A stretch of DNA of 64,000 nucleotides from an uncultured Pseudomonadota bacterium (GTDB lineage Bacteria > Pseudomonadota > Gammaproteobacteria > Steroidobacterales > Steroidobacteraceae): assembly GCA_903884105.1 (NCBI GenBank), contig CAISDJ010000113.1, forward strand, positions 1 through 64,000. The letters run 5' to 3'. A program made the translations under genes and the position numbers. The first letter of the stretch is position 1. The number at the start of each line of letters is the position of its first letter. A model generated the notes under the pieces. That model had not been told where the DNA came from and searched no databases. It worked only from the letters and a program-made list of their open reading frames with translations. Below, in pieces: positions 1 to 64,000 of the stretch.

Positions 1-26
1 AAAATAGATCTGTCCCCTTTGCACCC
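1..26. repeat. Half copy of GGGGACAG/CTGTCCCC palindromic repeat
   Basis: The window opens inside a repeat arm reading AAAATAGATCTGTCCCC followed by TTTGCACCC. The same junction occurs in inverse orientation at 651-670, so the two outer copies face each other across the first 700 bases. The other arm lies outside the window. Confidence 0.7.
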
Positions 27-90
27 AATCGAACCGTTCTCGTAACCGGACTGTACCGTCGGCTCCGGATTCGCACCGGATCTGCTGTCC

Positions 91-148
91 TCCGGAAAAG
101 GGGACAGATCTATGTTTCAGTGAAAATAGATCTGTCCCCTTTTCCGGA
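91..148. repeat. Long palindromic repeat (REP-like)
   Basis: A 23-base left arm (91-113) is the exact reverse complement of the right arm (126-148). The centre (115-119 with 121-125) also pairs, giving a near-perfect 58-base palindrome. It recurs almost unchanged at about 656-707 and in diverged form at 311-354 and 62834-62877. GGGGACAG palindromes of this kind resemble REP elements mobilised by REP-associated tyrosine transposases; that link is inference, because no such transposase gene lies in the window. Confidence 0.8.
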
Positions 149-310
149 GCGCCCGCGGACTTATGCGATCACTCGCCATCACCGCCGGTGGGGAATTGCA
201 CCCCGCCCCGAGAACGCTGGCCGTGCGACGCGATCACCGCGACACCCGGCCCTGGCCGCAGTATAGCATCGGTGCCTTCGCGCCTGATGCCCCGTGGATT
301 CCGAGGGATA

Positions 311-354
311 ATGGGGACAGATCCATTTGCACTGAAATATGCCTCTGTCCCCGC
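311..354. repeat. Diverged copy of the palindromic repeat
   Basis: GGGGACAG at 313-320 and CTGTCCCC at 345-352 flank a degenerate centre still showing ATCCATTTGCACTGAAATAT, recognisably the same unit as 91-148. It lies directly at the left edge of the hydrolase remnant. Confidence 0.65.
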
Positions 355-655
355 GGAATTCGATGGCGACCCCCGCAAACTGGTCCTGCTTGGCCACTCG
401 GCGGGCGCGCATATCGCAGCGATGCTCACGTTCGACGAACACTTCCTCATGGCCGTCGGCGGCGAGCAACGCTGGATCAGCGGTTTCATCGGCTTGTCCG
501 GACCCTATGACTTCCTGCCCAGCATCGATCCTGTCGTGCAACAGGTCTTCTCATCGCTCACGAACCTCAAGGAGTCCCAGCCGATCAACTTCGTCGGAGG
601 TCGCGAGCCACCGGTATTGCTGATGCACGGGGAAGCAGACCAACGCGAAGGGTGC
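339..655 (+). pseudogene. Alpha/beta hydrolase (esterase-like) fragment
   Basis: About 100 codons of an alpha/beta hydrolase, open from the repeat at 311-354 to the repeat at 651-707. The nucleophile elbow GHSAGAH is intact (near 390-410), followed by SGPYDFLP and LLMHGEAD, which carries the likely catalytic Asp. The N-terminal oxyanion-hole region and the C-terminal catalytic His are absent; the family is normally about 280-350 residues. Both ends run into repeat sequence, so this is a fragment trapped between repeats rather than a working gene. Any longer reading frame through it is made of repeat sequence. Confidence 0.75.
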
Positions 656-707
656 AAAGGGGACAGATCTATGTTTCAGTGAAAATAGATCTGTCCCCTT
701 TTCCGGA
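651..707. repeat. Long palindromic repeat (REP-like), second full copy
   Basis: Nearly identical to 91-148, with the same ATGTTTCAGTGAAAAT centre and the same TTTTCCGGA right end. The left end differs: GGTGCAAAGG matches the inverse of the sequence at 10-25 and not the TCCGGAAAAGG of copy 91-148. This copy closes the hydrolase fragment and lies 9 bases from the stop of the MsrQ-like gene. Confidence 0.8.
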
Positions 708-715
708 GGGCGGGC

Positions 716-1318
716 TCATGCCGCCGCAGCGGGCGGGCCCTGGCGACGGCTGGCGAAGCTGATTTTCCAGATGCGATAGGCTTCGAGCAGCGCGAGCAAA
801 CCGAAGTGCATGCTGGCCCCCAAGGGGGCAAAAGCAGACAGCATCCAGTGCAGGCAGGCCAACACGGCTGCTGCGTATACCCACCGGTGCAGACTCTTCC
901 ATGCCCGCCGCAGCAGTCGCACCGACACATCGTTGCTCGTGACGGCGAGCAGGACCATCAATCCGAAGGCGATCCAGCCCGTCCACATGCCGACATCCCC
1001 CGCCTCCTCGACGATCGTGGCGAGATCCGCCTTGCGCTCGAGGTACGTCAAGGCGTGCAGCAAGGCGTACCCGAATGAAGCCACGCCGAGAGATCTGCGA
1101 TTCATGAGCAGCCAGCGCGGCAGTCGTGCGCGGGGAAGCAGCAGGCGGAGCGGCGTTGCCGCCATCGCGGCGATCAACAGACGCGCAGCGGTCTCGCCAC
1201 TCGCGTGCACGACTTCGCCATAGACGAACGTCTCTCGCCAGTAGCCGTACACCATGATGGCAGCAGGCAGCGCGAGGACGAGCCAGAGCAGGTAACGCGA
1301 TTTCATCAGGCCCGACAT
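716..1318 (-). CDS. Ferric-reductase-like haem membrane protein, MsrQ/YedZ type
   Basis: A 200-residue multipass protein with about six hydrophobic segments, the usual size of MsrQ. It carries the family pattern of TPLRLL, RRSLG followed by a helix with His (YALLHALTYL), and a later HRWVY...CLHW helix; the histidines are the expected haem b ligands. MsrQ passes quinol electrons to the periplasmic methionine-sulfoxide reductase MsrP, but no msrP is nearby, so the partner here is unknown. An alternative ATG at 1306 (MKSRYLL) would trim four residues. It stands alone, reading toward the repeat at 651-707. Confidence 0.75.
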   Translation of the reverse strand: MSGLMKSRYLLWLVLALPAAIMVYGYWRETFVYGEVVHASGETAARLLIAAMAATPLRLLLPRARLPRWLLMNRRSLGVASFGYALLHALTYLERKADLATIVEEAGDVGMWTGWIAFGLMVLLAVTSNDVSVRLLRRAWKSLHRWVYAAAVLACLHWMLSAFAPLGASMHFGLLALLEAYRIWKISFASRRQGPPAAAA

Positions 1319-1442
1319 CCCTGCACTTCAAGTCTCCGTGGCGCTCGTCCGCACCGCCCGCAGAATGCCGCCCGGCACACGCTCGTGCAACGCGGCCAAT
1401 GTGAACATGGATGAATTTTTTTGTCAGAACGTGTCGGGTTCG

Positions 1443-1472
1443 TTGACCACATACAAGTCGCTTCTTTAGGAT
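1443..1472 (+). promoter_or_regulatory. Possible sigma70 promoter for the HhH gene
   Basis: TTGACC at 1443-1448 and TAGGAT at 1467-1472 are separated by 18 bases and lie about 45 bases upstream of the ATG at 1518. The -35 matches five of six consensus positions and the -10 four of six. This is prediction from sequence only. Confidence 0.3.
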
Positions 1473-1517
1473 GGATTCCATCAACAGGCCACTGGCCTCT
1501 ACCCTGCGGAGACGTTC

Positions 1518-1958
1518 ATGAAACACCACGCCGCGCTCGCCGCAACCCTGCTCGCCTGCGCATCGATCGGCACGGCCCTGGCGCAGATCAGCTTGCTCAA
1601 TCCCAACACCGCCGAACCCGCGGCCCTCAAGGCATTGCCCAACGTCACCGACCAGGTCAGCCAGGCGATCGCTGCCGGCAGGCCGTACGCGAGGACCTCG
1701 GCCTTCGACGCCGCGCTGTCCAAGGTGCTGAATGTTGCGCAGCGCAAGGAACTCTACGGCAAATTGTTCCTGCAGATCGACCTCAACAAGGCCAGCCGCG
1801 ACGAGATCATGCTGATTCCCGGCATGACGCCACGCATGGCGCGGGAGTTCGAGGAATACCGCCCGTACAAGAACATCGAGCAATTCCGAAAGGAAATCGG
1901 CAAGTACGTGGACCCGAAGGAAGTCGCGCGCCTCGAAAGCTACGTCACGTTGAAATGA
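1518..1958 (+). CDS. Secreted ComEA-like helix-hairpin-helix protein
   Basis: 146 residues with a clear signal peptide (MKHHAALAATLLACASIGTA, cleavage near ALA-Q). Two helix-hairpin-helix units follow: a weaker one (LNPNTAEPAALKALPNV) and a good one (DLNKASRDEIMLIPGM...) around residues 95-115. ComEA proteins bind DNA in the periplasm during uptake, but short secreted HhH proteins also occur outside competence loci and no other competence gene is present. The stop is only 19 bases before the next gene's likely TTG start, so the two are probably co-transcribed. Family assignment is good; a role in DNA uptake is unproven. Confidence 0.75.
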   Translation: MKHHAALAATLLACASIGTALAQISLLNPNTAEPAALKALPNVTDQVSQAIAAGRPYARTSAFDAALSKVLNVAQRKELYGKLFLQIDLNKASRDEIMLIPGMTPRMAREFEEYRPYKNIEQFRKEIGKYVDPKEVARLESYVTLK

Positions 1959-1977
1959 CCCCGTGGGAGATCGCCCA

Positions 1978-3021
1978 TTGAATTTCCGGCCACTACTCCG
2001 CATCGGAGCGCTGCTACTCGCCGCCGCCGTGATTGCCACGACGTTTGCAGCCTGTGGCAGGTCCGATGAAGGCGCCCATACGCCCGCCGCGGTCTCGAAC
2101 TCGGCGCCGGCAGGCATGGCCTGGGACAATCAGGGTGATGACTGGGCAGCCCGCAAGGCAGAGTTGCAGGCCCTCGGCGAGCAGTTCGAGTCTTCGCAGG
2201 CCTTGTTCGCCAAGCTGCAGGCCGATGCCGGCGGCGGCAAGCCGCTGACCTGGGCCCAGATGGGCGAACCTCTGTATGACTGGTCGGGCATGTACTCCCG
2301 CACCAAGGGCCCAATGCACTTCGATACGGACTTGCAGGGCGCCACCGACCCGGAGACCGCGCAGCTCACCCCGTCGGGCGCCGAGGCGGTCAGGAAGAAG
2401 CGGGAGCAGATCGCGAAGACGGGCGGCGAGTACGACCCGATCAGCGACTGTCGTCCGCCGGGCACGCCTCGCTGGTTCACCGTGCATTTCCTGAGGGAAT
2501 GGATCGTGACACCGCAGCAGACCTGGCTCATCAATGAAATGGTCAACGACGTCCGCCGTGTCTACACGGACGGCCGCGCGCATACCGCCGATGATGATGC
2601 GTACGCCACCTGGAACGGTGACACCATCGGCTTCTGGGATGGCGGCACGCTGACCACGCACACGAAGCACCTGCTCCCCGGCCCGTACCAGCGCGGCATC
2701 GTGCCGGACTACTCAGGCCAGGTCACGTTGGTCGAGCGGTGGCGCAAGGTGGACGACAAGACGGTACAGGCCGACGTCTGGGTGTACGACCCCATCAACC
2801 TCGCGAAACCCTGGTACACCCGCCAGAGTTACACGAAGCTCGCGAACGACGACCAGAAGCTGCGTCTGCGCTACTGGGACTGCCGCGAGAACAGCAACAA
2901 CACCGTCATCAAGAGGGACGACGGTGCGAGCCAGTTTCCGGACTTCAATTTCTTGGAGAACGATGCCGCCGTGAGCAGCGACGAGGCGGTGAAGAAGGCC
3001 GCTGCGGGCCTCAGGAAGTAA
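1978..3021 (+). CDS. Lipoprotein of the WEGD-core secreted family, copy A
   Basis: A 347-residue lipoprotein with lipobox TFAAC. The TTG at 1978 is preferred over a GTG at 1963 because GGGAGA sits 7 bases upstream and because the N-terminus then aligns residue for residue with the paralogue at 4802-5839. The protein contains SDCRPPGTPRW, YTDGRAH, WNGDTIGFWDGGTL, VERWRK, VYDP and CRENSNN. These match the C / DGR-H / G-W-[DE]-G / DP / C-E-N core seen in the secreted proteins at 55959-57017 and 58009-58815. Function is unknown. It is probably an envelope protein anchored by lipid and facing the periplasm or outer surface. Confidence 0.75.
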   Translation: MNFRPLLRIGALLLAAAVIATTFAACGRSDEGAHTPAAVSNSAPAGMAWDNQGDDWAARKAELQALGEQFESSQALFAKLQADAGGGKPLTWAQMGEPLYDWSGMYSRTKGPMHFDTDLQGATDPETAQLTPSGAEAVRKKREQIAKTGGEYDPISDCRPPGTPRWFTVHFLREWIVTPQQTWLINEMVNDVRRVYTDGRAHTADDDAYATWNGDTIGFWDGGTLTTHTKHLLPGPYQRGIVPDYSGQVTLVERWRKVDDKTVQADVWVYDPINLAKPWYTRQSYTKLANDDQKLRLRYWDCRENSNNTVIKRDDGASQFPDFNFLENDAAVSSDEAVKKAAAGLRK

Positions 3022-3061
3022 GCCCCCGCTGTTGGACACCTGTGTCCGTTTCCAGGCTCCT

Positions 3062-3745
3062 TCAGGCCGTGAGGTAGCCGGTCAGCTGGTAGCCGAACAG
3101 CGCGAAGCCGGCGGCCATGATCAGCACGTTGGCCGCGTAGGCACCCCGATTGAACGTCCCGCTGGTGCGCCATGCCGTGAAGGCAATCAGGATGACGGTC
3201 AGCGCCGCGAGCTGGCCGAGTTCAACCCCGATGTTGAACGCGATCATGTTCGGCACCAGGCCCTGCGTCGACAGCGACAGATCCTGCAGCTTCGTCGACA
3301 GGCCGAAGCCGTGCGCAAAGCCGAACAACAGGACCGCAGCCCGCGTATCGATAGTGATCCCGAGCCGCTTGAAGCCGCCGATGTTCTCGAAAGCCTTGTA
3401 GACCACCGACAGGCCGATGATTGCATCGACGATGTAGGCATTCGCGTGGATGCCGGCGAGCACGCCGAGCAGCAGCGTCGTGCTGTGCCCGATTGCGAAC
3501 AGCGTGGCGTACAGCGCCACATCCTTGAGGCGGTACAGGAAGAAGATGACGCCAGCCAGGAACAGCAGGTGATCGTAGCCGGTGACCATGTGCTTGGCCC
3601 CGAGGTACATCAGCGGAAAGAATGCGACGCCCTGCAGGCGTTCGAGATAGGCCGCATCGCCGGTGGCAACGCCATGGGCCCAGCACGCCGGCACGACGAG
3701 GACCAGCAGGGTGGCGGCAAGCAGATAAGCAGCGGTCTGGCGCAT
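3062..3745 (-). CDS. HupE/UreJ-2 family membrane protein
   Basis: A 227-residue multipass protein whose signal segment ends CWA before an HGVATGD mature start. The ATG at 3745 (MRQTAAYLL) is chosen because the upstream in-frame ATG at 3787 adds only a polar leader. The protein shows GAKHMVTGYDHLLFLAGV, AIGHSTTL and FGFAHGFG, the histidine-rich transmembrane motifs of the HupE/UreJ_2 family. Relatives are associated with metal (nickel, cobalt or copper) handling, but many have no assigned substrate. It is transcribed away from the membrane-anchor gene at 3860; these two types often sit together. It converges on the lipoprotein gene ending at 3021. Confidence 0.75.
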   Translation of the reverse strand: MRQTAAYLLAATLLVLVVPACWAHGVATGDAAYLERLQGVAFFPLMYLGAKHMVTGYDHLLFLAGVIFFLYRLKDVALYATLFAIGHSTTLLLGVLAGIHANAYIVDAIIGLSVVYKAFENIGGFKRLGITIDTRAAVLLFGFAHGFGLSTKLQDLSLSTQGLVPNMIAFNIGVELGQLAALTVILIAFTAWRTSGTFNRGAYAANVLIMAAGFALFGYQLTGYLTA

Positions 3746-3859
3746 TCGGGAGTTCCGTTGGTTGCGGTGCGGCAATAAGCCCGCCACCGCAGTTAATGTT
3801 TTCTCGGCTCAGGCATGACAATATCATTCCCAACCCCAATCGACAGCTGGAAGCTCTAT

Positions 3860-4501
3860 ATGGCCGCCCCCGTCTCCCCGTTCGAAGCTACGCCCCCCTC
3901 CACCGGCCGCCTCGTCAAGAGCGTTGGTCTGGCTGTCGTGGGTGCCGCTGTGGTGCTCGTCGCCTTCGTGCTGCCGGCCGAGTACGGCATCGACCCCACT
4001 GGCATCGGCGGTGCCCTCGGCCTTAGCTCGATGCGTGCGCCGGCCAGGACACTCCAGATCAAGGACGTGATCGGCGGGAATGCCGCCTACAAGGAAGTGC
4101 CCATCCCGGACTTCGGCCAGCCCGTTCCGCTGCCGAACCCTGCGGTCTTCCAGTCGCATCCCGCCCAGGCCAGGACCGAGACCGTCACCATCGAGCTCAA
4201 GCCTGACCAGGAAACGGAGTTCAAGACCGTGCTGCGCGAAGCCCAGGTGATCCTGTATTCGTGGAAGGTCGACAAGGGCAAGGTTTATGTCGATTTTCAC
4301 GGCCATGAGCCGAACGCGCCGAGCAACGCCTTCGTCCGCTACGAGGAGCTGCAGGAAGGCAGCGAAAGCCACGGCTCGCTGGTCGCCCCTTTTGCCGGGG
4401 AGCACGGCTGGTTCTGGCAGAATTACAACGAGTTCCCGGTCGTCGTTACCCTGACCTTCTCAGGCTACTACGACAGCACTATCGACTACGGCAAACAATA
4501 G
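3860..4501 (+). CDS. Membrane anchor protein paired with HupE
   Basis: A 213-residue protein with one N-terminal membrane segment (about residues 20-38), then VLPAEYGIDPTGIG, a conserved signature of the 'transmembrane anchor protein' family. A soluble domain follows with SWKVDKGKVYVDFHGHEP, SHGSLVAPFAGEHGWFWQN and a C-terminal TLTFSGYY segment. The ATG at 3860 has GGAAG 8 bases upstream and gives the normal short leader; an in-frame ATG at 3815 would add 15 residues. The His-rich external domain and the divergent HupE neighbour suggest a joint envelope, possibly metal-related, role, but no function is established. Confidence 0.7.
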   Translation: MAAPVSPFEATPPSTGRLVKSVGLAVVGAAVVLVAFVLPAEYGIDPTGIGGALGLSSMRAPARTLQIKDVIGGNAAYKEVPIPDFGQPVPLPNPAVFQSHPAQARTETVTIELKPDQETEFKTVLREAQVILYSWKVDKGKVYVDFHGHEPNAPSNAFVRYEELQEGSESHGSLVAPFAGEHGWFWQNYNEFPVVVTLTFSGYYDSTIDYGKQ

Positions 4502-4801
4502 GCCAGCGACCTCACCGGCGGCGCCGCCAGCGCAAGGTAGTGTGTCAGGTCCGTTGCTCTCATAGAGCAGACGGCCCCCCGAAGCTGGCATCGGACGACG
4601 CCTACCCAAGGCCCGTCCGGAGGCTGGCAAAGGGAACTTTTGCCACCGGCCGCGGACATAACACCCGGGATTGGACGGGGTTCCGGGTGCGTCGTCCCCT
4701 TGGACGCTTAACCCGCCCGCGAAGTTCTGCTAAGGTCGCGTACCGATTGCGCCCATGGACCCATGTTGGGCCAGCCCGCAACGATATCCGGGGGTTATTT
4801 A
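4502..4801 (+). other. 300-base intergenic region, no gene found
   Basis: No credible reading frame or RNA gene was recognised. It must contain the 5' region of the lipoprotein gene at 4802, whose ribosome-binding site CGGGGG lies at about 4789-4794. No convincing -35/-10 pair was found. Confidence 0.5.
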
Positions 4802-5839
4802 ATGAACATGAAATCAGTACTCCGAGTTGGCGCTCCACTGCTGCTCGCTGCCGTGATTGCAACGACACTTGCCGGCTGCGGCAAGTCCGAAGAAAGCGCC
4901 AAAGCGCTTGCGGCAGCGGCGAGCGCAGCGCCGGCCGGCATGGCCTGGGTCGGCCAGGGGGATGACTGGGCCGCCAAGAAGGCCGAACTACAGGCCCTGG
5001 GCGAGCAGTTCGAATCGTCGCAGGCCCTCTTCGACAAGCTAAAGGCCGACGCAGGCGGTGGCAAGCCCCTGACCTGGGCACAGATGAGCGAGCCGGTGTA
5101 CGACTGGTCGGGTGTTTACACCCGCACCAAGGGCGGACTGCACTTCGATCCGGACCTGAGGGGCCCGGAGATGGAAACCGCACAGCTGACCCCCGCGGGC
5201 GCTGAAGTGGTCAAGAAGAAGCAGGAACAGCTCACCAAGACGGGCGGTGAATATGACCCCCTGAGCGACTGCCGCCCGCCGGGCACCCCGCGCTGGTTCA
5301 CAGAGCCGTTCCTGAAGGAATGGATCGTGACGCCTGACCAGACCTGGCTGATCAACGAAATGGTCAACGACGTCCGCCGCGCTTACACGGACGGCCGCGC
5401 TCATACGGCGGACGAGGACGCGTACGCAACGTGGAACGGCGACACCGTCGGCTTCTGGGATGGCGGCACGCTGACCACCCACACGAAGCACCTGTTCGCC
5501 GGCCAGTACCAGCGCGGCATCCAGGCGAACTACTCCGACCAGGTCACGACGGTCGAACGGTGGCGCAAGACGGACGACAAGACGCTGCAGGTTGACGTCT
5601 GGGTATACGACTCGGCCAACCTCGCGAAGCCCTGGTACACCCGCCAGAGCTACACGAAGCTGTCGAACGACGACAAGCAGCTGCGCCTGCGCTACTGGGA
5701 CTGCCGCGAGAACAGCAACAACGACATCATCACGACGAAGGACGGCACCAGCCAGTTCCCTGACTTCAATTTCGTCGAGAACGATGCGGCTGCGAGCAGT
5801 GACCAGGACGTGAAGAAGGCTGCGGGCGCCAAGAAATAG
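4802..5839 (+). CDS. Lipoprotein of the WEGD-core secreted family, copy B
   Basis: A 345-residue lipoprotein (lipobox LAGC) closely similar along its whole length to the product of 1978-3021; long stretches such as WLINEMVNDVRR and YWDCRENSNN are shared. The ATG at 4802 is used because it has a G-rich ribosome-binding site and matches the paralogue's start. The mature region keeps SDCRPPGTPRW, YTDGRAH, WNGDTVGFWDGGTL and VYDSANLAKPW. A DUF6152 gene follows 62 bases downstream, the same arrangement as at 58009-59235. The duplication is old enough for the linker after the lipobox to have diverged. Function is unknown. Confidence 0.75.
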   Translation: MNMKSVLRVGAPLLLAAVIATTLAGCGKSEESAKALAAAASAAPAGMAWVGQGDDWAAKKAELQALGEQFESSQALFDKLKADAGGGKPLTWAQMSEPVYDWSGVYTRTKGGLHFDPDLRGPEMETAQLTPAGAEVVKKKQEQLTKTGGEYDPLSDCRPPGTPRWFTEPFLKEWIVTPDQTWLINEMVNDVRRAYTDGRAHTADEDAYATWNGDTVGFWDGGTLTTHTKHLFAGQYQRGIQANYSDQVTTVERWRKTDDKTLQVDVWVYDSANLAKPWYTRQSYTKLSNDDKQLRLRYWDCRENSNNDIITTKDGTSQFPDFNFVENDAAASSDQDVKKAAGAKK

Positions 5840-5850
5840 GCCACCTTCAG

Positions 5851-5878
5851 TTTGAATTAAGATTTCAGACATTAGAAT
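5851..5878 (+). promoter_or_regulatory. Possible promoter for the DUF6152 gene
   Basis: TAGAAT at 5873-5878 matches five of six -10 positions. A weak -35 (TTTGAA, 5851-5856) lies 16 bases upstream, placing a start about 15-20 bases before the AGGAG of the next gene. If real, the DUF6152 gene can be expressed separately from the lipoprotein. Confidence 0.3.
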
Positions 5879-5901
5879 CAGGCTTTACGAGGAGTAACAC
5901 C

Positions 5902-6300
5902 ATGTACGCAAAGAAATTCGGTATCGCTGTTGCCGCCGCCCTGCTGGCGGCCGTGACGACGCAGGCGGTTGCCCATCACTCGGGCGCCATGTTCGACGAC
6001 AAGAAGGAAGTCACCGTGTCCGGCACGGTCAAGGAGTTCCAGTACACGAACCCGCATTCGTGGCTGCTCGTTGACGTGAAGGACAAGGCCGGCAAGGTCA
6101 CGACGTGGGGCTTCGAAGCGGAAGGCCCGAGCACGCTGACGCGCGCTGGCATCCGCAAGAGCGACTTCGCTCCTGGCACGCAGCTCACCATCACGGCTCA
6201 CCCGATGCGCGACGGTCGTCCGGCTGGCGCCTGGATGAAGGCCACCCGCACGACGGACAACAAGGAGTTCATCCCGGGCGCAGGCTTCGCAGTGAAGTAA
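5902..6300 (+). CDS. DUF6152 secreted small protein, first copy
   Basis: 132 residues with GAGGAG 8 bases before the ATG. The signal peptide ends TTQAVA, and predicted cleavage leaves a mature protein beginning His-His-Ser-Gly-Ala-Met-Phe-Asp. Conserved features are VSGTVKEFQYTNPHSW, GFEAEGPSTL and HPMRDG, typical of DUF6152. The family has no known activity; a compact beta-rich periplasmic protein is expected. Signal cleavage immediately before a His pair, conserved in the paralogue at 58849, suggests a possible metal site (see findings). It follows a WEGD-core lipoprotein gene and is closed by a strong terminator. Confidence 0.8.
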   Translation: MYAKKFGIAVAAALLAAVTTQAVAHHSGAMFDDKKEVTVSGTVKEFQYTNPHSWLLVDVKDKAGKVTTWGFEAEGPSTLTRAGIRKSDFAPGTQLTITAHPMRDGRPAGAWMKATRTTDNKEFIPGAGFAVK

Positions 6301-6324
6301 TCGCCCGACTGCTCAGTTGGAACA

Positions 6325-6356
6325 CGGGGGAGCGGGCAACCGGTCCCCCGTTTTTA
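6325..6356 (+). terminator. Rho-independent terminator after DUF6152 gene
   Basis: CGGGGGA (6325-6331) pairs with TCCCCCG (6344-6350) and is followed immediately by TTTTTATTT. It ends the 4802-6300 unit. Confidence 0.85.
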
Positions 6357-6501
6357 TTTGTGCCTGCTAGTAACGGCTGCGCCTACCTCGTCCGGCATTG
6401 CCTGACCCCATCGTCGCCACTGATGGGCTACCATCGATTCCGTTGAGCGGTCCTCCGGGCGATCTCGGGTGGACTTCCCGCCACGACCATGCAGGGCCAC
6501 C

Positions 6502-8283
6502 ATGACCAGCCGGATCTCGCCATTGCAGGGGCGCCCCGCCCGACTCGCCCAGGCTTCTGTCCTGGGCCTGGTCGTCGTGGCCGCCTGCACGTCAGCTCAG
6601 CCGCCCAGCCCTTCCACAACAACGTCCCGGGTACCGGTCATCGAAGCCCAGCCAGCTCGCGACTGGCACGCAGGCGCGATGATCGCGGCGGCCAATCCCA
6701 TGGCGGTCGAGGCCGGCCTCGAGATCCTCAGGGCAGGCGGCACTGCAGTCGACGCCGCCATTGCCGTCCAGGCGATGCTGGGGCTCGTTGAACCACAATC
6801 GTCCGGCATCGGTGGCGGGGCCTTCATGCTTCACTACGACGCGCGGACGGGCGACGTGGTGGCTTACGACGGTCGTGAGGTCGCCCCGATGGGCGCGACG
6901 CCTGACATGTTCCTGGGGAAGGATGGCAAGCCGCTGCCGTTCCTCGATGCGGTCAAGACGGGTCGTTCGATTGGCGTGCCGGGCGCCGTCGCGATGCTGG
7001 AGCTGGCCCACCGCGAACACGGCAAGCTGGCCTGGGCGACGGCCTGGGAGCCGGCAATCGCGATGGCCGAAAAGGGCTTCCCCGTGCCGCCCCGCATGGC
7101 CACGGTGATCCGCCAGGCGCAAGCGGTGACGCAGCTCGCGCCCGATGCGCAGGCGTACGTCACCACGGCCGGGGGCACCCCGCTGGCAGAAGGCCAGATC
7201 GTGCGTAACGTGGCCTACGCGAACAGCCTCCGACGGATCGCCACGCAAGGCAGCCGCGGATTCTACGAAGGCCCGATTGCCGAGGCCATGGTTGCCGCCG
7301 CCACGCGGCAACCGAATCCGGGCACGTTGAGCCTTCAGGACCTGAAGAACTACCGGCCCAATCGCCTCGAACCCGTCTGCCGCGGCTACCGGGTGTACGT
7401 TGTTTGCGGCATGGGTCCGCCGTCGTCAGGCGGCATCGCGGTGCTGTCGATTCTCGGGACGCTGGAGCAGCTCGACATGGCCGGCAACGGCCCGCGGACG
7501 GTTCGCGGCTGGCACTATTTCATCGAAGCGCAACGCCTGGCCTATGCCGACCGTGACATGTACGTCGCCGACGACCGCTTCGTGCAGGTGCCTGTCGCCG
7601 GCCTGCTGGACCGGGACTACCTCAAGTCACGTGTAGCGTTGATCTCGCCGGATCGCGCGATGGCCACGGTCGAGGCGGGCAATCCTCCGGGGGCGGTCCG
7701 TAAAGCGCCCGACAGCAACGGTGGCAACACGGGCACCAGCCATTTCGTGATCGTCGACAATCGCGGCGACGTCGTTTCGATGACCACCACCGTCGAATCC
7801 GTATTCGGTTCGCAGCGGATGGCGGCCGGCTTCTTCCTGAACAACCAGCTCACCGATTTTTCGTTCCGTCCCGTCGACGACCGCGGCCAGGCCATCGCGA
7901 ACGCCGTGGCGCCCGGCAAGAAGCCGCGTTCCTCGATGTCACCGACCATCGCGTTCGAGAACGGCGGGTTCCGCTATGCCGTCGGTTCACCGGGCGGCAA
8001 CGCCATCATCAGCTACGTTGCCAAGGCGATCGTCGGCACGCTCGATTGGGGCCTGACACCGCAGCAGGCCGTTGACCTGCCCAACGTCGTCGCTCGCGGT
8101 CCTGTCGTGGCCGAGCAAGCGCGCATGGATCCGCAGGTCATGGAAGGCTTGAAGGCGCTGGGCCAGAATTTCCGCGAGGGTCGTGGCGAAGGCTCGGGCC
8201 TGCATGCCGTGCTCTTGGGCAAGGACGGCAAGCTGGTGGGCGCGGCAGACTCACGGCGGGACGGCGTGGCACGCAGTCCGTAA
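6502..8283 (+). CDS. ggt: Gamma-glutamyltransferase
   Basis: A 593-residue lipoprotein (lipobox VAAC) with the full gamma-glutamyltranspeptidase fold. The ATG at 6502 is preferred to the one at 6469 since it begins a standard lipoprotein signal. Near the N-terminus are AANPMAVEAGLEILRAGGTA and SSGIGGGAFML. The autoprocessing nucleophile is the Thr of NTGTSHF (about residue 412), followed by TTTVESVFGS and GGNAIISYV. The enzyme hydrolyses or transfers the gamma-glutamyl group of glutathione and related peptides in the periplasm after self-cleavage into two subunits. It stands alone between a terminator and a hairpin. Confidence 0.93.
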   Translation: MTSRISPLQGRPARLAQASVLGLVVVAACTSAQPPSPSTTTSRVPVIEAQPARDWHAGAMIAAANPMAVEAGLEILRAGGTAVDAAIAVQAMLGLVEPQSSGIGGGAFMLHYDARTGDVVAYDGREVAPMGATPDMFLGKDGKPLPFLDAVKTGRSIGVPGAVAMLELAHREHGKLAWATAWEPAIAMAEKGFPVPPRMATVIRQAQAVTQLAPDAQAYVTTAGGTPLAEGQIVRNVAYANSLRRIATQGSRGFYEGPIAEAMVAAATRQPNPGTLSLQDLKNYRPNRLEPVCRGYRVYVVCGMGPPSSGGIAVLSILGTLEQLDMAGNGPRTVRGWHYFIEAQRLAYADRDMYVADDRFVQVPVAGLLDRDYLKSRVALISPDRAMATVEAGNPPGAVRKAPDSNGGNTGTSHFVIVDNRGDVVSMTTTVESVFGSQRMAAGFFLNNQLTDFSFRPVDDRGQAIANAVAPGKKPRSSMSPTIAFENGGFRYAVGSPGGNAIISYVAKAIVGTLDWGLTPQQAVDLPNVVARGPVVAEQARMDPQVMEGLKALGQNFREGRGEGSGLHAVLLGKDGKLVGAADSRRDGVARSP

Positions 8284-8330
8284 GTCCACACTGTCCAGAT
8301 CCTGGACAGTGTGGACCCGAAACTTCGGGA
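8284..8330. terminator. Hairpins between convergent genes
   Basis: A perfect 15-base inverted repeat (8284-8298 with 8302-8316, loop ATC) directly follows the ggt stop. A small CCCGAAACTTCGGG hairpin (8317-8330) comes next. There is no T tract on either strand, but the position between two convergent genes fits a shared transcription end. Confidence 0.6.
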
Positions 8331-8360
8331 CCCACAGCGCAGGCCTGTGTGCGCTCGCGC

Positions 8361-8819
8361 CTACTTGCCCTCGCGCGCGAGCATGTACTTCATGTGGCAG
8401 GTATCGCAGGTCTCATACAGCGTATTGCCGGCGTCGCTCGTCTGATCGACGTTCTTGGCGGCGGCTCCAGCCGCAGCGGCCGTCGCCGCGTCCCGCATCG
8501 CCTTGACGTACGTCAGCCATTCCGCCTGATCGACGACACGCTCTCCGGTGCTCATGAGGTTCCCGGCTTCCGCAATCATCGCGGCGCTGGCCGCGACCTT
8601 CTCCCAGGCTGCGTCGTCGGCAGGGGCTTCATTCGCTACGCCCCAGACCACATCGGCCGCAGGAATCACGAGGCCCAGCATGATCTGCCGGACAGTCACC
8701 GTCGAAACGGGCGCGGCCGGCGCTGCAGGGGCCACCGCCTGCTGAGGGGCTTCCCCTTGGCCGCAGCCGGCCAGCATGAACGCGGACGCGAAGAGGGCGG
8801 GAATGGCAAGCACGCGCAT
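8361..8819 (-). CDS. c-type cytochrome lipoprotein, copy 1
   Basis: A 152-residue lipoprotein with lipobox LAGC. The start at 8819 has AAAGGAG 5 bases upstream; an upstream in-frame start at 8873 lacks this. After an Ala/Pro-rich linker comes a helical region with VRQIMLGLVIPAADVVWG and a C-terminal haem site CDTCHMKYM. A helical domain with C-terminal CxxCH resembles cytochrome c'/c556. Two longer relatives with the same layout lie at 54948-55538 and 57104-57679 (MESVVVPSADVLWN...CENCHLHFWYP). The electron partner is unknown. Confidence 0.75.
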   Translation of the reverse strand: MRVLAIPALFASAFMLAGCGQGEAPQQAVAPAAPAAPVSTVTVRQIMLGLVIPAADVVWGVANEAPADDAAWEKVAASAAMIAEAGNLMSTGERVVDQAEWLTYVKAMRDAATAAAAGAAAKNVDQTSDAGNTLYETCDTCHMKYMLAREGK

Positions 8820-8925
8820 GGCATCTCCTTTGTTGTTGGGTCCGACACGCAGTGTAGTCCGGCCACGCGACAAAGCGAAAACCGGTAGACCCGTGGATAC
8901 TACTTACGAGGTCAATGAAACAAGG

Positions 8926-9026
8926 AAGACCGGGAAGCGCGGGAAGCATAAGGAAGCCGGAGCCCAACGGCAGCCTTGAGCATTGATCTGGCTTCCTTGC
9001 TGCCGCGCTTCCGTCGCTTCCCGTGC
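8926..9026. repeat. Imperfect inverted repeat of GGGAAGC / GCTTCCC units
   Basis: AAGGAAGCC (8950-8958) is exactly complementary to GGCTTCCTT (8990-8998), and outer GCGGGAAGC-type units (8930-8947) face GCGCTTCC and GCTTCCC (9005-9022). It could form a long branched hairpin between the cytochrome and MBL genes. Whether it is a transcribed RNA or an intergenic repeat is not known. Confidence 0.4.
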
Positions 9027-9039
9027 TTTCTCGCGGTCG

Positions 9040-9068
9040 AAAAAAAGGGCGCGGTTTGTCCCGCGCCC
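9040..9068 (-). terminator. Rho-independent terminator of the MBL gene
   Basis: On the minus strand CCCGCGCC-type stem bases at 9061-9068 pair with 9047-9054 and are followed by seven T (9046-9040). It lies about 47 bases after the stop of the gene at 9115-9984. Confidence 0.85.
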
Positions 9069-9114
9069 TCTTGAACTGCAGCTGGCCCGCCCGCGTCCGG
9101 CCGAGCCTGCGGCC

Positions 9115-9984
9115 TTACTGCATTTCGGCGATCAGGCCGTCAAGACCGCGACTGACGTTGAGGTCGCCCCAATGGAAATCCTTGCGCAATACTGCTTCGA
9201 TTTCGGCACGGCCTTTCTTCTCGGCCAGCAGCTGCCTGACGCGGGCCTGGATCAGGACCGTGCTGTCACGGAACTTGCGCAGCTCGGCTTTGGTGGTATT
9301 CGGGCCATGGCCGGGGACGACGGTGTCGACGTCAAGCATCAACGCGCCGTCAATCGTGTTCGGCCACGCACGCGCACTGCCACCACCGGCGTAGTCGACC
9401 AGCTGGGGTGTTGCATCCCCGACCGTATACATGTCGCCCATCGACATGACCTTGTGCTCGGGGAAATAGACCACGATGTCACCATCGGTGTGCGACCGAC
9501 CGAAGTAGTAGAGCTCAGCACGCTTGCCTCCCAGGTGCACGGTGCCGCGATTCTCGACCGTGAAGTTCGCCCAGCCCGGCTGTTTCGACTCGACCATCTT
9601 GGCCCGTGCATTGGCTGACGAGACAACCTGCACGCCCATGGCCTGCAGGCGAACATTGCTGCCCGAATGATCAAGGTGGTAGTGCGTATTGATGACGTAC
9701 TTGACGGGCTGCATGGTGAGCTTGCGGACCTCGGCCAGGATGTTGTCGAGGTCGCTGTCGAACTTGTCGTCAACGAGCAGCACGCCGTCATTGGTCACCA
9801 TCACGGTGACGTTGCCAGGAACGGCCGCGTTATGGATGACATAGAGGCCATCGCCGACCTTGGTTGTGTCGAGCTTGGAAGCGGGCGGTGCGCCCGCCAT
9901 GGCGACAGTCGCGAGCAGCGCGGTGCCGACCAGCACGGCAAACAACGAAGTCGCGTTTGCTGCAAACGCGTTTTGCATCTTCAT
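9115..9984 (-). CDS. Secreted metallo-beta-lactamase-fold hydrolase
   Basis: 289 residues with an N-terminal signal segment (cleavage near AMA-G) and the zinc signature THYHLDHSG, plus later metal ligands in GRSHTDGD and VPGHGP. GGGGAG lies 9 bases before the ATG. The layout matches the periplasmic MBL group often annotated as 'MBL fold metallo-hydrolase', with a full two-zinc ligand set, but substrates of these are mostly unknown and beta-lactamase activity cannot be claimed. A second member with similar architecture is at 30698-31672. It is a single-gene unit with its own terminator. Confidence 0.82.
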   Translation of the reverse strand: MKMQNAFAANATSLFAVLVGTALLATVAMAGAPPASKLDTTKVGDGLYVIHNAAVPGNVTVMVTNDGVLLVDDKFDSDLDNILAEVRKLTMQPVKYVINTHYHLDHSGSNVRLQAMGVQVVSSANARAKMVESKQPGWANFTVENRGTVHLGGKRAELYYFGRSHTDGDIVVYFPEHKVMSMGDMYTVGDATPQLVDYAGGGSARAWPNTIDGALMLDVDTVVPGHGPNTTKAELRKFRDSTVLIQARVRQLLAEKKGRAEIEAVLRKDFHWGDLNVSRGLDGLIAEMQ

Positions 9985-10225
9985 GAGTCAAGACTCCCCG
10001 GGCAAATATGAGAACGAACCCGCTGATGGTACACCCCGGAGAGGGGAAGCAGGAACGGCTCGCCAACGGGAAGCGACCGGCTTAGTCTGTACGCGAATGG
10101 CCTCTCGGCGAATGGTCTGTCGACGGATCGCCGACTGCGTCAGCAGGTCAGAGTCTGGCCCGCCGGCAGGCCCCTCGCGCACAGGGTGCGCCGGTCACGG
10201 CCTCTTAAACCCCATGCCCTTCTAG
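9985..10225 (+). other. Intergenic region, nothing recognised
   Basis: The first bases hold the 5' region of the MBL gene at 9984. The remainder, up to an in-frame TAG at 10223-10225, shows no gene. The N-terminal part of the damaged TonB-like gene would be expected here but is not readable in any frame. Confidence 0.4.
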
Positions 10226-10714
10226 CCGACGTTCATTCCCCTGTCCCCGCCGCCCCGGCAGCCCGACTATCAACCGCAGTTCACTCCGTCCCTGCCGTCG
10301 GACCCGCCTCCGCTGCTCGGCGAGTTCACAGAGGGAAACAACGCCATCCATGTCGATCCGGTCCTCCCTGTGCGCCCGCAACCAGTACCCGACATGCAGG
10401 CAATGCCGGTCGTCGTACAGCCGCAAATCGACGCGAAGCGCGGCCTGAGCGAGCCGATTTATGCTGCCCAGGACGTGCGGCTCGGCAACGAGGGTACGGT
10501 GACCCTGTCGGTGTACGTGTTGCCGAATGGCTCGGTGGGTGACGTGCGACTCGTGCAGACCAGCGGGTTCCCGCGCCTCGATGCCTCGGCCCTGTCTGAA
10601 GCGCGCCGCTGGCACTTCAAGCCGGGCATGGAGGATGGCAAGCCGGTGGCGGCGAAGATCCCGTGCCCCGTCGCCCCGGGGTGCCTTGACGGGTGTTCTG
10701 GATATGCGCTTTGA
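10226..10714 (+). pseudogene. Truncated TonB-like C-terminal domain protein
   Basis: An open frame begins after a stop at 10223. It reads a proline-rich stretch (LSPPPRQPDYQPQF, DPVLPVRPQPVP) and then a TonB C-terminal domain: GTVTLSVYVLPNGSVGDVRL, SGFPRLD, WHFKPGMEDGKPVAAKIP. The proline-rich spacer plus C-terminal domain is standard for TonB. However, no start codon occurs before a GTG at 10370 and the cytoplasmic/membrane anchor is missing. After AAKIP the frame ends in unrelated Cys-rich residues (CPVAPGCLDGCSGYAL), suggesting a frameshift at the 3' end. If translated from 10370 it would be a 114-residue unanchored domain. Most likely a decayed tonB paralogue. Confidence 0.55.
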
Positions 10715-10763
10715 GTCCTGCAAAGATGCGGGGCGTCTCTATTCTCGCTACTAGAACAAAACC

Positions 10764-11888
10764 ATGCTGCCAGGCGAACAGAATCCAGTCACCCCCCGCA
10801 TCCTGATTCTCTCACCTTCTGATCCGAACGGCTCCTACGCCCATGACTGCCTGAGTACGCTCGGAATGTCTGCGACGGGCTGCAATTCGGTCTCCGGGTT
10901 AGGCGACCTGATGCGCGATGGCTGGACGGACCTGCTCATCGTCGACGGTGAGAATGCCGGCGCACTGACGGTCATCCGGTCGCTGAAAGCCAGCTCGAAG
11001 ACGATGCTCGTGCCGATCCTCGCAGTCTGCAACACGGATGCGGAGGGGACTGCGGCTGTCGGCGCTGGCGCCGACGATGCAGTCACACGCCATGCCGGAC
11101 CGCGAAGCTTGCTCGCTGTGGCCGAGGCGCTCATGGAACAGGCCACCATCCGGCGCCGCATGACCTCGACGGTAGTGAACCGGGAACGCATGGTGCGTGA
11201 CCGCATCCGTACCACCATTTGCCGATACCTTTCGCCGCAGCTCGCCGACCGCATGCTGCATGAGATCGATGCGACGGAGCCGCCGCTGCCCCAGCACAGC
11301 ACGAGCACGCGGGCTGCAGTCATGTTTGCAGACATGCGGGGCTTTACGTCCATGGCAGAGCGGCTGGGCCCTGGCGACACGCTGCGGGTACTGAACGAAT
11401 ACTTCTCGATGCTGGCGGAGATCACATTCCGCCATGACGGCACGATCTTCAACATGTCCGGCGACTCGCTGATGATCGGCTACGGCGTACCGGTCGAACA
11501 GCAGGACGGGCCGGCACGCGCCATCCAGACCGCCTCCGAAATGTTGACCGGATTCCGGGAACTCGCCCGGCAATGGCGTGACCGGCACGATATCCACGTG
11601 GGGCTCGGCATCGGCATCAACGATGGCGAGGTGCTGACCGGCGACGTCGGCTCGTCGCAGTACATGAGCTACACGATGATCGGCGACACGGTCAACGTGG
11701 CAGCGCGCCTCAGCCAGCGGGCACGTGCGGGTGAAGTCCTGTTTTCGGGTTCGGTGAAACGTGCGCTCGACGCCCGCGGCTATGACGTGGGTGCTGTGGC
11801 GCTGCCCCCCCTGACACTGCGCGGCCGATCGGGACCGGTGGACATCTACTGCGTGCCGCTCGGCGAACGCCAACTCACCGACGCCTGA
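10764..11888 (+). CDS. Class III adenylate/guanylate cyclase with receiver-like N-terminus
   Basis: 374 residues. Residues about 10-125 resemble a response-regulator receiver (LLIVDGEN, GADDAVTRH) but lack the N-terminal acidic pair and have Arg in place of the conserved Lys, so phosphorylation is doubtful. A linker helix leads to the cyclase domain (about 185-365). Metal-binding FADMRGFTSM and SGDSLMIGYG are intact, and IGDTVNVAARL is conserved. The enzyme should make cyclic AMP or cyclic GMP; the nucleotide cannot be decided by eye. It is a lone gene followed by a hairpin. The product is cytosolic, with no signal or membrane segment. Confidence 0.87.
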   Translation: MLPGEQNPVTPRILILSPSDPNGSYAHDCLSTLGMSATGCNSVSGLGDLMRDGWTDLLIVDGENAGALTVIRSLKASSKTMLVPILAVCNTDAEGTAAVGAGADDAVTRHAGPRSLLAVAEALMEQATIRRRMTSTVVNRERMVRDRIRTTICRYLSPQLADRMLHEIDATEPPLPQHSTSTRAAVMFADMRGFTSMAERLGPGDTLRVLNEYFSMLAEITFRHDGTIFNMSGDSLMIGYGVPVEQQDGPARAIQTASEMLTGFRELARQWRDRHDIHVGLGIGINDGEVLTGDVGSSQYMSYTMIGDTVNVAARLSQRARAGEVLFSGSVKRALDARGYDVGAVALPPLTLRGRSGPVDIYCVPLGERQLTDA

Positions 11889-11900
11889 TCCCCAGGGTCC

Positions 11901-11922
11901 GCCCCTCGCCCTGGCGAGGGGC
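11901..11922. terminator. GC-rich hairpin between cyclase and SPFH genes
   Basis: GCCCCTCGCC (11901-11910) pairs perfectly with GGCGAGGGGC (11913-11922) across a 2-base centre, 12 bases after the cyclase stop. There is no T tract; the convergent position suggests a shared transcription end. Confidence 0.5.
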
Positions 11923-11972
11923 GCCCCGCTCGCGTCGCAGACCCGAGACGGCCCGGCCTCCTGACCGCGTCG

Positions 11973-12902
11973 TTACTTGGCCGCAGCTCCCGAGGATTGC
12001 GTCACCTTGGTTGCCATGGCGATCATCGACGCAAGATCCGCCAGGTTCGCGGGCACCACCAGCGTGTTGCCCTGCTTGGCGATCTGTCCGAACTGCGCGA
12101 TGTACTGTTCGGCGATGCGCAGCTGCATGGCCTCATGGCCGCCCCGCAGATGCAGGGACTCGGCTACCACCTTGAGGCCTTCCGCAGTCGCGCTCGATAC
12201 GGCGAGGATCGCACTGGCCTCGCCTTCTGCTTCGTTGATCTGCTGCTGCCGCTTGGCTTCGGATTCCTTGATCACGCGCTGCTTCTCGCCCTCGGCGTTG
12301 TTGATCTGCGCATCGCGCACACCCTCCGACGTCAGCACCACGGCACGCTTCTCGCGCTCCGCGCGCATCTGCTTTTCCATCGCACCCAGGATGTCCTTCG
12401 GCGGATTGATGTTCTTGATCTCGTAGCGCAGCACCTTGACGCCCCAGGGCTCCGACGCCTTGTCGAGTTCGCTCACGACATTCGCATTGATCGTGCCGCG
12501 GGCTTCGAAGGTGCGATCCAGATCGATCTTGCCGATTTCGCTGCGCAGGGTGGTCTGCGCTAGCTGCACGATGGCGAACAGGTAGCTCGCGATGCCGTAG
12601 GACGCACGCTCGGGATCGAGCACTTGCAGGTAGAGCACGCCGTCTACACCGACCTGAACGTTGTCGCGCGTGATGCACACCTGTTCGGGGATGTCGGTCG
12701 CCTGCTCCTTCAACGTGTAGCGATACGCGATCCGCTCGACGAAGGGCACGAGGATGTAGAACCCGGCACGCAGCGTGCGGCTGTACTTGCCGAGGCTCTC
12801 GATGACGAAGGCGTGCTGCTGCGGCACGACCACCGCCGTCTTGCTGAGCAGCACGATGATCGCAATGGCGATGATGATGGCGACGATGACCGGAGATTCC
12901 AT
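11973..12902 (-). CDS. SPFH/Band 7 (stomatin-like) membrane protein
   Basis: 309 residues: one N-terminal membrane helix (residues 5-22), then the SPFH domain (VVVPQQHAFVIESLGKYSRTL, YRYTLKEQATDIPEQ) and a long charged coiled coil rich in Glu, Ala, Lys and Arg (EKRAVVLTSEGVRDAQINNA). This is the QmcA/stomatin pattern; such proteins assemble into large oligomers and organise membrane proteases and microdomains. The nfeD-like gene immediately upstream (28-base gap, same strand) is the classic partner. Length and domain order are normal for the family. Confidence 0.88.
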   Translation of the reverse strand: MESPVIVAIIIAIAIIVLLSKTAVVVPQQHAFVIESLGKYSRTLRAGFYILVPFVERIAYRYTLKEQATDIPEQVCITRDNVQVGVDGVLYLQVLDPERASYGIASYLFAIVQLAQTTLRSEIGKIDLDRTFEARGTINANVVSELDKASEPWGVKVLRYEIKNINPPKDILGAMEKQMRAEREKRAVVLTSEGVRDAQINNAEGEKQRVIKESEAKRQQQINEAEGEASAILAVSSATAEGLKVVAESLHLRGGHEAMQLRIAEQYIAQFGQIAKQGNTLVVPANLADLASMIAMATKVTQSSGAAAK

Positions 12903-12930
12903 GTTCCTGCTCTCTTGCTTGAGAAATGAT

Positions 12931-13368
12931 CTAGAGGGGTGCGACGCGCAGCGCCAGGCCTTCGGTGCTGACGATCCGGGCCTGCCCGCCGGCTGCGATC
13001 GGCTCGCTGCCCACGTTCAGCACGCGCCAGGTCGAGCCGCGAAACTCAATCCGGCCTTCGACGCCGGGAGCCAGCCCGTCGGGAACCACCACCGTGTGCC
13101 CCGAAAGCCCATCTCCATAGTCTGGCACATTCCCGCGCAGCTTCCGGTAGATCCGGGCGCGAAAGCCGAAGGTGAAGATCAGTGCGAGCACGCCGAACAG
13201 CAGCCACTGCACCCACTCGGGCCCGCTGAGGCCGGCCAGCGCGGCCACCCCGACGACGATGGCCGCAAGGCCAATGAAGACCAGGAAGAACTGCGCATCG
13301 ATGACCAGCAGCTCGAGGCCGAGGAGCGCAACGCCAGCGATAATCCATGTCCACCACGTCATCCGCAT
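12931..13368 (-). CDS. NfeD-family membrane protein (short form)
   Basis: 145 residues with two or three N-terminal hydrophobic segments (LLGLELLVIDAQFFLVFIGL) and a C-terminal OB-fold domain (GHTVVVPDGLAPGVEGRIEF, GSTWRV). This is the short NfeD1b type without a ClpP-like protease domain. NfeD proteins pair with stomatin/SPFH proteins, and here the SPFH gene follows directly as a two-gene operon. The probable role is membrane quality control or microdomain organisation. Confidence 0.85.
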   Translation of the reverse strand: MRMTWWTWIIAGVALLGLELLVIDAQFFLVFIGLAAIVVGVAALAGLSGPEWVQWLLFGVLALIFTFGFRARIYRKLRGNVPDYGDGLSGHTVVVPDGLAPGVEGRIEFRGSTWRVLNVGSEPIAAGGQARIVSTEGLALRVAPL

Positions 13369-13535
13369 CCTCCTGCCCGGTCGACACCCTTGGCCAACGG
13401 GGCTCCCGTTGCAGCAACACTATACCCCGGAGCGGCCGTGCTTCGTACCTGGAATCCCTGAGTGCCGCACTGTCCGGGAAAATCGCTGCTCCATGACACA
13501 ATGGAGCGACTGCGGGTCCGCGTTGAGGTCATCTG

Positions 13536-14360
13536 ATGTTGAGATTGGTCATTCTGGCGGTTGCCGCGCTGGTCACGTCTGCGGCCACCACTGCGGCGAC
13601 CCCGGCAAGGGGAAACAATGCACTCGCGCTCGCTCAGTCCGCCCGGGAGACCCTCGCACCCACAGGCACCTTGAGGGTTGCATTCCTCGGCACGAATCCC
13701 GTCCAGGGCCGGGTCGATCCGGCGACGGGCGCAGTGACAGGCCCCGCGGCAGATCTCGTCAAGGAGCTGGCAATGCGCATAAGCGTCGCTTACAGGCTGC
13801 TGCCTGCAGCCGATCCGCGTGCAGTGATCGAGCTCCTGCGAAGCGGTGCAGCAGACTTCGGCTTCCTGGCCTTCGACGCAACCCGGGCCACCGAAGTCGA
13901 CTTCGCCGGCCCCTACGCCCGCATGCTCAGTTCTTTCGTTGTCGCGCAGACTTCGTCGCTCAGGACGTCGGCCGATGTCGACCGTGAGGGCATCACGGTG
14001 GGAGTGGTGAAGGGGGTTTCCCAGCAGTTCTTCCTGAGTGGCCACCTCACCAAAGCGCGGATTCAGCTGTTCGCAGTGTTGCCGTCGCCCGAGGAAATCG
14101 AGAAGCTGTTTGCGAGCGGCGCAGTCACGGCGTTCGGCATGAATCGGCAACGAGCGCTCGATCTGCAGAGCGAAGCCAGGTCGTTGCGCGCACTGCCGGA
14201 CAGCTTTTTCGACATCGACCAGGAATTTGTCGTACCGAAAGGGGCCGCCGCGAGACGCGATCTGCTTGCGATGTTTGCGCAGGACGTTCGCGATTCGGGA
14301 TTCGTCCAGTCGTCGCTCAATCAGGCCCACCTCGAGGACAGTACGAGCGTCGTCCGCTGA
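13536..14360 (+). CDS. Periplasmic solute-binding protein (type 3), tandem copy 1
   Basis: 274 residues with a signal peptide and the amino-acid-type binding fold of SBP_bac_3: APTGTLRVAFLGTNPVQGR, GPAADLVKELAMRI, DFGFLAFDATRATEVDFAGPYA. GAGG lies 7 bases before the ATG. A paralogue follows 138 bases downstream with nearly the same motif order. No ABC permease or ATPase gene is adjacent, so these may be orphan binding proteins sharing a distant transporter or acting in sensing. The ligand is unknown. Confidence 0.78.
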   Translation: MLRLVILAVAALVTSAATTAATPARGNNALALAQSARETLAPTGTLRVAFLGTNPVQGRVDPATGAVTGPAADLVKELAMRISVAYRLLPAADPRAVIELLRSGAADFGFLAFDATRATEVDFAGPYARMLSSFVVAQTSSLRTSADVDREGITVGVVKGVSQQFFLSGHLTKARIQLFAVLPSPEEIEKLFASGAVTAFGMNRQRALDLQSEARSLRALPDSFFDIDQEFVVPKGAAARRDLLAMFAQDVRDSGFVQSSLNQAHLEDSTSVVR

Positions 14361-14498
14361 GTAACGCTGCACGCCGATCATCGACGTCACGACCGCGGCG
14401 CCGCAGCATGGGTCCTGAGTGCGACTGATGGATCCCGCCGCCTGTTCCCTGCAGTGCCATCCGTGCACAATGCACTCGTCCCACAAGGAGCGATGCCC

Positions 14499-15311
14499 AT
14501 GAAGCAGGTCCTGACCGCATTGATTGCAGTTTTCCTCGTAGCCTCGCCGACGCTGGCTGCCGACACGTCAGCGGCGTCGCTGCGCGCCACACTGGCCCCG
14601 ACGGGAACGCTGAGGGCGGCTTTTCTGGGTGCCAACCCGGTTCAAGGCAGAGTCGACCCGACGACCGGCGCGATCACCGGTCCGGTCGCAGACCTCGTGC
14701 AGGAGCTGGCGAAGCGGCTCGGCGTACCCTTCCAGATCCTTCCCGCTCCCGATGCGCGCGGCGTGATCGGCCACCTCAACGACGGGTCGGCGGATATCGG
14801 CTTTCTGGCTTATGAGGCGTCCCGTGCAGAGGAAGTCGATTTCGCAGGCCCGTACGCCAACATGCACAACTCGTATGTCGTGGCGGAAGGTTCCCCCCTC
14901 AAACAGTCGAAGGACGTTGATCGCACCGGGCTTATTGTCGGGGCGGTAAAGGGGCAAACACAGGAGCTGTTTGTGAGCAGCCACATGACCCAGGCGCGCG
15001 TGAGGGTGTTTGACCGTCAGCCTCCGCAGGCCGAGCTTGAAACACTGTTCAAGAACGGAGAAGTCACGGCATTTGGCGTAAACCGCCAGCGGGCGCTGGA
15101 ACTGGACATGGCATCCGCGGAGCTACGGTCACTGCCCGACAGCTTTCTGGAGGTCGTCCAGGAATTCGTGGTTCGCAAGGGCGATCAGCAGAAGCGCGCG
15201 GCCCTCGACGGGTTCGCTGCGCAGATGCGTTCTTCGGGCTTCGTCAAAGCCTCGCTTGAGAAGGCCGGACTGCACGAAGCGGCAAGCGTGGCGCCGGGCG
15301 ACGCCCACTGA
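14499..15311 (+). CDS. Periplasmic solute-binding protein (type 3), tandem copy 2
   Basis: 270 residues. The ATG at 14499 (MKQVLTALIAV) lies 8 bases after AAGGAG (14485-14490); the ATG at 14493 is only 2 bases from it and is less likely. Signal peptide cleavage falls near TLA-A. The binding domain parallels the upstream gene: APTGTLRAAFLGANPVQGR, GPVADLVQELAKRLGV, ADIGFLAYEASRAEEVDF. The C-terminal end is longer than in copy 1. Divergence is substantial, so the duplication is not recent and ligands may differ. Confidence 0.78.
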   Translation: MKQVLTALIAVFLVASPTLAADTSAASLRATLAPTGTLRAAFLGANPVQGRVDPTTGAITGPVADLVQELAKRLGVPFQILPAPDARGVIGHLNDGSADIGFLAYEASRAEEVDFAGPYANMHNSYVVAEGSPLKQSKDVDRTGLIVGAVKGQTQELFVSSHMTQARVRVFDRQPPQAELETLFKNGEVTAFGVNRQRALELDMASAELRSLPDSFLEVVQEFVVRKGDQQKRAALDGFAAQMRSSGFVKASLEKAGLHEAASVAPGDAH

Positions 15312-15328
15312 CGGTCAATGCGTGACGG

Positions 15329-15838
15329 TCACCAGACGTCCTGGATGACCGCGAGCAACTTGAGCTCGTAGCCGATGAGGACTGCATAAACGGTCAGGAC
15401 GAGGTACATGATCGATTCGCCTGGAATATACCGCATCAGCCGCATGCGGCTGCAGGCAACAATGACAAAGAGGCTCGTGGCGGTCAGCGTCAGCTTGACG
15501 GCGGCGAACAACCCGAGGTTCTGCGGAACCAGCATCGCCATGAACGGGTTTTCTTCTGTGGCCCCGTTGGTGATCAGCACCACGGTCAGCACGCCGTCGG
15601 CCACGCACAAGGCAAGGATGCCGAGCGCGAGCGCGAGCACGCGGGCAGAGTGCCAGTCGATGAAGGGATAGACCTTATCGGCTTCCCGGCGACCATTCAG
15701 TCGGCGGGGACGGTGGCCGCCATACAGGTAGGCAAACAGGGTCCGGCTACGCCGTTCGTCACGCCCTCGTCGTTCAACCAGGGGCAGGTCAATCAGGGAC
15801 TGGGTCATCCGAATGCACTCCGCTTCAGCCGACCCCAC
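15329..15838 (-). CDS. DUF5658 family membrane protein
   Basis: 169 residues. A polar N-terminal region with RTLFAYLYGGHRPRRLNGRR precedes three or four membrane helices (VLALALGILALCVADGVLTVVL, ENPFMAMLV, GLFAAVKLTLTATSLFVIVA, MYLVLTVYAVLIGYELKLL). The LYGGH...RR motif and helix layout match DUF5658, a family without known function. An in-frame ATG at 15808 (MTQSLIDLP) is a possible alternative start. It converges on the solute-binding gene ending at 15311. Confidence 0.7.
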   Translation of the reverse strand: MGSAEAECIRMTQSLIDLPLVERRGRDERRSRTLFAYLYGGHRPRRLNGRREADKVYPFIDWHSARVLALALGILALCVADGVLTVVLITNGATEENPFMAMLVPQNLGLFAAVKLTLTATSLFVIVACSRMRLMRYIPGESIMYLVLTVYAVLIGYELKLLAVIQDVW

Positions 15839-15936
15839 TATGCCCCTAGTGCCATGATCAGGGGGTGCGAGTTAACTTATCCGGCAAGCCCATGGCCCTC
15901 GGATTACCCAGCGCATGCGCGGTGCGTCTCCGACCG

Positions 15937-16554
15937 TCAGAACCAGCTGTAATTGAAGCTGATGCTGATCCGCTCGCTGGCTGCCGGGTTGGGTGGCACC
16001 TCGTGGCGCAGCCAGCTTTCAAACAGCACCACCTGGCCCCTCTCGGCCGGGATGGTCACCCAGGACCGGCTGCGATCCCGGGCGTTGGCCTTGCGGGGGG
16101 GCGCGCCCATGAAGCGATCGAGTCGCGGATCTTCCAGCCGAAGACCTGCACTGCCCTTTGGCGTCCGCACGTAGTACGTACCACTGATGGTGGAGAGCGG
16201 GTGCAGGTGCAGGCTGTGCACGACGCCCTTCGGCATGATGTTGACCCAGCAATCCGTCATGGACAGTTCGCGCCCGGTGAGGTCGAAATCGAGCTGTGAC
16301 GCATAGGTGCGGACGTGGCGGTTCAGCCGGACCTCAAGCGCAGCGAACGTGGGCGACACCGTATGCATGCGTGATTGCGACCCGTAGGACGTGAACCCAC
16401 CCGGATAGTTGCTGGCCGACCACTTTGCGCCAGCCTCGTCGTCGAATGACAGCTGCACGCATTCCCGTTCGAGCTTGCGGTTGAGATCGGCGACACCCGC
16501 CCTTTGCAGAGGGGCGGTATAGATCAGCGTCGGAAACAACGTCTTGATGGACAT
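15937..16554 (-). CDS. 2OG-Fe(II) oxygenase-like protein (TIGR02466 type)
   Basis: 205 residues beginning IKTLFPTLIYTAPL, the usual start of this family. Candidate iron ligands are in HLHPLSTISGTYYV and, near the C-terminus, the His of LRHEVPPNP, followed by RISISFNYSW, consistent with a double-stranded beta helix. These proteins are predicted 2-oxoglutarate/iron oxygenases, close to prolyl hydroxylase and phytanoyl dioxygenase folds, with unknown substrates. The start lies upstream of a thioesterase end by 6 bases in the reverse order, so the thioesterase gene (16992-16561) is the upstream partner of a two-gene operon. Confidence 0.75.
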   Translation of the reverse strand: MSIKTLFPTLIYTAPLQRAGVADLNRKLERECVQLSFDDEAGAKWSASNYPGGFTSYGSQSRMHTVSPTFAALEVRLNRHVRTYASQLDFDLTGRELSMTDCWVNIMPKGVVHSLHLHPLSTISGTYYVRTPKGSAGLRLEDPRLDRFMGAPPRKANARDRSRSWVTIPAERGQVVLFESWLRHEVPPNPAASERISISFNYSWF

Positions 16555-16560
16555 AAAGGA

Positions 16561-16992
16561 TTACTTGGCGCGGACGACGGCCAGGGTCAAGCGGCTGATG
16601 CACACCAGGGCCCGGGTCTCTTCAGTCTCAATGCGGATCTCCCATACGTGGGTACTCTTGCCCAGATGCAGCGGCCTCGCAGTGCCGACCACGAAACCGC
16701 GGCTCACTGCCTTGATGTGATTGGCGTTGATCTCGAGGCCGACGACGCGTGACACGGTGCGATCGACGGTGAGTCCGCCTGCAACGCTGCCCAGCGTTTC
16801 GGCCAGCACGCACGAGGCGCCCCCGTGCAGCAATCCGTAGGGCTGGTGGGTGCGGCCGTCCACAGGCATCCGACCCGACAGGAAGTCCGGACCGAGTTCA
16901 GTGAATTCGATGCCGAGATGCATCGAAAGCCCGGGCCGCGACGCCATCCGCTCCTTGAGTTCGTCGAGGGTCGTGGATTGAAACCAGATCAT
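16561..16992 (-). CDS. Hotdog-fold thioesterase, YdiI/MenI type
   Basis: 143 residues starting MIWFQSTTLDELKERM; longer readings upstream are not supported. Family signatures are HLGIEFTELGPDFL, LLHGGASCVLAETLGSVAG (catalytic Glu in LAET) and VVGLEINANHIK. YdiI-type enzymes hydrolyse aromatic acyl-CoAs, including 1,4-dihydroxy-2-naphthoyl-CoA, but no menaquinone gene is near, so the substrate is open. Six bases separate its stop from the start of the 2OG oxygenase-like gene. Confidence 0.85.
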   Translation of the reverse strand: MIWFQSTTLDELKERMASRPGLSMHLGIEFTELGPDFLSGRMPVDGRTHQPYGLLHGGASCVLAETLGSVAGGLTVDRTVSRVVGLEINANHIKAVSRGFVVGTARPLHLGKSTHVWEIRIETEETRALVCISRLTLAVVRAK

Positions 16993-17231
16993 GATTGCGC
17001 GCTCCCGCTCACCGAGGCGGGAAGTATGCCAGCGGGCGGCGGGTGGTGCCCAAAACGAGTGGCACGCGGGCAGCAGGACGCGGGTATAGTGGATCCGCAT
17101 TCGTTGAATTGCTCGCCTGCTGCCGGCCCGGAAGCATCGCGATCCAGAAGCGCAGCGGCCGAGCAGTTGCTGCCGCCGCGCCGCCTTGGGCGGTGCCCTT
17201 AAGGCTCCCACTCCCCGGACACAGGTATTTC

Positions 17232-17381
17232 ATGGCCAAGCCCAACTACAAGCACCAGAAGAAGCAGCGCGAGCAACAGACACGGCTCAAGAAGGAAGAG
17301 AAGCTGCGCAAGCGCAGCGAGAAGCCCGACCAGAAGGACGATGCTGCCGGCACTCCCGCAGCTCCCGTCACGACAGCCTGA
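17232..17381 (+). CDS. Small conserved Lys/Gln-rich protein
   Basis: 49 residues beginning MAKPNYKHQKKQREQQTR, a strongly basic, helix-forming sequence with KKEEKLRKRSEK and an Ala/Pro tail. Short proteins starting MAKPNY followed by KxxRE repeats are widespread in proteobacteria and have no known role. A reading frame continues upstream to 16995, but the ATG at 17232 gives the conserved start. It lies between the divergent thioesterase and the convergent CAP gene. Confidence 0.65.
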   Translation: MAKPNYKHQKKQREQQTRLKKEEKLRKRSEKPDQKDDAAGTPAAPVTTA

Positions 17382-17449
17382 CGGGATTCGTCTCCCGCTC
17401 GGCACGGCGCTGGCATCGGACCTGGCCGCGCATGAGTCGAGGCGCCATG

Positions 17450-18238
17450 TCACTGGTGCGCACGCTCCAGATTCACTCGAAACTTCCCGGACCCGTCGCG
17501 GACGACTTCATAGACTCGTTGCGTCTCGGCATCGAGCCGCGTTGCCACCTGTTTGCCAGGCCAATGAAAGACGAGCGTTGTCGGGCGACACTGCAGGTGC
17601 CTGACTGTCGTGCGCACAGGTAACGACTGAGCCTCGCCATCGAACTCATAGTTGAGTGGCACGTCGGCTTTGTTCCTGACGTCAATCTCCACGCTCTGCG
17701 ATCGCGGGCGGCCGAAGAGCTGGACTCCGTAGTACTTCCCGCTGCTCGCGCTACGCGCAATCGCCACCCCGAGTTCAGTCACTGCGGGGGCCAGCATGTT
17801 GGCGCGATGTCCCGGCGAGTCCATCCAGCCGTCAAGGAATGTCTGGACCAACTCATCGGTACTGAAGCCCGTCGAGAGCGACTGGTATGCGATGTTCTCC
17901 GCAACGATGCAGGCGTCGTAGCCTGCCTTCCCTGCGCGAGCCGACGGGTTGCTGCCATCGGCTTCGTGGCCATATCGGTCGGTCTGCGCCATGAAGTCGG
18001 CAAACGCACCGGCTGCGGCCGTCAGCGCAGGATCGCGGGAGAGCGTCGCGCGACCTCCAGCGTTCCGGAGTGAATTCGTCCCCAGGAACATTCGCTCGAC
18101 CGCCTCTCGCACATCCGCAGAGCGCTTCTCGCCCTTGACGAGAACGGCGACCGGCGGGGTACGTCGCGGGGCCACGCGCTCGGCGGCGGGTGCAGCAACA
18201 CCGATTGCCAGCAACGCAAACAGCACCGGGATTCGCAT
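17450..18238 (-). CDS. Secreted CAP-domain (SCP/PR1-like) protein
   Basis: 262 residues with a signal peptide (MRIPVLFALLAIGVAAPAA). The CAP domain spans about residues 45-190: LSRDPALTAAAGAFADFMA, YGHEADG, ENIAYQS, WMDSPGHRANMLAP, ELGVAIARS. A beta-rich C-terminal tail of about 70 residues follows. Bacterial CAP proteins are secreted, with mostly unknown activity. Its ATG overlaps the stop of the upstream MFS transporter by one base (TGATG), indicating translational coupling. A frame that extends upstream through the MFS gene is a shadow. Confidence 0.82.
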   Translation of the reverse strand: MRIPVLFALLAIGVAAPAAERVAPRRTPPVAVLVKGEKRSADVREAVERMFLGTNSLRNAGGRATLSRDPALTAAAGAFADFMAQTDRYGHEADGSNPSARAGKAGYDACIVAENIAYQSLSTGFSTDELVQTFLDGWMDSPGHRANMLAPAVTELGVAIARSASSGKYYGVQLFGRPRSQSVEIDVRNKADVPLNYEFDGEAQSLPVRTTVRHLQCRPTTLVFHWPGKQVATRLDAETQRVYEVVRDGSGKFRVNLERAHQ

Positions 18239-19539
18239 CACTGGCCTTGCGACCTCCCCTGGCGAGCACCGAAGTTGAGCAACAACAATGCAATCAGCGT
18301 CAGCAGGCCTGCCGCGCTTAGGTAGTACCCGACACTCGCGAGACCGTACCGGCCCGCCAGCCAGCTCGCGATGTACGGCGCGAGCGACCCACCGGTGATG
18401 CCGGCGAGATTGAACGTCAGCGACGCGCCGGTGTATCGCACGGCCGTTGGAAACAGCTCTGACAGCGCCGTTCCAAGTGGCCCGTAAGTGAGCCCCATGA
18501 GCGCGAGCCCGAGCGACAGGAACACGAGCACACTGGCCTGGCTGCCGGAGCCGAACAGCGGTTCGAACAGCATCCCGAACGCGATGATGCCGACGGTCGC
18601 CGCCACCAGCATGGGTTTGCGACCGATGCGGTCGGCCATCATTGCCGAGAACGGAATCGTCAGCGCAAAAAACAGTACGCCGATCATCTGCAGCACCAGA
18701 AAGCTGGGCCTCGAGTAACCGAGTGCCGTCGTGCCCCAGCTCAACGAAAACACCGTCATCAGGTAGAACACCACGAACGTCGCCGTGGCCGCGAACGTGC
18801 CGAGCACCAGCGTGCCCGGATAGTCGCGCAGCACCGCCATCATGGGCAGTCGAACCCGCTCGTTGTTGTCCACGGCCTTCTGGAACGCAGGGGTTTCCTC
18901 GAGTCGCAGCCGCACATAGAGACCAAAGAACACGAGCAGTGCGCTGGCGAGGAATGGCACACGCCATCCCCACGCGAAGAACTCCGCATCGCTCAAGGAT
19001 TCGCTCAAGGCCAGGAAGATGCCGGTGGAGCACAGGAAGCCGATGGGCGCCCCGAGCTGCGGAAACATGCCGTACCACGCGCCCTTGCCGGGCGGCGCGT
19101 TCTCCGTCGCCAGCAGCACTGCCCCGCCCCACTCCCCGCCGAGGCCGAGGCCCTGCCCGAAACGGCACAGGGCCAGCAACAGCGGTGCGGCAACACCGAT
19201 GGTCGCATAGGTGGGCAGCAAGCCGATCAGCACCGTCGAGATCCCCATCGTCAGCAGCGCGGCGACCAGCGTGGCCTTGCGACCGACCCGATCGCCGAAA
19301 TGTCCGAATACAGCCGACCCCACCGGACGCGCGAAGAACGCGAGCGCAAACGTGGCCAATGACTGCAGCGTGGCGGAGGTCGGATCGGCGGAGGGAAAGA
19401 AGAGCTTGGGGAAGACGAGCACGGCAGCCGTGGCATAGATGTAGAAATCGAAGAACTCGATCGTCGTGCCGATCAGGCTGGCAAAGAGGATGTGCGCAGT
19501 CGAGTTGCCGCTTCTCCGTGCCTTCGCTGGCTGTTGCAT
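18238..19539 (-). CDS. MFS transporter, metabolite:H+ symporter family
   Basis: 433 residues with twelve membrane helices. Start at 19539 (MQQPAKARRSG), with GAGG 8 bases upstream. Signatures are GTTIEFFDFYIYATAA, GHFGDRVGRK (loop 2-3), GLGLGGEWGGAVLLATE and MMADRIGRKP (loop 8-9), all typical of the MHS family (ProP, KgtP, ShiA, alpha-ketoglutarate or aromatic-acid symporters). The substrate cannot be told from sequence alone. It is translationally coupled to a CAP-domain protein, an unusual partner for a transporter. Confidence 0.87.
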   Translation of the reverse strand: MQQPAKARRSGNSTAHILFASLIGTTIEFFDFYIYATAAVLVFPKLFFPSADPTSATLQSLATFALAFFARPVGSAVFGHFGDRVGRKATLVAALLTMGISTVLIGLLPTYATIGVAAPLLLALCRFGQGLGLGGEWGGAVLLATENAPPGKGAWYGMFPQLGAPIGFLCSTGIFLALSESLSDAEFFAWGWRVPFLASALLVFFGLYVRLRLEETPAFQKAVDNNERVRLPMMAVLRDYPGTLVLGTFAATATFVVFYLMTVFSLSWGTTALGYSRPSFLVLQMIGVLFFALTIPFSAMMADRIGRKPMLVAATVGIIAFGMLFEPLFGSGSQASVLVFLSLGLALMGLTYGPLGTALSELFPTAVRYTGASLTFNLAGITGGSLAPYIASWLAGRYGLASVGYYLSAAGLLTLIALLLLNFGARQGRSQGQ

Positions 19540-19618
19540 TCTTGTATCCTCGAAGCTGCCATCAAGAGCTGCGTGATTCTGGCACAGGCGGCGCTGGGCG
19601 TGCGTAACGACGTTGGTG

Positions 19619-20473
19619 TCAGACGTCCTTTCGCCTGAGGTCCGCAAAGACCTGCTTCATCCGGTTCACGCGGGCGAGGTATTCGCGAGGGTCATGGTCG
19701 CCGCAGCGCTGTTTGGGCGCAAACCGCAGCCCCCGGCGGGCATAGACCGCTCCCGCCCCCGCGCCACACAGATGAATCACCGCTGCGAGATCCTGACGCT
19801 GCTGGGGCGACGCCGACCGAATGCCGGCCCTCGCGAGGGCGCTCGACACGCTGCGATCGAGATGAGCGGACGTGAGCTCCACCGCGTGGCTCGGAACGAC
19901 CCGGAAATAGGCCCAGTTGAACCAGCACGACTTCGTGTCGTTCCACGGACCGTCCTCGACGACCACGTGGTTATGCACGCAGTAGCGCCGCGACTCGGCG
20001 AAGGTCCCGTCCGTAATCTGGTACATGCCGACGGCACTCGATGCCGGGCGGTACATGTCGAAGGGCTTGTCAGTCACCTTGAGCCGCCAGTACGTCCTGA
20101 CGATCGGGTTGCCGGACCCTTCGGTCTGCGCGAGGGCCGCCAGAAACTCGGGAGAGATCGACGCGGTCGAGTGCCGCTTGAAGATCGGGGCATATTCATC
20201 CCACGTCTCGGCCGGACTCTTGTAGAGGGTGCCGCTGACCGGGAAGAACAGTTCCGTAGGTTTGCGGATGACCTGGTAGGCGACATTCACCGTAAGCGCG
20301 AGGACACAGACGAAGGCGATGCCGACGAGCATCTGCATGCGCGCAGGCAGGCGGCGCAGTCGGCGCCACCACCGCTTGGTCGTTTGCGCGCGCGGCCAGA
20401 AGGCCAGCAGCTTCAGCTTGCGCCGACGCGAACCATGGGACTTTCGGGAACGGGCGGCGCGGGAGCGCGACAT
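19619..20473 (-). CDS. Membrane-anchored lytic transglycosylase (lysozyme-like)
   Basis: 284 residues from the ATG at 20473 (MSRSRAARSRKSHGSRR). A basic cytosolic N-terminus is followed by one membrane helix (residues 48-67, MLVGIAFVCVLALTVNVAYQ) and a lysozyme-like domain: ISPEFLAALAQTEGSGNP with the likely catalytic Glu, SSAVGMYQITDGTF, and a Cys-containing ESRRYCVHNH region. This fits an SLT-type lytic transglycosylase acting on peptidoglycan from the periplasmic face. No secretion-system gene is close, so general wall turnover is likely. Upstream frames to 20743 are not supported. Confidence 0.78.
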   Translation of the reverse strand: MSRSRAARSRKSHGSRRRKLKLLAFWPRAQTTKRWWRRLRRLPARMQMLVGIAFVCVLALTVNVAYQVIRKPTELFFPVSGTLYKSPAETWDEYAPIFKRHSTASISPEFLAALAQTEGSGNPIVRTYWRLKVTDKPFDMYRPASSAVGMYQITDGTFAESRRYCVHNHVVVEDGPWNDTKSCWFNWAYFRVVPSHAVELTSAHLDRSVSSALARAGIRSASPQQRQDLAAVIHLCGAGAGAVYARRGLRFAPKQRCGDHDPREYLARVNRMKQVFADLRRKDV

Positions 20474-20550
20474 CAAGCTGACTCGACTGTGACAGGCGAA
20501 GGGGCGGCGCGAATTGTACCGGCCTTCGCATGCAAGCACAGGGACGGTCG

Positions 20551-20883
20551 CTAGGCGTGCAGCGCGGCCTGCTCGATCTCTAGCACTAGCGGATGGATCC
20601 GCTGGCGGCGTGGCCTGATGATGAAGAGCGACTGCGTAGCTTCGCTCGCGCGCCCGAGCAGCACGAGACCGTACTGCCTGAGCACATCGCTTTCCATGCT
20701 TGTGGCCGCCGCAATGACTCCTAGTGCCCGCTGCGCAAAGCACTTGAGCAGAGCACTATCGTCAAACCTGCCGACGACCGTGACATGGAGCTGCCTCCGT
20801 GCGAGCCAGGTGTCAACTACCTGGCTGCCGTAGGTAGACCGCGTTGCTCCGGCCAGGAACGGCACCCCTTCGATCAGGCGGGC
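20551..20883 (-). pseudogene. C-terminal remnant of a LysR (NhaR-like) regulator
   Basis: About 110 codons matching the effector-binding domain end of NhaR-type LysR regulators: EGVPFLAGATRSTYGSQV, HVTVVGRFDDSALLKCFAQR, ESDVLRQYGLVLLGR. The winged-helix DNA-binding half and the first effector subdomain are missing. The remnant begins within 5 bases of the 3' end of the mch-like gene (stop at 20888), so a deletion has joined the two. The family needs about 300 residues to function. Confidence 0.65.
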
Positions 20884-20887
20884 CTGC

Positions 20888-21910
20888 TCACGCTGACAGC
20901 ACCCAGACGACCCAGTCGAGTACGGGCGCCTCGACTCCACCCACCTCAGTGCCACCTCCGCGGCTTCCGAACGTACGAACGGCAAGCTCGAGCAGTGTCC
21001 CTCCAGGTGCCGGCACCTTGGCGACAAGGGTCACCTCCGTGCGCAGGCGATCACCTTCGAGGACCGGTGCAAGGTGATCGCAGCGCTCCCACGCGATCAT
21101 CGTCAGCAGGTTCGGCAACGCCCTCGTCACCTGTGAGAATGCGATCGCGAGGACGTGGCCTCCGTAGACCAGTCGCTCGCCCAGATAGGAACTGCGGGCA
21201 TCGGTGTGCGTCATCGCGATGTTCAGCGTGACGCGGGCAAACTCGGGTGCGGCCGTGACGGTGTCCCAGGAGTCGATCCGGTACACCTGTCCCGCCTCGA
21301 GGTTCTCGGCCTTCATCCCGGACCACGACGCCTCGCTGCCGTCCGGCGGCCACTCGGGAACCGCGGCGACCAAGGCGTCGGTCAGCGGCGCAGTGCCGAT
21401 ACTGTCGAGATCGTCGTTGTGTCCAGTGTCGGCAGTGGAATCGCGACACGGCAGCATCGGGCAGCGCCAGAACTTAAGCACCGTGTCACCCTGCTGGTTG
21501 CGGGTTTCCACTTCGAGCACGGCCATCCCGGTGGCAGCCCGGTCCGGCCGCCGCTGGTTCTGGCGCAAGGCCGCGATCTTCGTCCGCGTATAGAGCGTAT
21601 CGCCGAGATGGGCCTGCCGATGCAGGATCAGGCCGCGATAGAAGAGGTTGCCCTTCACGCGTTGCGATACCCACGTGGACTGCCCGATGGCGAGGTTGAT
21701 GGGCAGCATCGGATGCAACAGCGGTTCGTGCCTGCCTGTCACCCGGCGACTGGCGCTGTGATCGAGCGGCAACCGCAGGCGATCGCCGCAGAGCGCCTGA
21801 TACAACACGGCATGCCCGGCAGTCAGGGTCACCGCCGGTGCGTCGTACTCCTGGCCGCGCGACAGGTCCTCGAACCAGGGTCCCGAGACGTCGATGGGTG
21901 CCTTTGTCAT
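20888..21910 (-). CDS. MaoC-type mesaconyl-CoA hydratase
   Basis: 340 residues with two hotdog halves. The first has FEDLSRGQEYDAP, HAVLYQALCGDRLRL and GDTLYTRTKIAALRQNQ; the second has YRIDSWDTVTAAPEFARV, LVYGGHVLAIAFS and EGDRLRTEV. This layout is that of Mch (2-methylfumaryl-CoA hydratase), which interconverts mesaconyl-C1-CoA and beta-methylmalyl-CoA; a C4-mesaconyl/citramalyl-CoA specificity is also possible. The gene is 4 bases downstream of the mct-like gene, so they form an operon. The C-terminus abuts a LysR remnant and may be slightly altered. Confidence 0.75.
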   Translation of the reverse strand: MTKAPIDVSGPWFEDLSRGQEYDAPAVTLTAGHAVLYQALCGDRLRLPLDHSASRRVTGRHEPLLHPMLPINLAIGQSTWVSQRVKGNLFYRGLILHRQAHLGDTLYTRTKIAALRQNQRRPDRAATGMAVLEVETRNQQGDTVLKFWRCPMLPCRDSTADTGHNDDLDSIGTAPLTDALVAAVPEWPPDGSEASWSGMKAENLEAGQVYRIDSWDTVTAAPEFARVTLNIAMTHTDARSSYLGERLVYGGHVLAIAFSQVTRALPNLLTMIAWERCDHLAPVLEGDRLRTEVTLVAKVPAPGGTLLELAVRTFGSRGGGTEVGGVEAPVLDWVVWVLSA

Positions 21911-21914
21911 GTCG

Positions 21915-23132
21915 CTACTTCACCCCTGCCACGATTCCCTGGTCATGCAGGCGGCCGATTTCACTGCCGCCGAGTCCCAGCATCGTCTCGAGAATCTCGT
22001 CCGTGTGCTCACCGAGTCGCGGAGCCGGCCGCGGATCCTCGTGGGTCGCGTTCGAGAAATAGAGCGGCGACCCTGGCATGCGATAGGCGCCGATGCCGGG
22101 CTGGGTCACCCGCTTGAATAGTGGATTGTCGACAGACGCCTCAGGGTCGTCGCGCAGCAGTTCCGTGACGGTCTGGTACGGACCAAAACATACGTCGTGT
22201 GCCTTGAACACGCGGCAGACTTCAGAGGAGTCGCGCTCTGCAATCCAGCCCGCCAGAACGGCATTCAGTTGCTCGCGGGCGAGGAAGCGATTGCCTTCCT
22301 CGTCGAGATCGAGGCCGAGCGACCGTCCGACTGCATCAAATGCTGCAGCGAGTCCGGTAGCCGTGCGGAGTCCGGCCCACTGGCGGCGCGTCAGTCCGAT
22401 GACCATCACGCGCCGGCCATCGCGAGTCGCGAAATCGCGGCCGAACGCACCGTACACGTCATTGCCGTAACGGGGCCGTTCCTGGCCATGCAGTTCCGCG
22501 TCGGCGAGGAACCCGAGCGTGCCCAGCGTCGCCAGCGCCACATCCAGCAGGCTGAGCTGCACGTACTCGCCCTTGTGCGTGATCCGCCGCTGCCGGTCGG
22601 CAGCCAGCAAGCCCACCGCCGCCATTTGCCCCGTCACGAGATCCCAAGCCGGGAGCACGTGATTGACGGGTTCGTCTTCGCCCGGCATGCCGGTGAGCGA
22701 CGGAAAGCCGACCCGTGAATTCACGGTGTAGTCGACCTGGGATCCGCCATGACGATCGCCGGTGATCGCGAGATAGATGAGATCCGGCCGCCTGAGCTTC
22801 AGCGTCTTGTAGCCAAGCCAGCCGCGCGCGGGGAAATTCGTCAGGAACAATCCGGCGTTCTCGCCGGGCGCCGTAATCAAGGCCGACGCCAGCTCCTGGC
22901 CCTCCGCACGCGTGATGTCCACCGCGAAGGACTTCTTGCCCTTGTTGAGCCCGGCCCAGTAGAGGCTCGCGCCGTTGCCGGTCACCGGCCAGCGCTTGGC
23001 ATCGAGCCCGCCACCTGGGGGATCGAAGCGGATCACCTCGGCACCGAGTTGCGCCAGCGTCATGCCGCCCGACGGAGCCGCGACGAATGCGCAGCCCTCA
23101 ACGACCCTCATGCCTGCCAGAATTCCCGTCAC
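21915..23132 (-). CDS. CaiB/BaiF CoA-transferase, mesaconyl-CoA C1-C4 transferase (Mct) type
   Basis: 405 residues of the class III CoA-transferase fold. MRVVEGCAFVAAPSGGMTL, IRFDPPGGGLDAKRWPV, GLNKGKKSFAVDI, VNHVLPAWDLVTGQM, GNDVYGAFGRDFATRDG and APRLGEHTDEI closely follow the Mct (2-methylfumaryl-CoA isomerase) subgroup. Mct moves CoA within mesaconate from the C1 to the C4 carboxyl. The class III catalytic Asp is expected at PAWDLVTG. It is transcribed with the mch-like gene and divergently from the CitE-type lyase (83-base gap). Confidence 0.8.
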   Translation of the reverse strand: MTGILAGMRVVEGCAFVAAPSGGMTLAQLGAEVIRFDPPGGGLDAKRWPVTGNGASLYWAGLNKGKKSFAVDITRAEGQELASALITAPGENAGLFLTNFPARGWLGYKTLKLRRPDLIYLAITGDRHGGSQVDYTVNSRVGFPSLTGMPGEDEPVNHVLPAWDLVTGQMAAVGLLAADRQRRITHKGEYVQLSLLDVALATLGTLGFLADAELHGQERPRYGNDVYGAFGRDFATRDGRRVMVIGLTRRQWAGLRTATGLAAAFDAVGRSLGLDLDEEGNRFLAREQLNAVLAGWIAERDSSEVCRVFKAHDVCFGPYQTVTELLRDDPEASVDNPLFKRVTQPGIGAYRMPGSPLYFSNATHEDPRPAPRLGEHTDEILETMLGLGGSEIGRLHDQGIVAGVK

Positions 23133-23215
23133 GCTGCCCTCGCTCGCCTTGATCCTGTGTCGCCTGCCATTGACTCAACTCGCCCTTTACGCGGTGCGTC
23201 GATCATACTAAACAG

Positions 23216-24043
23216 ATGGCCATGTTGACCCCACAGTCTTTCCTGTTCGTTCCCGGCAATCGCGCGGAGCGATTGCCGAAGGCCGCAGCCAGCGGCGCCG
23301 ATTGCATCATCGCCGACCTCGAAGATGGGGTTCAGCCAGCAGATCGCCCCGCAGCGCGCCTCGCGGTCGCGCAATGGCTGCACGGCGGCGGGCGGGCACT
23401 GGTGCGAATCAACGCACACGGCACGCCGGAGTTTGCAGAAGACCTGGCGATGGTCGTCGCGTCGCAGGCCCTCGGCATCATGCTGCCGAAAGCCGATGGT
23501 GCGAGCCTCGCGGTGGTTCAAGCGGCGTTGGGTGGCACCCGGTCCCTGGTGGCGCTGGTCGAAAGCGTTGCCGGTGTCATCGCACTGCGTGACCTCGCCG
23601 CGACACCCGGCCTGTCGCGAATCGCCTTCGGGTCGATCGACTTCTGTCTGGACGCCGGCATTCCCGGCACGGAGCACGAGCTCGATTTCGTACGGAGCCG
23701 CCTCGTCATCGAATCGCGCTTTGCGGGACTGCCGCCGCCCATCGACGGCGTCACGCCCGTGATCGATCAGCCGGAAGTGGTCATTCGCGATGCGGAGCGG
23801 GCGCGTCGGTTCGGATTCGGAGGCAAGCTCTGCATCCATCCGACGCAGGTTGCCCTGGTCAATACTGCTTTTGCACCCACGGCAGCCGAAGTGAGCTGGG
23901 CAGAAAAAGTAGTTGCTGCAGCCAGCGAGCGCGCTGCCGGCGCGCTTCTGCTTGAAGGACAGATGATCGATCGTCCAGTCGTCGCACGGGCCCGTGCGGT
24001 CCTCGACATGCGCGACGCGCGTCGCTCCGCTCAGCGCGACTGA
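23216..24043 (+). CDS. CitE/Mcl-type CoA-ester lyase (HpcH/HpaI family)
   Basis: 275 residues. SFLFVPGNRAERLPKAA, CIIADLEDGVQ, ALVRINAHGTPEF, VALVESVAGVIAL, AFGSIDFCLDAGI and KLCIHPTQV are the family's substrate and Mg-binding motifs. The length suits the CitE-like citramalyl-CoA or malyl/beta-methylmalyl-CoA lyases, which release acetyl-CoA plus pyruvate or propionyl-CoA plus glyoxylate. Context with Mct and Mch makes a C5-CoA substrate likely. An ATG two codons later is an alternative start. The 3' end overlaps the convergent dehydrogenase gene by 13 bases. Confidence 0.8.
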   Translation: MAMLTPQSFLFVPGNRAERLPKAAASGADCIIADLEDGVQPADRPAARLAVAQWLHGGGRALVRINAHGTPEFAEDLAMVVASQALGIMLPKADGASLAVVQAALGGTRSLVALVESVAGVIALRDLAATPGLSRIAFGSIDFCLDAGIPGTEHELDFVRSRLVIESRFAGLPPPIDGVTPVIDQPEVVIRDAERARRFGFGGKLCIHPTQVALVNTAFAPTAAEVSWAEKVVAAASERAAGALLLEGQMIDRPVVARARAVLDMRDARRSAQRD

Positions 24044-25719
24044 AGCGCTCGCTGCAGCAGCTCGCGGGCGACTACCTTGATCGCCAGCGTTTCTTCGGAT
24101 CCCTCGAAGATCGACAGCACCCGCGCATCGACGAAGTAGCGACTCACCGCCGATTCCTCGGCGTAGCCCATGCCGCCGTGCATCTGCATCGCGTCGCGCG
24201 TCAGCCACTCTGCCGTGCGGCACGCGAGCAGCTTCACGAGGCTCGCTTCCATCTGCCCCCGACCGTCGTCGAGTTCACCAGCGACGCGGTAGGTCAACTG
24301 CCGGCAAGCGGCCAGCCACGCAGCCATGCGTGCGATCTTTGCCTGCGTCAGCGGCAGCGCGGCCAGCGGCGCTCCGAATACCCAACGGTCCCTTGCATAC
24401 TGCGCAGCGCTCGTCAGCGCAGCCTGCATGACGCCGCACGCTCGGGCTGCAGTCTGGATTCGGCCGCCGGTGAGACCCGCCATCGCTGCATAAAACCCCT
24501 GGCCCTGTCCCTCCGGACCGCCGAGCAGGTTTGCATCCGGCACGAAGAACCCGCGGAACGACAGATCGAAAGAGTGCATGCCGCGATAGCCGATGGTGGG
24601 AATGGCCCGGCCGCTCAGCTTGCCTCCCCCTGGCTGCTCAACCTCGAATGCGTGGCCGTCGCTCGCCGGCTTTTCGACGAGGAATACACTGAGTCCGCGA
24701 TACCCGAGCGACTTGTCCGCCTCCGTCCGGGCCACCAGGAACAGGATGCCCGCCTTGCCGGCAAACGTACACCACGTCTTCGCGCCGTCAATCAGCCAGC
24801 CACCATTCGTGCGGGTCGCTCGGCATTGCAATGCCGCCACATCGGAGCCGAAGTCCGGCTCGGTGATCGCAATGGCACAGAGTGGTTCGCCTGCTGCGAG
24901 CTTTGGTAACCACTCTGCCTGCTGCAGCGGCGTCCCGGCTTTCAGCAACGCGCGGGTCATGATTTCGGGCCGGGTGATGAGACTGCCTGCCGCGCCCAGC
25001 GAAGCCCGCGACAGGGTCTCGGTAATGACGACCATCATCAGATGGTCGTCGCGGTCATCCGGTGCGGACCCCCCGAAGCGTTGCGGCACTGAGAGACCGA
25101 AACACCCGATTTCGCGCAATGGCTGCAGCAGGGTTTCCGGTATGTCGGTGTCCGCTCTATGGATGTGCTCGGCGACAGGCGCCACCTGCTCCCTTGCAAA
25201 GCGAGCGAACGTTTCCTGTGCCAGCCTGCGGTCCTCATCGAGGGGCGCCGGCGCGACCTCATCGGATCCCGTCAGAATGCGATTGCCAACGGAGCAGCGA
25301 AACCCAGGCTCGCTGCCGGCCTCGATGCAGTTCCGTACGGCCTTGTTCGCAAACGCAGCGTCGGTGACGTCTCTTTCCAGTCCGAACTCCGTCCGCAACG
25401 GACCCAGCCGTGTGTGGACGGATTGCAAGGCGTCGGCAGCCACGACAGCGGCAAGTGCCTCGCATACGGTATCAGCCGGATTGAGGCGACTATAGGCCGC
25501 GAGGGTCTCCGCCGCGAGCAGTTCGGCGCTTGCGAAGGCCAGTTCGTAGGCAGCCACTTGCCGCTCATCGAGCCGCTCGGCGTCGATGCGACCTTCCCGC
25601 TCACAGTGCTTCGCAAGCCAAGCCGTTGCCAGGTCCACGAGGGCACGGGTGGACGTCAGCGCCTCATCGATCGCATTCACCGAGTCGTCTACCGGGATCA
25701 CCACTTCATTTACTGCCAT
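24031..25719 (-). CDS. Acyl-CoA dehydrogenase, methylsuccinyl-CoA dehydrogenase-like
   Basis: 562 residues, about 170 longer at the N-terminus than ordinary acyl-CoA dehydrogenases, which is the hallmark size of methylsuccinyl-CoA dehydrogenase (Mcd). The ACAD core has IGCFGLSVPQRFGG, AITEPDFGSDVAAL, DGAKTWCTFAGKAG, QMHGGMGYAEE and IFEGSEETLAIKV. The N-terminal helical domain has no clear motif. Mcd oxidises methylsuccinyl-CoA to mesaconyl-C1-CoA, the substrate for the adjacent Mct and Mch. FAD cofactor and electron transfer to ETF are expected. The Mcd assignment rests on length and neighbours. Confidence 0.72.
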   Translation of the reverse strand: MAVNEVVIPVDDSVNAIDEALTSTRALVDLATAWLAKHCEREGRIDAERLDERQVAAYELAFASAELLAAETLAAYSRLNPADTVCEALAAVVAADALQSVHTRLGPLRTEFGLERDVTDAAFANKAVRNCIEAGSEPGFRCSVGNRILTGSDEVAPAPLDEDRRLAQETFARFAREQVAPVAEHIHRADTDIPETLLQPLREIGCFGLSVPQRFGGSAPDDRDDHLMMVVITETLSRASLGAAGSLITRPEIMTRALLKAGTPLQQAEWLPKLAAGEPLCAIAITEPDFGSDVAALQCRATRTNGGWLIDGAKTWCTFAGKAGILFLVARTEADKSLGYRGLSVFLVEKPASDGHAFEVEQPGGGKLSGRAIPTIGYRGMHSFDLSFRGFFVPDANLLGGPEGQGQGFYAAMAGLTGGRIQTAARACGVMQAALTSAAQYARDRWVFGAPLAALPLTQAKIARMAAWLAACRQLTYRVAGELDDGRGQMEASLVKLLACRTAEWLTRDAMQMHGGMGYAEESAVSRYFVDARVLSIFEGSEETLAIKVVARELLQRALQSR

Positions 25720-26035
25720 GCCGAAATGACCTGCGTCGCTGTCTCCGTTGCCGGCTGAAAGCGTAGCACTCGACCCTCACGCCCGGCAGGTCATTGCAGG
25801 CTGCACTGCAGCAGAGTTCGGCGTATCTGCTTAAGGAAGGCGGAACCCAGCCCGGCTGGTCGCAAGGCAGCGGTGATCCGTTGTTCCGGGGAGCCCGCGC
25901 CCTCCAAGCATCGGGGCATGGATTCCTTCATAATGCGCGCGGTTTGCTGCTCCGGCTTGCACTGCCAGCCAGCGAAAGCGGCGTCGCACAGGCAGGCACA
26001 TAGCGAACTTCGAGCCCAGTATCCGCGGGAATAAG
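25720..26035 (+). other. 316-base divergent intergenic region
   Basis: It separates the divergent dehydrogenase (minus) and membrane protein (plus) genes, so it must hold both promoters, though no convincing consensus pair was identified. GGGA 6 bases before the ATG at 26036 is a weak ribosome-binding site. No reading frame or RNA gene is credible here. Confidence 0.5.
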
Positions 26036-27469
26036 ATGAAGACTGATCCGAGTTCCGCCCTGCCACTGCCCTCCGCGTTCATGACGCAGGCAGAGACGTT
26101 CGGCTGGACGCGCTCGCTGATGGCAGTGGTCGCATTGTCGGTGGCGTTGATGTTGCCGGCGCTGTGGAACGGCTATCCCGTGCTGTACTTCGACACCATC
26201 GATTACGTGTCGATGGGCTTCACCTGGAAGCTGCCGGTCTATCGCACTGCCGGGTATGGGTTTCTGGCTCTCGCAGGGTGGGCCGCCCACTCGATCTGGG
26301 CCACATTGATCCTGCAGGCGGTCATTGCGGCATATGTGTTGTTCGAATCCTGGCGCTTGCTCACGCCGGAGCTGCGTGGCTGGCGGCTCGTCGCATTGCT
26401 CGCCTTCGCGTTTACGCTGACCAGCCTTCCATGGGTCGCCAGCACGATCATGCCGGACATCTTCACGGCGCCTGCGGTGCTGCTCTGCCTGATACTGGCC
26501 CTGCGTGACGATGCCCTGACCCCTGCGCGCAGGTGGGTCTTCATCGTGCTGTTGGGCATCGCTTGCATGACCCATCCGACGCACGTGACCATGGTGGCCG
26601 GTCTGTTGATCTGCATCTGGGTGATGGCATGGCTGACCCGCCGGGGCTGGCCGTTCACCCCCATGAAAGCAGGTGGCGTTGCAGCAGGCATGGTGCTCGG
26701 CGTTGTCCTGTCACTCGCCACCAACTGGATGGTGACGGGACGAGTTTTCCTCGCGCCGCGTACAACACCGTTGCTGACCTTCGCGGTGCTCTTCGAGCAG
26801 GGGCTGGGCGAGCGGTATCTGGCCGAGACCTGCGACAAGCCTGGCGAGTACCAGTCGGTATTCTGTCCCTATCGCAACGACCTGCCGAACAACGCGAACG
26901 AGTTCCTGTGGCACAACGGCAGCCTGTGGAAGGCTGGCGGATGGGACAAGGTGCCGCCGAAATCGGCAGAAGACCTCAAGATCATCATCAGGCGCTATCC
27001 GCTTGAATTCATCACCGGGGCGCTGAAGTTGGCGGCTGAGCAGCTCGTCGTCATCCGGACCGGCGAAGGCTTTCGTACGATGGGCGGCTTCATCGACAAG
27101 GAGATTCACCGGTTCTATCCACGCGATGAAGCGGCTTTCAACAGGGCACGCCAGCAGAACTATCCCGAAGTCTCGAATTCGCCGATCCCGGTGATCAACT
27201 GGTTGCATGTGCCCGTGATGCTGGCCTGCCTGGTCTTGCTGATCGGTGTGGTTGCCATGGCGCTCTGGAAGCGGGAACGGATTGCCGCGACCCTTGCCAC
27301 GCTGGTAATGCTCGCTTACCTGGGCAACGCTTTCATCTGCGGCGCAGTCTCGAATCCCGCCGACCGGTATGGCAGCCGATTGGCATGGCTGGCCGCCATC
27401 ACTGCTGTGCTGATGCTGGCCAGACTGCTCAAGCGGGACGCAGACGGAACGTCATCCGCTGCTGGTTGA
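26036..27469 (+). CDS. Multipass membrane protein, possibly GT-C-like glycosyltransferase
   Basis: 477 residues with roughly eleven hydrophobic segments. An acidic motif in the first external loop (YFDTIDYVSMGF) and further large loop regions recall GT-C glycosyltransferases (PMT/ArnT-like), which use a loop Asp, but no decisive motif was found. A larger hydrophilic loop (about residues 255-355) contains CDKPGEYQSVFCPY, with two Cys that could pair outside the membrane. Neighbouring GT2, GtrA and ChbG genes support a cell-surface sugar role. The 3' end overlaps the convergent methyltransferase by 41 bases. Confidence 0.6.
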   Translation: MKTDPSSALPLPSAFMTQAETFGWTRSLMAVVALSVALMLPALWNGYPVLYFDTIDYVSMGFTWKLPVYRTAGYGFLALAGWAAHSIWATLILQAVIAAYVLFESWRLLTPELRGWRLVALLAFAFTLTSLPWVASTIMPDIFTAPAVLLCLILALRDDALTPARRWVFIVLLGIACMTHPTHVTMVAGLLICIWVMAWLTRRGWPFTPMKAGGVAAGMVLGVVLSLATNWMVTGRVFLAPRTTPLLTFAVLFEQGLGERYLAETCDKPGEYQSVFCPYRNDLPNNANEFLWHNGSLWKAGGWDKVPPKSAEDLKIIIRRYPLEFITGALKLAAEQLVVIRTGEGFRTMGGFIDKEIHRFYPRDEAAFNRARQQNYPEVSNSPIPVINWLHVPVMLACLVLLIGVVAMALWKRERIAATLATLVMLAYLGNAFICGAVSNPADRYGSRLAWLAAITAVLMLARLLKRDADGTSSAAG

Positions 27470-28157
27470 AGCCGACGTTCGCAGGCAGGCGCAGGGCGCT
27501 CAATCCGTGTTTTCGAGCGAGCGCGTCGATCGCTTTTTCGCTGTAAGTCGAGAAGCCGGCCTGATTGCGGATCTGCCGGTAACGCGAGAACCACGTCCGC
27601 GCCAACCCTGAGCAGGCTGCCAGAAAGAACCCATGGCGGGCCCCGGTCGCGAGGAGCGACACGACGTCCGGCAGCATACCGGCGTCGGGCGGGATGATGT
27701 CAGCGAGGTAAATCACTCCGTCCTTCCGCAGCCGTGCGCGGAAATCATCGAGGACCGCCTCGAATTCGCCCTGGCTCAGGTACTGTGCCACCGAGTTCAT
27801 GATGATGACGTCGACACTGCCGTCATGCAGCAACCGCCACGCCTGGTCGTCAAGAACACGGATTCCGGCAGCGCCCGCGAAGCGCGCCGCAATCCTCCTC
27901 TGCACGGCACCCACGGCATCAAAAAGCAGCAGGCCCCCGCAGGACTTTGCAAGCACGGGGGCTCCGTAGGCATCCCCACATCCCCAATCGACCACCGTCG
28001 GCTTGGACCCGTCCTTGAGCAGGCCCGCCAAATCGGCGGCGATGCGGTCGTAGTGGACCGCGGCATGTCGCGCATTGACATAAATGGGGTGGTCGGCGGA
28101 CCAGAAGTCCGCCCAGACATCCCCGCTCGTTACGCCGCCCTGCAACTTGTCTCCCAT
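27429..28157 (-). CDS. Class I SAM-dependent methyltransferase
   Basis: 242 residues. Motif I is VVDWGCGDAYG, the acidic loop is LLLFDAVG, and motif IV-like VDVIIMNSVAQYLS follows, with VIYLADIIPPD after. A Rossmann-fold methyltransferase of the generic class I type is clear; the substrate is unknown. The C-terminal part (FSTYSEKAIDALARKHGL) suggests small-molecule or lipid modification. Convergent with the membrane protein gene at 26036, with overlapping ends. Confidence 0.8.
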   Translation of the reverse strand: MGDKLQGGVTSGDVWADFWSADHPIYVNARHAAVHYDRIAADLAGLLKDGSKPTVVDWGCGDAYGAPVLAKSCGGLLLFDAVGAVQRRIAARFAGAAGIRVLDDQAWRLLHDGSVDVIIMNSVAQYLSQGEFEAVLDDFRARLRKDGVIYLADIIPPDAGMLPDVVSLLATGARHGFFLAACSGLARTWFSRYRQIRNQAGFSTYSEKAIDALARKHGLSALRLPANVGFNQQRMTFRLRPA

Positions 28158-28440
28158 GGTGTGACGCTAGCAGATGTCGGGGAGCGGAAGCACGCCGAAC
28201 CACGGAGTGGCTGGAACGCAAGGGTTCCGATTCAGGCCCACCCATACGGTACGAGGCGCTCGAACATGCCAGAATGGGCGGCAGCCACGCGGGCTGAAGC
28301 ATCAAGGGAACTGCTTGGCTCAGGGACCTTGGCGAAGGGAATTGTTTCCGCGGCTGCCAGCCTTACACTGTGGTGCCCCGAATTTGGTCGCGGGCGCGAT
28401 TTTGTTGACGAATCATTGACGAGGGCGGCGAGGTTTGGAC

Positions 28441-29511
28441 ATGGCGACCCAGATTGCATTTCGCACACCCGGCTCGCCGCGGCGGCCTGTCAGTGGTCCT
28501 GCGCAGGGAGTGCGTGCGGTTCGACCACTCCGACCGCGAGTCAGCGTCGTCATTCCCGCACGCAACGAAGCGGAATGCATTGGCACGACAGTCGGCGGCG
28601 TGGCCAATGCACTCGCCAGCCTGGACCTGGAATGGGAAGTCATCGTGATCGACGATGGCAGTACCGACGGCACGGGCGACGCGGTTGCCCTGCTCGACCC
28701 GGCCTGCCACGCAAGCGTGTTGCGCCTGTCACGTAACTTCGGCAAGGAAGCCGCCCTGACGGCCGGCCTGGATCATGCGAACGGCGACGTCGTCCTGTGC
28801 ATGGACGCCGACGGACAACATCCCGTTGCGCTGCTTCCTCAAATGCTCGAGCGTTGGCGCGAAGGCTACGAAATGATTTATGCGGTGCGCACGGACCGGG
28901 CCATGGAATCGCCGTTCAAGCGCATCGGCACGCACCTTTTCTACAAGCTGCTGCGCAGTGCAGGTGAAATCGACATTCCACCGGATGCGGGCGATTTCCG
29001 CTGGATGGACCGCACCGTGGTCGAAGCGCTGCGCCAGTTGCCCGAGCACAACCGCTTCATGAAGGGCCTCTACTCATGGGTGGGCTTCCGCAGCATCGGC
29101 ATTCCATTCATCCCCCTCGCGCGCACTCACGGACACAGCCAGTTCTCGCGCCTGAAGCTCGCGGGCCTGGCGTGGAAGGGCATCACCAGCTTCTCCGTGT
29201 TGCCATTGCGTGCGGCCAGCATCGTCGGTGCAGCGCTCGCTACGCTGGCCTTCGCCTACGGCAGCTATGAACTGGCTCACCACATCCTGCACGGGACTGA
29301 CGTACCAGGCTGGCCCACAGTGGTCGTGGGCATGATGTTTTTCTCCGGAGTGCAGCTGCTGTTCATCGGCATCCTCGGCGAGTATCTCGCCCGAGTCTAC
29401 GACGAAGTCAAGGGGCGACCCACCTACGTGGTCGCTGAGTGGCGGCATGCTACCCAGGACGACAGCAGGATCCAGGCACAAGGCATCCCGAGAGAGCATG
29501 CGCAAGGCTGA
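28441..29511 (+). CDS. GT2 glycosyltransferase, undecaprenyl/dolichyl-phosphate sugar type
   Basis: 356 residues from the ATG at 28441, with GAGG 8 bases upstream. After a Pro/Arg-rich leader of about 30 residues come VSVVIPARNEAECIG, VIVIDDGSTDGTG, LSRNFGKEAALTAGL, CMDADGQHP and MDRTVVEALRQLPEHNRFMK, the polyprenyl-phosphate sugar transferase pattern (GtrB, ArnC, DPM1). Two C-terminal membrane helices anchor it. It should load a nucleotide sugar onto a lipid phosphate carrier at the inner face. It overlaps the GtrA gene by 14 bases. Confidence 0.88.
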   Translation: MATQIAFRTPGSPRRPVSGPAQGVRAVRPLRPRVSVVIPARNEAECIGTTVGGVANALASLDLEWEVIVIDDGSTDGTGDAVALLDPACHASVLRLSRNFGKEAALTAGLDHANGDVVLCMDADGQHPVALLPQMLERWREGYEMIYAVRTDRAMESPFKRIGTHLFYKLLRSAGEIDIPPDAGDFRWMDRTVVEALRQLPEHNRFMKGLYSWVGFRSIGIPFIPLARTHGHSQFSRLKLAGLAWKGITSFSVLPLRAASIVGAALATLAFAYGSYELAHHILHGTDVPGWPTVVVGMMFFSGVQLLFIGILGEYLARVYDEVKGRPTYVVAEWRHATQDDSRIQAQGIPREHAQG

Positions 29512-29920
29512 CCACTCTATCGGGTGGTTTCTCGCGATCGGCGGCGCAGCGGGACTGGTCCACTACGTCATGACGCTTGGCCTCAACGCCTTTGCGTCGC
29601 TGCGCCCCGGCCCTGCCAATCTCATCGGCTTCCTCTGCGCCTTTCCCGTCAGCTATTTCGGGCACCGTGCATTGAGCTTCTCTGCCACCGAGGTACCGCA
29701 CCAGCGCGCATTGCCGCGGCTCTTTGCCGTTTCCGGCATGGCATTCGTCGGCAACCAGGCACTGCTGCTGACCTTGCTCAGGGTAACGTCCTTGCCCCTC
29801 TACATCGCACTCGCCATTGTGCTCCTCGTGGTCTCCGTCTCCACGTTCCTTCTGAGCCGCGGCTGGGTGTTTGCTCGACATGCCCCTTCAAGACATGACT
29901 CCGCTGATCCTGAGCGCTGA
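29498..29920 (+). CDS. GtrA-family membrane protein (flippase-like)
   Basis: 140 residues with four membrane helices. The ATG at 29498 lies inside the end of the GT2 gene, so translation is coupled. Motifs: IGWFLAIGGAAGLVHYVMT, LIGFLCAFPVSYFGHRALSF and FLLSRGWVF, typical of GtrA/DPMS_3. GtrA proteins are thought to flip polyprenyl-phosphate sugars, which fits with the upstream GT2. The following ChbG gene begins inside its 3' end. Confidence 0.83.
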   Translation: MRKADHSIGWFLAIGGAAGLVHYVMTLGLNAFASLRPGPANLIGFLCAFPVSYFGHRALSFSATEVPHQRALPRLFAVSGMAFVGNQALLLTLLRVTSLPLYIALAIVLLVVSVSTFLLSRGWVFARHAPSRHDSADPER

Positions 29921-30686
29921 CGATTTCGGCCTGGATGAAGGCATCGATGCCGCAGTGCTTGACCTGGCCCTGCGCGGCCGCCTGACCGCAACATCCTGCC
30001 TGACGTTGAGTCCCCGGTGGAACGATGCAGCGCGCAGCCTCACACCCAGCGTCCGGGAACGGATCGATGTCGGGCTGCACCTCGACTTCACGGAATTCGG
30101 TGCTGCGATGCCCTGGCCCACGCTGGTCATGACCAGTTATGTGCGGCAGTTGCGAGCTGGCGACGTCTCGCGGCGGATCGCACTCCAGCTCGATGCCTTC
30201 GAAACGGCAACCGGCACGCCACCCGACTATGTAGACGGCCATCGCCACATTCACCAGCTTCCCCAGATCCGGTCTGCCCTCCTGCGTGAAATGGAACGAC
30301 GTTACGGGGATTCACGACCTTGGATCCGCCTCAGCCGCCCGGCATCGGGGAGCGGCTTCAAGGGTGCCGTGATCGACCTGCTCGGCGGTGTCGGACTGGC
30401 ACGGGAAGCAGAGCGCGCCGGCTTTCAATGCACCAAGCGGCTGCTCGGTGTGTACGGTTTCGATCTCGCGGCCGATGACTACGCACTCGACGTCAAGGTG
30501 TGGCTTGCCCAAGCGCGCAGGTTCGACGCGCTGATGGTGCACGTGGCACAACACGCGCCGCCCGCCGACCCCATCGGCACGGCGCGCGTGGCGGAATACA
30601 CCGCGCTGAGCGGTGACGGCTTTGCGACGGCACTTGCCGAAGCGGGCGTACGGCTGGCGCGTGGCCGAGAAGTCTTCGCGACCTGA
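29880..30686 (+). CDS. ChbG/HpnK (YdjC-like) carbohydrate deacetylase
   Basis: 268 residues. Metal and catalytic signatures LILSADDFGLDEG, VGLHLDFTEFG and DGHRHIHQLPQ are intact. ChbG removes an acetyl group from chitooligosaccharides; HpnK acts in hopanoid glycolipid synthesis. The gene overlaps GtrA by about 40 bases, forming GT2-GtrA-deacetylase, so deacetylation of a lipid-linked or surface amino sugar is likely. An ATG at 29895 (MTPLILS) would also fit. Confidence 0.85.
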   Translation: MPLQDMTPLILSADDFGLDEGIDAAVLDLALRGRLTATSCLTLSPRWNDAARSLTPSVRERIDVGLHLDFTEFGAAMPWPTLVMTSYVRQLRAGDVSRRIALQLDAFETATGTPPDYVDGHRHIHQLPQIRSALLREMERRYGDSRPWIRLSRPASGSGFKGAVIDLLGGVGLAREAERAGFQCTKRLLGVYGFDLAADDYALDVKVWLAQARRFDALMVHVAQHAPPADPIGTARVAEYTALSGDGFATALAEAGVRLARGREVFAT

Positions 30687-30697
30687 ACCGTCCGGCG

Positions 30698-31672
30698 TTA
30701 TGGCGCCGCCGCCATCTCGTCGTAGTACAGCCCGATGCTCGTCATGAAGGCGGTCGTGCTCACCGAATTCTCCCAGCCGAGATCAGACAGCTTGAGCTGG
30801 ATGCGCGCCTGGTCCAGCGTCAGGATCTGGTCGCGGGGAAAGCGCTTCTTCACCAGCGTCCGCATGCGGTTGTTCATCTCCTGGAATCGCGCCCGATAGG
30901 CCTGGACATCGGCCTTCGTCATCACATGCCCGTGGCCCGGAATCGCCGTGTCGAAGTCGAGCTCGAGCAGCTTGTCGATCGTCTTGATGAATTCGATCGC
31001 GCTGCCGCCGCCTGCGTAGTCGATGACCGGCATGCCATCGATGACGAGGTCCCCCATGTGCACTGTCTTCAGGTCGGGAAAGTACACGACCGTGTCGCCG
31101 TTCGTATGACCGTTGCCGAAATGGATCAGCTTCACCTCGACTCCTCCGAGGTACACCGCACTCTCGTCTGCGAAGACGATATTGGGCTCGCCGGGCTGCT
31201 TGATCCTGAGGAAGTTCTCGCGGATGTTGCGATGGCCGATGATGTCGACACCGAGGGCCCGGAGGTTCGCGTTGCCGCTCACGTGATCGGCATGATGGTG
31301 GGTATTGAGCAGGTAGCGGACCGGCAGCGACGATACGCCGCGTACGTGGGACAAGACCTCGAGGATGTTCTCGGGATACTTGTCGTCGATCAGGATGAGG
31401 CCTTCCGGCGTGACGCGGATCGCCACGTCGCCGGGCTCGTGGATCAAGCCATCGTCAGGGCCGTTGGGCCTGCAGCCGCGTGTGGCGCACGGGACAAAAG
31501 GTCCACGCACCACGAAAAGCCCTTCCTTCACCTTGTCGACCCGCATCTGGCCTGACTGCAGGACCTCTACCTGCTGGCGCAACGGCGCCACGGGCTGGGC
31601 AGACTGGCTGGCTGCCGGGAGCAGCCACAGGCACGTCATCAGGGTCCCCAAGGTGCACAAACGTTGCTGCAT
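30698..31672 (-). CDS. Secreted metallo-beta-lactamase-fold protein, second copy
   Basis: 324 residues with a signal peptide (cleavage near QSAQ). The zinc signature is NTHHHADHVSGN, with later ligands in FGNGHTNGD and IPGHGHVM. A paired-Cys segment (FVPCATRGCRPNGPDDG) sits before the core and is absent from the shorter copy at 9115-9984. The C-terminal helix region runs to the end. Hydrolase activity is likely because both metal sites are kept; the substrate is unknown. Single gene, convergent with the ChbG end 12 bases away. Confidence 0.8.
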   Translation of the reverse strand: MQQRLCTLGTLMTCLWLLPAASQSAQPVAPLRQQVEVLQSGQMRVDKVKEGLFVVRGPFVPCATRGCRPNGPDDGLIHEPGDVAIRVTPEGLILIDDKYPENILEVLSHVRGVSSLPVRYLLNTHHHADHVSGNANLRALGVDIIGHRNIRENFLRIKQPGEPNIVFADESAVYLGGVEVKLIHFGNGHTNGDTVVYFPDLKTVHMGDLVIDGMPVIDYAGGGSAIEFIKTIDKLLELDFDTAIPGHGHVMTKADVQAYRARFQEMNNRMRTLVKKRFPRDQILTLDQARIQLKLSDLGWENSVSTTAFMTSIGLYYDEMAAAP

Positions 31673-31856
31673 GAACCACTCCCTTCCGCTTCTGCCGAAC
31701 CATCGATCTCTGCACTGTATGCCAGCGGCTGGGAATAAACGAGCTCAAGCTACCATCAGTCCATTCCCCAAAGCGCACCAGAAAGCCTCGGGTGGCCTTG
31801 GATTGGCTTAGACTCCTTGCCCAAGCTCTTGGCGATCGACGACGGGCGGCAATGCA

Positions 31857-32543
31857 ATGGATGAAAGACAGAAGCAACAGGGTTTGACCCTGACCGGCTC
31901 TGGTAACCAAGCACCCTCGGACGGGCATCGGCGTGCCCGATTCCTGCGAGCAGCAATGTTGATGCTTGTCGCGGGCTTGATGATCGCCGGCTGCGGTGTC
32001 ACTCCCTCCAGTCCGCGTGTGCCGAAAGGGGTTGACCTGTCAGGGCAGTGGCGGCTGAACCGAACCCAAAGCGACAATCTCGACAGCTTGCTGGCCGCGG
32101 TGAAAGACGAGCTTGATCCACCGCTGCGCCGCCGGATGTCCGAGTCGGGCAGCGATGACCGGGGGCGCATCCGTAGCCGGCGGGACGAGTTTGTCGGCCC
32201 TCCCCGCACGAAGGAGCTGATCGCGCTGTTATCGCAGCCGGACGACATCACGGTAACGCAATCGGCGCGGGAACTGACTACGAAGAGCGTGGATGGCACC
32301 CGGCAGTACGTCTTCGGAGAAGCCTCCGTCGTCTCGATCACGGACGGACTGGGTGACCAGAACGTGGGCTGGGCCAACGGCCAGTTCGTGGTCTCGATCA
32401 GGGCGACGGATGGCAGGCGCATCGAACACCAGTTCGGATTCGCGCCGGACCGCAAACACTTGCAGATCAGCACCAGTGTGTCAGGAGGGGGACTGCCCTC
32501 TGTCAGGATGAGGCGGGTCTACGATCGAGTGACGGCTGGCTGA
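31857..32543 (+). CDS. Hypothetical lipoprotein
   Basis: 228 residues. A basic leader (HRRARFLRAAM) precedes a lipoprotein signal ending LMIAGC; an ATG at 31956 would give a shorter leader and is possible. The mature part has LSGQWRLNRTQSDN, EFVGPPRTKELIALLSQ, and beta-rich repeats GRRIEHQFGFAPDRKHLQIS. The SGQW(R)LN opening is shared with many small envelope proteins of unknown function. No family could be named. It precedes the terminator of the opposite operon. Confidence 0.6.
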   Translation: MDERQKQQGLTLTGSGNQAPSDGHRRARFLRAAMLMLVAGLMIAGCGVTPSSPRVPKGVDLSGQWRLNRTQSDNLDSLLAAVKDELDPPLRRRMSESGSDDRGRIRSRRDEFVGPPRTKELIALLSQPDDITVTQSARELTTKSVDGTRQYVFGEASVVSITDGLGDQNVGWANGQFVVSIRATDGRRIEHQFGFAPDRKHLQISTSVSGGGLPSVRMRRVYDRVTAG

Positions 32544-32556
32544 GAAGGTCACGGGC

Positions 32557-32593
32557 AAAAAAAATCCCGCCTCCCCTCTCGAGGGGGCGGGAT
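32557..32593 (-). terminator. Rho-independent terminator of the DUF1552 operon
   Basis: On the minus strand ATCCCGCC (32593-32586 complement) pairs with GGCGGGAT (32571-32564 complement), the loop region itself pairs (CCCTC/GAGGG), and a run of eight T follows (32564-32557). It also forms a hairpin on the plus strand after the lipoprotein gene. Confidence 0.85.
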
Positions 32594-32608
32594 ACGATTT
32601 CCAGCCTG

Positions 32609-33943
32609 TCAGACCGCGAACGTGCCGGTACTGTCGCCGATGCTCGGAGCTTCGATCTCCGCCTTGTGAAGCAGGGTGAGCAGCAGGTTGCCCATGGGTG
32701 TGCGGGGGGCCGCCTGGATATGCTGGCCACCCTGATGACGACCGAGGGCGCCGCCCACGAGCAGGTTCGAGATGGGGTCATGGCTGTGAACGTTGCCTTC
32801 GCCCATGCCGCTCCCGTACAGGATCATGGTGTGGTCGAGCAGGCTGCCGTTGCCATCCTGGGTCTTGGCCAGACGATCCAGGAACCCGGCGAACAGGCTC
32901 ACATGATACGTATTGATCTTCGCGTGCTGCGCCATCTTCTCCGGCTTGTTGCCGTGGTGCGAAGTGGCATGGTGCTGGTCAGGCACACCGATCTGCGGAT
33001 AGGTGCGGTTGTTCAGCTCGCGAGACATCATGAACGTGCTGACTCGCGTCATGTCGGTCTGGAAGGCCAACAGCTGCAATTCGAACATCAGGTTGACGTG
33101 ATCTTCATACAGCTGCGGGATCTCGACAGGCGCATCCGGAATGTCGAGGCGCTCATCGGACGTGCGCTTCTCGAGGTTCACGATGCGGCGTTCCACTTCA
33201 CGAACGTTCTCGAGGTAGCTGCTGACTCGGGCACGATCTGCGCCGCCCAGTGACTGCTGCAACCTCGCAGCCGAGCGATTCACGGAGTCGAGCAAGCTGC
33301 GGTCGGCCTTCGCGCGCGCGGCACGCTGCTCGGCAGAGCTGCCATCACCGAACATGCGTTCGAACACGGCACGGGGATTGATTTCCATCGGCAGGGGCTG
33401 GGTCGGCGTCCGCCAGGAAATCGTGTTCAGGTAACCGCAGCTGCTGGTACCGTCGCACACACCCACCATGTTGGACGTGTCCTCGATGCCGAGCTCGAGG
33501 GACGGGAAAGGCGTGTCCTGGCCGATCCTGGCGGCGATCATCTGGTCGATGGTCACGCCGGACTGCACGTCGGCGCCCTTGGTGTCCTTGGCAACAGCCG
33601 AACTCAGCCAGGTTGCACTGGCGCTGGCGTGGCCAGAGCCGGCCGTATTGTTGGGGTTGAGCGCGAGGTTGCTGAAGACCGTCATACGATCCCGATGCGC
33701 CGCAAGCGGCGACAGAATCGATGTCATCTCGTAGCCTTTGCCGGTCGCCTTCGGGACCCACTCGCTCAGGATCACGCCATGCGGCGTGTACACGAACGCG
33801 GCGCGCATCTGCCCCTTTGCTGCCGTGAGCGATTCAGCCACCGCGGCGGGAACCATTGCGTCGAGCAGGGGTAGGGCGATGCCCACTCCAGCTGCGCCAC
33901 GGAGGAACGTCCGTCGGTCCAGATGCTTTTTAGTGATAAACAT
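32609..33943 (-). CDS. DUF1552 secreted protein
   Basis: 444 residues with a Tat-like start: DRRTFLRGAAGVGIALPLLDAM (twin Arg equivalent as RR-TFLRG). DUF1552 hallmarks are RAAFVYTPHGVILSEW, YGSGMGEGNVHSHDPIS and LLVGGALGRHQGGQH. The fold is related to sulfatase/alkaline-phosphatase-like DUF1501 proteins, but catalytic activity is not established. It is the last gene of a three-gene operon after ankyrin and DUF1592 genes (77-base gap). GAGAGG upstream of the ATG marks the start. The export route suggests folding with a cofactor in the cytoplasm before transport. Confidence 0.85.
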   Translation of the reverse strand: MFITKKHLDRRTFLRGAAGVGIALPLLDAMVPAAVAESLTAAKGQMRAAFVYTPHGVILSEWVPKATGKGYEMTSILSPLAAHRDRMTVFSNLALNPNNTAGSGHASASATWLSSAVAKDTKGADVQSGVTIDQMIAARIGQDTPFPSLELGIEDTSNMVGVCDGTSSCGYLNTISWRTPTQPLPMEINPRAVFERMFGDGSSAEQRAARAKADRSLLDSVNRSAARLQQSLGGADRARVSSYLENVREVERRIVNLEKRTSDERLDIPDAPVEIPQLYEDHVNLMFELQLLAFQTDMTRVSTFMMSRELNNRTYPQIGVPDQHHATSHHGNKPEKMAQHAKINTYHVSLFAGFLDRLAKTQDGNGSLLDHTMILYGSGMGEGNVHSHDPISNLLVGGALGRHQGGQHIQAAPRTPMGNLLLTLLHKAEIEAPSIGDSTGTFAV

Positions 33944-34021
33944 TTCTTCGGATCCTCTCTCGCCTGCCGGGCCAATCGATTTCGAATCTGTCAGCTCTGT
34001 ATCGAATACTTGCCGGCCAAC

Positions 34022-36445
34022 TTAACGGCCGTTGTTTGCGTCAGGCTCAATGGACGTCGTCAGAACGCCGTCCGCCCGGGTTGCAACAGTACGCATCATA
34101 AACGCATCGCTGGTCACAATGCCCATCACAATTGAGGAAAACCGGTTTTGCTGCGCCGCGGCGTTGTGCAGGATGGTTCTGACGGCCGGCATGTCGTAAT
34201 AGTCGACCTCCCGACCGAGCGCAAAACTCATCATCTTTTCAGCCAATGCCCGGACGAACATGTCCTGCTTGCTCAGCAGGAAACTGCGCAGCCCGGACAC
34301 GCCTCCCACCTCGCTGCCATCAAATGCCACATCGGTCGCATCGATCTTGAGTCCCTTGTCCTTGTCGCGCCACCGGCCGACGGCGTCGTAGTTCTCAAGG
34401 GAGAAGCCGATCGGGTCCATCACCTTGTGGCAGGCAGAACAAACTGGATCGGCACGATGTGCAGACAGCTGTTCGCGCAGGGTCTTGGGCTCACCACCGG
34501 CACTCGCCTCGAGTGCCGGTACGTTCGGCGGCGGGGCGGGCGGAGGGCTGGCCAGCAGGTTCGTCAGCACCCACTTGCCGCGCTGGACCGCCGACGTCCT
34601 GGTTGCCACCGACGTCAGTGTCAGGAAGCTGCCCTGACCCAGCAGGCCACGACGCGCCTCGTCGGTGATCTGGACTCGGCGGAAGCGGTTTCCGTAGACG
34701 CCCGGAATGCCGTAGTGACGCGCCAGCCGCTCGTTCACGAACGTGTAGTCGGCATTCAGCAGGTCGACGACATTGCGATCCTCCTTGATGACACTCTCCA
34801 CGAGCATCTCCGTCTCCTGGATGAAGCCTTCGCGCAGGTTGTTGTCGAAGTCGGGGAACAGCGCCGGATCCGGAACCACGCTTTGCAGATTGCGCAGGGT
34901 CAGCCATTGCGACGCAAAGTTGGTCACCAGGGTGTTTGACTTCGGATCCGCCAACATACGCTGGACCTGCGCCTGCAGGGCCTTCGGATTCCTGAGCTTG
35001 CCTTTGCTCGCAAGGGTAATCAGTTCATCATCGGGCACCGTGCTCCACAGGAAGAACGACAGGCGCGACGCGAGTTCAATGTCAGTGATGCGATACGGAG
35101 TGCCGGGCTTGAGGTGCGGCGGGTCGACTTCGGCGCGGAACAGGAATTCCGGCCCGGAGATGATGCGACGAATCGCGATCTCGATGCCGTTATCAAAGGA
35201 GCCCGACTCGCGGCCCAGCTTGTAGAACGACATCAGCTCGGCAGTCTCGGCCTTTTCGACCGGCCGCCGCCAGGCGCGACGCGACAGGCTGGAGACGATC
35301 TCGTTCGCACATGCTTCTTCCTTTGCAGCCGATTCCGGCCGGCACGTGAAGATTTTCTGCCTGCTCGGTGTGGGTCCCGCGCCTGCGGCGTTGTAGGGAC
35401 CAACGATGTTTACCTTATCGAGATGCGGAGTGCCCTTGTCTTCGTTGCTGTCGATGAGCGTGCGCTGGTACTGCTGCCAGACCTCGGCGGATTGCACCGG
35501 CGGCTTGCGCAGGAAAGTCACCGTGATGCGGTGGGGACCTGCCTTCACGGGTACGCGCACGGACAGGCGGCCATCCACCTCGTCCGCAGTCGCATAGGCA
35601 TTGCCGTGTGACTTCAGGTTGTCCTCATAGCCGCCGAAATTGGCCACGTGGATTCGCTGCTTGTCGATCGTGATCTCAAGTGCGTTCGGAGTCTCAAGGC
35701 CCCTTACCATTGCGAGGATCCCGCGGTACAGCTTGGGTTCGAACAGGTACTCGCCATCGAGCGGGAAGTAATGGTCGATGACCAGACCGCCCATGGTGCC
35801 AAGGGGAGCGCCTTCCACGGCGGTGTCCTGCGACTGGTCCGCCTTGGCGCGATAGGTGGAAAAGACCGGGCGGATCCCCGGGTCGCCGATCGCCATTGCC
35901 GCCACCTTGGCGGACGCCGACAGATAGCCCTCGAGCAACGCGGGAGTAATCGTCAGGACCTGCGCCATATTGTCGAAGCCGCCCGATGAGTCGTCGGGTG
36001 GGATCAGCCCGGAAGGATCGATCGCAAGACCAAGCACGTCCCGGATGGCGTTGGCGTATTCAGTACGATTCAGGCGATGCAGGATGGGCGCACCGGTATT
36101 CGGCTTCGCTTTCGCGGCTGCATCGAGTTCCGACTCGAGCGAAACCACGAACTTCTGTACCTGCTGGCGCTCGGGTTGGTCGACATCGCGAGGCGGCATG
36201 GAACCCAACCGCAATTTGCGGGCAATGCCCTCCCATACCTTGGCGTCAGCGTGCAGGTCTTCGAGATTCAGGGATTCAAAAGATGTCTTGCCCTTGAACT
36301 CGATGTCGTTGTGACAGCGGACGCAATACTTGTCGAGCATCTCCCAGCGGTCATTTTTCTCGGCAGCCTGAGCACCGGGGGGCGCGATCGCCCATCCAGC
36401 CAGCAGCAGAACAGCCGAGGCGGTTCCGATAGTCATCTTGCTCAT
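34022..36445 (-). CDS. DUF1592/DUF1588/DUF1585 cytochrome-like secreted protein
   Basis: 807 residues with a signal peptide (cleavage near AQA-A). A first haem site CVRCHND lies at about residue 38, and a second CxxCH (CSACHKVMDPIGFSLENYD) is near residue 680 in the DUF1588 part. The order PSCyt1-like, DUF1587 (LHRLNRTEYANAIRDVLG), carbohydrate-binding-like region, DUF1592 (ITDIELASRLSFFLWS), DUF1588, DUF1585 (ALGREVDYYDMPAVR) is the planctomycete-type arrangement also found in gammaproteobacteria. Two c-type haems suggest an electron-transfer or oxidative role, but none is proven. The start lies 3 bases after the ankyrin stop. Confidence 0.88.
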   Translation of the reverse strand: MSKMTIGTASAVLLLAGWAIAPPGAQAAEKNDRWEMLDKYCVRCHNDIEFKGKTSFESLNLEDLHADAKVWEGIARKLRLGSMPPRDVDQPERQQVQKFVVSLESELDAAAKAKPNTGAPILHRLNRTEYANAIRDVLGLAIDPSGLIPPDDSSGGFDNMAQVLTITPALLEGYLSASAKVAAMAIGDPGIRPVFSTYRAKADQSQDTAVEGAPLGTMGGLVIDHYFPLDGEYLFEPKLYRGILAMVRGLETPNALEITIDKQRIHVANFGGYEDNLKSHGNAYATADEVDGRLSVRVPVKAGPHRITVTFLRKPPVQSAEVWQQYQRTLIDSNEDKGTPHLDKVNIVGPYNAAGAGPTPSRQKIFTCRPESAAKEEACANEIVSSLSRRAWRRPVEKAETAELMSFYKLGRESGSFDNGIEIAIRRIISGPEFLFRAEVDPPHLKPGTPYRITDIELASRLSFFLWSTVPDDELITLASKGKLRNPKALQAQVQRMLADPKSNTLVTNFASQWLTLRNLQSVVPDPALFPDFDNNLREGFIQETEMLVESVIKEDRNVVDLLNADYTFVNERLARHYGIPGVYGNRFRRVQITDEARRGLLGQGSFLTLTSVATRTSAVQRGKWVLTNLLASPPPAPPPNVPALEASAGGEPKTLREQLSAHRADPVCSACHKVMDPIGFSLENYDAVGRWRDKDKGLKIDATDVAFDGSEVGGVSGLRSFLLSKQDMFVRALAEKMMSFALGREVDYYDMPAVRTILHNAAAQQNRFSSIVMGIVTSDAFMMRTVATRADGVLTTSIEPDANNGR

Positions 36446-36448
36446 CGC

Positions 36449-38059
36449 TTAGTCCCGGAGAATGATGGCGGTGACCGACTTCTTGGGGCCCGTTCTGTCA
36501 TTGCCCGCAACTTTGCCCGCTGCCTTGGCTTCCCCGTCGGCCACGGGCCGCACGTACGGCACTTCCTTGAGGTTGTTGCTGGCCATGAGCTTGCTTAACA
36601 ACTCGGCCGTGCTTTGGTGGACCCGCGGTGCATCGCGAGGATCCGTCGAGACTTGCGCCCCTTCGGGCGGCACGATCGGCACTGCACGCGCCACGTCGAG
36701 CGCCATCCGGTTGCTGTTGTCCTTCTGGTCCAGCTGTGCGCCGTGACCGACGAGGAACTCGACCACTGCATCTTCACCCTGGCCCGCCATCACGTGCAGG
36801 GTGGTGATGCCGGTCTTGTCACCCGCGTTGATTTTCGCGCCGTGATCAAGCAGTAACCTCGCTGACTCGATCCGCCTTGCGGCCGGCTTGAGGTCGATCG
36901 CGGGAGCGCCGTTCGTGGCAGGACGCTTGTTGGTCCTGCCTACCGAAACCATGAGCGGCGTCCAGCCTTTGTCGGTCTCATGATTGACATCCGCGCCTTT
37001 GCCGATCAAGAGCTGCATCAGTTCGATGTCCTGGGCACCGGCGGCAAGATAGAGCGCGGTTTCAGACGGCGAGACGCCCGCCGGACTACCCGTCTCAAAG
37101 GCATCCTTCTTCGGCAATCCCACAGAAGCCAGGGAATCCACCTTGGCGCCTTTGGTGAACAGCAGATTGATGAGCTCGAGCGTTGAAGTCGCGTTCTCGC
37201 GGTTGTTGGCAGCCCGCATCATCGGTGTCGTGCGGTACTTGATCGCCTCGACAAGTCCACCTTCGTTCGGGTCGGCGCCTGCTTCCAGCAGGTGCTTCGC
37301 GAGATCGAGATGGCCGTTGCTGATCGCAACGCGCAGCGGACTGATGCCCTGCGGATCCTTGAGGTTGGGATCGGCGCCCGCCGCAAGCAACGCAATACCG
37401 GCCTCTACGGAGTTCTGCCGCGCAGCCTGCAGCAATGGCGTCAGACCACCCGCCGGCAATTGCGACTGCACGCCACCGTGCTTGATGCCCTTCCAGTCGA
37501 AGGCGACTGCCTTTGCGTTCAGATCAGCGCCCGCCTTCACGAGCAGGCCCACGACCTCGGCGTTGTTCTCGCCAGCGGCCCACATCAAGGCGGTCTCGCC
37601 GTGCCATGCATCGCGTGCATCGACGGTGGCACCCCGCGCCAGCAACAACTTGACCACAGCAGCACTGCCTGTCCGGGACGCATTCATCAACGGTGTGTCA
37701 CCTTCCGGCAGGGCCACATTTGCATCCGCGCCCGCAGCGAGCAGTCGCTCCACGATCGCGGCGTTGCCGTTCTGCGCGGCTTCGGCCAATGGCGTGATCC
37801 CATAGCGATTCTTCGCATTGGCGTCCGCGCCTTTGCTGAGCAGCAAGGTTGCCGTTTCGGCGCGGTCATAATGAATCGCCCAGAGGAGGGCGCTGGAACC
37901 GTCGGCCTGCAGCGCGTTCACATTCGCGCCTTGCTTGAGCAGTGATTCGACGGTGGACCAGTTCTGCTGCTCAGCGGCATCCGCCAGCGGCTGGCCTTCG
38001 GCATGGGCCGCGAGCGCAGCCACAAGGAGTACAACCAAACCGGTAAAGCGCGACTGCAT
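36449..38059 (-). CDS. Secreted ankyrin-repeat protein
   Basis: 536 residues from the ATG at 38059, with a signal peptide (MQSRFTGLVVLLVAALAAHA). About twelve ankyrin repeats follow, e.g. GDTPLMNASRTGSAAVVKLL, GETALMWAAGENNAEVVGLL, GWTPLMVS, with insertions between some repeats. Ankyrin repeats bind proteins; being exported, it may scaffold the haem protein (DUF1592) and DUF1552 protein encoded just downstream. The operon order ankyrin-DUF1592-DUF1552 is conserved in other bacteria; its function remains unknown. Confidence 0.85.
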   Translation of the reverse strand: MQSRFTGLVVLLVAALAAHAEGQPLADAAEQQNWSTVESLLKQGANVNALQADGSSALLWAIHYDRAETATLLLSKGADANAKNRYGITPLAEAAQNGNAAIVERLLAAGADANVALPEGDTPLMNASRTGSAAVVKLLLARGATVDARDAWHGETALMWAAGENNAEVVGLLVKAGADLNAKAVAFDWKGIKHGGVQSQLPAGGLTPLLQAARQNSVEAGIALLAAGADPNLKDPQGISPLRVAISNGHLDLAKHLLEAGADPNEGGLVEAIKYRTTPMMRAANNRENATSTLELINLLFTKGAKVDSLASVGLPKKDAFETGSPAGVSPSETALYLAAGAQDIELMQLLIGKGADVNHETDKGWTPLMVSVGRTNKRPATNGAPAIDLKPAARRIESARLLLDHGAKINAGDKTGITTLHVMAGQGEDAVVEFLVGHGAQLDQKDNSNRMALDVARAVPIVPPEGAQVSTDPRDAPRVHQSTAELLSKLMASNNLKEVPYVRPVADGEAKAAGKVAGNDRTGPKKSVTAIILRD

Positions 38060-38255
38060 GACAACCCCCATGACGGCTCACCTTGAATATCTACGGCATT
38101 GACCAATCACTCGAATGTGACTGCGCGCCATGCTCCGAGTCAAGAGTTGCCGCGCATAGTTGGTCAAGGACGGGGCTATTCAGGGGAACTTCCTTGTAGA
38201 TGCGAAGGTGCCCGCAATGGTGCGGCGGCGCAGCATAAGGAAGGTTGCGCGGAAC

Positions 38256-38729
38256 CTAATTGCCGATCGCACAGTCTCCAAAATAGCTTTCGGGCCGGGA
38301 GGTGAATCCCGGAACGGTGGCCGGCGTGTACTCGTGGCGGGTGTGGATCGCCATCATGCGCCCGTCGCTCGTCTCCCGGGCCATGACCGTGGTGGTGTAG
38401 AGCGGCCCTGAACTGAACATCTGCATCAGGTGCAGGTAGCCGTTGGAAAAGCGCACCGCGACGTAAAAGTCGCCGAACTGGCTGTTGGCATCTGCCGTAC
38501 CTTCATCGACGTTCACTTTACCGAACGTCAACTTGAGCTCCTTGGGAAGGACTTCGGTCTTGGGTACGCCGCTCTCCCAGCTACTCGCCGCCACGGTGGT
38601 GAACCGGCATTCGAGGCTGGTAGCGGCGGCAAGTCGCTCGTACAGCGTCGGAGGCGCAGTGGCGCCCTCGGAACGGCCAATGCTCAAGGAGGCGAGCACG
38701 ATGACGGCGGTGAGGGATTGGGTTTTCAT
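38256..38729 (-). CDS. Secreted protein of unknown function
   Basis: 157 residues with a signal peptide (MKTQSLTAVIVLASLSIGRSEG). The mature part has LYERLAAATSLECRFTTVAA, DFYVAVRFSNGYLHLMQMFS, MARETSDGRMMAIHTRHEY and a C-terminal YFGDCAIGN; the two Cys may pair. No family was recognised. It is divergent from the FMN-binding gene and separate from the ankyrin operon downstream. Confidence 0.55.
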   Translation of the reverse strand: MKTQSLTAVIVLASLSIGRSEGATAPPTLYERLAAATSLECRFTTVAASSWESGVPKTEVLPKELKLTFGKVNVDEGTADANSQFGDFYVAVRFSNGYLHLMQMFSSGPLYTTTVMARETSDGRMMAIHTRHEYTPATVPGFTSRPESYFGDCAIGN

Positions 38730-38809
38730 GGCGCGATTATAATCATGTTTTCAGTTATCCATAGAGAGGGCTCAATGGCGGTTGACCGGCGAATGGCGCG
38801 ACGGTCATC

Positions 38810-39376
38810 ATGCGCGCTACTTCACGAAGGGGTATTCTGAACTTGCGCAAAGTATTTCTCGCCGTTGCTTTGGGTTGCCTGATCGCCCCCCTGGCGATGG
38901 GCCAGGCCCAGCCGCCAATGGACCCTGTGGTCAAGTCGCAGCTCAAGGTCATTTTCCCGGATGCGGCGACCTTCTCCAACAAGCAGGGCAGTCCGGCACA
39001 TTACAAAGTGTATGCAGCGGCCCCGAAGGGCGAAGAACCGAAGCTGCTGGGCCTCGCCTGGTGGACGACGGAACTCGAGCCCCTCGAGCGCGGCTTCGAC
39101 GGCCCGATCAAGATGCTGGTCGGCATGGACACCACCGGCATCCTGAAAGGAGTCGTGGTGACCGAACATCGCGAGCCCTATGGGGATTTCTCGGTGGATA
39201 CCCCCGGATTCGCTGCGCAGTTCAAGGGCAAGAACATCCGCGATCCATTCAAGGTAGGCATGGACATCGATGCCATTTCACGGGCGAGCATCAGCGTGAC
39301 GTCGGCAAGCCGCGCCGTTCGCAACAGTGCCCGCCGCATCGCGCGTGAACTCCTCACGCCGCCCGACAAGAAATAG
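38810..39376 (+). CDS. Periplasmic FMN-binding protein (RnfG/NosR-type domain)
   Basis: 188 residues from the ATG at 38810; a TTG at 38843 with AAGGGG 10 bases upstream would give a cleaner signal peptide and may be the real start. The FMN-binding domain shows KMLVGMDTTGILKGVVVTEH, FAAQFKGKNIRDPF and DIDAISRASISVTSASRAV near the C-terminus. The last motif is where FMN is joined to Ser/Thr in this family, though Arg replaces the usual Gly. The next gene (4-base gap region) is a NosR-like iron-sulphur membrane protein and ApbE follows, so this is a flavinylated electron carrier. Confidence 0.78.
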   Translation: MRATSRRGILNLRKVFLAVALGCLIAPLAMGQAQPPMDPVVKSQLKVIFPDAATFSNKQGSPAHYKVYAAAPKGEEPKLLGLAWWTTELEPLERGFDGPIKMLVGMDTTGILKGVVVTEHREPYGDFSVDTPGFAAQFKGKNIRDPFKVGMDIDAISRASISVTSASRAVRNSARRIARELLTPPDKK

Positions 39377-39379
39377 GCC

Positions 39380-40426
39380 ATGACCCTCCCCGTCTCGCTC
39401 CGCCGGGGTCTCGCCCTGGTCCTCGCGTTGATGTTGTGCGCGATGACGTTGGGCGGCCCCGCCTACGCGCAGACCGGGCCAGCCGCCGACAAGACAGCCC
39501 CGGCAGACGACTGGGGCTTCGAAGAGGTCGAGGAGGCGGAACCGACCCTCGCAGAACTCGCGAAAGAACAGGCCCTTGATATCGCCCTGTTTGCAGCGTT
39601 TGCGTCTCTGGCCATGGTCAGCTTCTTCCGTAAAAGCATCCCTCTCAAGTACGTCACGCTGGTCGCGTCCGTGCTCTATATGGGGTTCTACAAGAGCCAG
39701 CTGATCTCGGTCGTCAACATCTTCGGCGTGCTGGTTGGCAATCTGCCGATCTTCTCGCACAGCATGGCGTGGTACGCGTTCGCGATCTTCACGGCCGTGA
39801 CCACTGTATTGTGGGGCCGCCTGTATTGCGGGCGCATCTGCGCCTACGGCGCGTTCACGCAATTGATGGATGCGGTGCTGCCGGCGAAGTTGAGGATTGA
39901 GATCCCGCCGGCCATCGAAAGGCGCGCCGGCTACATCAAGTACGGGATTCTGCTCGGGGCCATCGGCGTGTTTTTCGCAACCGGCAAGATCGCGTTCTAC
40001 CGCTACATCGAGCCGTTCTGGATGTTCACGTTCGAGGCTTCGACGGCGCTGTGGGTCGGCCTCGGCATATTGCTGCTCGGGACGGTATTCATCCGCAATC
40101 TCTATTGCCGCTTCCTCTGCCCGCTGGGAGCGGCGCTCGGCCTCGTCGCCAGCGTCACCACGGCATTCAAGATCAAGCGCTGGTCCGAATGCAGTTCCTG
40201 CAAGCTGTGCGAGAAGACGTGCGAGTGGGGAGCGATCCGCAAGCGGATGATCATCAAATCGGAATGCGTGCGCTGCGATGACTGCGAAATTCTCTACGAC
40301 AACAAGGCGAAGTGCCCGCACTGGCTGCTCATCGCCAAGAAGGCGCGACTCATGGCCCGTCAGCAGGTGGCGAAATTATTGTCAGGCGATCCTTCAAGCC
40401 AGACGACACCAGAACCTCGTTCCTAG
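39380..40426 (+). CDS. NosR/NapH-like iron-sulphur membrane protein
   Basis: 348 residues: signal or first helix, an acidic linker, then about five membrane helices with GRLYCGRICAYGAF and RNLYCRFLCPLGAALG, the paired Cys-Pro/Cys-Ala motifs of the NapH/NosR group. At the C-terminus are a ferredoxin site CSSCKLCEKTC and a second degenerate one with CVRCDDCEILYDNKAKCP, whose C-x2-C-x2-C-x9-CP spacing resembles NosR. It should carry electrons across the membrane to or from the FMN protein encoded just upstream. No nosZ is present. The end overlaps the convergent apbE gene by 77 bases. Confidence 0.8.
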   Translation: MTLPVSLRRGLALVLALMLCAMTLGGPAYAQTGPAADKTAPADDWGFEEVEEAEPTLAELAKEQALDIALFAAFASLAMVSFFRKSIPLKYVTLVASVLYMGFYKSQLISVVNIFGVLVGNLPIFSHSMAWYAFAIFTAVTTVLWGRLYCGRICAYGAFTQLMDAVLPAKLRIEIPPAIERRAGYIKYGILLGAIGVFFATGKIAFYRYIEPFWMFTFEASTALWVGLGILLLGTVFIRNLYCRFLCPLGAALGLVASVTTAFKIKRWSECSSCKLCEKTCEWGAIRKRMIIKSECVRCDDCEILYDNKAKCPHWLLIAKKARLMARQQVAKLLSGDPSSQTTPEPRS

Positions 40427-41444
40427 CGCCGACGATCACGCCTTCCACATCAGGCAACCGCTCGATCAGCGCCATTCCCGCCCCTGGCCCGAGTATGAAG
40501 ACGGCCGTTGACAGGGCATCGGCATCCACGGACCGGGATGTCACGATGGTCACACTGCGGCACCCCATTGCAGGCTGCCCGAAATCCGGGTCAAGAATGT
40601 GGTGGTAGCGCCGTCCGTGCTTCATGAAGAAGCGCTCATAGTCCCCGGACGTGCTGAACGTGGCGTTTGAAAGCTCGACGACGGCAAAGGGCGTGTCTGC
40701 TGGGCCGCGCGGATCCTGGATGCCGAGGCGCCAGGCGCGTCCTTCAGGGTGACCTCCCACATACATGTCGCCGCCCGATTGAATCAGGAAATTCTCGATT
40801 CCGTGGCGACGCAGGATTGCCGCGCCATGGTCAACGGCATAACCCTTGCCGATGCCGCCGAGATGCACGCTCATTCCCTTGCGACGGAGCTGCGCGGTTC
40901 CCGCAGCAGAATCCACTACGAGGTCTTCCCAACCGATCAGCGGCAACTTCGCCGCGATGGCAGCGGGGTCGGGCATCACGTCATCCTGGTCGTGATCGAA
41001 TCGCCATAGCCCGGACAGCGGTCCGAATGTCACGTCGAACTTGCCCATGCTCAGCTCGCTGTAATGTCGCGCGATGCCGAGCACCTCGATGACCTCGGGA
41101 CTGAGCCGGATGGGCGCCAGTCCCGCCGCGGCATTCAGGCGCAGCACATCGCTCCCTTCCCGCCACACACTCATGAGGTCTTCAAGCCGCCCGAATTCCT
41201 GGAAGACTTCGGCAATGGCTGCTTCTGCGGCGGGATCATCTCGGGTCCAGACGGTGACTGTCACCGACGATCCCATCACGATTCGCGACTCGGTCACGGG
41301 CGTGGGCGCAACGGGTTCCGTCTCCGCGGGCTTCCTGCCGCAGCCCATGAGCACCAGGCACGACAACCACGCAAGACCAGCCGCCCGACTCGCGACAGTT
41401 CGCTCGTGGCTGGCGCATCTCACGGTTCGTTCACCGGACCTCAA
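40350..41444 (-). CDS. apbE: FAD:protein FMN transferase (lipoprotein)
   Basis: 364 residues from a TTG at 41444, one base from the upstream HDOD stop; an in-frame GTG at 41423 is also possible. The lipoprotein signal ends VLMGC. ApbE motifs: TFGPLSGLWRF, VHLGGIGKGYAVDHGA, FLIQSGGDMYVGG, ATFSTSGDYERF and HHILDPDFGQPA. It transfers FMN from FAD to Ser/Thr of periplasmic flavoproteins; the adjacent FMN-binding protein is the obvious target. It lies on the opposite strand to its likely substrate genes and overlaps the NosR-like gene's 3' end. Confidence 0.9.
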   Translation of the reverse strand: MRSGERTVRCASHERTVASRAAGLAWLSCLVLMGCGRKPAETEPVAPTPVTESRIVMGSSVTVTVWTRDDPAAEAAIAEVFQEFGRLEDLMSVWREGSDVLRLNAAAGLAPIRLSPEVIEVLGIARHYSELSMGKFDVTFGPLSGLWRFDHDQDDVMPDPAAIAAKLPLIGWEDLVVDSAAGTAQLRRKGMSVHLGGIGKGYAVDHGAAILRRHGIENFLIQSGGDMYVGGHPEGRAWRLGIQDPRGPADTPFAVVELSNATFSTSGDYERFFMKHGRRYHHILDPDFGQPAMGCRSVTIVTSRSVDADALSTAVFILGPGAGMALIERLPDVEGVIVGARNEVLVSSGLKDRLTIISPPADGP

Positions 41445-42331
41445 GCAACGTTGAGCGACTGTTGCAGGGCTTGCACGCGACCCGGCAACTCGGCGCAGAG
41501 TGCTTCGAGGTCTTCACCGGTAATGCCGAGCAGCGCCATCGAAGCCACGGACGGTGGCTCGGCGGCTGGCTCATAGGCGAAGCCCATCTTGGACGCACGA
41601 CTCAAGTGATCGGCGACATGCACGAGCGCCGCGATCTCAGCGTAGGCCTGCGGAGCATCGTCCGGATGATGGTGGTGCCGCGCGGCTGCAACCAGGTTGG
41701 CGGGCAGCTTCCATTCCTCGAAAATCACGGCCGCGCAGTGGTGATGTGCCACTTTTACGTGCAACGCCTCCAGCTCACTGGCAGGGCCTTCGGGCCGCGA
41801 CCGCAGCTGCTTCGAGAACTCCTGCAGACCCGAGGGATCCACGCGCAATTGCACCAGGACTCCGTAGTCATGCAGGAGTCCTGCAATAAACGCTTCCGAT
41901 GCCAGCTCGGGCTTGCGCAGTCTCGCCACCTCTGCCGCCGCCGCCGCCACGGCGACGCTGTGGCTAAGCAACGACGCGACGTCAATGTGCGGTGCGTCCT
42001 TTCCTTGCGGGACCGCGCGATCCAGACATGCAGCGGCGGCGATACCGCGTACCGCGTTCAGCCCCAGCAGCAGCAAAGCACGATCAATGTTGCTGACCTT
42101 GCGAGTCAGTCCGTAAAACGCGGAATTCGCCACTCGCAGCACCCGTGCGGCCAACCCGGGCTCACTATCGATGGCTGCGGCGATTTCGGCAGAAGTGATC
42201 TTCGGATTGCAAAGCATCGCCAGCAGCCGGCGACCCGCCTGGGCACTGCCCGCCAGCACCCCAAGGGCTGACGCGGCCTTCAGGATCTCTGCCGATTCAA
42301 TGCGGCCTAGAGTCGTTTGCTGGTTGCTCAT
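41441..42331 (-). CDS. HDOD-domain signalling protein
   Basis: 296 residues from the ATG at 42331 (MSNQQTTLGRIES). HDOD landmarks: IDSEPGLAARVLRVANSAFYG, VSNIDRALLLLGLNAVRGI, AFIAGLLHDYGVLVQL, and AHHHCAAVIFEEWKLPANL. These are HD-related domains that usually lack phosphohydrolase activity and act in signalling. The AAARHHHHPDDA His cluster may bind metal. It is transcribed divergently from the GGDEF-EAL gene and its stop overlaps the apbE start, so apbE is probably co-transcribed. Confidence 0.83.
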   Translation of the reverse strand: MSNQQTTLGRIESAEILKAASALGVLAGSAQAGRRLLAMLCNPKITSAEIAAAIDSEPGLAARVLRVANSAFYGLTRKVSNIDRALLLLGLNAVRGIAAAACLDRAVPQGKDAPHIDVASLLSHSVAVAAAAAEVARLRKPELASEAFIAGLLHDYGVLVQLRVDPSGLQEFSKQLRSRPEGPASELEALHVKVAHHHCAAVIFEEWKLPANLVAAARHHHHPDDAPQAYAEIAALVHVADHLSRASKMGFAYEPAAEPPSVASMALLGITGEDLEALCAELPGRVQALQQSLNVA

Positions 42332-42563
42332 CGGGGAACGCGGCAATGCGTGGTCGGGCGCATGAGGGGCGTGAAATCTATCACAGAACGTCCGTCCAAA
42401 ACCCAAGTTGCCGCTGTTCCGGGCCGATACGAGTTTGATCGCATGCGCTTCCACTTTCCTGCGGCCAACCGGGACGCAATGGAAGCGCTGCCTCAACCTG
42501 GAATTCAACCCGGCCACATTGCCGTCCGGCCGCTGCGCCATCGACCGTCCCAGAGCTCGCTTA

Positions 42564-45128
42564 ATGATCCACGACGCAACTTCAGCAATGCATCAGACGA
42601 CCGGCCTCAGTGCGACTGGCCGTCGCCGAGCCGCCCTTGAGGCCATCCTCGTGTCCGCCATCGCGACCTGCGCACTGGGTGCGGGGATCGCAGGAATGTG
42701 GATCACCTCGCAGGTCACGCTGCGCGAGAACTATCGCCACTATCTCATTGGCCTTGCCCAGGCGGCGGCAGAGCAGGTCGATACGTCCCTGCACGCAAGC
42801 ATTCGTGACCCGGATCAGCTGAACGGTGAGGACTACCGCAAAGTGGTCGAACCGTTGCGGCGGCTGCGAGCGGCGGTCAACGACGTCAGGTACGTCTATA
42901 CCGCGGTACTCGACGGCTCCACCGTGCGCTTTGTGCTCGATGCCGCCGACCCCGGGGACCACGACCACGACGGCGTCGAAGACCAGGCAGGGGTCTGGGA
43001 TGTCTACGAGGACTACGATCCGGCGATCCTCGCGGCGCTTGGCAACGGCAAGACGCCGGGGACTCCAGATGCATCAAAGGAACCCTACACCGATGCGTGG
43101 GGCTCGTTCATCAGCGGGTGGGCGCCGATCCTCGACGCCGGTGGCCGTCAGGTGGGCGTCGTCGGCGTTGACGTCGATGCCAGCGTGTACCTCTCTCGGA
43201 TGGTGGATGCGCGAAAGTGGGCTCTCTATGGCCTGGTCCCTGCCGGTCTCGTCATCCTGGGCCTTGCGATCATGTTCTATTTCATCAGACTACGTGGCCT
43301 CAGCGCTGCGCACCGCGCGACTGAAGCGGCACGCAGCGCAGAGCAAGCGACTCTCGTCCTCGCCAAGGAGCAGGAGCGGCTCCAGGACAGCGAAAGCAAG
43401 TTTCGCGGCCTGTTCGAGCTGTCACCCGTCGGCATCTCCTTGAACGACATGGCGACCGGCCGGTTCCTGCAGGCCAATGACGCCTTGCTCGGCCCGACCG
43501 GCTATTCCCGCGAGGAACTCGAGAGCCTGACGTACTGGGACATCACTCCCATCGCGTATGCCGCGCAAGAGAAGGAACAGATTGAGTCGCTGAACCAATC
43601 TGGACGATACGGTCCTTACGAAAAGGAGTTCATCCGCAAGGACGGCTCTCGCTTTCCGGTCTTGCTGTCCGGGATGCGCATGACGGATGCCAACAACCGC
43701 ATCGTCATCTGGTCACTCGTGCAGGATATCTCCCAGCGCAAGGTGATGGAGCTGAAGCTGACCCAGGCCGCGCGTTGCGACCGGCTCACCGGCCTCGCGA
43801 ACCGGGCTCTGTTCATGGAGCGATTGCACCATGCGATTGCGCGCGTGCGGGCAAAGCAGCAGCCGTTGTTCGCAGTGCTCTTCCTCGACTTCGACCATTT
43901 CAAGCTGCTGAACGACACCCTCGGACACGAAGCGGGCGACGAACTCCTCAAGCGGATCGCCGTACGGCTGCGTGCTGCACTTCGCTCCACGGATGCGATG
44001 AGCGACGACACAAATGGCAACCTCATTGCTCGTTTCGGTGGAGACGAGTTCGTCATCCTCATCAACGACCTGGCTGTCGGCAAGGATGCGCCACGCGTTG
44101 CGGAGCGGCTGCTCAATTCCCTTGCGCCTGTCTACACCATCCACGGTCGTGAGGTGCATTCATCGGCCAGCATCGGCATTGTCACGAGCGAGCAGTGCCT
44201 GGAAAGCCCGGAGGAGGTCATCCGCAACGCCGACGTCGCAATGTATGAGGCCAAGCGCTCGGGACGTGCCTGTTCGGCTGTCTTCAACGAGGCGATGCAT
44301 ACGCGACTGACGCGTCACGTGACGATCGAGAGCGGCCTTCGCAAGGCACTCGGAACATCCCAGCTCAGCCTTGCATACCAGCCCATCGTCGAGCTGTCCA
44401 CGGGCCGCATGGCTTCGGCGGAAGCGCTGCTCCGCTGGAATCACCCGGTACTCGGCAACATCTCCCCCGCCGAATTCATACCCGTTGCGGAAGAGTCCGG
44501 CCTCATCATCCCGATTGGTGAATGGGTGCTGCAGCAAGCGTGTCGGCAACTCGCGGAATGGCGCCGCCAGGATCCGGAACGCGCGCCGGAAACCGTCAGC
44601 GTCAACGTCTCCCGCGCCGAACTCGCGCTTGGCAAGAAGCTGCTGGAGCGGGTGCAAGCTACGCTTGAGAGAACCGGCGTTCCCGCGGAGTCCCTCCAGC
44701 TGGAAGTCACCGAGCGGGAAGTCATGCGTGACCCGACCGCAACCCGCAAACTGATGCAGGAACTGAGGTCGCTTGGCGTACACCTGGCCATGGACGATTT
44801 CGGCACGGGGGCATCGTCGCTGTCGTGCCTGCGCGACTATCCGTTCGACACCATCAAGATCGACCGCTCATTCGTGAGCGACCTCGCCACCGGCAGCGAT
44901 GAACTCGCCGTATTGCACTCCACCATCATGCTCGTGGAGAACCTCGGCATGTCCAGTGTGGCCGAAGGCGTGGAACACGCATCGCACGTCGCGGTACTGC
45001 AGTCTCTTGGTTGCCGCTTTGCTCAGGGCTACTACCTGAGCAGGCCCGTGCACCCCGATGCCTTGCTCAAGGCACTGGAAAAGCCGGCGCTCGAACGCGC
45101 AGCTCAGGAAGCGGAGCCGATCACCTGA
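42564..45128 (+). CDS. Membrane GGDEF-EAL c-di-GMP protein with PAS domain
   Basis: 854 residues from the ATG at 42564; frames further upstream are not supported. A periplasmic sensor region lies between two membrane helices (about residues 18-40 and 228-250) and contains DAADPGDHDHDGVEDQ, an acidic Ca-site-like loop. A PAS domain (FRGLFELSPVGISLNDM) precedes GGDEF (ARFGGDEFVIL, active-site sequence intact) and EAL (SAEALLRWNHP, MDDFGTGASSL, intact). It could both make and break c-di-GMP. The 3' end overlaps the convergent WbuC gene by 8 bases. Confidence 0.9.
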   Translation: MIHDATSAMHQTTGLSATGRRRAALEAILVSAIATCALGAGIAGMWITSQVTLRENYRHYLIGLAQAAAEQVDTSLHASIRDPDQLNGEDYRKVVEPLRRLRAAVNDVRYVYTAVLDGSTVRFVLDAADPGDHDHDGVEDQAGVWDVYEDYDPAILAALGNGKTPGTPDASKEPYTDAWGSFISGWAPILDAGGRQVGVVGVDVDASVYLSRMVDARKWALYGLVPAGLVILGLAIMFYFIRLRGLSAAHRATEAARSAEQATLVLAKEQERLQDSESKFRGLFELSPVGISLNDMATGRFLQANDALLGPTGYSREELESLTYWDITPIAYAAQEKEQIESLNQSGRYGPYEKEFIRKDGSRFPVLLSGMRMTDANNRIVIWSLVQDISQRKVMELKLTQAARCDRLTGLANRALFMERLHHAIARVRAKQQPLFAVLFLDFDHFKLLNDTLGHEAGDELLKRIAVRLRAALRSTDAMSDDTNGNLIARFGGDEFVILINDLAVGKDAPRVAERLLNSLAPVYTIHGREVHSSASIGIVTSEQCLESPEEVIRNADVAMYEAKRSGRACSAVFNEAMHTRLTRHVTIESGLRKALGTSQLSLAYQPIVELSTGRMASAEALLRWNHPVLGNISPAEFIPVAEESGLIIPIGEWVLQQACRQLAEWRRQDPERAPETVSVNVSRAELALGKKLLERVQATLERTGVPAESLQLEVTEREVMRDPTATRKLMQELRSLGVHLAMDDFGTGASSLSCLRDYPFDTIKIDRSFVSDLATGSDELAVLHSTIMLVENLGMSSVAEGVEHASHVAVLQSLGCRFAQGYYLSRPVHPDALLKALEKPALERAAQEAEPIT

Positions 45129-45609
45129 GGGGAGTGTGGAACCGATCCCCTGGCTGGGCCGATCGCATCCATTCACGACAGGCGGCAGCGCGGCTGTCTC
45201 CCTCGGCAGGCGCCCAGGGAGCAAACTCCGCCGCGACCGCGGGATCGTAAGGCCCTTCCTTCACCTCAAGGAACACTGCCCCATCGACCCGGGACACCAA
45301 CGTGTGCCACGTCATCAATGCTGCCTCATACCCCAGTGCGTCCGTGCCCTCGCCCACCTTCCAGCGGGCGACCACGGTCCCCGAATCATCGAAGGTCAGG
45401 ATGTCGAATCGGCCTCGTACCACCAAGGTCAGCTCCGACTTCGTCCGGTGCCGGTGTGGCCTGAAGTAGGTGTCCCGGTCGGCCGCGACGAAGAACCTCT
45501 GCAGCAAGTCCGACGGAGCCTCGTGCAGGTTGAGGTGGGCACGTTTGCGGGGAGACGCCGTCGCCTTCGCCGCGAGGTCGTCAAGAACTGCCTGGGAGAG
45601 AAGCTTCAT
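45121..45609 (-). CDS. WbuC-family cupin protein
   Basis: 162 residues. Cupin motifs: RDTYFRPHRHRTKSELTLVVRG (metal His-x-His and Glu) and ALMTWHTLVS in the second block, followed by VFLEVKEGPYDP, which is diagnostic for WbuC. WbuC occurs in O-antigen loci and is presumed to act on sugars, but its reaction is unknown. Here it is alone, overlapping the GGDEF-EAL gene by 8 bases and away from the glycan genes at 26-30.7 kb. Confidence 0.82.
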   Translation of the reverse strand: MKLLSQAVLDDLAAKATASPRKRAHLNLHEAPSDLLQRFFVAADRDTYFRPHRHRTKSELTLVVRGRFDILTFDDSGTVVARWKVGEGTDALGYEAALMTWHTLVSRVDGAVFLEVKEGPYDPAVAAEFAPWAPAEGDSRAAACREWMRSAQPGDRFHTPLR

Positions 45610-45763
45610 GCGTTCACTATACTCAGGACGATGCCCCCGTTACTTCTGCACTTGGCAAAATGGGGTCGGGCTGCCCCGCCAGCTTGAGAACGGTGGCGGT
45701 TCCGGGAAGGCAACCTCGAGCTGCGAGTGGACCACTCTGCCTCCCACGCGCTACTCTGCGTGG

Positions 45764-46270
45764 GTGTACTACGACAGCCCCGAACTTCAGGACTTCGTAC
45801 GGTGGCTCGCCGCCACGACACCCAGCATCTGGCTGCGGGCGGTGAGCTCCTCCGTCCCGGTACTGCTTGTCTCCGTGCAGACGGTGCACTTGCTTGGCAT
45901 GTCAGTCGTGATTGCCGCGAACGGCTTCGTCGCGATCGGATTGCTCGGGGGTCTGCGGTCTCATGACGCGCTGGCGAGCCTCACCCGGAAGGTCATACCG
46001 TGGGTAGGCACGGCATTGGCACTGATGCTGGTCACGGGAATCATGCTGATAGTGCGGTGGCCACAGCGCATCCTCCTGAGCCCCGCATTCGTGCCGAAGC
46101 TTGTATTGGTGGTTTGCGGAACGGCGCTCCTCTTCTATATCGAAAGGGCCACGAACAGGCAGCAAGACGGACTGAAGGTGAGGACGCCTGCGGCGATGGC
46201 TCTCGCGATTCTGCTGGTGCTGACGTGGACCGCTGCCGTGATCGCCGGCCGCTGGATTCCGTTCGCATGA
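45764..46270 (+). CDS. DUF6644-like four-helix membrane protein, copy 1
   Basis: 168 residues from a GTG at 45764 (VYYDSPELQDFVRWLA). Frames further upstream are not supported. Four membrane helices are visible, the first after SSSVPVLLVSVQTVHLLGMS with a conserved His, and the pattern matches DUF6644, a family of unknown function. The stop overlaps the next gene by ATGA, so the pair is translationally coupled. The ribosome-binding site for the GTG is weak. Confidence 0.62.
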   Translation: MYYDSPELQDFVRWLAATTPSIWLRAVSSSVPVLLVSVQTVHLLGMSVVIAANGFVAIGLLGGLRSHDALASLTRKVIPWVGTALALMLVTGIMLIVRWPQRILLSPAFVPKLVLVVCGTALLFYIERATNRQQDGLKVRTPAAMALAILLVLTWTAAVIAGRWIPFA

Positions 46271-46785
46271 GTCCCGCGGAACTGGCCCAAGCGTTGCGAG
46301 CAATGCAGGAATGGCCGCTCGTACATGCCATCGGGGGAAATGCCTACGCCTTTCCACTCCTCGACGCCGCCCACATCCTGTTCCAGGCATTCGTGGTTGG
46401 ATCGATTGCGGCACTTGATCTCAGGCTGCTCGGCTATGCACTGATGCAGCGGCCCGTCACCGAACTCGTGCGTCACATTCTGCCCTGGACGTGGGCAGCC
46501 TTTGCCGGTGCCGCCGTGACAGGAATGGTGCTGTTCGTCCTGAATGTCACGACGTTCGTGGACAACCGCTCGTTCCTGATCAAGATGCTATTGATGCTGC
46601 TGGCAGGCGCGAACATGCTGGCGTTCCACAAGGGTGCCTACCGCACCATCGGAGAATGGGATCTGGGGTCTCCACCGCCGCAAGCCGCAAGGCTCGCGGG
46701 CGCGCTGTCGCTGGCGCTATGGCTGGGCGTGGTGTTCTTCGGCCGCTACCTGTGGTATCCGTGGTCGAACAGGGTCGGGTTCTAG
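46267..46785 (+). CDS. DUF6644-like four-helix membrane protein, copy 2
   Basis: 172 residues. MSPAELAQALRAMQEWPLVH leads into PLLDAAHILFQAFVVGS with a His in the first helix, in the same position as in the upstream paralogue, then three further helices (HILPWTWAAFAGAAVTGMVL, FLIKMLLMLLAGANMLAF, LSLALWLGVVFFGRYLW). It shares ATGA with the upstream gene. Paired His in first helices of both proteins suggests a haem or metal contact, by inference only. The next gene, a hybrid kinase, starts 180 bases downstream. Confidence 0.65.
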   Translation: MSPAELAQALRAMQEWPLVHAIGGNAYAFPLLDAAHILFQAFVVGSIAALDLRLLGYALMQRPVTELVRHILPWTWAAFAGAAVTGMVLFVLNVTTFVDNRSFLIKMLLMLLAGANMLAFHKGAYRTIGEWDLGSPPPQAARLAGALSLALWLGVVFFGRYLWYPWSNRVGF

Positions 46786-46819
46786 GGGGCCGCCTGAAAC
46801 GACGGATTGGATGCCTTGG

Positions 46820-46831
46820 CAAATTGCATCC
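46820..46831 (+). promoter_or_regulatory. 12-base motif upstream of the hybrid kinase
   Basis: CAAATTGCATCC, 146 bases before the kinase ATG. The identical 12 bases recur at 49112-49123 before the small winged-helix gene. Here GGATGC (46809-46814) and GCATCC (46826-46831) also form an inverted repeat. A shared regulator site is plausible. Confidence 0.4.
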
Positions 46832-46965
46832 GTTTTGGTTGCAATTCAGACTCCCTTCCAATGTGGATAGGTAAGATTCCTTCGGAACTGATCCAGTTTT
46901 ACGGTCGACAACTCGCTACTGACAGCAGATCGGATGCGCACTAACTCAACCCGAGCGCCCCCCCC

Positions 46966-49098
46966 ATGAGCGAAGCTGATCTGCAAGAGAGAGACTGGAG
47001 CGAGCGCATGCTCGCGCAGGTCTCCAGGATTCACCGCCAGACGATCGCCGACGGCTTACCCAGCAAACCGTTCTATGCGGTCCTCAATGCGCTACTCGAG
47101 TTGACGGGCAGCGAATTCGGATTTGTCAGCGAGGTGCTGCGCGACGAACTTTCCAATCCTTATCTCAAGACATTCGCGGCGACCGACATCGGCTGGGATG
47201 ATGCGAGTCGCGCATATTACGCCGAGCGAATCGAGACGGGCCTTGAGTTTCGCAACCTCAACACCCTGTTCGGCCATGCACTGCTGACGGGGGAGCTGTT
47301 TATTACGAATGCCCCCTCTAGCCACCGGGCCAGCGGCGGCACCCCGGCAGGGCATCCGCCATTGATGTCTTTTGCGGCCATTCCGATCAAGGCAGGTGGC
47401 GAACTCATCGGGATGTGCGGCCTCGCAAACCGACCCGGCGGGTTCCCCGCCGAGTTCGACCAACGACTGAAGCCGTTGCTCGATGCGACCGCACTCATGG
47501 TAGGCAGCGCCCGGGTCGGGCGCGATCTTGCAAAAGTCCGGAGCGAAGTCAGTCAGCAGGCTCTCCTGCGCGAGATGTTGATTGCGAATGCGAGCGAAGG
47601 CGTCATCGCGGTAGATGGCTCCGGGCGCATCGTGGAATTCAATCCGGCCGCCACCAAGCTGTTCGGCTGGCCGCGGGAATCGGCTATTGGCGTCCGCGCG
47701 AGCGATCTGCTGTCGCCCCCGGAAGATCATGAGGCATACGCCAGTATCTTCAGCGGTACCGAACTCCTGGACGCTCCTGTGGAGCTGCAATCGCAACGAC
47801 TCGACGGTACGCGCTGTGATATCGAGATTTCGGTGATGCGTTGCCCGCCCGGGGAATCCGCCGCGCATATCGCGTTCATCAGGGACGTCTCTGAGAGACG
47901 CGAGGCGAGGCGGGAGCTCGAGCGGGCGCACGCGCTGGTAGAGGAGTCGAGCCGCGCCAAAATGTCGTTTCTCGCGATTGCGAGCCATGAAATCCGCACT
48001 CCCCTCACCACCATCATGAGTGCAATCGAGTTGATCGATTTGAGCCAACTCAGTGAGGCGGACAGGGAATATCTGTCGGCAGCACGCACGGCGAGCGCCT
48101 CGCTACTGGATCTGGTCAATAACGTTCTGGACGTCACGCGATTCGAAACCGGAGGTAGAGGCCTGGCAAACGCCAACTTTCAACCGCGAGCCATGCTCGA
48201 GGAAGTTGAACGGCAATTCCGGTTCGACGCATGGAGCGAGAACCTGACGCTGCGCATGGTGATTGACAGCGACCTGCCAGCAGCAATCAACGGCGACCGG
48301 GACCGCCTGCGCCGCGTCCTGGTCAACCTGGTGAGCAATGCCCTCAAGTTCACCGAGTGTGGTGGCATCACCATTTACTGTCGCTCCCGCCCGGCAGGCG
48401 TCGACTGCGTGCGTCTCGAGTTCGAGGTTCACGACACGGGGATTGGCGTTCCCGCAGACTTCAAGGAGAAGATTTTCCAGAGCTTCGCACAGGCAGACAC
48501 ATCGCTGACAAGGGCTAACGGTGGTGCTGGCCTCGGCCTGTCGATCTGCCGGCAGCTGGTGAACACGATGGGCGGAGAAATTGAACTGAAATCTTCGTCC
48601 CGCGAAGGCAGCGTACTTGCATTCTACGTAGTCATGAACCGAATGCTGCCGGTAGCCACGGCGGGCGATTCTCCTCGATCCATCGTCACAACAGACGCCT
48701 CGCGGACCCTGCCACAGCGAAGCAAAGTCGTGCTGATCGCAGAGGACAATCTCCTTAATCAGAAGCTGCTGTGCCGGCAATTGGAACGTGCCGGATACGA
48801 GACCGTCACGGCGCCGAACGGCAAAGCGGCCCTCAACGTCCTGCTGACAGGGGGCATTGCCGCGGCAGTCATGGATCTGCAAATGCCGCAGCTCAACGGC
48901 AGCGAAGTCGTACGCCTCTGGCGCGAGCATGAGATCACGTTGCGGCTGGCACGGATCCCCATCGTAATGCTGACAGGCCATGCACCAGAGGAATTCCGGA
49001 TGCTGTCGCTCGCATCAGGTGCGGATGCCTTCCTTACCAAGCCTTACCGATCGGAAGATCTGCTCAGCGCTCTGCGCGGCACGCTGAGCGCACCCTGA
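46966..49098 (+). CDS. Hybrid sensor histidine kinase (GAF-PAS-HisKA-HATPase-REC)
   Basis: 710 residues, no signal or membrane segment, so cytosolic. A GAF domain (about 35-180, SFAAIPIKAGGELIGMCGLA) precedes a PAS domain (205-310, GVIAVDGSGRIVEFNPAATKLFGW), HisKA with phosphorylatable His341 (FLAIASHEIRTPL), HATPase_c (NLVSNALKF, DTGIGVP, GAGLGLSICRQL) and a receiver domain (AEDNLLNQK; phosphoacceptor Asp637 in MDLQMP). All active sites are intact. It is followed by a winged-helix gene, a response regulator and a DHp-like protein, probably a single signalling locus. Confidence 0.9.
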   Translation: MSEADLQERDWSERMLAQVSRIHRQTIADGLPSKPFYAVLNALLELTGSEFGFVSEVLRDELSNPYLKTFAATDIGWDDASRAYYAERIETGLEFRNLNTLFGHALLTGELFITNAPSSHRASGGTPAGHPPLMSFAAIPIKAGGELIGMCGLANRPGGFPAEFDQRLKPLLDATALMVGSARVGRDLAKVRSEVSQQALLREMLIANASEGVIAVDGSGRIVEFNPAATKLFGWPRESAIGVRASDLLSPPEDHEAYASIFSGTELLDAPVELQSQRLDGTRCDIEISVMRCPPGESAAHIAFIRDVSERREARRELERAHALVEESSRAKMSFLAIASHEIRTPLTTIMSAIELIDLSQLSEADREYLSAARTASASLLDLVNNVLDVTRFETGGRGLANANFQPRAMLEEVERQFRFDAWSENLTLRMVIDSDLPAAINGDRDRLRRVLVNLVSNALKFTECGGITIYCRSRPAGVDCVRLEFEVHDTGIGVPADFKEKIFQSFAQADTSLTRANGGAGLGLSICRQLVNTMGGEIELKSSSREGSVLAFYVVMNRMLPVATAGDSPRSIVTTDASRTLPQRSKVVLIAEDNLLNQKLLCRQLERAGYETVTAPNGKAALNVLLTGGIAAAVMDLQMPQLNGSEVVRLWREHEITLRLARIPIVMLTGHAPEEFRMLSLASGADAFLTKPYRSEDLLSALRGTLSAP

Positions 49099-49111
49099 CT
49101 GCAGGACTGGA

Positions 49112-49123
49112 CAAATTGCATCC
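49112..49123 (+). promoter_or_regulatory. 12-base motif upstream of the winged-helix gene
   Basis: CAAATTGCATCC, identical to 46820-46831, about 100 bases before the TTG at 49213. It sits inside a second inverted pair CTGGA (49107-49111) / TCCAG (49126-49130). Confidence 0.4.
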
Positions 49124-49212
49124 ATTCCAGTGGCATCTCGAGATCAGATCCGCCTCCATTGCTGTAGAGTCTTTTCGCTTTTCGAATATTGGGCGACAGG
49201 CTGGAGGAGCAA

Positions 49213-49494
49213 TTGGAAACAAGCATCCCTGCAATGCGAGGTATCGCTTCAGATGCGGATGATTCGAGTCCGACCCAGCGACTCAGCGACGGGATTTCAC
49301 CAGTCCTGAAGATACTCGAAACCATCCAGAGCGGCGGCCCGATGAGTATCAGCCTGCTCTCACTCAGAACCAGACTCCCCCTGCCCTCGCTCATCCGCTC
49401 CCTGAACAAGCTGGAGCGAATGGGGTTTGTCAAGATTGATCCGGATAGCATGCTTTTTTCCGTGGGCAATCCCTTGAAGAAGGCGTCCTTTTAG
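49213..49494 (+). CDS. Small stand-alone winged-helix protein
   Basis: About 93 residues from a TTG at 49213 with GGAGG 5 bases upstream; an earlier TTG at 49189 and an ATG at 49234 are alternatives. The domain GISPVLKILETIQSGGPMSI...SLLSLRTRLPLPSLIRSLNK...LERMGFVKID resembles the IclR-type winged helix, which would bind DNA. There is no ligand or receiver domain. It sits between the hybrid kinase and a response regulator; with a shared 12-base motif upstream, it is a candidate regulator of this locus or a phosphorylation-independent output. Confidence 0.6.
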   Translation: METSIPAMRGIASDADDSSPTQRLSDGISPVLKILETIQSGGPMSISLLSLRTRLPLPSLIRSLNKLERMGFVKIDPDSMLFSVGNPLKKASF

Positions 49495-49575
49495 GCTCAA
49501 ATGCCGTCGCGCCGTGCGTCCCTAGGCTTGACCCGCTGTTGAGCAGGGGCCTGAGCACCCCGTTCCTGACGGCAG

Positions 49576-50424
49576 ATGAATCAGCCCAACATTCTCATAG
49601 TCGATGACGATCCACTTTCATTGCGCGTGTACAGCAGGATGCTGGCCAGCGCAGGACTGTTCCCCGCTTGTTCGAACTCTCCGGGGGAAGCCATCTCGAT
49701 GCTCGGGTCGCTGCCTGCCGTCGATGTCGTCCTCACCGACCTCAATATGCCGGATCTCGGGGGCCTCGAACTGATCGAGCTGGCTCGCAGCCAGCACAGC
49801 GATCGGCCCTGGCTGAAGTTCATCGTCGTGACTGGTGCTGCGACAACCGAATCGGCGGTCCAGGCGCTGCGTCTCCAAGCCTCGGATTACATACACAAGC
49901 CGGCGACAAAGCTGCAGCTGGTCGATTCAGTAAACCGGGCCCTCAAGGCGGCAACAGCCCTTCGCTCCTCGCGTCTGCCGCGGGAGTCCGCAGGCAAGCC
50001 GACATCGGGAGTTCATCACGCGCTCACTGGGCCCCACCTCACGCAGGGGACCGCCGACTCCAGGTCACTCCTGCGCAACATGCTCTCTCACAAACTGGCC
50101 GCCCAGTCGCTGGACCGGGAGATACTTGGCGAAGGACTTTCATTGGGGCCGGCGTGGGAGATGATGCTGGAGTTGATGAATGCGCACCTTCAGGCTCGCC
50201 GCATCTCGGTGACCGCGCTTTGCCTGGCAACGCCCGTCCCGATGACGACGGCACTGCGTCGTGTCGGCGAGCTGGTCGACACTGGCCTGGTTGTGAGGGT
50301 GCCGGACCCGAGCGACTCCCGCAGGGCGTTCGTCGAGTTCACGGAGATTGGCCAGGCGAAGGTCGAAGAGTACCTTCTGGCACTGGCCGCCAGAATCCAT
50401 TTTCCTCCATCGGGCTCGCAGTGA
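49576..50424 (+). CDS. Response regulator with MarR-like winged-helix output
   Basis: 282 residues. The receiver domain spans 1-120: ILIVDDDPLSLRVYS acidic pair, phosphoacceptor Asp55 in LTDLNMPDLGG, Thr in VVTGAA, Lys in DYIHKP. A 60-residue linker leads to a winged helix (about 175-275) with EMMLELMNAHLQARRISV, TALRRVGELVDTGLV and the MarR-like wing PDPSDSRRAFVEFTEIG. MarR-type outputs on response regulators are uncommon. The hybrid kinase upstream is the likely phosphodonor. GTGA overlap couples it to the next gene. Confidence 0.83.
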   Translation: MNQPNILIVDDDPLSLRVYSRMLASAGLFPACSNSPGEAISMLGSLPAVDVVLTDLNMPDLGGLELIELARSQHSDRPWLKFIVVTGAATTESAVQALRLQASDYIHKPATKLQLVDSVNRALKAATALRSSRLPRESAGKPTSGVHHALTGPHLTQGTADSRSLLRNMLSHKLAAQSLDREILGEGLSLGPAWEMMLELMNAHLQARRISVTALCLATPVPMTTALRRVGELVDTGLVVRVPDPSDSRRAFVEFTEIGQAKVEEYLLALAARIHFPPSGSQ

Positions 50425-50654
50425 ATACACCACCCGACCTCGAGAGCCTGGTCCATGCACTCAACGGTCGGCTGGGCGTTATAATCGGAAACCTCGAGCT
50501 TCTCCTGACACCAGGCACGCTTGCAAATGAGGAAATGGCGTGCGCGGATGATGCCTGGCAGGCGGCCTGTCAGGCGGCTGAGCTGATCAAAAGCATCAGG
50601 CAGCTCGCACCCGTGAACCCCGTGGTGCAGTCAGCGGACTCCTCCCGTAGCTGA
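50421..50654 (+). CDS. Tiny DHp-only (histidine kinase dimerisation) protein
   Basis: 77 residues from a GTG that overlaps the response-regulator stop (GTGA). Residues 8-30 read ESLVHALNGRLGVIIGN, similar to the H-D-F-N-N...GNLELL helix of PAS-associated histidine kinases, with His12 and Asn15 kept. A second helix (ACQAAELIKSIRQL) completes a two-helix hairpin. There is no ATPase domain, so it cannot phosphorylate itself; it could act as a phosphotransfer, phosphatase-type or kinase-inhibiting partner. Coupling with the response regulator is strong evidence of a shared function. Confidence 0.6.
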   Translation: MNTPPDLESLVHALNGRLGVIIGNLELLLTPGTLANEEMACADDAWQAACQAAELIKSIRQLAPVNPVVQSADSSRS

Positions 50655-50729
50655 TCCGCCCCCCCCCAACCGTCATCACGCGCCCAGACTGACTGCTCAG
50701 CGCTGGCAATCCGCCTCTGGTCGGACACC

Positions 50730-51233
50730 ATGCCGCCTGGAAACTGGTTTCCATTGATGAACGGCTTTGTGGTCCACAACGTGACCGGTGAGATCGTGAT
50801 CTGGAGTTCGAGCGTTGAACACATCTTGTGCCTCAGCCTCGACCAGATGCGCGGCCGCACGTCGATCGACCCCGGCAGGCGGGCAATCCACGAGGACCGC
50901 ACGCCGACCTGAATCTCCATCAGCACGATTCCCCTGGTGGATCCGGCAACGGGGCAACCTCACGGCGGCGTCGCTGAATTCCACGACCTGACCGAACGCA
51001 GGCACGACGAGGCCCTTCTCAAGACCTCGACCGCCGAACTCGCGGACGCGGTGGCAGAACTGCTGAATCTCAGCAAGGTCGCACGGGGCGTCCTCGCAGG
51101 GCTCGGCCAACTCAACCCGAGAACCGTCACGACCAGCTTCCAGGCGGGCATTCGCTCAGGAGTTCCCGGGTACCAGCAGCGGCCGGCCCGCCGCTGGCGA
51201 CGGGCGCAGCAGGATCAGAACCGGAACGTGTAG
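50730..51233 (+). pseudogene. Broken PAS-domain gene
   Basis: One frame reads through a PAS domain: MNGFVVHNVTGEIVIWSSS, GRTSIDPGRRAIHEDRTPT, then an in-frame TGA at 50910-50912, and continues ISISTIPLVDPATGQPHGG and VAEFHDLTERRHDEALL. The TGA occupies the place of the Trp in the usual W-I-S-I-N motif, and about 30 residues normally found between HEDGTP and WIS are missing. A coiled linker (TSTAELADAVAELLNLSKVARG) follows with no output domain before the DUF5916 gene's 3' end. Readable PAS sequence with a stop and a deletion means a pseudogene. Confidence 0.65.
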
Positions 51234-53467
51234 GTAGCCTTCGCCGTCATCTCCGACGTGACCGAGTGGAACGTTCCGTCCTTGTTGAAATCCTCGAAGC
51301 TGCGGTTGAAGACGAGGTAGAACTCCCTGCCCGCGCGCGGGATCCACTGCAGGCGGCTGTGGACGCCGAAGACTTCCGACACGTCGTCGTACTGGACGAT
51401 ATTGATCCAGTTGAGACGCGATGTGAAAGCGACCTCCGCAGTCAGGCGCGTCAGGCGCGTGATGAATTTGCCGTAGGGCAGGTCTATCCGGTTCCAGTCG
51501 TAGCCCGCAAGCAGGTTGAAATAGCGGATCGGCTTCCAGCTGACTTCGGCGCCTAGATTGAGGCGATCGCCGTCGTAGAACTCGCCGCCCTTGTAGTTGA
51601 ACTTGGCGGACACGGCGCGCTGCGCCCCTGTCTCGATGTCGAGACCGTACTCGGTGAACTTGTACTCGCCCACGGGCACGACGACCCGGCGAACTGCGGT
51701 GTTGTAGATCGCGAACGGCGCCAGCAGGTTTTCGGAACTCTCCATGACGTAGACCTTGAGGATATCGCGCGAGCGGGTCTCGAGTTCCAGTGCCCGCAGC
51801 GAAAGGTACTGCGACAGACGCTCGTCGGTGGTGAGGTCGCGGATGACCTGCGCGTCCACTTCAGTCGTGGAACTCAGCAGCGCACCTTTCTGGAAACGGT
51901 ACACGTACCCCAGGCCGGCCCATTCGTCGCGAATGTTGGCTCGACTGACGAACCCCATCGTGGGATTGAAATTGCGGCCGATCTCCTTGTGCATGAAGCC
52001 GCCGCGCAGGCCGGTTGACGCCGGGACCCGGAATCCTAGCCCAAGCGCGTAGTCATCGCCGGTGCGGTTCTCGGTTTCCGTCTGTTGGTACCAGGCCTCG
52101 GCCTGCACCGGCCTGCCCCAGGGCAACCGGTTGTTGTTGTACTGGAAGTCGGCACCGACCAGCGAGTTGTCCACGGCTCCCTGGGAGTTGCCTGAGGTGG
52201 CGATGACGCCGATGCTGGATTGCGAGAGAACATCCATCGTCGCCCGTCCGACAAACAGCGAGGTGGGATCGAGGGCAGGACCGGTTGGCGGCCCGAACTC
52301 GCCCTGCCGAATGCCCATTGCGCCAAATGTGTAACGGCCAATGCGACCGCTCAGCTTGCTACCGTAGTCGATGTCGACGGGTGTGCCGATCGCGCTCAAG
52401 CCGATGCGCCGCGAGAAGAACGGTTGGCCGTTGCGCTGCGACGCCGCACTGACTGTACGGATGCCGGGCGGATAGACGGCACCGCCAAACCGGCCAAAGT
52501 CGAACAAGTCCGAGTCAGCGAGGAAGAACTGCCGCTTTTCCGGAAAGAACAGGTTGAAGCGCGTCAGGTTCACCTGGCGGTCGTCCACCACGGTCGCTGA
52601 GAAATCCGTGTTGATGGTCAGCGAACCCGTCACGGCAGGCGTAATGCGGTAGTAGAGGTCGACTGACGGCTCGGTGTTCGTCTCCGACGTCGCATTCACG
52701 TAGGACTTGCTGTGGGTGACGGAGACGCCCGGCACCACATCCAGCCCAAGGCCCTGGTCGAGATCCTTGAAGCCCGTGGCGAGGCCGACGATGCTGGGGC
52801 TTATCGAGCGATTGCGCGAGACCCACACTGCTTCTTCGCCGCGTCGCCGAATGGCGCGCGAGACATTGAACCCCCAGTCATGGATCGCCGGATCGAGCGG
52901 CAGCGACTTGAAGGGAATCGCGAACTCGGCAAACCACTGCCCCTCACCCATCGTGGCCGCCGCGTCCCAAATCACCGACCACTCCGCTTGCAGCGAGCCG
53001 TTCTGGTACAGCATGTCGTTGCGGACGGCGTTGGCATTCACCTCGAAGCGGTACCCGTTGCGGCCGGTATTGAACGGGTCGATGATGACCGCGATGCGAT
53101 CGTCATTGGTGAACTGCGAGTTCTGTTTCATGACGTTCGCCGATACTTCGCCCGGCGCGCCGGAATCCCACATGCGTGCGGCGACGTAGAGCGCATCCTT
53201 GTCGTACATCACGTAAACCTCGGTCTTCTCCGACATCGGCGCGCCGTCGCCGGGGCGGATCTGCCTAAGGTCCGTGATCAGTCCCGCCAGCTGCCACTCG
53301 GGCTCATCGAGCTTGCCGTCGATCACCGGAGCTTTGGGCGTGTGCGTCACGGCGATCGTGGGACCGCTGGTGGCAGAGGCTTGGGCGTGCGCGGGCGACA
53401 CAAACGCAGTGCATGACAAACCGCACAGCGCCGCGAATGCGACGCCCTGCAACACAACTCGATTCAT
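51215..53467 (-). CDS. DUF5916 outer-membrane barrel with CBM9-like domain, copy 1
   Basis: 750 residues from the ATG at 53467 (AGGA 8 bases upstream) with a signal peptide ending AHAQ. The N-terminal CBM9-like domain (about 30-215) has PVIDGKLDEPEWQLAG, IDPFNTGRNGYRFEVN, FAEFAIPFKSLPL and WGFNVSRAIRRRGEEAVW. The rest is beta-rich with alternating aromatic strands and a terminal ATYTFRF, the barrel-closing strand. DUF5916 proteins are presumed outer-membrane barrels; no transport substrate is known. A second copy is at 60542-62767. Confidence 0.83.
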   Translation of the reverse strand: MNRVVLQGVAFAALCGLSCTAFVSPAHAQASATSGPTIAVTHTPKAPVIDGKLDEPEWQLAGLITDLRQIRPGDGAPMSEKTEVYVMYDKDALYVAARMWDSGAPGEVSANVMKQNSQFTNDDRIAVIIDPFNTGRNGYRFEVNANAVRNDMLYQNGSLQAEWSVIWDAAATMGEGQWFAEFAIPFKSLPLDPAIHDWGFNVSRAIRRRGEEAVWVSRNRSISPSIVGLATGFKDLDQGLGLDVVPGVSVTHSKSYVNATSETNTEPSVDLYYRITPAVTGSLTINTDFSATVVDDRQVNLTRFNLFFPEKRQFFLADSDLFDFGRFGGAVYPPGIRTVSAASQRNGQPFFSRRIGLSAIGTPVDIDYGSKLSGRIGRYTFGAMGIRQGEFGPPTGPALDPTSLFVGRATMDVLSQSSIGVIATSGNSQGAVDNSLVGADFQYNNNRLPWGRPVQAEAWYQQTETENRTGDDYALGLGFRVPASTGLRGGFMHKEIGRNFNPTMGFVSRANIRDEWAGLGYVYRFQKGALLSSTTEVDAQVIRDLTTDERLSQYLSLRALELETRSRDILKVYVMESSENLLAPFAIYNTAVRRVVVPVGEYKFTEYGLDIETGAQRAVSAKFNYKGGEFYDGDRLNLGAEVSWKPIRYFNLLAGYDWNRIDLPYGKFITRLTRLTAEVAFTSRLNWINIVQYDDVSEVFGVHSRLQWIPRAGREFYLVFNRSFEDFNKDGTFHSVTSEMTAKATYTFRF

Positions 53468-53576
53468 CAGGGATTCCTGCAAGCCTGGTATGGAACTTGG
53501 ATGCTATTGAGGCCGAAATGCTGTCACAGGGCGCCGTAATGATCCATGAAAGAAACGTCAAGACGGCACAAAAGAA

Positions 53577-53606
53577 AGGGGCGGATGGTCAACCCCACCC
53601 GCCCCT
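53577..53606 (-). terminator. Terminator of the dienelactone hydrolase gene
   Basis: AGGGGCGG with neighbouring bases (53577-53588) pairs with CCACCCGCCCCT (53596-53606). On the minus strand it is followed by TTTCTTTT (53577-53570). Confidence 0.75.
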
Positions 53607-53639
53607 GTCCGGTCCGGCGCAATGCGCCGTTGAGTGGCT

Positions 53640-54515
53640 TTATGCCAGCGCCTTGTTGAACGTCGCCAGCAAGCGGCTCCAGGCCTTCTCGGACAACTCC
53701 TTGTCATAGACCTGCGAGTCGGGCGGGCACCAGCCGTGCTGCGCTTTGTAGACCTCGATCTCGGCCGAGAGCTTGGCATCGGCAAACGCCTTCTTCAGCA
53801 CGTCCTTCGAGTTCGGCTCACGCATGTCATCGTTTTCGGCAATGGCGACCAGCAGCTGCGCCTTGATTTGCGGGGCGAGCAGGTGCGGGCTGTCCGGCTT
53901 GTCAGTCACGAGGCCGCCGCCGTGGAATGAACCCACTGCACCGATGCGGCCGGGCAATGCTGCCGCCGTGCGCATGACCATCGGTCCACCCATGCAGTAT
54001 CCGGTCGTCCCCATCTTGCGGTTCTTGGCAACGCTGGGCTGAGTATCGAGCCAGGCGACGAAAGCCTTGGCGTCGGTTACGTGGGTCGTCGCATTCAGCG
54101 CAGCCATGAGCGGCCCCAGCACTGCGCGTGTCGCAGGGTCGGCAAAGCTTGCGCCTTCAGCGATGACCGGAGCCTTCGCGGTGCGGTAGAAAGGATTGAC
54201 CACCAGCACGCTGTAGCCCGACTCGGCGAGACGCTTGCCCATCTGACGGAAGGCAGTGCGCAGGCCGAAAGCATCCGGCCAGACCAGGACTGCAGGCGCC
54301 GTACCCGTCTTCGGGTGCACGAAATAGCAGTCCGCCGTGCCATCCGGCGTCTTGATGGTGACTTCGCTTTCGGTGACTTCAGCAGCGTTTGCCACCTTGG
54401 GCAGGGCAAAAGCCAGGCCCGCACTGACGGACAGGGCGCCAAACTGGCGACGCGTCAGGGCGGCATTGCTCTTCAAGTATTCGTTTGCATCTTCTTGCGT
54501 ATGTTCATCGCACAT
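53640..54515 (-). CDS. Exported dienelactone hydrolase family protein
   Basis: 291 residues with a Tat signal (LTRRQFGALSVSAGLAF). The dienelactone hydrolase nucleophile is Cys in GTTGYCMGGPMV; the acid lies near AENDD and the His in AQHGWCPPDS. GGAG is 7 bases before the ATG. Dienelactone hydrolase opens the lactone ring formed in chlorocatechol breakdown, but exported members have other, mostly unknown ester or lactone substrates. It is flanked by DUF5916 and cytochrome genes and ends at its own terminator. Confidence 0.82.
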   Translation of the reverse strand: MCDEHTQEDANEYLKSNAALTRRQFGALSVSAGLAFALPKVANAAEVTESEVTIKTPDGTADCYFVHPKTGTAPAVLVWPDAFGLRTAFRQMGKRLAESGYSVLVVNPFYRTAKAPVIAEGASFADPATRAVLGPLMAALNATTHVTDAKAFVAWLDTQPSVAKNRKMGTTGYCMGGPMVMRTAAALPGRIGAVGSFHGGGLVTDKPDSPHLLAPQIKAQLLVAIAENDDMREPNSKDVLKKAFADAKLSAEIEVYKAQHGWCPPDSQVYDKELSEKAWSRLLATFNKALA

Positions 54516-54658
54516 CGTGATCTCCGTGTTGACTGGCCCCCCAAGGGCGTGGCGCCGCCAATCATAAGCGGATTTGAAGTCGAATCGGTGACCCTTCCTG
54601 TCTCGAGCGTCCAGCGCCCTCTCGCCTACCCTCGGTGTGGTGGTGCGAACGGCCGGCG

Positions 54659-54853
54659 TTAGCCCCGCCCGGGTCGGTCACGGGAACCGGACCCGTGCTT
54701 TGCCAGCAGGGCAACAATCACCCGCAGTGTGATGAGGTAGATCGCCGCCCCCCCGACAAAGACCCAGTCGTTCGGAATGGCACGACGCAGCGGCACAAAC
54801 AGCAGGACCAGCGCCAGCAGGCCGACCATGTAGATGAGATTGGCTCTGTTCAT
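54659..54853 (-). CDS. Small membrane protein
   Basis: 64 residues from the ATG at 54853 (MNRANLIYMVGLLALVLLFV). Two hydrophobic segments (residues 5-20 and 33-52) separated by PLRRAIPNDW, then a basic tail. No family was recognised. The extended frame to 55033 is not supported. It lies between a cytochrome gene and the dienelactone hydrolase gene on the same strand and may be co-transcribed with the cytochrome. Confidence 0.5.
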   Translation of the reverse strand: MNRANLIYMVGLLALVLLFVPLRRAIPNDWVFVGGAAIYLITLRVIVALLAKHGSGSRDRPGRG

Positions 54854-54947
54854 TGCACCAGACTCGCCATGCTTCCGCAGGGGGACAATCGTACCGATTG
54901 CGGCGCACCCCGCAACGTTTCGGGCAATCCAGTCACCCGTCCGGGGG

Positions 54948-55538
54948 TTACTTCTGCGGCGAGATGATTTTGGCATCGTTTGGATACCAGAAGTGCAGGT
55001 GGCAGTTCTCACACACTTCATCGAGGGCTCCACCGGCTTCGTTCAGTGCCTTGAGGTCGTGCTTGCGGATCGCCTCCTGAATCTCCTGCACCGTGTCGTC
55101 AAGCGCGTGGACGAACCCCACCCAGACCTGCGGTTCCTTTTTCAGGATTTCCTCGATCTGTGCGGGATTCAGTTCATGCTCGGGGGACTCGGACACGGTA
55201 CCGGGTGGGGCCACGCGGCGACCCGGTATCAGCAGGGCATTCAATCCCTCAGCCAGGTTGACCCCCGCCCATTCCACCTTCTCCCAGTCCTCGTCGGTCT
55301 TCGGCGAGAAATCCTTCACGCCCTCAGCGCTGATGTCATAGGCAGTCGCGTTCCAGAGCACGTCCGCAGAGGGCACGACGACAGATTCCATGACCTCCGC
55401 GATCGATGCACGTGGTCGGAAGTCGGACGCAGGAGCCGCAGCCGGCTTGGCCTCGTTGTGGCAACCACCCAGGATCCCGCCCAGCATCACGAGCAGCGCG
55501 GCTTGCGCTGCGTTGGGCAGGGGATTCATTGCGCTCAT
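54948..55538 (-). CDS. c-type cytochrome lipoprotein, copy 2
   Basis: 196 residues from the ATG at 55538 (GGGAG about 8 bases upstream). Lipobox LGGC (GCHNEAKPAA). The helical domain has ASIAEVMESVVVPSADVLWN, EDWEKVEWAGVNLAEGLNAL, LIPGRRVAPPG, EEILKKEPQVWVGFV and ends with haem site CENCHLHFWYP. It is about 60 percent similar by eye to the product of 57104-57679, and more distantly to 8361-8819. A cytochrome c'-like carrier anchored by lipid is likely. A shared promoter-region element lies upstream. Confidence 0.8.
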   Translation of the reverse strand: MSAMNPLPNAAQAALLVMLGGILGGCHNEAKPAAAPASDFRPRASIAEVMESVVVPSADVLWNATAYDISAEGVKDFSPKTDEDWEKVEWAGVNLAEGLNALLIPGRRVAPPGTVSESPEHELNPAQIEEILKKEPQVWVGFVHALDDTVQEIQEAIRKHDLKALNEAGGALDEVCENCHLHFWYPNDAKIISPQK

Positions 55539-55596
55539 CGTCCGTCTCCCGGGCAGCAAGTCTTGGTGTGCAGCATGCGCACCTCACCCGCGATCG

Positions 55597-55615
55597 ATCA
55601 AGTAGTTAACCGTTG
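55597..55615 (-). promoter_or_regulatory. Conserved upstream element of cytochrome copy 2
   Basis: ATCAAGTAGTTAACCGTTG, 59 bases before the ATG at 55538, differs in one base from 57762-57780 before cytochrome copy 3. Both are followed, toward the genes, by GCAGC(A/G)TGCGCACC. GTTAAC is a perfect palindrome. Confidence 0.5.
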
Positions 55616-55958
55616 CCGGGCGTTGTTGAACGAACAGAGTAACGTTGGCACCCTTGCACGCGCTCCGGCGACTCGGTCTTGGGTGGCTGACGACCTGCGC
55701 CGGATTCCGGTGCTGCACCCTAGACCAGCATTCCCGCGCTGGAGGCGAGATCAGTCAGGAGGCCCGCAGATCGCGGCCCTCGCGGCACTAGTCCATTGAG
55801 GAATGGAAAGGAATTGTGCAAACCAGAAGATCGAGTATTTTATCGGGCACCCAGCGACTCCCCGCGTCGCCGCAATGCAGCACAGCCGGCACCCTAGCCT
55901 CAGTCAGGAGTCGGCCGTCCTCTACAACAAGACAGAACACCCGAAGGGGGATGAATCC

Positions 55959-57017
55959 ATGGGATCGACATTCAAGAGGCTGGTCGTGCTCTTGGCAACG
56001 GCAGCCGCGTTTACCAGCGCGTGCTTTGCGCAGGGCAGGACGGGGGGCTTCGAGGGCCGGTTGGTGGATCCGAATGGCGCACAGATCGTCAACGTGGATG
56101 CCACCATACACATGAAGAACACGGCGACGGGTGAAACCAGGTCCATCCCCCTGCCCGACTCAGGCGTGTTCAGCATCACGGGCCTCGCGCCTGGCATGTA
56201 CGACCTCAACATCCCGATCGCGAGCGCGATGTACAACACGTACGAGCAGAAGAGCATCACGATCACTGGCGGCAAGGTCCTGAAGTCCGACATCCCCGTA
56301 CCGTGGGGCATCAACCTCGGCACCATTGGCGACGACCCGACGATGCTCGGTGCCGACATGCGTGCACGGGCGGGCGACGTCAGCGGTCCCACGCCACGCA
56401 CGGCGGACGGCAAGCCGGACTTGTCGGGCATGTGGTATGTCATTCCGGAGGACCGCGGCGTTCGCGCGCCGATCCCGCTGCAGAAGTGGGCGGACGACAT
56501 GAACAAGCAGCTGCAGAAGCTCAACCAGCAGGGCCCTGCGGTGTACTGCCTGCCACAGTCGGCTGTGCCGATTACGCTGCCGTTCCCGCACAAATTCGTC
56601 CAGGCCAGGGACGTGCTGATCCATATCACCGAATTCACGACACCGGGCTACCGGCAGATCTTCCTGGACGGCCGCCCTCACCCTCCCGCGGAGGAGTGGA
56701 ATCCGGCGTGGATGGGTCATTCGACGGGCCGCTGGGAGGGCGACACGCTCGTCGTCGACACGATCGGCTTCAACGAGATCGCACCCGCATTCGGCGTGCA
56801 CACCGAGAAGCTGCATGTCGTCGAACGGTATACCCGCCCCGAGCGTGGTCGCCTCGAAATCGAGATCACTGCCACGGATCCGGAGGCGTATACCGGCGAG
56901 TGGAAGTTCAAGTTGAAGGCGGGCCTGATCCCCACTGAGGAAATACTCGAGTTCGTGTGTCCCGAGAACAATCTCGACGCGCTGCATAACGGCCAGCCCT
57001 GGCGGGGCCGACCTTGA
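55959..57017 (+). CDS. Secreted WEGD-core protein with carboxypeptidase-regulatory-like domain
   Basis: 352 residues from the ATG at 55959, with AAGGGGG 8 bases upstream. Signal peptide ends CFAQ. A beta-sandwich like the carboxypeptidase regulatory domain (GGFEGRLVDPNGAQIVNV, GVFSITGLAPGMYDL) is followed by the WEGD core: TADGKPDLSGMWY, VYCLPQSAVPI, LDGRPHPP, WMGHSTGRWEGDTLVVDTIG, LHVVERY, ATDPEAYTGEW, and CPENNLDA at the end. Function is unknown; similar proteins are common in Acidobacteria. It sits between the two cytochrome lipoprotein genes. Confidence 0.78.
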   Translation: MGSTFKRLVVLLATAAAFTSACFAQGRTGGFEGRLVDPNGAQIVNVDATIHMKNTATGETRSIPLPDSGVFSITGLAPGMYDLNIPIASAMYNTYEQKSITITGGKVLKSDIPVPWGINLGTIGDDPTMLGADMRARAGDVSGPTPRTADGKPDLSGMWYVIPEDRGVRAPIPLQKWADDMNKQLQKLNQQGPAVYCLPQSAVPITLPFPHKFVQARDVLIHITEFTTPGYRQIFLDGRPHPPAEEWNPAWMGHSTGRWEGDTLVVDTIGFNEIAPAFGVHTEKLHVVERYTRPERGRLEIEITATDPEAYTGEWKFKLKAGLIPTEEILEFVCPENNLDALHNGQPWRGRP

Positions 57018-57031
57018 GACACAAATGAAAA

Positions 57032-57053
57032 CAGGGGGCATTGCTGCCCCCTG
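57032..57053 (-). terminator. Terminator of cytochrome copy 3
   Basis: CAGGGGGCA (57032-57040) and TGCCCCCTG (57045-57053) pair perfectly. On the minus strand, the side of the cytochrome gene, TTTTCATTT follows. The plus side has no T run, though it may also stop the WEGD gene ending at 57017. Confidence 0.8.
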
Positions 57054-57103
57054 CCTTGCCGACTTGGAATCCGGGACCGAGGTGCCCGGTGGGACTCAGC
57101 CCG

Positions 57104-57679
57104 TCATTTCTTTTCCTGCTTCGGATACCAGAAGTGCAGGTGGCAGTTCTCGCAGATCTCATCCAGTTCGCCGCCCAGATCGCTGATCGCCTGCAGGTCG
57201 CGCGCCTTGATCGCACCCTGGATCTTTTCCACCGTGCCGTCGATCGACTGCGCAAAACCGATCCAGACTTGCGGATCCTTGCGGATCATCTCCTCGATCT
57301 TGTCCGGTGCAAGCTCGGACTCAGGGTCATCCGGAACCGCACCCGGCTTGTCCACGTGGCGTCCCGGGATCATCAGGGAATTGAGCGCTTCGGAAAGCAT
57401 GACGGCGGCCCTCTCCACGACCTTCCAGTCCTCGTCGTTCTTGGGCGTGGAGTCCTTTGTCCCCTCGAGCGACTCGGTCACGGCCGTGGAATTCCAGATC
57501 ACATCCGCAGCAGGCATCACCATGGAATCCATGATTTCGGCAACTGTGGCGCGCAGGTGGTAGGGCGTCTCCGCAGGCGCCGCCGGTTTGGCTTCGTTCT
57601 GACACCCGACCAACACAGTACCGGCGAGCGCCACTGCTGCCACGACCGGCCCAACCCGCAAGGCGAAATTAGAGGTCAT
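57104..57679 (-). CDS. c-type cytochrome lipoprotein, copy 3
   Basis: 191 residues with AAGGAG 8 bases before the ATG. Lipobox LVGC (GCQNEAKPAA). Same layout as copy 2: ATVAEIMDSMVMPAADVIWN, EDWKVVERAAVMLSEALNSL, LMIPGRHVDKPG, EEMIRKDPQVWIGFAQ and a C-terminal haem site CENCHLHFWYP. Copies 2 and 3 share the lipobox and haem motifs and an upstream element, so they arose by duplication including their promoter. The electron partner is unknown. Confidence 0.82.
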   Translation of the reverse strand: MTSNFALRVGPVVAAVALAGTVLVGCQNEAKPAAPAETPYHLRATVAEIMDSMVMPAADVIWNSTAVTESLEGTKDSTPKNDEDWKVVERAAVMLSEALNSLMIPGRHVDKPGAVPDDPESELAPDKIEEMIRKDPQVWIGFAQSIDGTVEKIQGAIKARDLQAISDLGGELDEICENCHLHFWYPKQEKK

Positions 57680-57761
57680 CTCCTAGTCTCCTTAAAGTTG
57701 TTCTTGAATCCCTGGGGCCACAGCGGGACATGCCTGCAGCGTGCGCACCGCCACGATAAAA

Positions 57762-57780
57762 ATCAAGAAGTTAACCGTTG
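57762..57780 (-). promoter_or_regulatory. Conserved upstream element of cytochrome copy 3
   Basis: ATCAAGAAGTTAACCGTTG, 83 bases before the ATG at 57679. It matches 55597-55615 at 18 of 19 positions. The spacing to the start differs by about 24 bases. Confidence 0.5.
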
Positions 57781-58008
57781 ATACGCTGTTAGTAGAATGT
57801 TGTCGAACGCCTGCACTAACGTTTGCAGGCGTCACCTGACCCGTGCAGGCCCGGTTTCATCAGGGAGGCCTGATGGGCCCTCACGTCCTTTCGCACAGTG
57901 TCGTTGTCGGAATCGGCGCAACGCCATCGCCAAGCTTGCGCAGAGGTTCCCTAGCACCGGCTTTTCTGGTCTGATACCTGAATCAAGAGGAACAGGGGGG
58001 ACGCGACC

Positions 58009-58815
58009 GTGGCCAGACATCGATGCGCATCAGTCCTGTTGGCAGTGGCACTTGCCTTGTCTTTCACGGCACCGATGTCCGTCTGGGCGGCCGAGGCAGC
58101 CGCGAAGCTGCCCGACTGGAGCGGCGCGTGGCAACTGCGCGGTCGTGGAGAGTCCCGCGCGAGTGCGACCAACGGCGGCCCGGCCAAGGTTGGAGAGCGC
58201 AATTTGCCACCCTACAACCCTGCGTGGCAGAAGAAGTTTGAGGCGAACGCCGAGCTCGCAAAGCAGGACCGCTTTCCCGATCCACTCAGCTTCTGCGGCA
58301 TTCCCGTGGGTTACCCGCGCGTGCTGAACCTGCCGGACTCCTATGAATTCGTCGTACGGCCCGAGCGCGTGTGGATTCTCACCGAGAACGGCCCGAACCT
58401 GATGCGCATCTACACCGACGGTCGCGACCATCCAGCCGCAGACCTGATGTGGCCCACGTATACCGGCGATTCCGTCGGTCATTGGGAAGGCGACGCGCTG
58501 GTGTTCGACACCGTCAGCATCAAGAACGACGGCGACACCATCTTCGATCGCAACGGCGTGGTCTTCAGCGACAAGATTCACGTCGTCACCCGCCTCCGGA
58601 TTACGGCGCCGGATACGTTGACTGCCGACGTCACGGTAATCGACCCCGGAGCGCTGACCGAGCCGTACAAGATCGTCCGGCAGTTTCGGCGAATCGAAGC
58701 CAGCGCCCGCGTGTACGACTATGCCTGCCGCGAGAACAACCGCAATCCCATCGATGCCAGCGGCAAGACCCTTACACTCGGAACCGATGGCCGCGTGATC
58801 GATCTCGCGAAGTAA
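58009..58815 (+). CDS. Secreted WEGD-core protein, short form
   Basis: 268 residues from a GTG (CAGGGGGG upstream). Signal peptide ends SVWA. Core motifs: DWSGAWQL, FCGIPVGYPR, YTDGRDHPAA, TYTGDSVGHWEGDALVFDT, HVVTRLR, VIDPGALTEPYK and CRENNRNP. It shares C / DGR-H / G-W-E-G / DP / C-E-N with the proteins at 1978, 4802 and 55959, but lacks an N-terminal beta-sandwich and lipobox. A DUF6152 gene follows 33 bases downstream. Function is unknown. Confidence 0.75.
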   Translation: MARHRCASVLLAVALALSFTAPMSVWAAEAAAKLPDWSGAWQLRGRGESRASATNGGPAKVGERNLPPYNPAWQKKFEANAELAKQDRFPDPLSFCGIPVGYPRVLNLPDSYEFVVRPERVWILTENGPNLMRIYTDGRDHPAADLMWPTYTGDSVGHWEGDALVFDTVSIKNDGDTIFDRNGVVFSDKIHVVTRLRITAPDTLTADVTVIDPGALTEPYKIVRQFRRIEASARVYDYACRENNRNPIDASGKTLTLGTDGRVIDLAK

Positions 58816-58848
58816 ACGATGACACACTCAACCGTAGAGAGGCCGACC

Positions 58849-59235
58849 ATGCTGCGCCCCCTTCGCTCAATAACCCTGCTCCTCGCCGCGTTGTCGATGG
58901 CCTACGCAGGAACGGGCTCTGCACACCATTCGACGGGCATGTTCGACCAGGCCAAGACCATCAAGCTGGTGGGCACCGTCAAGCAATTTCAATGGACGAA
59001 TCCCCACTCCTGGATTCAGCTCGACGTCACCAATGAAGCCGGAGCCAAGGAAGAATGGAGCATCGAAGGCAACAGCCCCAATCAGCTTATCCGGCTCGGC
59101 TGGCGCCCCGGCACGCTGAAGCCCGGCGACAACATCACGCTCCTCGTCAAGCCGATGCGTGATGGCGCCAAGGGTGGGATGTTCGTCGAGATCACCCTCG
59201 CGGATGGGACAGTACTGAAGCAGTACGATCGGTAG
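58849..59235 (+). CDS. DUF6152 secreted small protein, second copy
   Basis: 128 residues from the ATG at 58849 (GAGAGG 6 bases upstream); an ATG at 58819 would add ten residues. The signal peptide ends GTGSA, leaving a mature start His-His-Ser-Thr-Gly-Met-Phe-Asp, as in the first copy at 5902. Core: LVGTVKQFQWTNPHSW, EEWSIEGNSPNQLIRLGW, LVKPMRDG. It probably works with the WEGD protein encoded just upstream. No activity is known. Confidence 0.8.
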   Translation: MLRPLRSITLLLAALSMAYAGTGSAHHSTGMFDQAKTIKLVGTVKQFQWTNPHSWIQLDVTNEAGAKEEWSIEGNSPNQLIRLGWRPGTLKPGDNITLLVKPMRDGAKGGMFVEITLADGTVLKQYDR

Positions 59236-59286
59236 CGGTTCCAACCTGGAAGTTCAGGGCTGGCCTTCCGCCCTGAACGACTGACC

Positions 59287-60345
59287 TTACTTCGACCGCC
59301 CCTTGAAACCCTGGGCGATGGTCGGGATAGCGACGACGGTGCTCTTGCGATTCTGCGACATGAATCCGGTCAGCACCACGGCATACAGTGTCTTCTTGTC
59401 GGCACCGCTGAATGCCACGCCATGTAGTCCTTCGGGTCCAGGGATCGTACCGAGGCGCTTGCCGTCCTTCGCAAAGACATCGACATTGTGCCCGGTACTT
59501 ACGTACAGCCTGCCCTCGGAATCGATGGTGGAACCGTCCCCGCCGCCACTCGACAGCTTGCCGAACTCGCGCTGGTTCTTGAGTGAGCCGTCAGCCTGCA
59601 CGTCAAACGCCGCCACTGTCGGCCCGTTGGTGACATAGAGGACGTTTTCGTCCGGGCTCAGGATGAGCCCGTTCGTCCTCAGGTCCTTGCCATACTGCGT
59701 GATGACTCCCTTGGCGCTGGCATAGTAGAGCCCGCCCAGCGTGAAGTAGACGCCCCCTTTGCTGTCGGCGGAAAGATCATTGAGGATGCCGCCAACACAA
59801 TCGAGCGGCTCACCCTGAAACGTGGTTGCCAGCACTTTGCGCTGCGGCTCGAGTTGCAGGATCGACGGGTTCAGTCCGCGGGCCACGACAAACAACTCGC
59901 CCTTTGAGTTTCTCGACAGCGAGCCTCCCGTCCTGGTCTCCCGATGAACGATCGTTTCCTTGCCGCTCGAGTCGAGCTTGAGCACGTCACTGTGATCGTT
60001 GCGGGCGAACAGCAGGCCGCCGTCATCGCTCGCGATCGGACCGTCGGCATTGTTGCCGGTGCCTTCCCAAACGACTTTCCAGGACTTTCCCGCTTCAATC
60101 ACGCCGGGAATGGCGATCGAAACGGCGGCTGGAGGAGTAACGGCCGCGGATGTTGCAGCGGACACCACGGCGGGCATCGACGGCATCTTGAATGCGGGTG
60201 CGGGATTCCCGCACTTGGCCAGCACCGCAGGTTGCGCGGGATCTTCCCAGGCTTGCAGGCTCTTTGGCACAGCCGGCTGACCCTGGCCGAATGCTGTTTC
60301 CACTACGCCGACAAGCATGACAGCGGCAAAGTAACGGGGTTTCAT
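59287..60345 (-). CDS. Secreted SMP-30/gluconolactonase-like beta-propeller
   Basis: 352 residues with AGGAG 7 bases before the ATG. Signal peptide MKPRYFAAVMLVGVVETAFG. After an Ala/Pro-rich segment comes a repeat-built propeller: GNNADGPIASDDGGLLFAR, TRTGGSLSRNSKGELFVVA, NDLSADSKGGVYFT, LYVTNGP and GSTIDSEGRLYVS, the pattern of SMP-30/Gluconolactonase/LRE. The metal ligands of SMP-30 (Glu, Asn, Asp) are plausibly among these. Lactonase activity is possible. Convergent with the DUF6152 gene. Confidence 0.75.
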   Translation of the reverse strand: MKPRYFAAVMLVGVVETAFGQGQPAVPKSLQAWEDPAQPAVLAKCGNPAPAFKMPSMPAVVSAATSAAVTPPAAVSIAIPGVIEAGKSWKVVWEGTGNNADGPIASDDGGLLFARNDHSDVLKLDSSGKETIVHRETRTGGSLSRNSKGELFVVARGLNPSILQLEPQRKVLATTFQGEPLDCVGGILNDLSADSKGGVYFTLGGLYYASAKGVITQYGKDLRTNGLILSPDENVLYVTNGPTVAAFDVQADGSLKNQREFGKLSSGGGDGSTIDSEGRLYVSTGHNVDVFAKDGKRLGTIPGPEGLHGVAFSGADKKTLYAVVLTGFMSQNRKSTVVAIPTIAQGFKGRSK

Positions 60346-60541
60346 GAAACGCTCCTGACTCGCAACGAACGGGAAGAGGGCGGCTTTAAGTTAGCATAGC
60401 GCTCCACGCGCGATCAGGCGCCTCAGGCGGCGCAAGTCATCGAAGATGCCCCCGAAGGCACGTCGCCACACATTTCATGGGCACTGTTTTAGGATTGTGG
60501 TGTCCTAGCCCGGACCGAAGAAGCAATAAGGAAGCCTGGGG

Positions 60542-62767
60542 ATGAGATTTGCTGCACTGCTTGCCGTATCCGGAATAACTTCTCTCGGAGCCTTCGCGAC
60601 CGCCGATGCCCAGGAATCGGAGGTCAAAGACCCGCGTGGGCCGAAGCAGGCACGGGCAGTGCGGGTCGAAAGCCGCCCGGTCATCGACGGTCGCCTGGAC
60701 GAGGCCGTGTGGCAGCAGGCCGACGTCATCAGCGACTTCCACCAGATCCGCCCGGGCGACGGCACGCCGACCACGGAACGCACCGAGGTCTACGTCATCT
60801 ATGACAAGGACGCGATGTACATCGGGGCACGCATGTTCGACAGCGAACCCGAACTGATCGCGGCGCCAACGAACCGCCACGGGTTGGGCCTGCCGAACGA
60901 CGATCGCTTTGTCATCATCCTGGACCCCTTCAATACTGGCCGGATGGGATACCGCTTCGAATCGAACCTGAATGCCGTCCGCCACGATGCGCTGTACCAG
61001 AACCCCACTTCGTTCCAGCTCGACTGGAACACGATCTGGGACGTCGCCGCCAGCGTCGACGGCAAGAGCTGGGTCACCGAGGTCGAGATTCCGTTCAAGT
61101 CTTTGTCCTTCGACCCGAGCATCGACACGTGGGGATTCAACTTCGGGCGTGGCATTCGCCGCCGGGGAGAGGAAGTCGCGTGGGTGTCCTACAACCGCAC
61201 CTACAACCCGAGCACGCTTGGCAAACTGACCGGGATCACGGGGATCGACCAGGGCCTCGGTATCGAAGTGGTGCCATCCCTGACCGGGACCCGGAAGGAG
61301 CGCTTCGCTCCCGACAGCACCAGACAAGACTTCGAGCCGTCCCTGGACGTGTTCTACCGGCTTACGCCTTCGCTGAATGCAGCGTTGACCCTCAATACGG
61401 ATTTCTCCGCCACGGAGGTCGATACGCGACAGGTCAACCTGACCCGCTTCAACCTGTTCTTTCCGGAAAAGCGCGATTTCTTCCTGAACGACCTTGATCT
61501 CTTCCAGTTCGGCAACATCGGCAACAGCACGACTTCCAACACGACTACGCTGCGCGGGGCACGGGAGAATGGCAGGCCCTATTTCTCGCGCAAGATCGGC
61601 CTGAGCAGCAGCGGTGAACCCGTCGATATCAACTACGGTGGCCGTATCAGCGGCCGCGTGGGACGCTGGAATATCGGGGCACTAGCGATTCACCAGGACG
61701 AGTCCGCTGGAGTTGATGCGTCGGACCTGCTTGTAGGACGCGTCTCGGCCGGCCTCCTCCGCGATGTCACCGTGGGCATGGTCTTCACGCACGGGAACCC
61801 GGTATCGAGCATCGCCAACTCGGTAATCGGCGGCGACTTCCATTACCTCAACAACCGGCTTCCGGGCGGCCAGGCGATCGAGGGAGAAGCCTGGTACCAG
61901 GTATCGGATACGCCCGGCCTTGAAAGCAATGACGCGGCGTTTGGCGCCGGCCTGCGCTCACCGAATTCAGCGGGACTCCGCGGTGGCGTCGGCCTCAAGG
62001 AAATCGGGCGCAACTTCAATCCGGCGCTCGGGTACGTCAACCGCACGGATATCCGCGACTACACCGCCGACCTGGGCTACACGCAGTTCTTTCGCGGCAA
62101 CAGGATCCAGTCCTGGTTCGCCGGCATCGATGCGCAACTCGTCTATGGCATCGACGGTGGCCGGCAGACCGAAGTGCTCGTATACCGACTGTCCGAGATC
62201 GAGACCAGCTCCCGGCACAAGGCTCAACTGCGCTACCTGCAGAACAGGGAAGTCGTACAGCGTCCCTTCATCCTGTACTCGGAACCTGGCCGTCAGTTCA
62301 CGGTCCAGCCGGGCGAGTATGCTTTCGATCAGGGCGAGCTCAGCATCACAACCGCAGGGCAGCTGGCCTTCTCTGGCAGCGTGACGGCGACCGTCGGCGA
62401 TTTCTATGACGGCAAGCGGACCGGCATCGCCTCCACGTTCAACTGGAACCAGTCGCGCCACTTCCGGCTCGCGCTGACGCATGACTGGAACAGCATCCAC
62501 CTGCGCCAGGGCGACTTCATCACGCGCCTGTCGACCCTGACCACGCAAACCGCGTTTTCGTCCACGCTGTTCTGGGTGAACCTGTTCCAGTACGACAACG
62601 TCTCCGAGGAAATCGGCCTCAACACGCGCCTCCAGTGGATCCCGAAGGCCGGGCAGGAGGGCTTCATCGTCCTCAACTACAACATGCAGGACCGCGACAA
62701 GGACAATGCGTTCGCCGCGGCCGCGTTCGACACCAGCGTGAAGTTCCGCTACACGTTCCGTTTCTAG
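60542..62767 (+). CDS. DUF5916 outer-membrane barrel with CBM9-like domain, copy 2
   Basis: 741 residues with a signal peptide (cleavage near ADAQ). The CBM9-like domain has PVIDGRLDEAVWQQAD, ILDPFNTGRMGYRFE, EVEIPFKSLSFDPSI and WGFNFGRGIRRRGEEVAWV, and the barrel region ends VKFRYTFRF. It aligns along its whole length with copy 1 at 51215-53467, including the FFPEKR segment; copy 2 has NLFFPEKRDFFLNDLDLF. A likely outer-membrane channel or surface protein of unknown substrate. It lies upstream of the palindrome at 62834. Confidence 0.83.
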   Translation: MRFAALLAVSGITSLGAFATADAQESEVKDPRGPKQARAVRVESRPVIDGRLDEAVWQQADVISDFHQIRPGDGTPTTERTEVYVIYDKDAMYIGARMFDSEPELIAAPTNRHGLGLPNDDRFVIILDPFNTGRMGYRFESNLNAVRHDALYQNPTSFQLDWNTIWDVAASVDGKSWVTEVEIPFKSLSFDPSIDTWGFNFGRGIRRRGEEVAWVSYNRTYNPSTLGKLTGITGIDQGLGIEVVPSLTGTRKERFAPDSTRQDFEPSLDVFYRLTPSLNAALTLNTDFSATEVDTRQVNLTRFNLFFPEKRDFFLNDLDLFQFGNIGNSTTSNTTTLRGARENGRPYFSRKIGLSSSGEPVDINYGGRISGRVGRWNIGALAIHQDESAGVDASDLLVGRVSAGLLRDVTVGMVFTHGNPVSSIANSVIGGDFHYLNNRLPGGQAIEGEAWYQVSDTPGLESNDAAFGAGLRSPNSAGLRGGVGLKEIGRNFNPALGYVNRTDIRDYTADLGYTQFFRGNRIQSWFAGIDAQLVYGIDGGRQTEVLVYRLSEIETSSRHKAQLRYLQNREVVQRPFILYSEPGRQFTVQPGEYAFDQGELSITTAGQLAFSGSVTATVGDFYDGKRTGIASTFNWNQSRHFRLALTHDWNSIHLRQGDFITRLSTLTTQTAFSSTLFWVNLFQYDNVSEEIGLNTRLQWIPKAGQEGFIVLNYNMQDRDKDNAFAAAAFDTSVKFRYTFRF

Positions 62768-62833
62768 CCGGGTGCCAGGCCGCTTCACTACCGTGCGCGA
62801 CTGCCGGTTCGGCCGCCGCCACCACCAAAGAAG

Positions 62834-62877
62834 AGGGGACAGCCCTTCTTACCCAAGGTAGGAAGAGTCTGTCCCCT
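62834..62877. repeat. Diverged copy of the GGGGACAG palindromic repeat
   Basis: AGGGGACAG (62834-62842) and CTGTCCCCT (62869-62877) flank a different centre (CTTCTTACC/GGTAGGAAG), which itself pairs. The outer arms match those at the left end of the window; the interior does not. It is intergenic. Confidence 0.55.
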
Positions 62878-62920
62878 GCTGACCCACCCGACGCGATATG
62901 CGATCGCGCCGCGCGTGAGA

Positions 62921-63985
62921 TCAGGCCATCGCCGGAATGTCGGTGTAACCCTTCGGGCCCGGCGAGTAGAACGTCGTGGCATCCCACGCATTGAGCTCGG
63001 CGCCCTTCTCGAAGCGGGCCGGCAGGTCCGGGTTCGCGATGAACAGCTTGCCGTAGACGCAGAAGTCTGCAAGGCCGGACTTGAGGGCGGCTTCGCCAGT
63101 CGCCTGCGTGAGGCCGCCGACAATTGCGTACGTGCCACTGTAATGGGGACGCAGCATCTCCCACGTGCCAGGCACCACGGTCTGCAGTACGTGGAGATAC
63201 CCGAGGCCAAGCGGCGCAAGCGCCTTCACCAGCGTCGTATAAGTTGCCGTCGGATCCGTATCCTGCACGTCGTTGAACGGCATCGACGGGGCAATCTTGA
63301 TGCCGACCTTGAGCGGCGAACCCGCGGCCTTAACCATGGCGTCGAGGCTTTCCATGACGAAGCGGATACGGTTGTTGACGCTGCCGCCGTATTGGTCGGT
63401 ACGCTGGTTCACGTTCGTGGACAGGAACTGCATCGGCAAGTAGCCGGAAGCGCAGTGATACTCGACACCGTCGAAACCGGCAGCCATCGCGTTGCGAGTG
63501 GCCTGCGCGAAATCCTCGATGACCTTGACGACTTCGCTGGTCGACAGCGCATGCGGAACGGGGTGATCCTGCATACCCTGCTCGTCGGTCCAGATCTGGC
63601 CGGCGGCCTTGATCGCCGATGGCGCAACCAGCGGCTCGGTGGTGTAGCGGTTCGCGTCATGGCCGATGCGGCCGACGTGCATCAGCTGGCAGAACATCTT
63701 GCCGCCCTTCGCATGCACGGCGTCGGTGATCTTCTTCCATGCGGCAATCTGTTCAGTGGACTCAATTGCAGGCGAGCGGGCGTAACCGAGGCCGACTGCC
63801 GATGGCGCGGTGCCTTCGGACAGGATGAGGCCGGCCGAGGCGCGCTGCGTGTAGTACTCGATCGCGAGTTCGGACGGGACGCCGCCCTTCAAGGCACGGC
63901 TGCGCGTCATCGGCGACATGATCATGCGATTCCGCGTTTCCATGCCGCCGATCCGGCCGGGCGACAAAAGGGTGATATCCGACAT
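62921..63985 (-). CDS. Old yellow enzyme family NAD(P)H:flavin oxidoreductase (alkene reductase)
   Basis: 354 residues, AGGAG upstream of the ATG. A full FMN-binding TIM barrel: RNRMIMSPMTRSRA, QLMHVGRIGHDAN, ITDAVHAKGGKMFCQL, NVNQRTDQYGGSVNNR and DFCVYGKLFIANPDLP. The active-site motif is GVEYHCASGYLPMQF: His177 and Tyr182 are present, but the position normally Asn or His is Ser180. The family reduces alpha,beta-unsaturated carbonyls and nitro compounds. The Ser substitution may change activity. No neighbouring partner gene is seen. Confidence 0.88.
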   Translation of the reverse strand: MSDITLLSPGRIGGMETRNRMIMSPMTRSRALKGGVPSELAIEYYTQRASAGLILSEGTAPSAVGLGYARSPAIESTEQIAAWKKITDAVHAKGGKMFCQLMHVGRIGHDANRYTTEPLVAPSAIKAAGQIWTDEQGMQDHPVPHALSTSEVVKVIEDFAQATRNAMAAGFDGVEYHCASGYLPMQFLSTNVNQRTDQYGGSVNNRIRFVMESLDAMVKAAGSPLKVGIKIAPSMPFNDVQDTDPTATYTTLVKALAPLGLGYLHVLQTVVPGTWEMLRPHYSGTYAIVGGLTQATGEAALKSGLADFCVYGKLFIANPDLPARFEKGAELNAWDATTFYSPGPKGYTDIPAMA

Positions 63986-64000
63986 AAGTTCTCCTAAGGT

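Follow-up and report, generated by a model that had tools for sequence, protein, structure and literature searches.

A predicted phosphorelay of the Steroidobacteraceae in which a DHp-only miniprotein appears to take the place of an HPt domain

We have analysed a 64,000-nucleotide stretch of a Steroidobacteraceae genome (hereafter the window; it lies on a contig of 130,744 bases in a genome of 3.7 Mb and 144 contigs) and find that it probably encodes a three-gene phosphorelay, predicted to consist of a hybrid histidine kinase, a response regulator with a receiver (REC) and a MarR-like output, and a 77-residue DHp-only miniprotein. The miniprotein appears to replace an HPt domain in the genomic slot that such domains occupy next to related regulators. 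A first-pass annotation had described four open reading frames at this locus, with a free winged helix between kinase and regulator, and Pfam domains and reading-frame inspection bear out all four with the architecture it gave them. All lie on the forward strand and each displays the GC3 >= GC1 > GC2 pattern of coding DNA. No Rfam match was found at the locus, and a scan for promoters and terminators returned signals at chance level. Additionally, a degraded PAS remnant lies just 3' of the miniprotein gene, at 50730-51110.

The kinase (46966..49098, + strand; 710 aa) is cytosolic, with no transmembrane segment noted, and Pfam assigns it GAF_2 (residues 38-174), PAS (~204-313), HisKA (332-396), HATPase_c (443-555) and C-terminal REC (589-703) domains. 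Its H, N and G boxes and the receiver aspartate are intact. The phospho-acceptor His341, in an H-box reading SHEIRTPL (codon 47986..47988, +), and Asp637 of the receiver (codon 48874..48876, +) are both invariant in the kinase alignment. Pfam detects no HPt domain in this protein; a relay running through its receiver would thus need a histidine phosphotransferase. The response regulator (49576..50424, +; 282 aa) comprises a REC domain (residues 6-119), a linker and a MarR-like winged helix at about residues 190-273. D10, D11, D55, T86 and K108, which form the acidic pocket, phospho-acceptor and Thr/Lys positions of the receiver, are invariant in the regulator alignment (Asp55 codon, 49738..49740, +). 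Its output domain matches MarR_2 at 24.0 bits, below the Pfam cut-off of 27, and the AlphaFold model of the protein contains the receiver, a helix-turn-helix, a two-strand wing and flanking helices.

The miniprotein gene (50421..50654, +) begins with a GTG that overlaps the TGA of the regulator by 4 nt (GTGA). AlphaFold models the product as a two-helix hairpin (helices at residues 7-29 and 38-62; pLDDT 83.6), with His12 (HALNGRLGVIIGNLELL), the proposed relay histidine (codon 50454..50456, +), in helix 1 within the H-box VHALNGRLGVIIGNLELL. Together with homologues and their alignment, this fold marks it as a DHp-type protein. Against Pfam HisKA (PF00512) the window protein scores only 13.7 bits (E 0.064; cut-off 26.9), while six of the eight miniproteins that we aligned match at E <= 0.1, and the best of them, from genome G267, passes the cut-off at 30.5 bits (E 3.9e-7). 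Weak matches to SPOB_a, the helical domain of Spo0B, occur in three of the eight. His12, Asn15 and Leu18 are invariant throughout the set. The miniprotein is not a chance reading frame, since six further genomes have a homologue behind this regulator and one of these homologues passes the HisKA threshold. Neither Hpt (PF01627) nor HATPase_c is matched by any miniprotein, and the window protein stops at residue 77. A PDB sequence search with the miniprotein profile found nothing, and Foldseek gave the model no significant match (ChpT, 4qpj, ranked 49th with E 3.0), a two-helix hairpin being an uninformative query. We presume that the miniproteins form homodimeric four-helix bundles.

HisKA proteins that stand alone have been seen before: of the 42,417 HisKA proteins in a 2013 survey, 1,556 (3.66%) had no HATPase, and these were suggested to be split kinases, phosphorylated by a partner ATPase (PMC3591291). 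The miniproteins resemble these proteins in being stand-alone HisKA-type domains, and the ATPase domain of a kinase acting in trans might phosphorylate them directly. The residue after the histidine, acidic in seven of the eight, would suit such a role, but the window protein has lost it (HALN). Furthermore, the operons of the window, G320 and G700 already contain a complete kinase that has a DHp domain of its own, and none of the miniprotein loci showed an orphan ATPase protein, so we give the split-kinase reading little credence. Given an intact hybrid kinase and the position in the HPt slot, a relay is the better reading.

The miniprotein profile does not match the DHp domains of the neighbouring kinases, whose H-boxes are of the SHEIRTPL type. 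On this ground we ruled out the miniprotein as a duplicate of the DHp domain of the adjoining kinase, and a decoy derived from that kinase is unlikely. The miniproteins instead resemble the HDxN H-box class found in other kinases of the family. The same mismatch bears on a further reading, in which the miniprotein would be an inhibitor or adaptor seated on the DHp bundle of the kinase, as Sda is on KinA, its histidine unused. Sda and KipI are precedents for a kinase inhibitor (PMC12189002), and a small helical hairpin encoded alongside a kinase fits the description. However, the miniprotein histidine is invariant, and in G367 and G267 miniproteins are kept without an adjacent kinase; we consider an inhibitor distinctly improbable.

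The first-pass annotation had named a gene order unique to this genome as grounds for refuting its reading; for kinase, regulator and miniprotein this is not the case. The order kinase, regulator, miniprotein recurs in G320, from another genus of the family, with a kinase 46% identical to that of the window over its full length and a miniprotein of 66 residues. In all, a regulator followed by a miniprotein is present in six other genomes (G320, G028, G267, G367, G700 and G703, the contig of the last beginning inside the regulator), and the module spans four genera (g1, g4, g19 and g21). Regulator and miniprotein are usually separated by -4 to +12 nt. In G174, a MarR-type protein lacking a receiver precedes a miniprotein that is cut by the contig end.

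Identity to the window miniprotein is just 20-30%. This low identity, and the PAS remnant downstream, might be taken to mean that the miniprotein is a decaying kinase fragment retained by chance. Against this, the same slot after the same regulator is filled in four genera with the histidine, asparagine and leucine invariant, and nucleotide differences rank 3 > 1 > 2 by codon position in all four pairs compared. We therefore find a decaying fragment scarcely credible.

The free winged helix (49213..49494, +) does not belong to this conserved module. It probably starts at the TTG at 49213, behind GGAGGAG, which gives 93 residues (101 from the TTG at 49189). It matches HTH_24 (28.0 bits) and HTH_IclR (23.7 bits; cut-off 22), both above threshold, and its nearest relatives among 217 family genomes are IclR-type regulators at 30-38% identity. 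At 93-101 residues it has the N-terminal helix-turn-helix of the IclR proteins and lacks their C-terminal effector-binding domain. The 217 family genomes yielded neither an ortholog nor a locus like this one, and in G320 nothing of the kind stands between kinase and regulator; we thus regard it as a lineage-specific neighbour and rejected it as a part of the module. The earlier proposal of a single four-gene system accordingly holds for kinase, regulator and miniprotein, and its suggestion that two unrelated winged-helix outputs work within one system is not sustained.

Regulator-linked miniproteins seem to be a feature of the family: none from outside it was among the matches listed from 396 order, 274 class and 299 phylum genomes (overlapping sets, about 1,000). 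The matches listed for the class and the phylum likewise included no stand-alone miniprotein from beyond the family. Nearly all matches other than regulator-linked miniproteins were DHp domains of long kinases, along with one weak short frame containing stops (G631). A search of contigs with the regulator alignment matched mostly other receivers, and behind the single distant full-length relative, L118 from Reyranella, comes an ordinary membrane kinase, with no miniprotein. Genus g16 has ninety-residue miniproteins (L104, L106) whose genes lie tail-to-tail with that of a hybrid kinase carrying a receiver but lacking HPt. We left them out of our counts, as Pfam matches neither of them and no MarR regulator lies alongside.

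Most miniprotein loci encode an extra receiver. In the window and G320 it is a domain of the kinase, and in G267, in G700 and near G028 it is a free protein. The free receiver of G267 (131 aa) adjoins the regulator and shares 44% identity with the receiver domain of the G320 kinase, compared with 26-29% for the receivers of the two regulators tested. In G700 a kinase without a receiver is followed by the free receiver, the regulator and the miniprotein, and in G028 the free receiver sits between the two regulators of that genome. As a relay through a histidine phosphotransferase requires an intermediate receiver, its presence in cis at these five loci is what a relay would predict. At G367 none was found within about 5 kb.

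Our strongest argument comes from relatives of the regulator that lack a miniprotein. At ten of them an HPt domain above the Pfam cut-off is encoded immediately alongside: seven are free proteins of 122-150 residues encoded divergently (L034, L038, L272, L273, L278, L279 and L280), and three are the last domain of a divergent hybrid kinase (L274, L275 and, for its first regulator, L030). None of the seven miniprotein loci has an HPt domain in the corresponding slot. Fisher's exact test on this exclusion gives p = 0.003 (10 HPt-linked regulators without a miniprotein, 7 miniprotein loci), a value that overstates independence because the HPt-linked regulators form essentially one clade and the events are few. 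That clade has full support (100/100) in the regulator tree, with the miniprotein-linked regulators outside it. Near the regulators of G285, G348b and G239 neither a miniprotein nor an HPt domain was seen. Other HPt domains are encoded elsewhere in the genome of the window, two of them on short frames, and could serve the regulator. HPt domains are usually monomeric bundles. The miniproteins share the genomic slot of the HPt domain (PF01627), and differ from it in being two-helix hairpins without a match to its profile. The complementary distribution suggests that the miniprotein fills the HPt position.

We consider it probable, on the evidence of sequence, that phosphate would pass from kinase His341 to kinase Asp637, then to miniprotein His12 and finally to regulator Asp55. 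The kinase would autophosphorylate on His341, and Asp637 in its own receiver would then take over the phosphoryl group. From there the group would move to His12 of the miniprotein, which presumably works as a homodimeric four-helix bundle, and on to Asp55 of the regulator. Phosphorylation would be expected to change DNA binding by the MarR-like winged helix. The genes and their domains, the intact catalytic residues, the conserved order and the distribution complementary to that of HPt domains are observed; dimerisation, the individual phosphotransfer steps and DNA binding are what we infer. The more general claim, that DHp-only histidine phosphotransferases of 63-82 residues, derived from HDxN-class kinases and not from the adjoining kinase, occupy the HPt slot in one phosphorelay lineage, is one that we favour by a narrow balance.

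The first-pass annotation had left it between a small protein that relays phosphate and one that blocks it. Relaying is favoured by the conservation of gene order, by a histidine that never varies and by a distribution complementary to that of HPt; the protein may instead block. DHp domains are able to dephosphorylate receivers, and the miniprotein might act as a phosphatase or phosphate sink, taking phosphate from Asp55 or speeding its hydrolysis; the regulator would then be a direct target of the kinase, with the miniprotein damping the response. The invariant histidine would serve this role too, and of all the features of the loci tight coupling to the regulator varies least, being kept even in G367, which has no kinase in cis. 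However, position +4 after the histidine, in the HE/DxxN/T phosphatase motif, is not conserved (G, S, A, S, D, D, S and N in the eight miniproteins), which makes a phosphatase role less likely, and such a role leaves the mutual exclusion of miniprotein and HPt unexplained. We judge a phosphatase or sink to be unlikely.

A relay through the miniprotein would find its closest parallels in histidine phosphotransferases of other bacteria. As in the Spo0F to Spo0B to Spo0A pathway, a histidine-bearing helical hairpin would stand between a receiver and a DNA-binding regulator, and the free receiver, regulator and miniprotein of G267 and G700 reproduce the Spo0F/Spo0A/Spo0B layout; the weak SPOB_a matches are in keeping with this. 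Spo0B retains a degenerate ATPase-like domain, whereas the miniprotein ends after the hairpin, belongs to another bacterial group, is encoded directly behind its regulator and would serve a MarR-like output. In the CckA-ChpT-CtrA pathway, a hybrid kinase with its own receiver is followed by a DHp-type phosphotransferase and then a regulator (PMC9981736, PMC3433190), the same series of components as in the window. ChpT consists of a DHp hairpin and a C-terminal ATPase-like domain (PMC3433190, PMC9981736) and serves two regulators, whereas the miniprotein has a single domain and is encoded inside the kinase-regulator locus. PhyT/PhyP of the alphaproteobacterial general stress response, thought to be kinase-derived, connects a regulator to a single-domain receiver from which it relays phosphate (PMC5898713); it differs in being a membrane protein of the HRxxN class with a sensor and a degenerate ATPase domain. 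Spo0B, ChpT and PhyT are all regarded as kinase-derived (PMC3433190, PMC9981736, PMC5898713, PMC6136694). The miniproteins, at 63-82 residues and hairpin only, lack the degenerate ATPase-like domain that these proteins combine with a DHp hairpin, and would work like Spo0B and ChpT without it. In the open-access literature we found no description of stand-alone DHp relay proteins, or of any that take up the HPt slot in a defined relay.

If our reading is correct, these loci would provide a DHp-type relay protein without an ATPase remnant, and a case in which HPt domains and DHp hairpins have been naturally exchanged in homologous pathways. As Spo0B, ChpT and PhyT all carry a degenerate ATPase domain, which may or may not be required for recognising their partners, a natural hairpin on its own would show that the DHp bundle suffices. 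The loci also form a comparison set, in which homologous regulators would be fed by an HPt domain or a DHp hairpin and the intermediate receiver is either fused to the kinase or free. Thus, they make it testable how a relay swaps its phosphotransfer fold while keeping its specificity for two receivers.

The proposed relay comprises a hybrid kinase, a 77-residue DHp-only miniprotein and a MarR-like response regulator. In genus g16, H-box proteins of about 90 residues (L104 1734-2015; L106 5295-5558; also L105 and L102; IHDLGNWLGVVVGQLELLG; LHDAGNWLGVVVGQLELLG in genome G016) lie tail-to-tail with a hybrid kinase, which has a receiver and lacks a phosphotransfer (HPt) domain in both stretches checked, L104 and L106; no MarR-type regulator was found near these proteins. 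Genus g13 encodes regulators of the same architecture as the window's (L032 6376-7290; L033 6690-7604; L035 4096-4968; L036 6256-7116). Their receivers are altered, the acidic pocket reading, for instance, VDSD. No kinase, HPt or miniprotein was found around these regulators in the parts of the four stretches that were read, and large adjoining genes resemble TonB-dependent receptors.

Proteins with HD-phosphodiesterase-like motifs (DTPYHDxQHS, ALFHDxGYLRR) occur near MarR-type regulators in two genera (L030 9335-10348; L040 4571-5761), the former without a Pfam match at E 0.01. Three g21 genomes carry near the regulator a gene of about 715 codons that, by eye, looks like a PQQ-type dehydrogenase (L029 7909-10074; L031 38-2182; L101 8241-10376). 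In the window, short, degraded-looking forward-strand frames 3' of the miniprotein gene (50730-51110; VTGEIVIWSSSVEHILCLSLDQMRG; VDPATGQPHGGVAEFHDLTERRHDEALL) resemble a PAS/PAC module and are probably a pseudogene of a different signalling protein.

Two small membrane proteins (DUF6644-like, and in L101 DUF2214-like) are encoded as a pair directly 5' of the window's kinase (45575-46785, forward strand) and directly 3' of the regulator and miniprotein genes in relative G367 (L101 3848-4889, reverse strand). Such a pair is possibly the relay's target or input.
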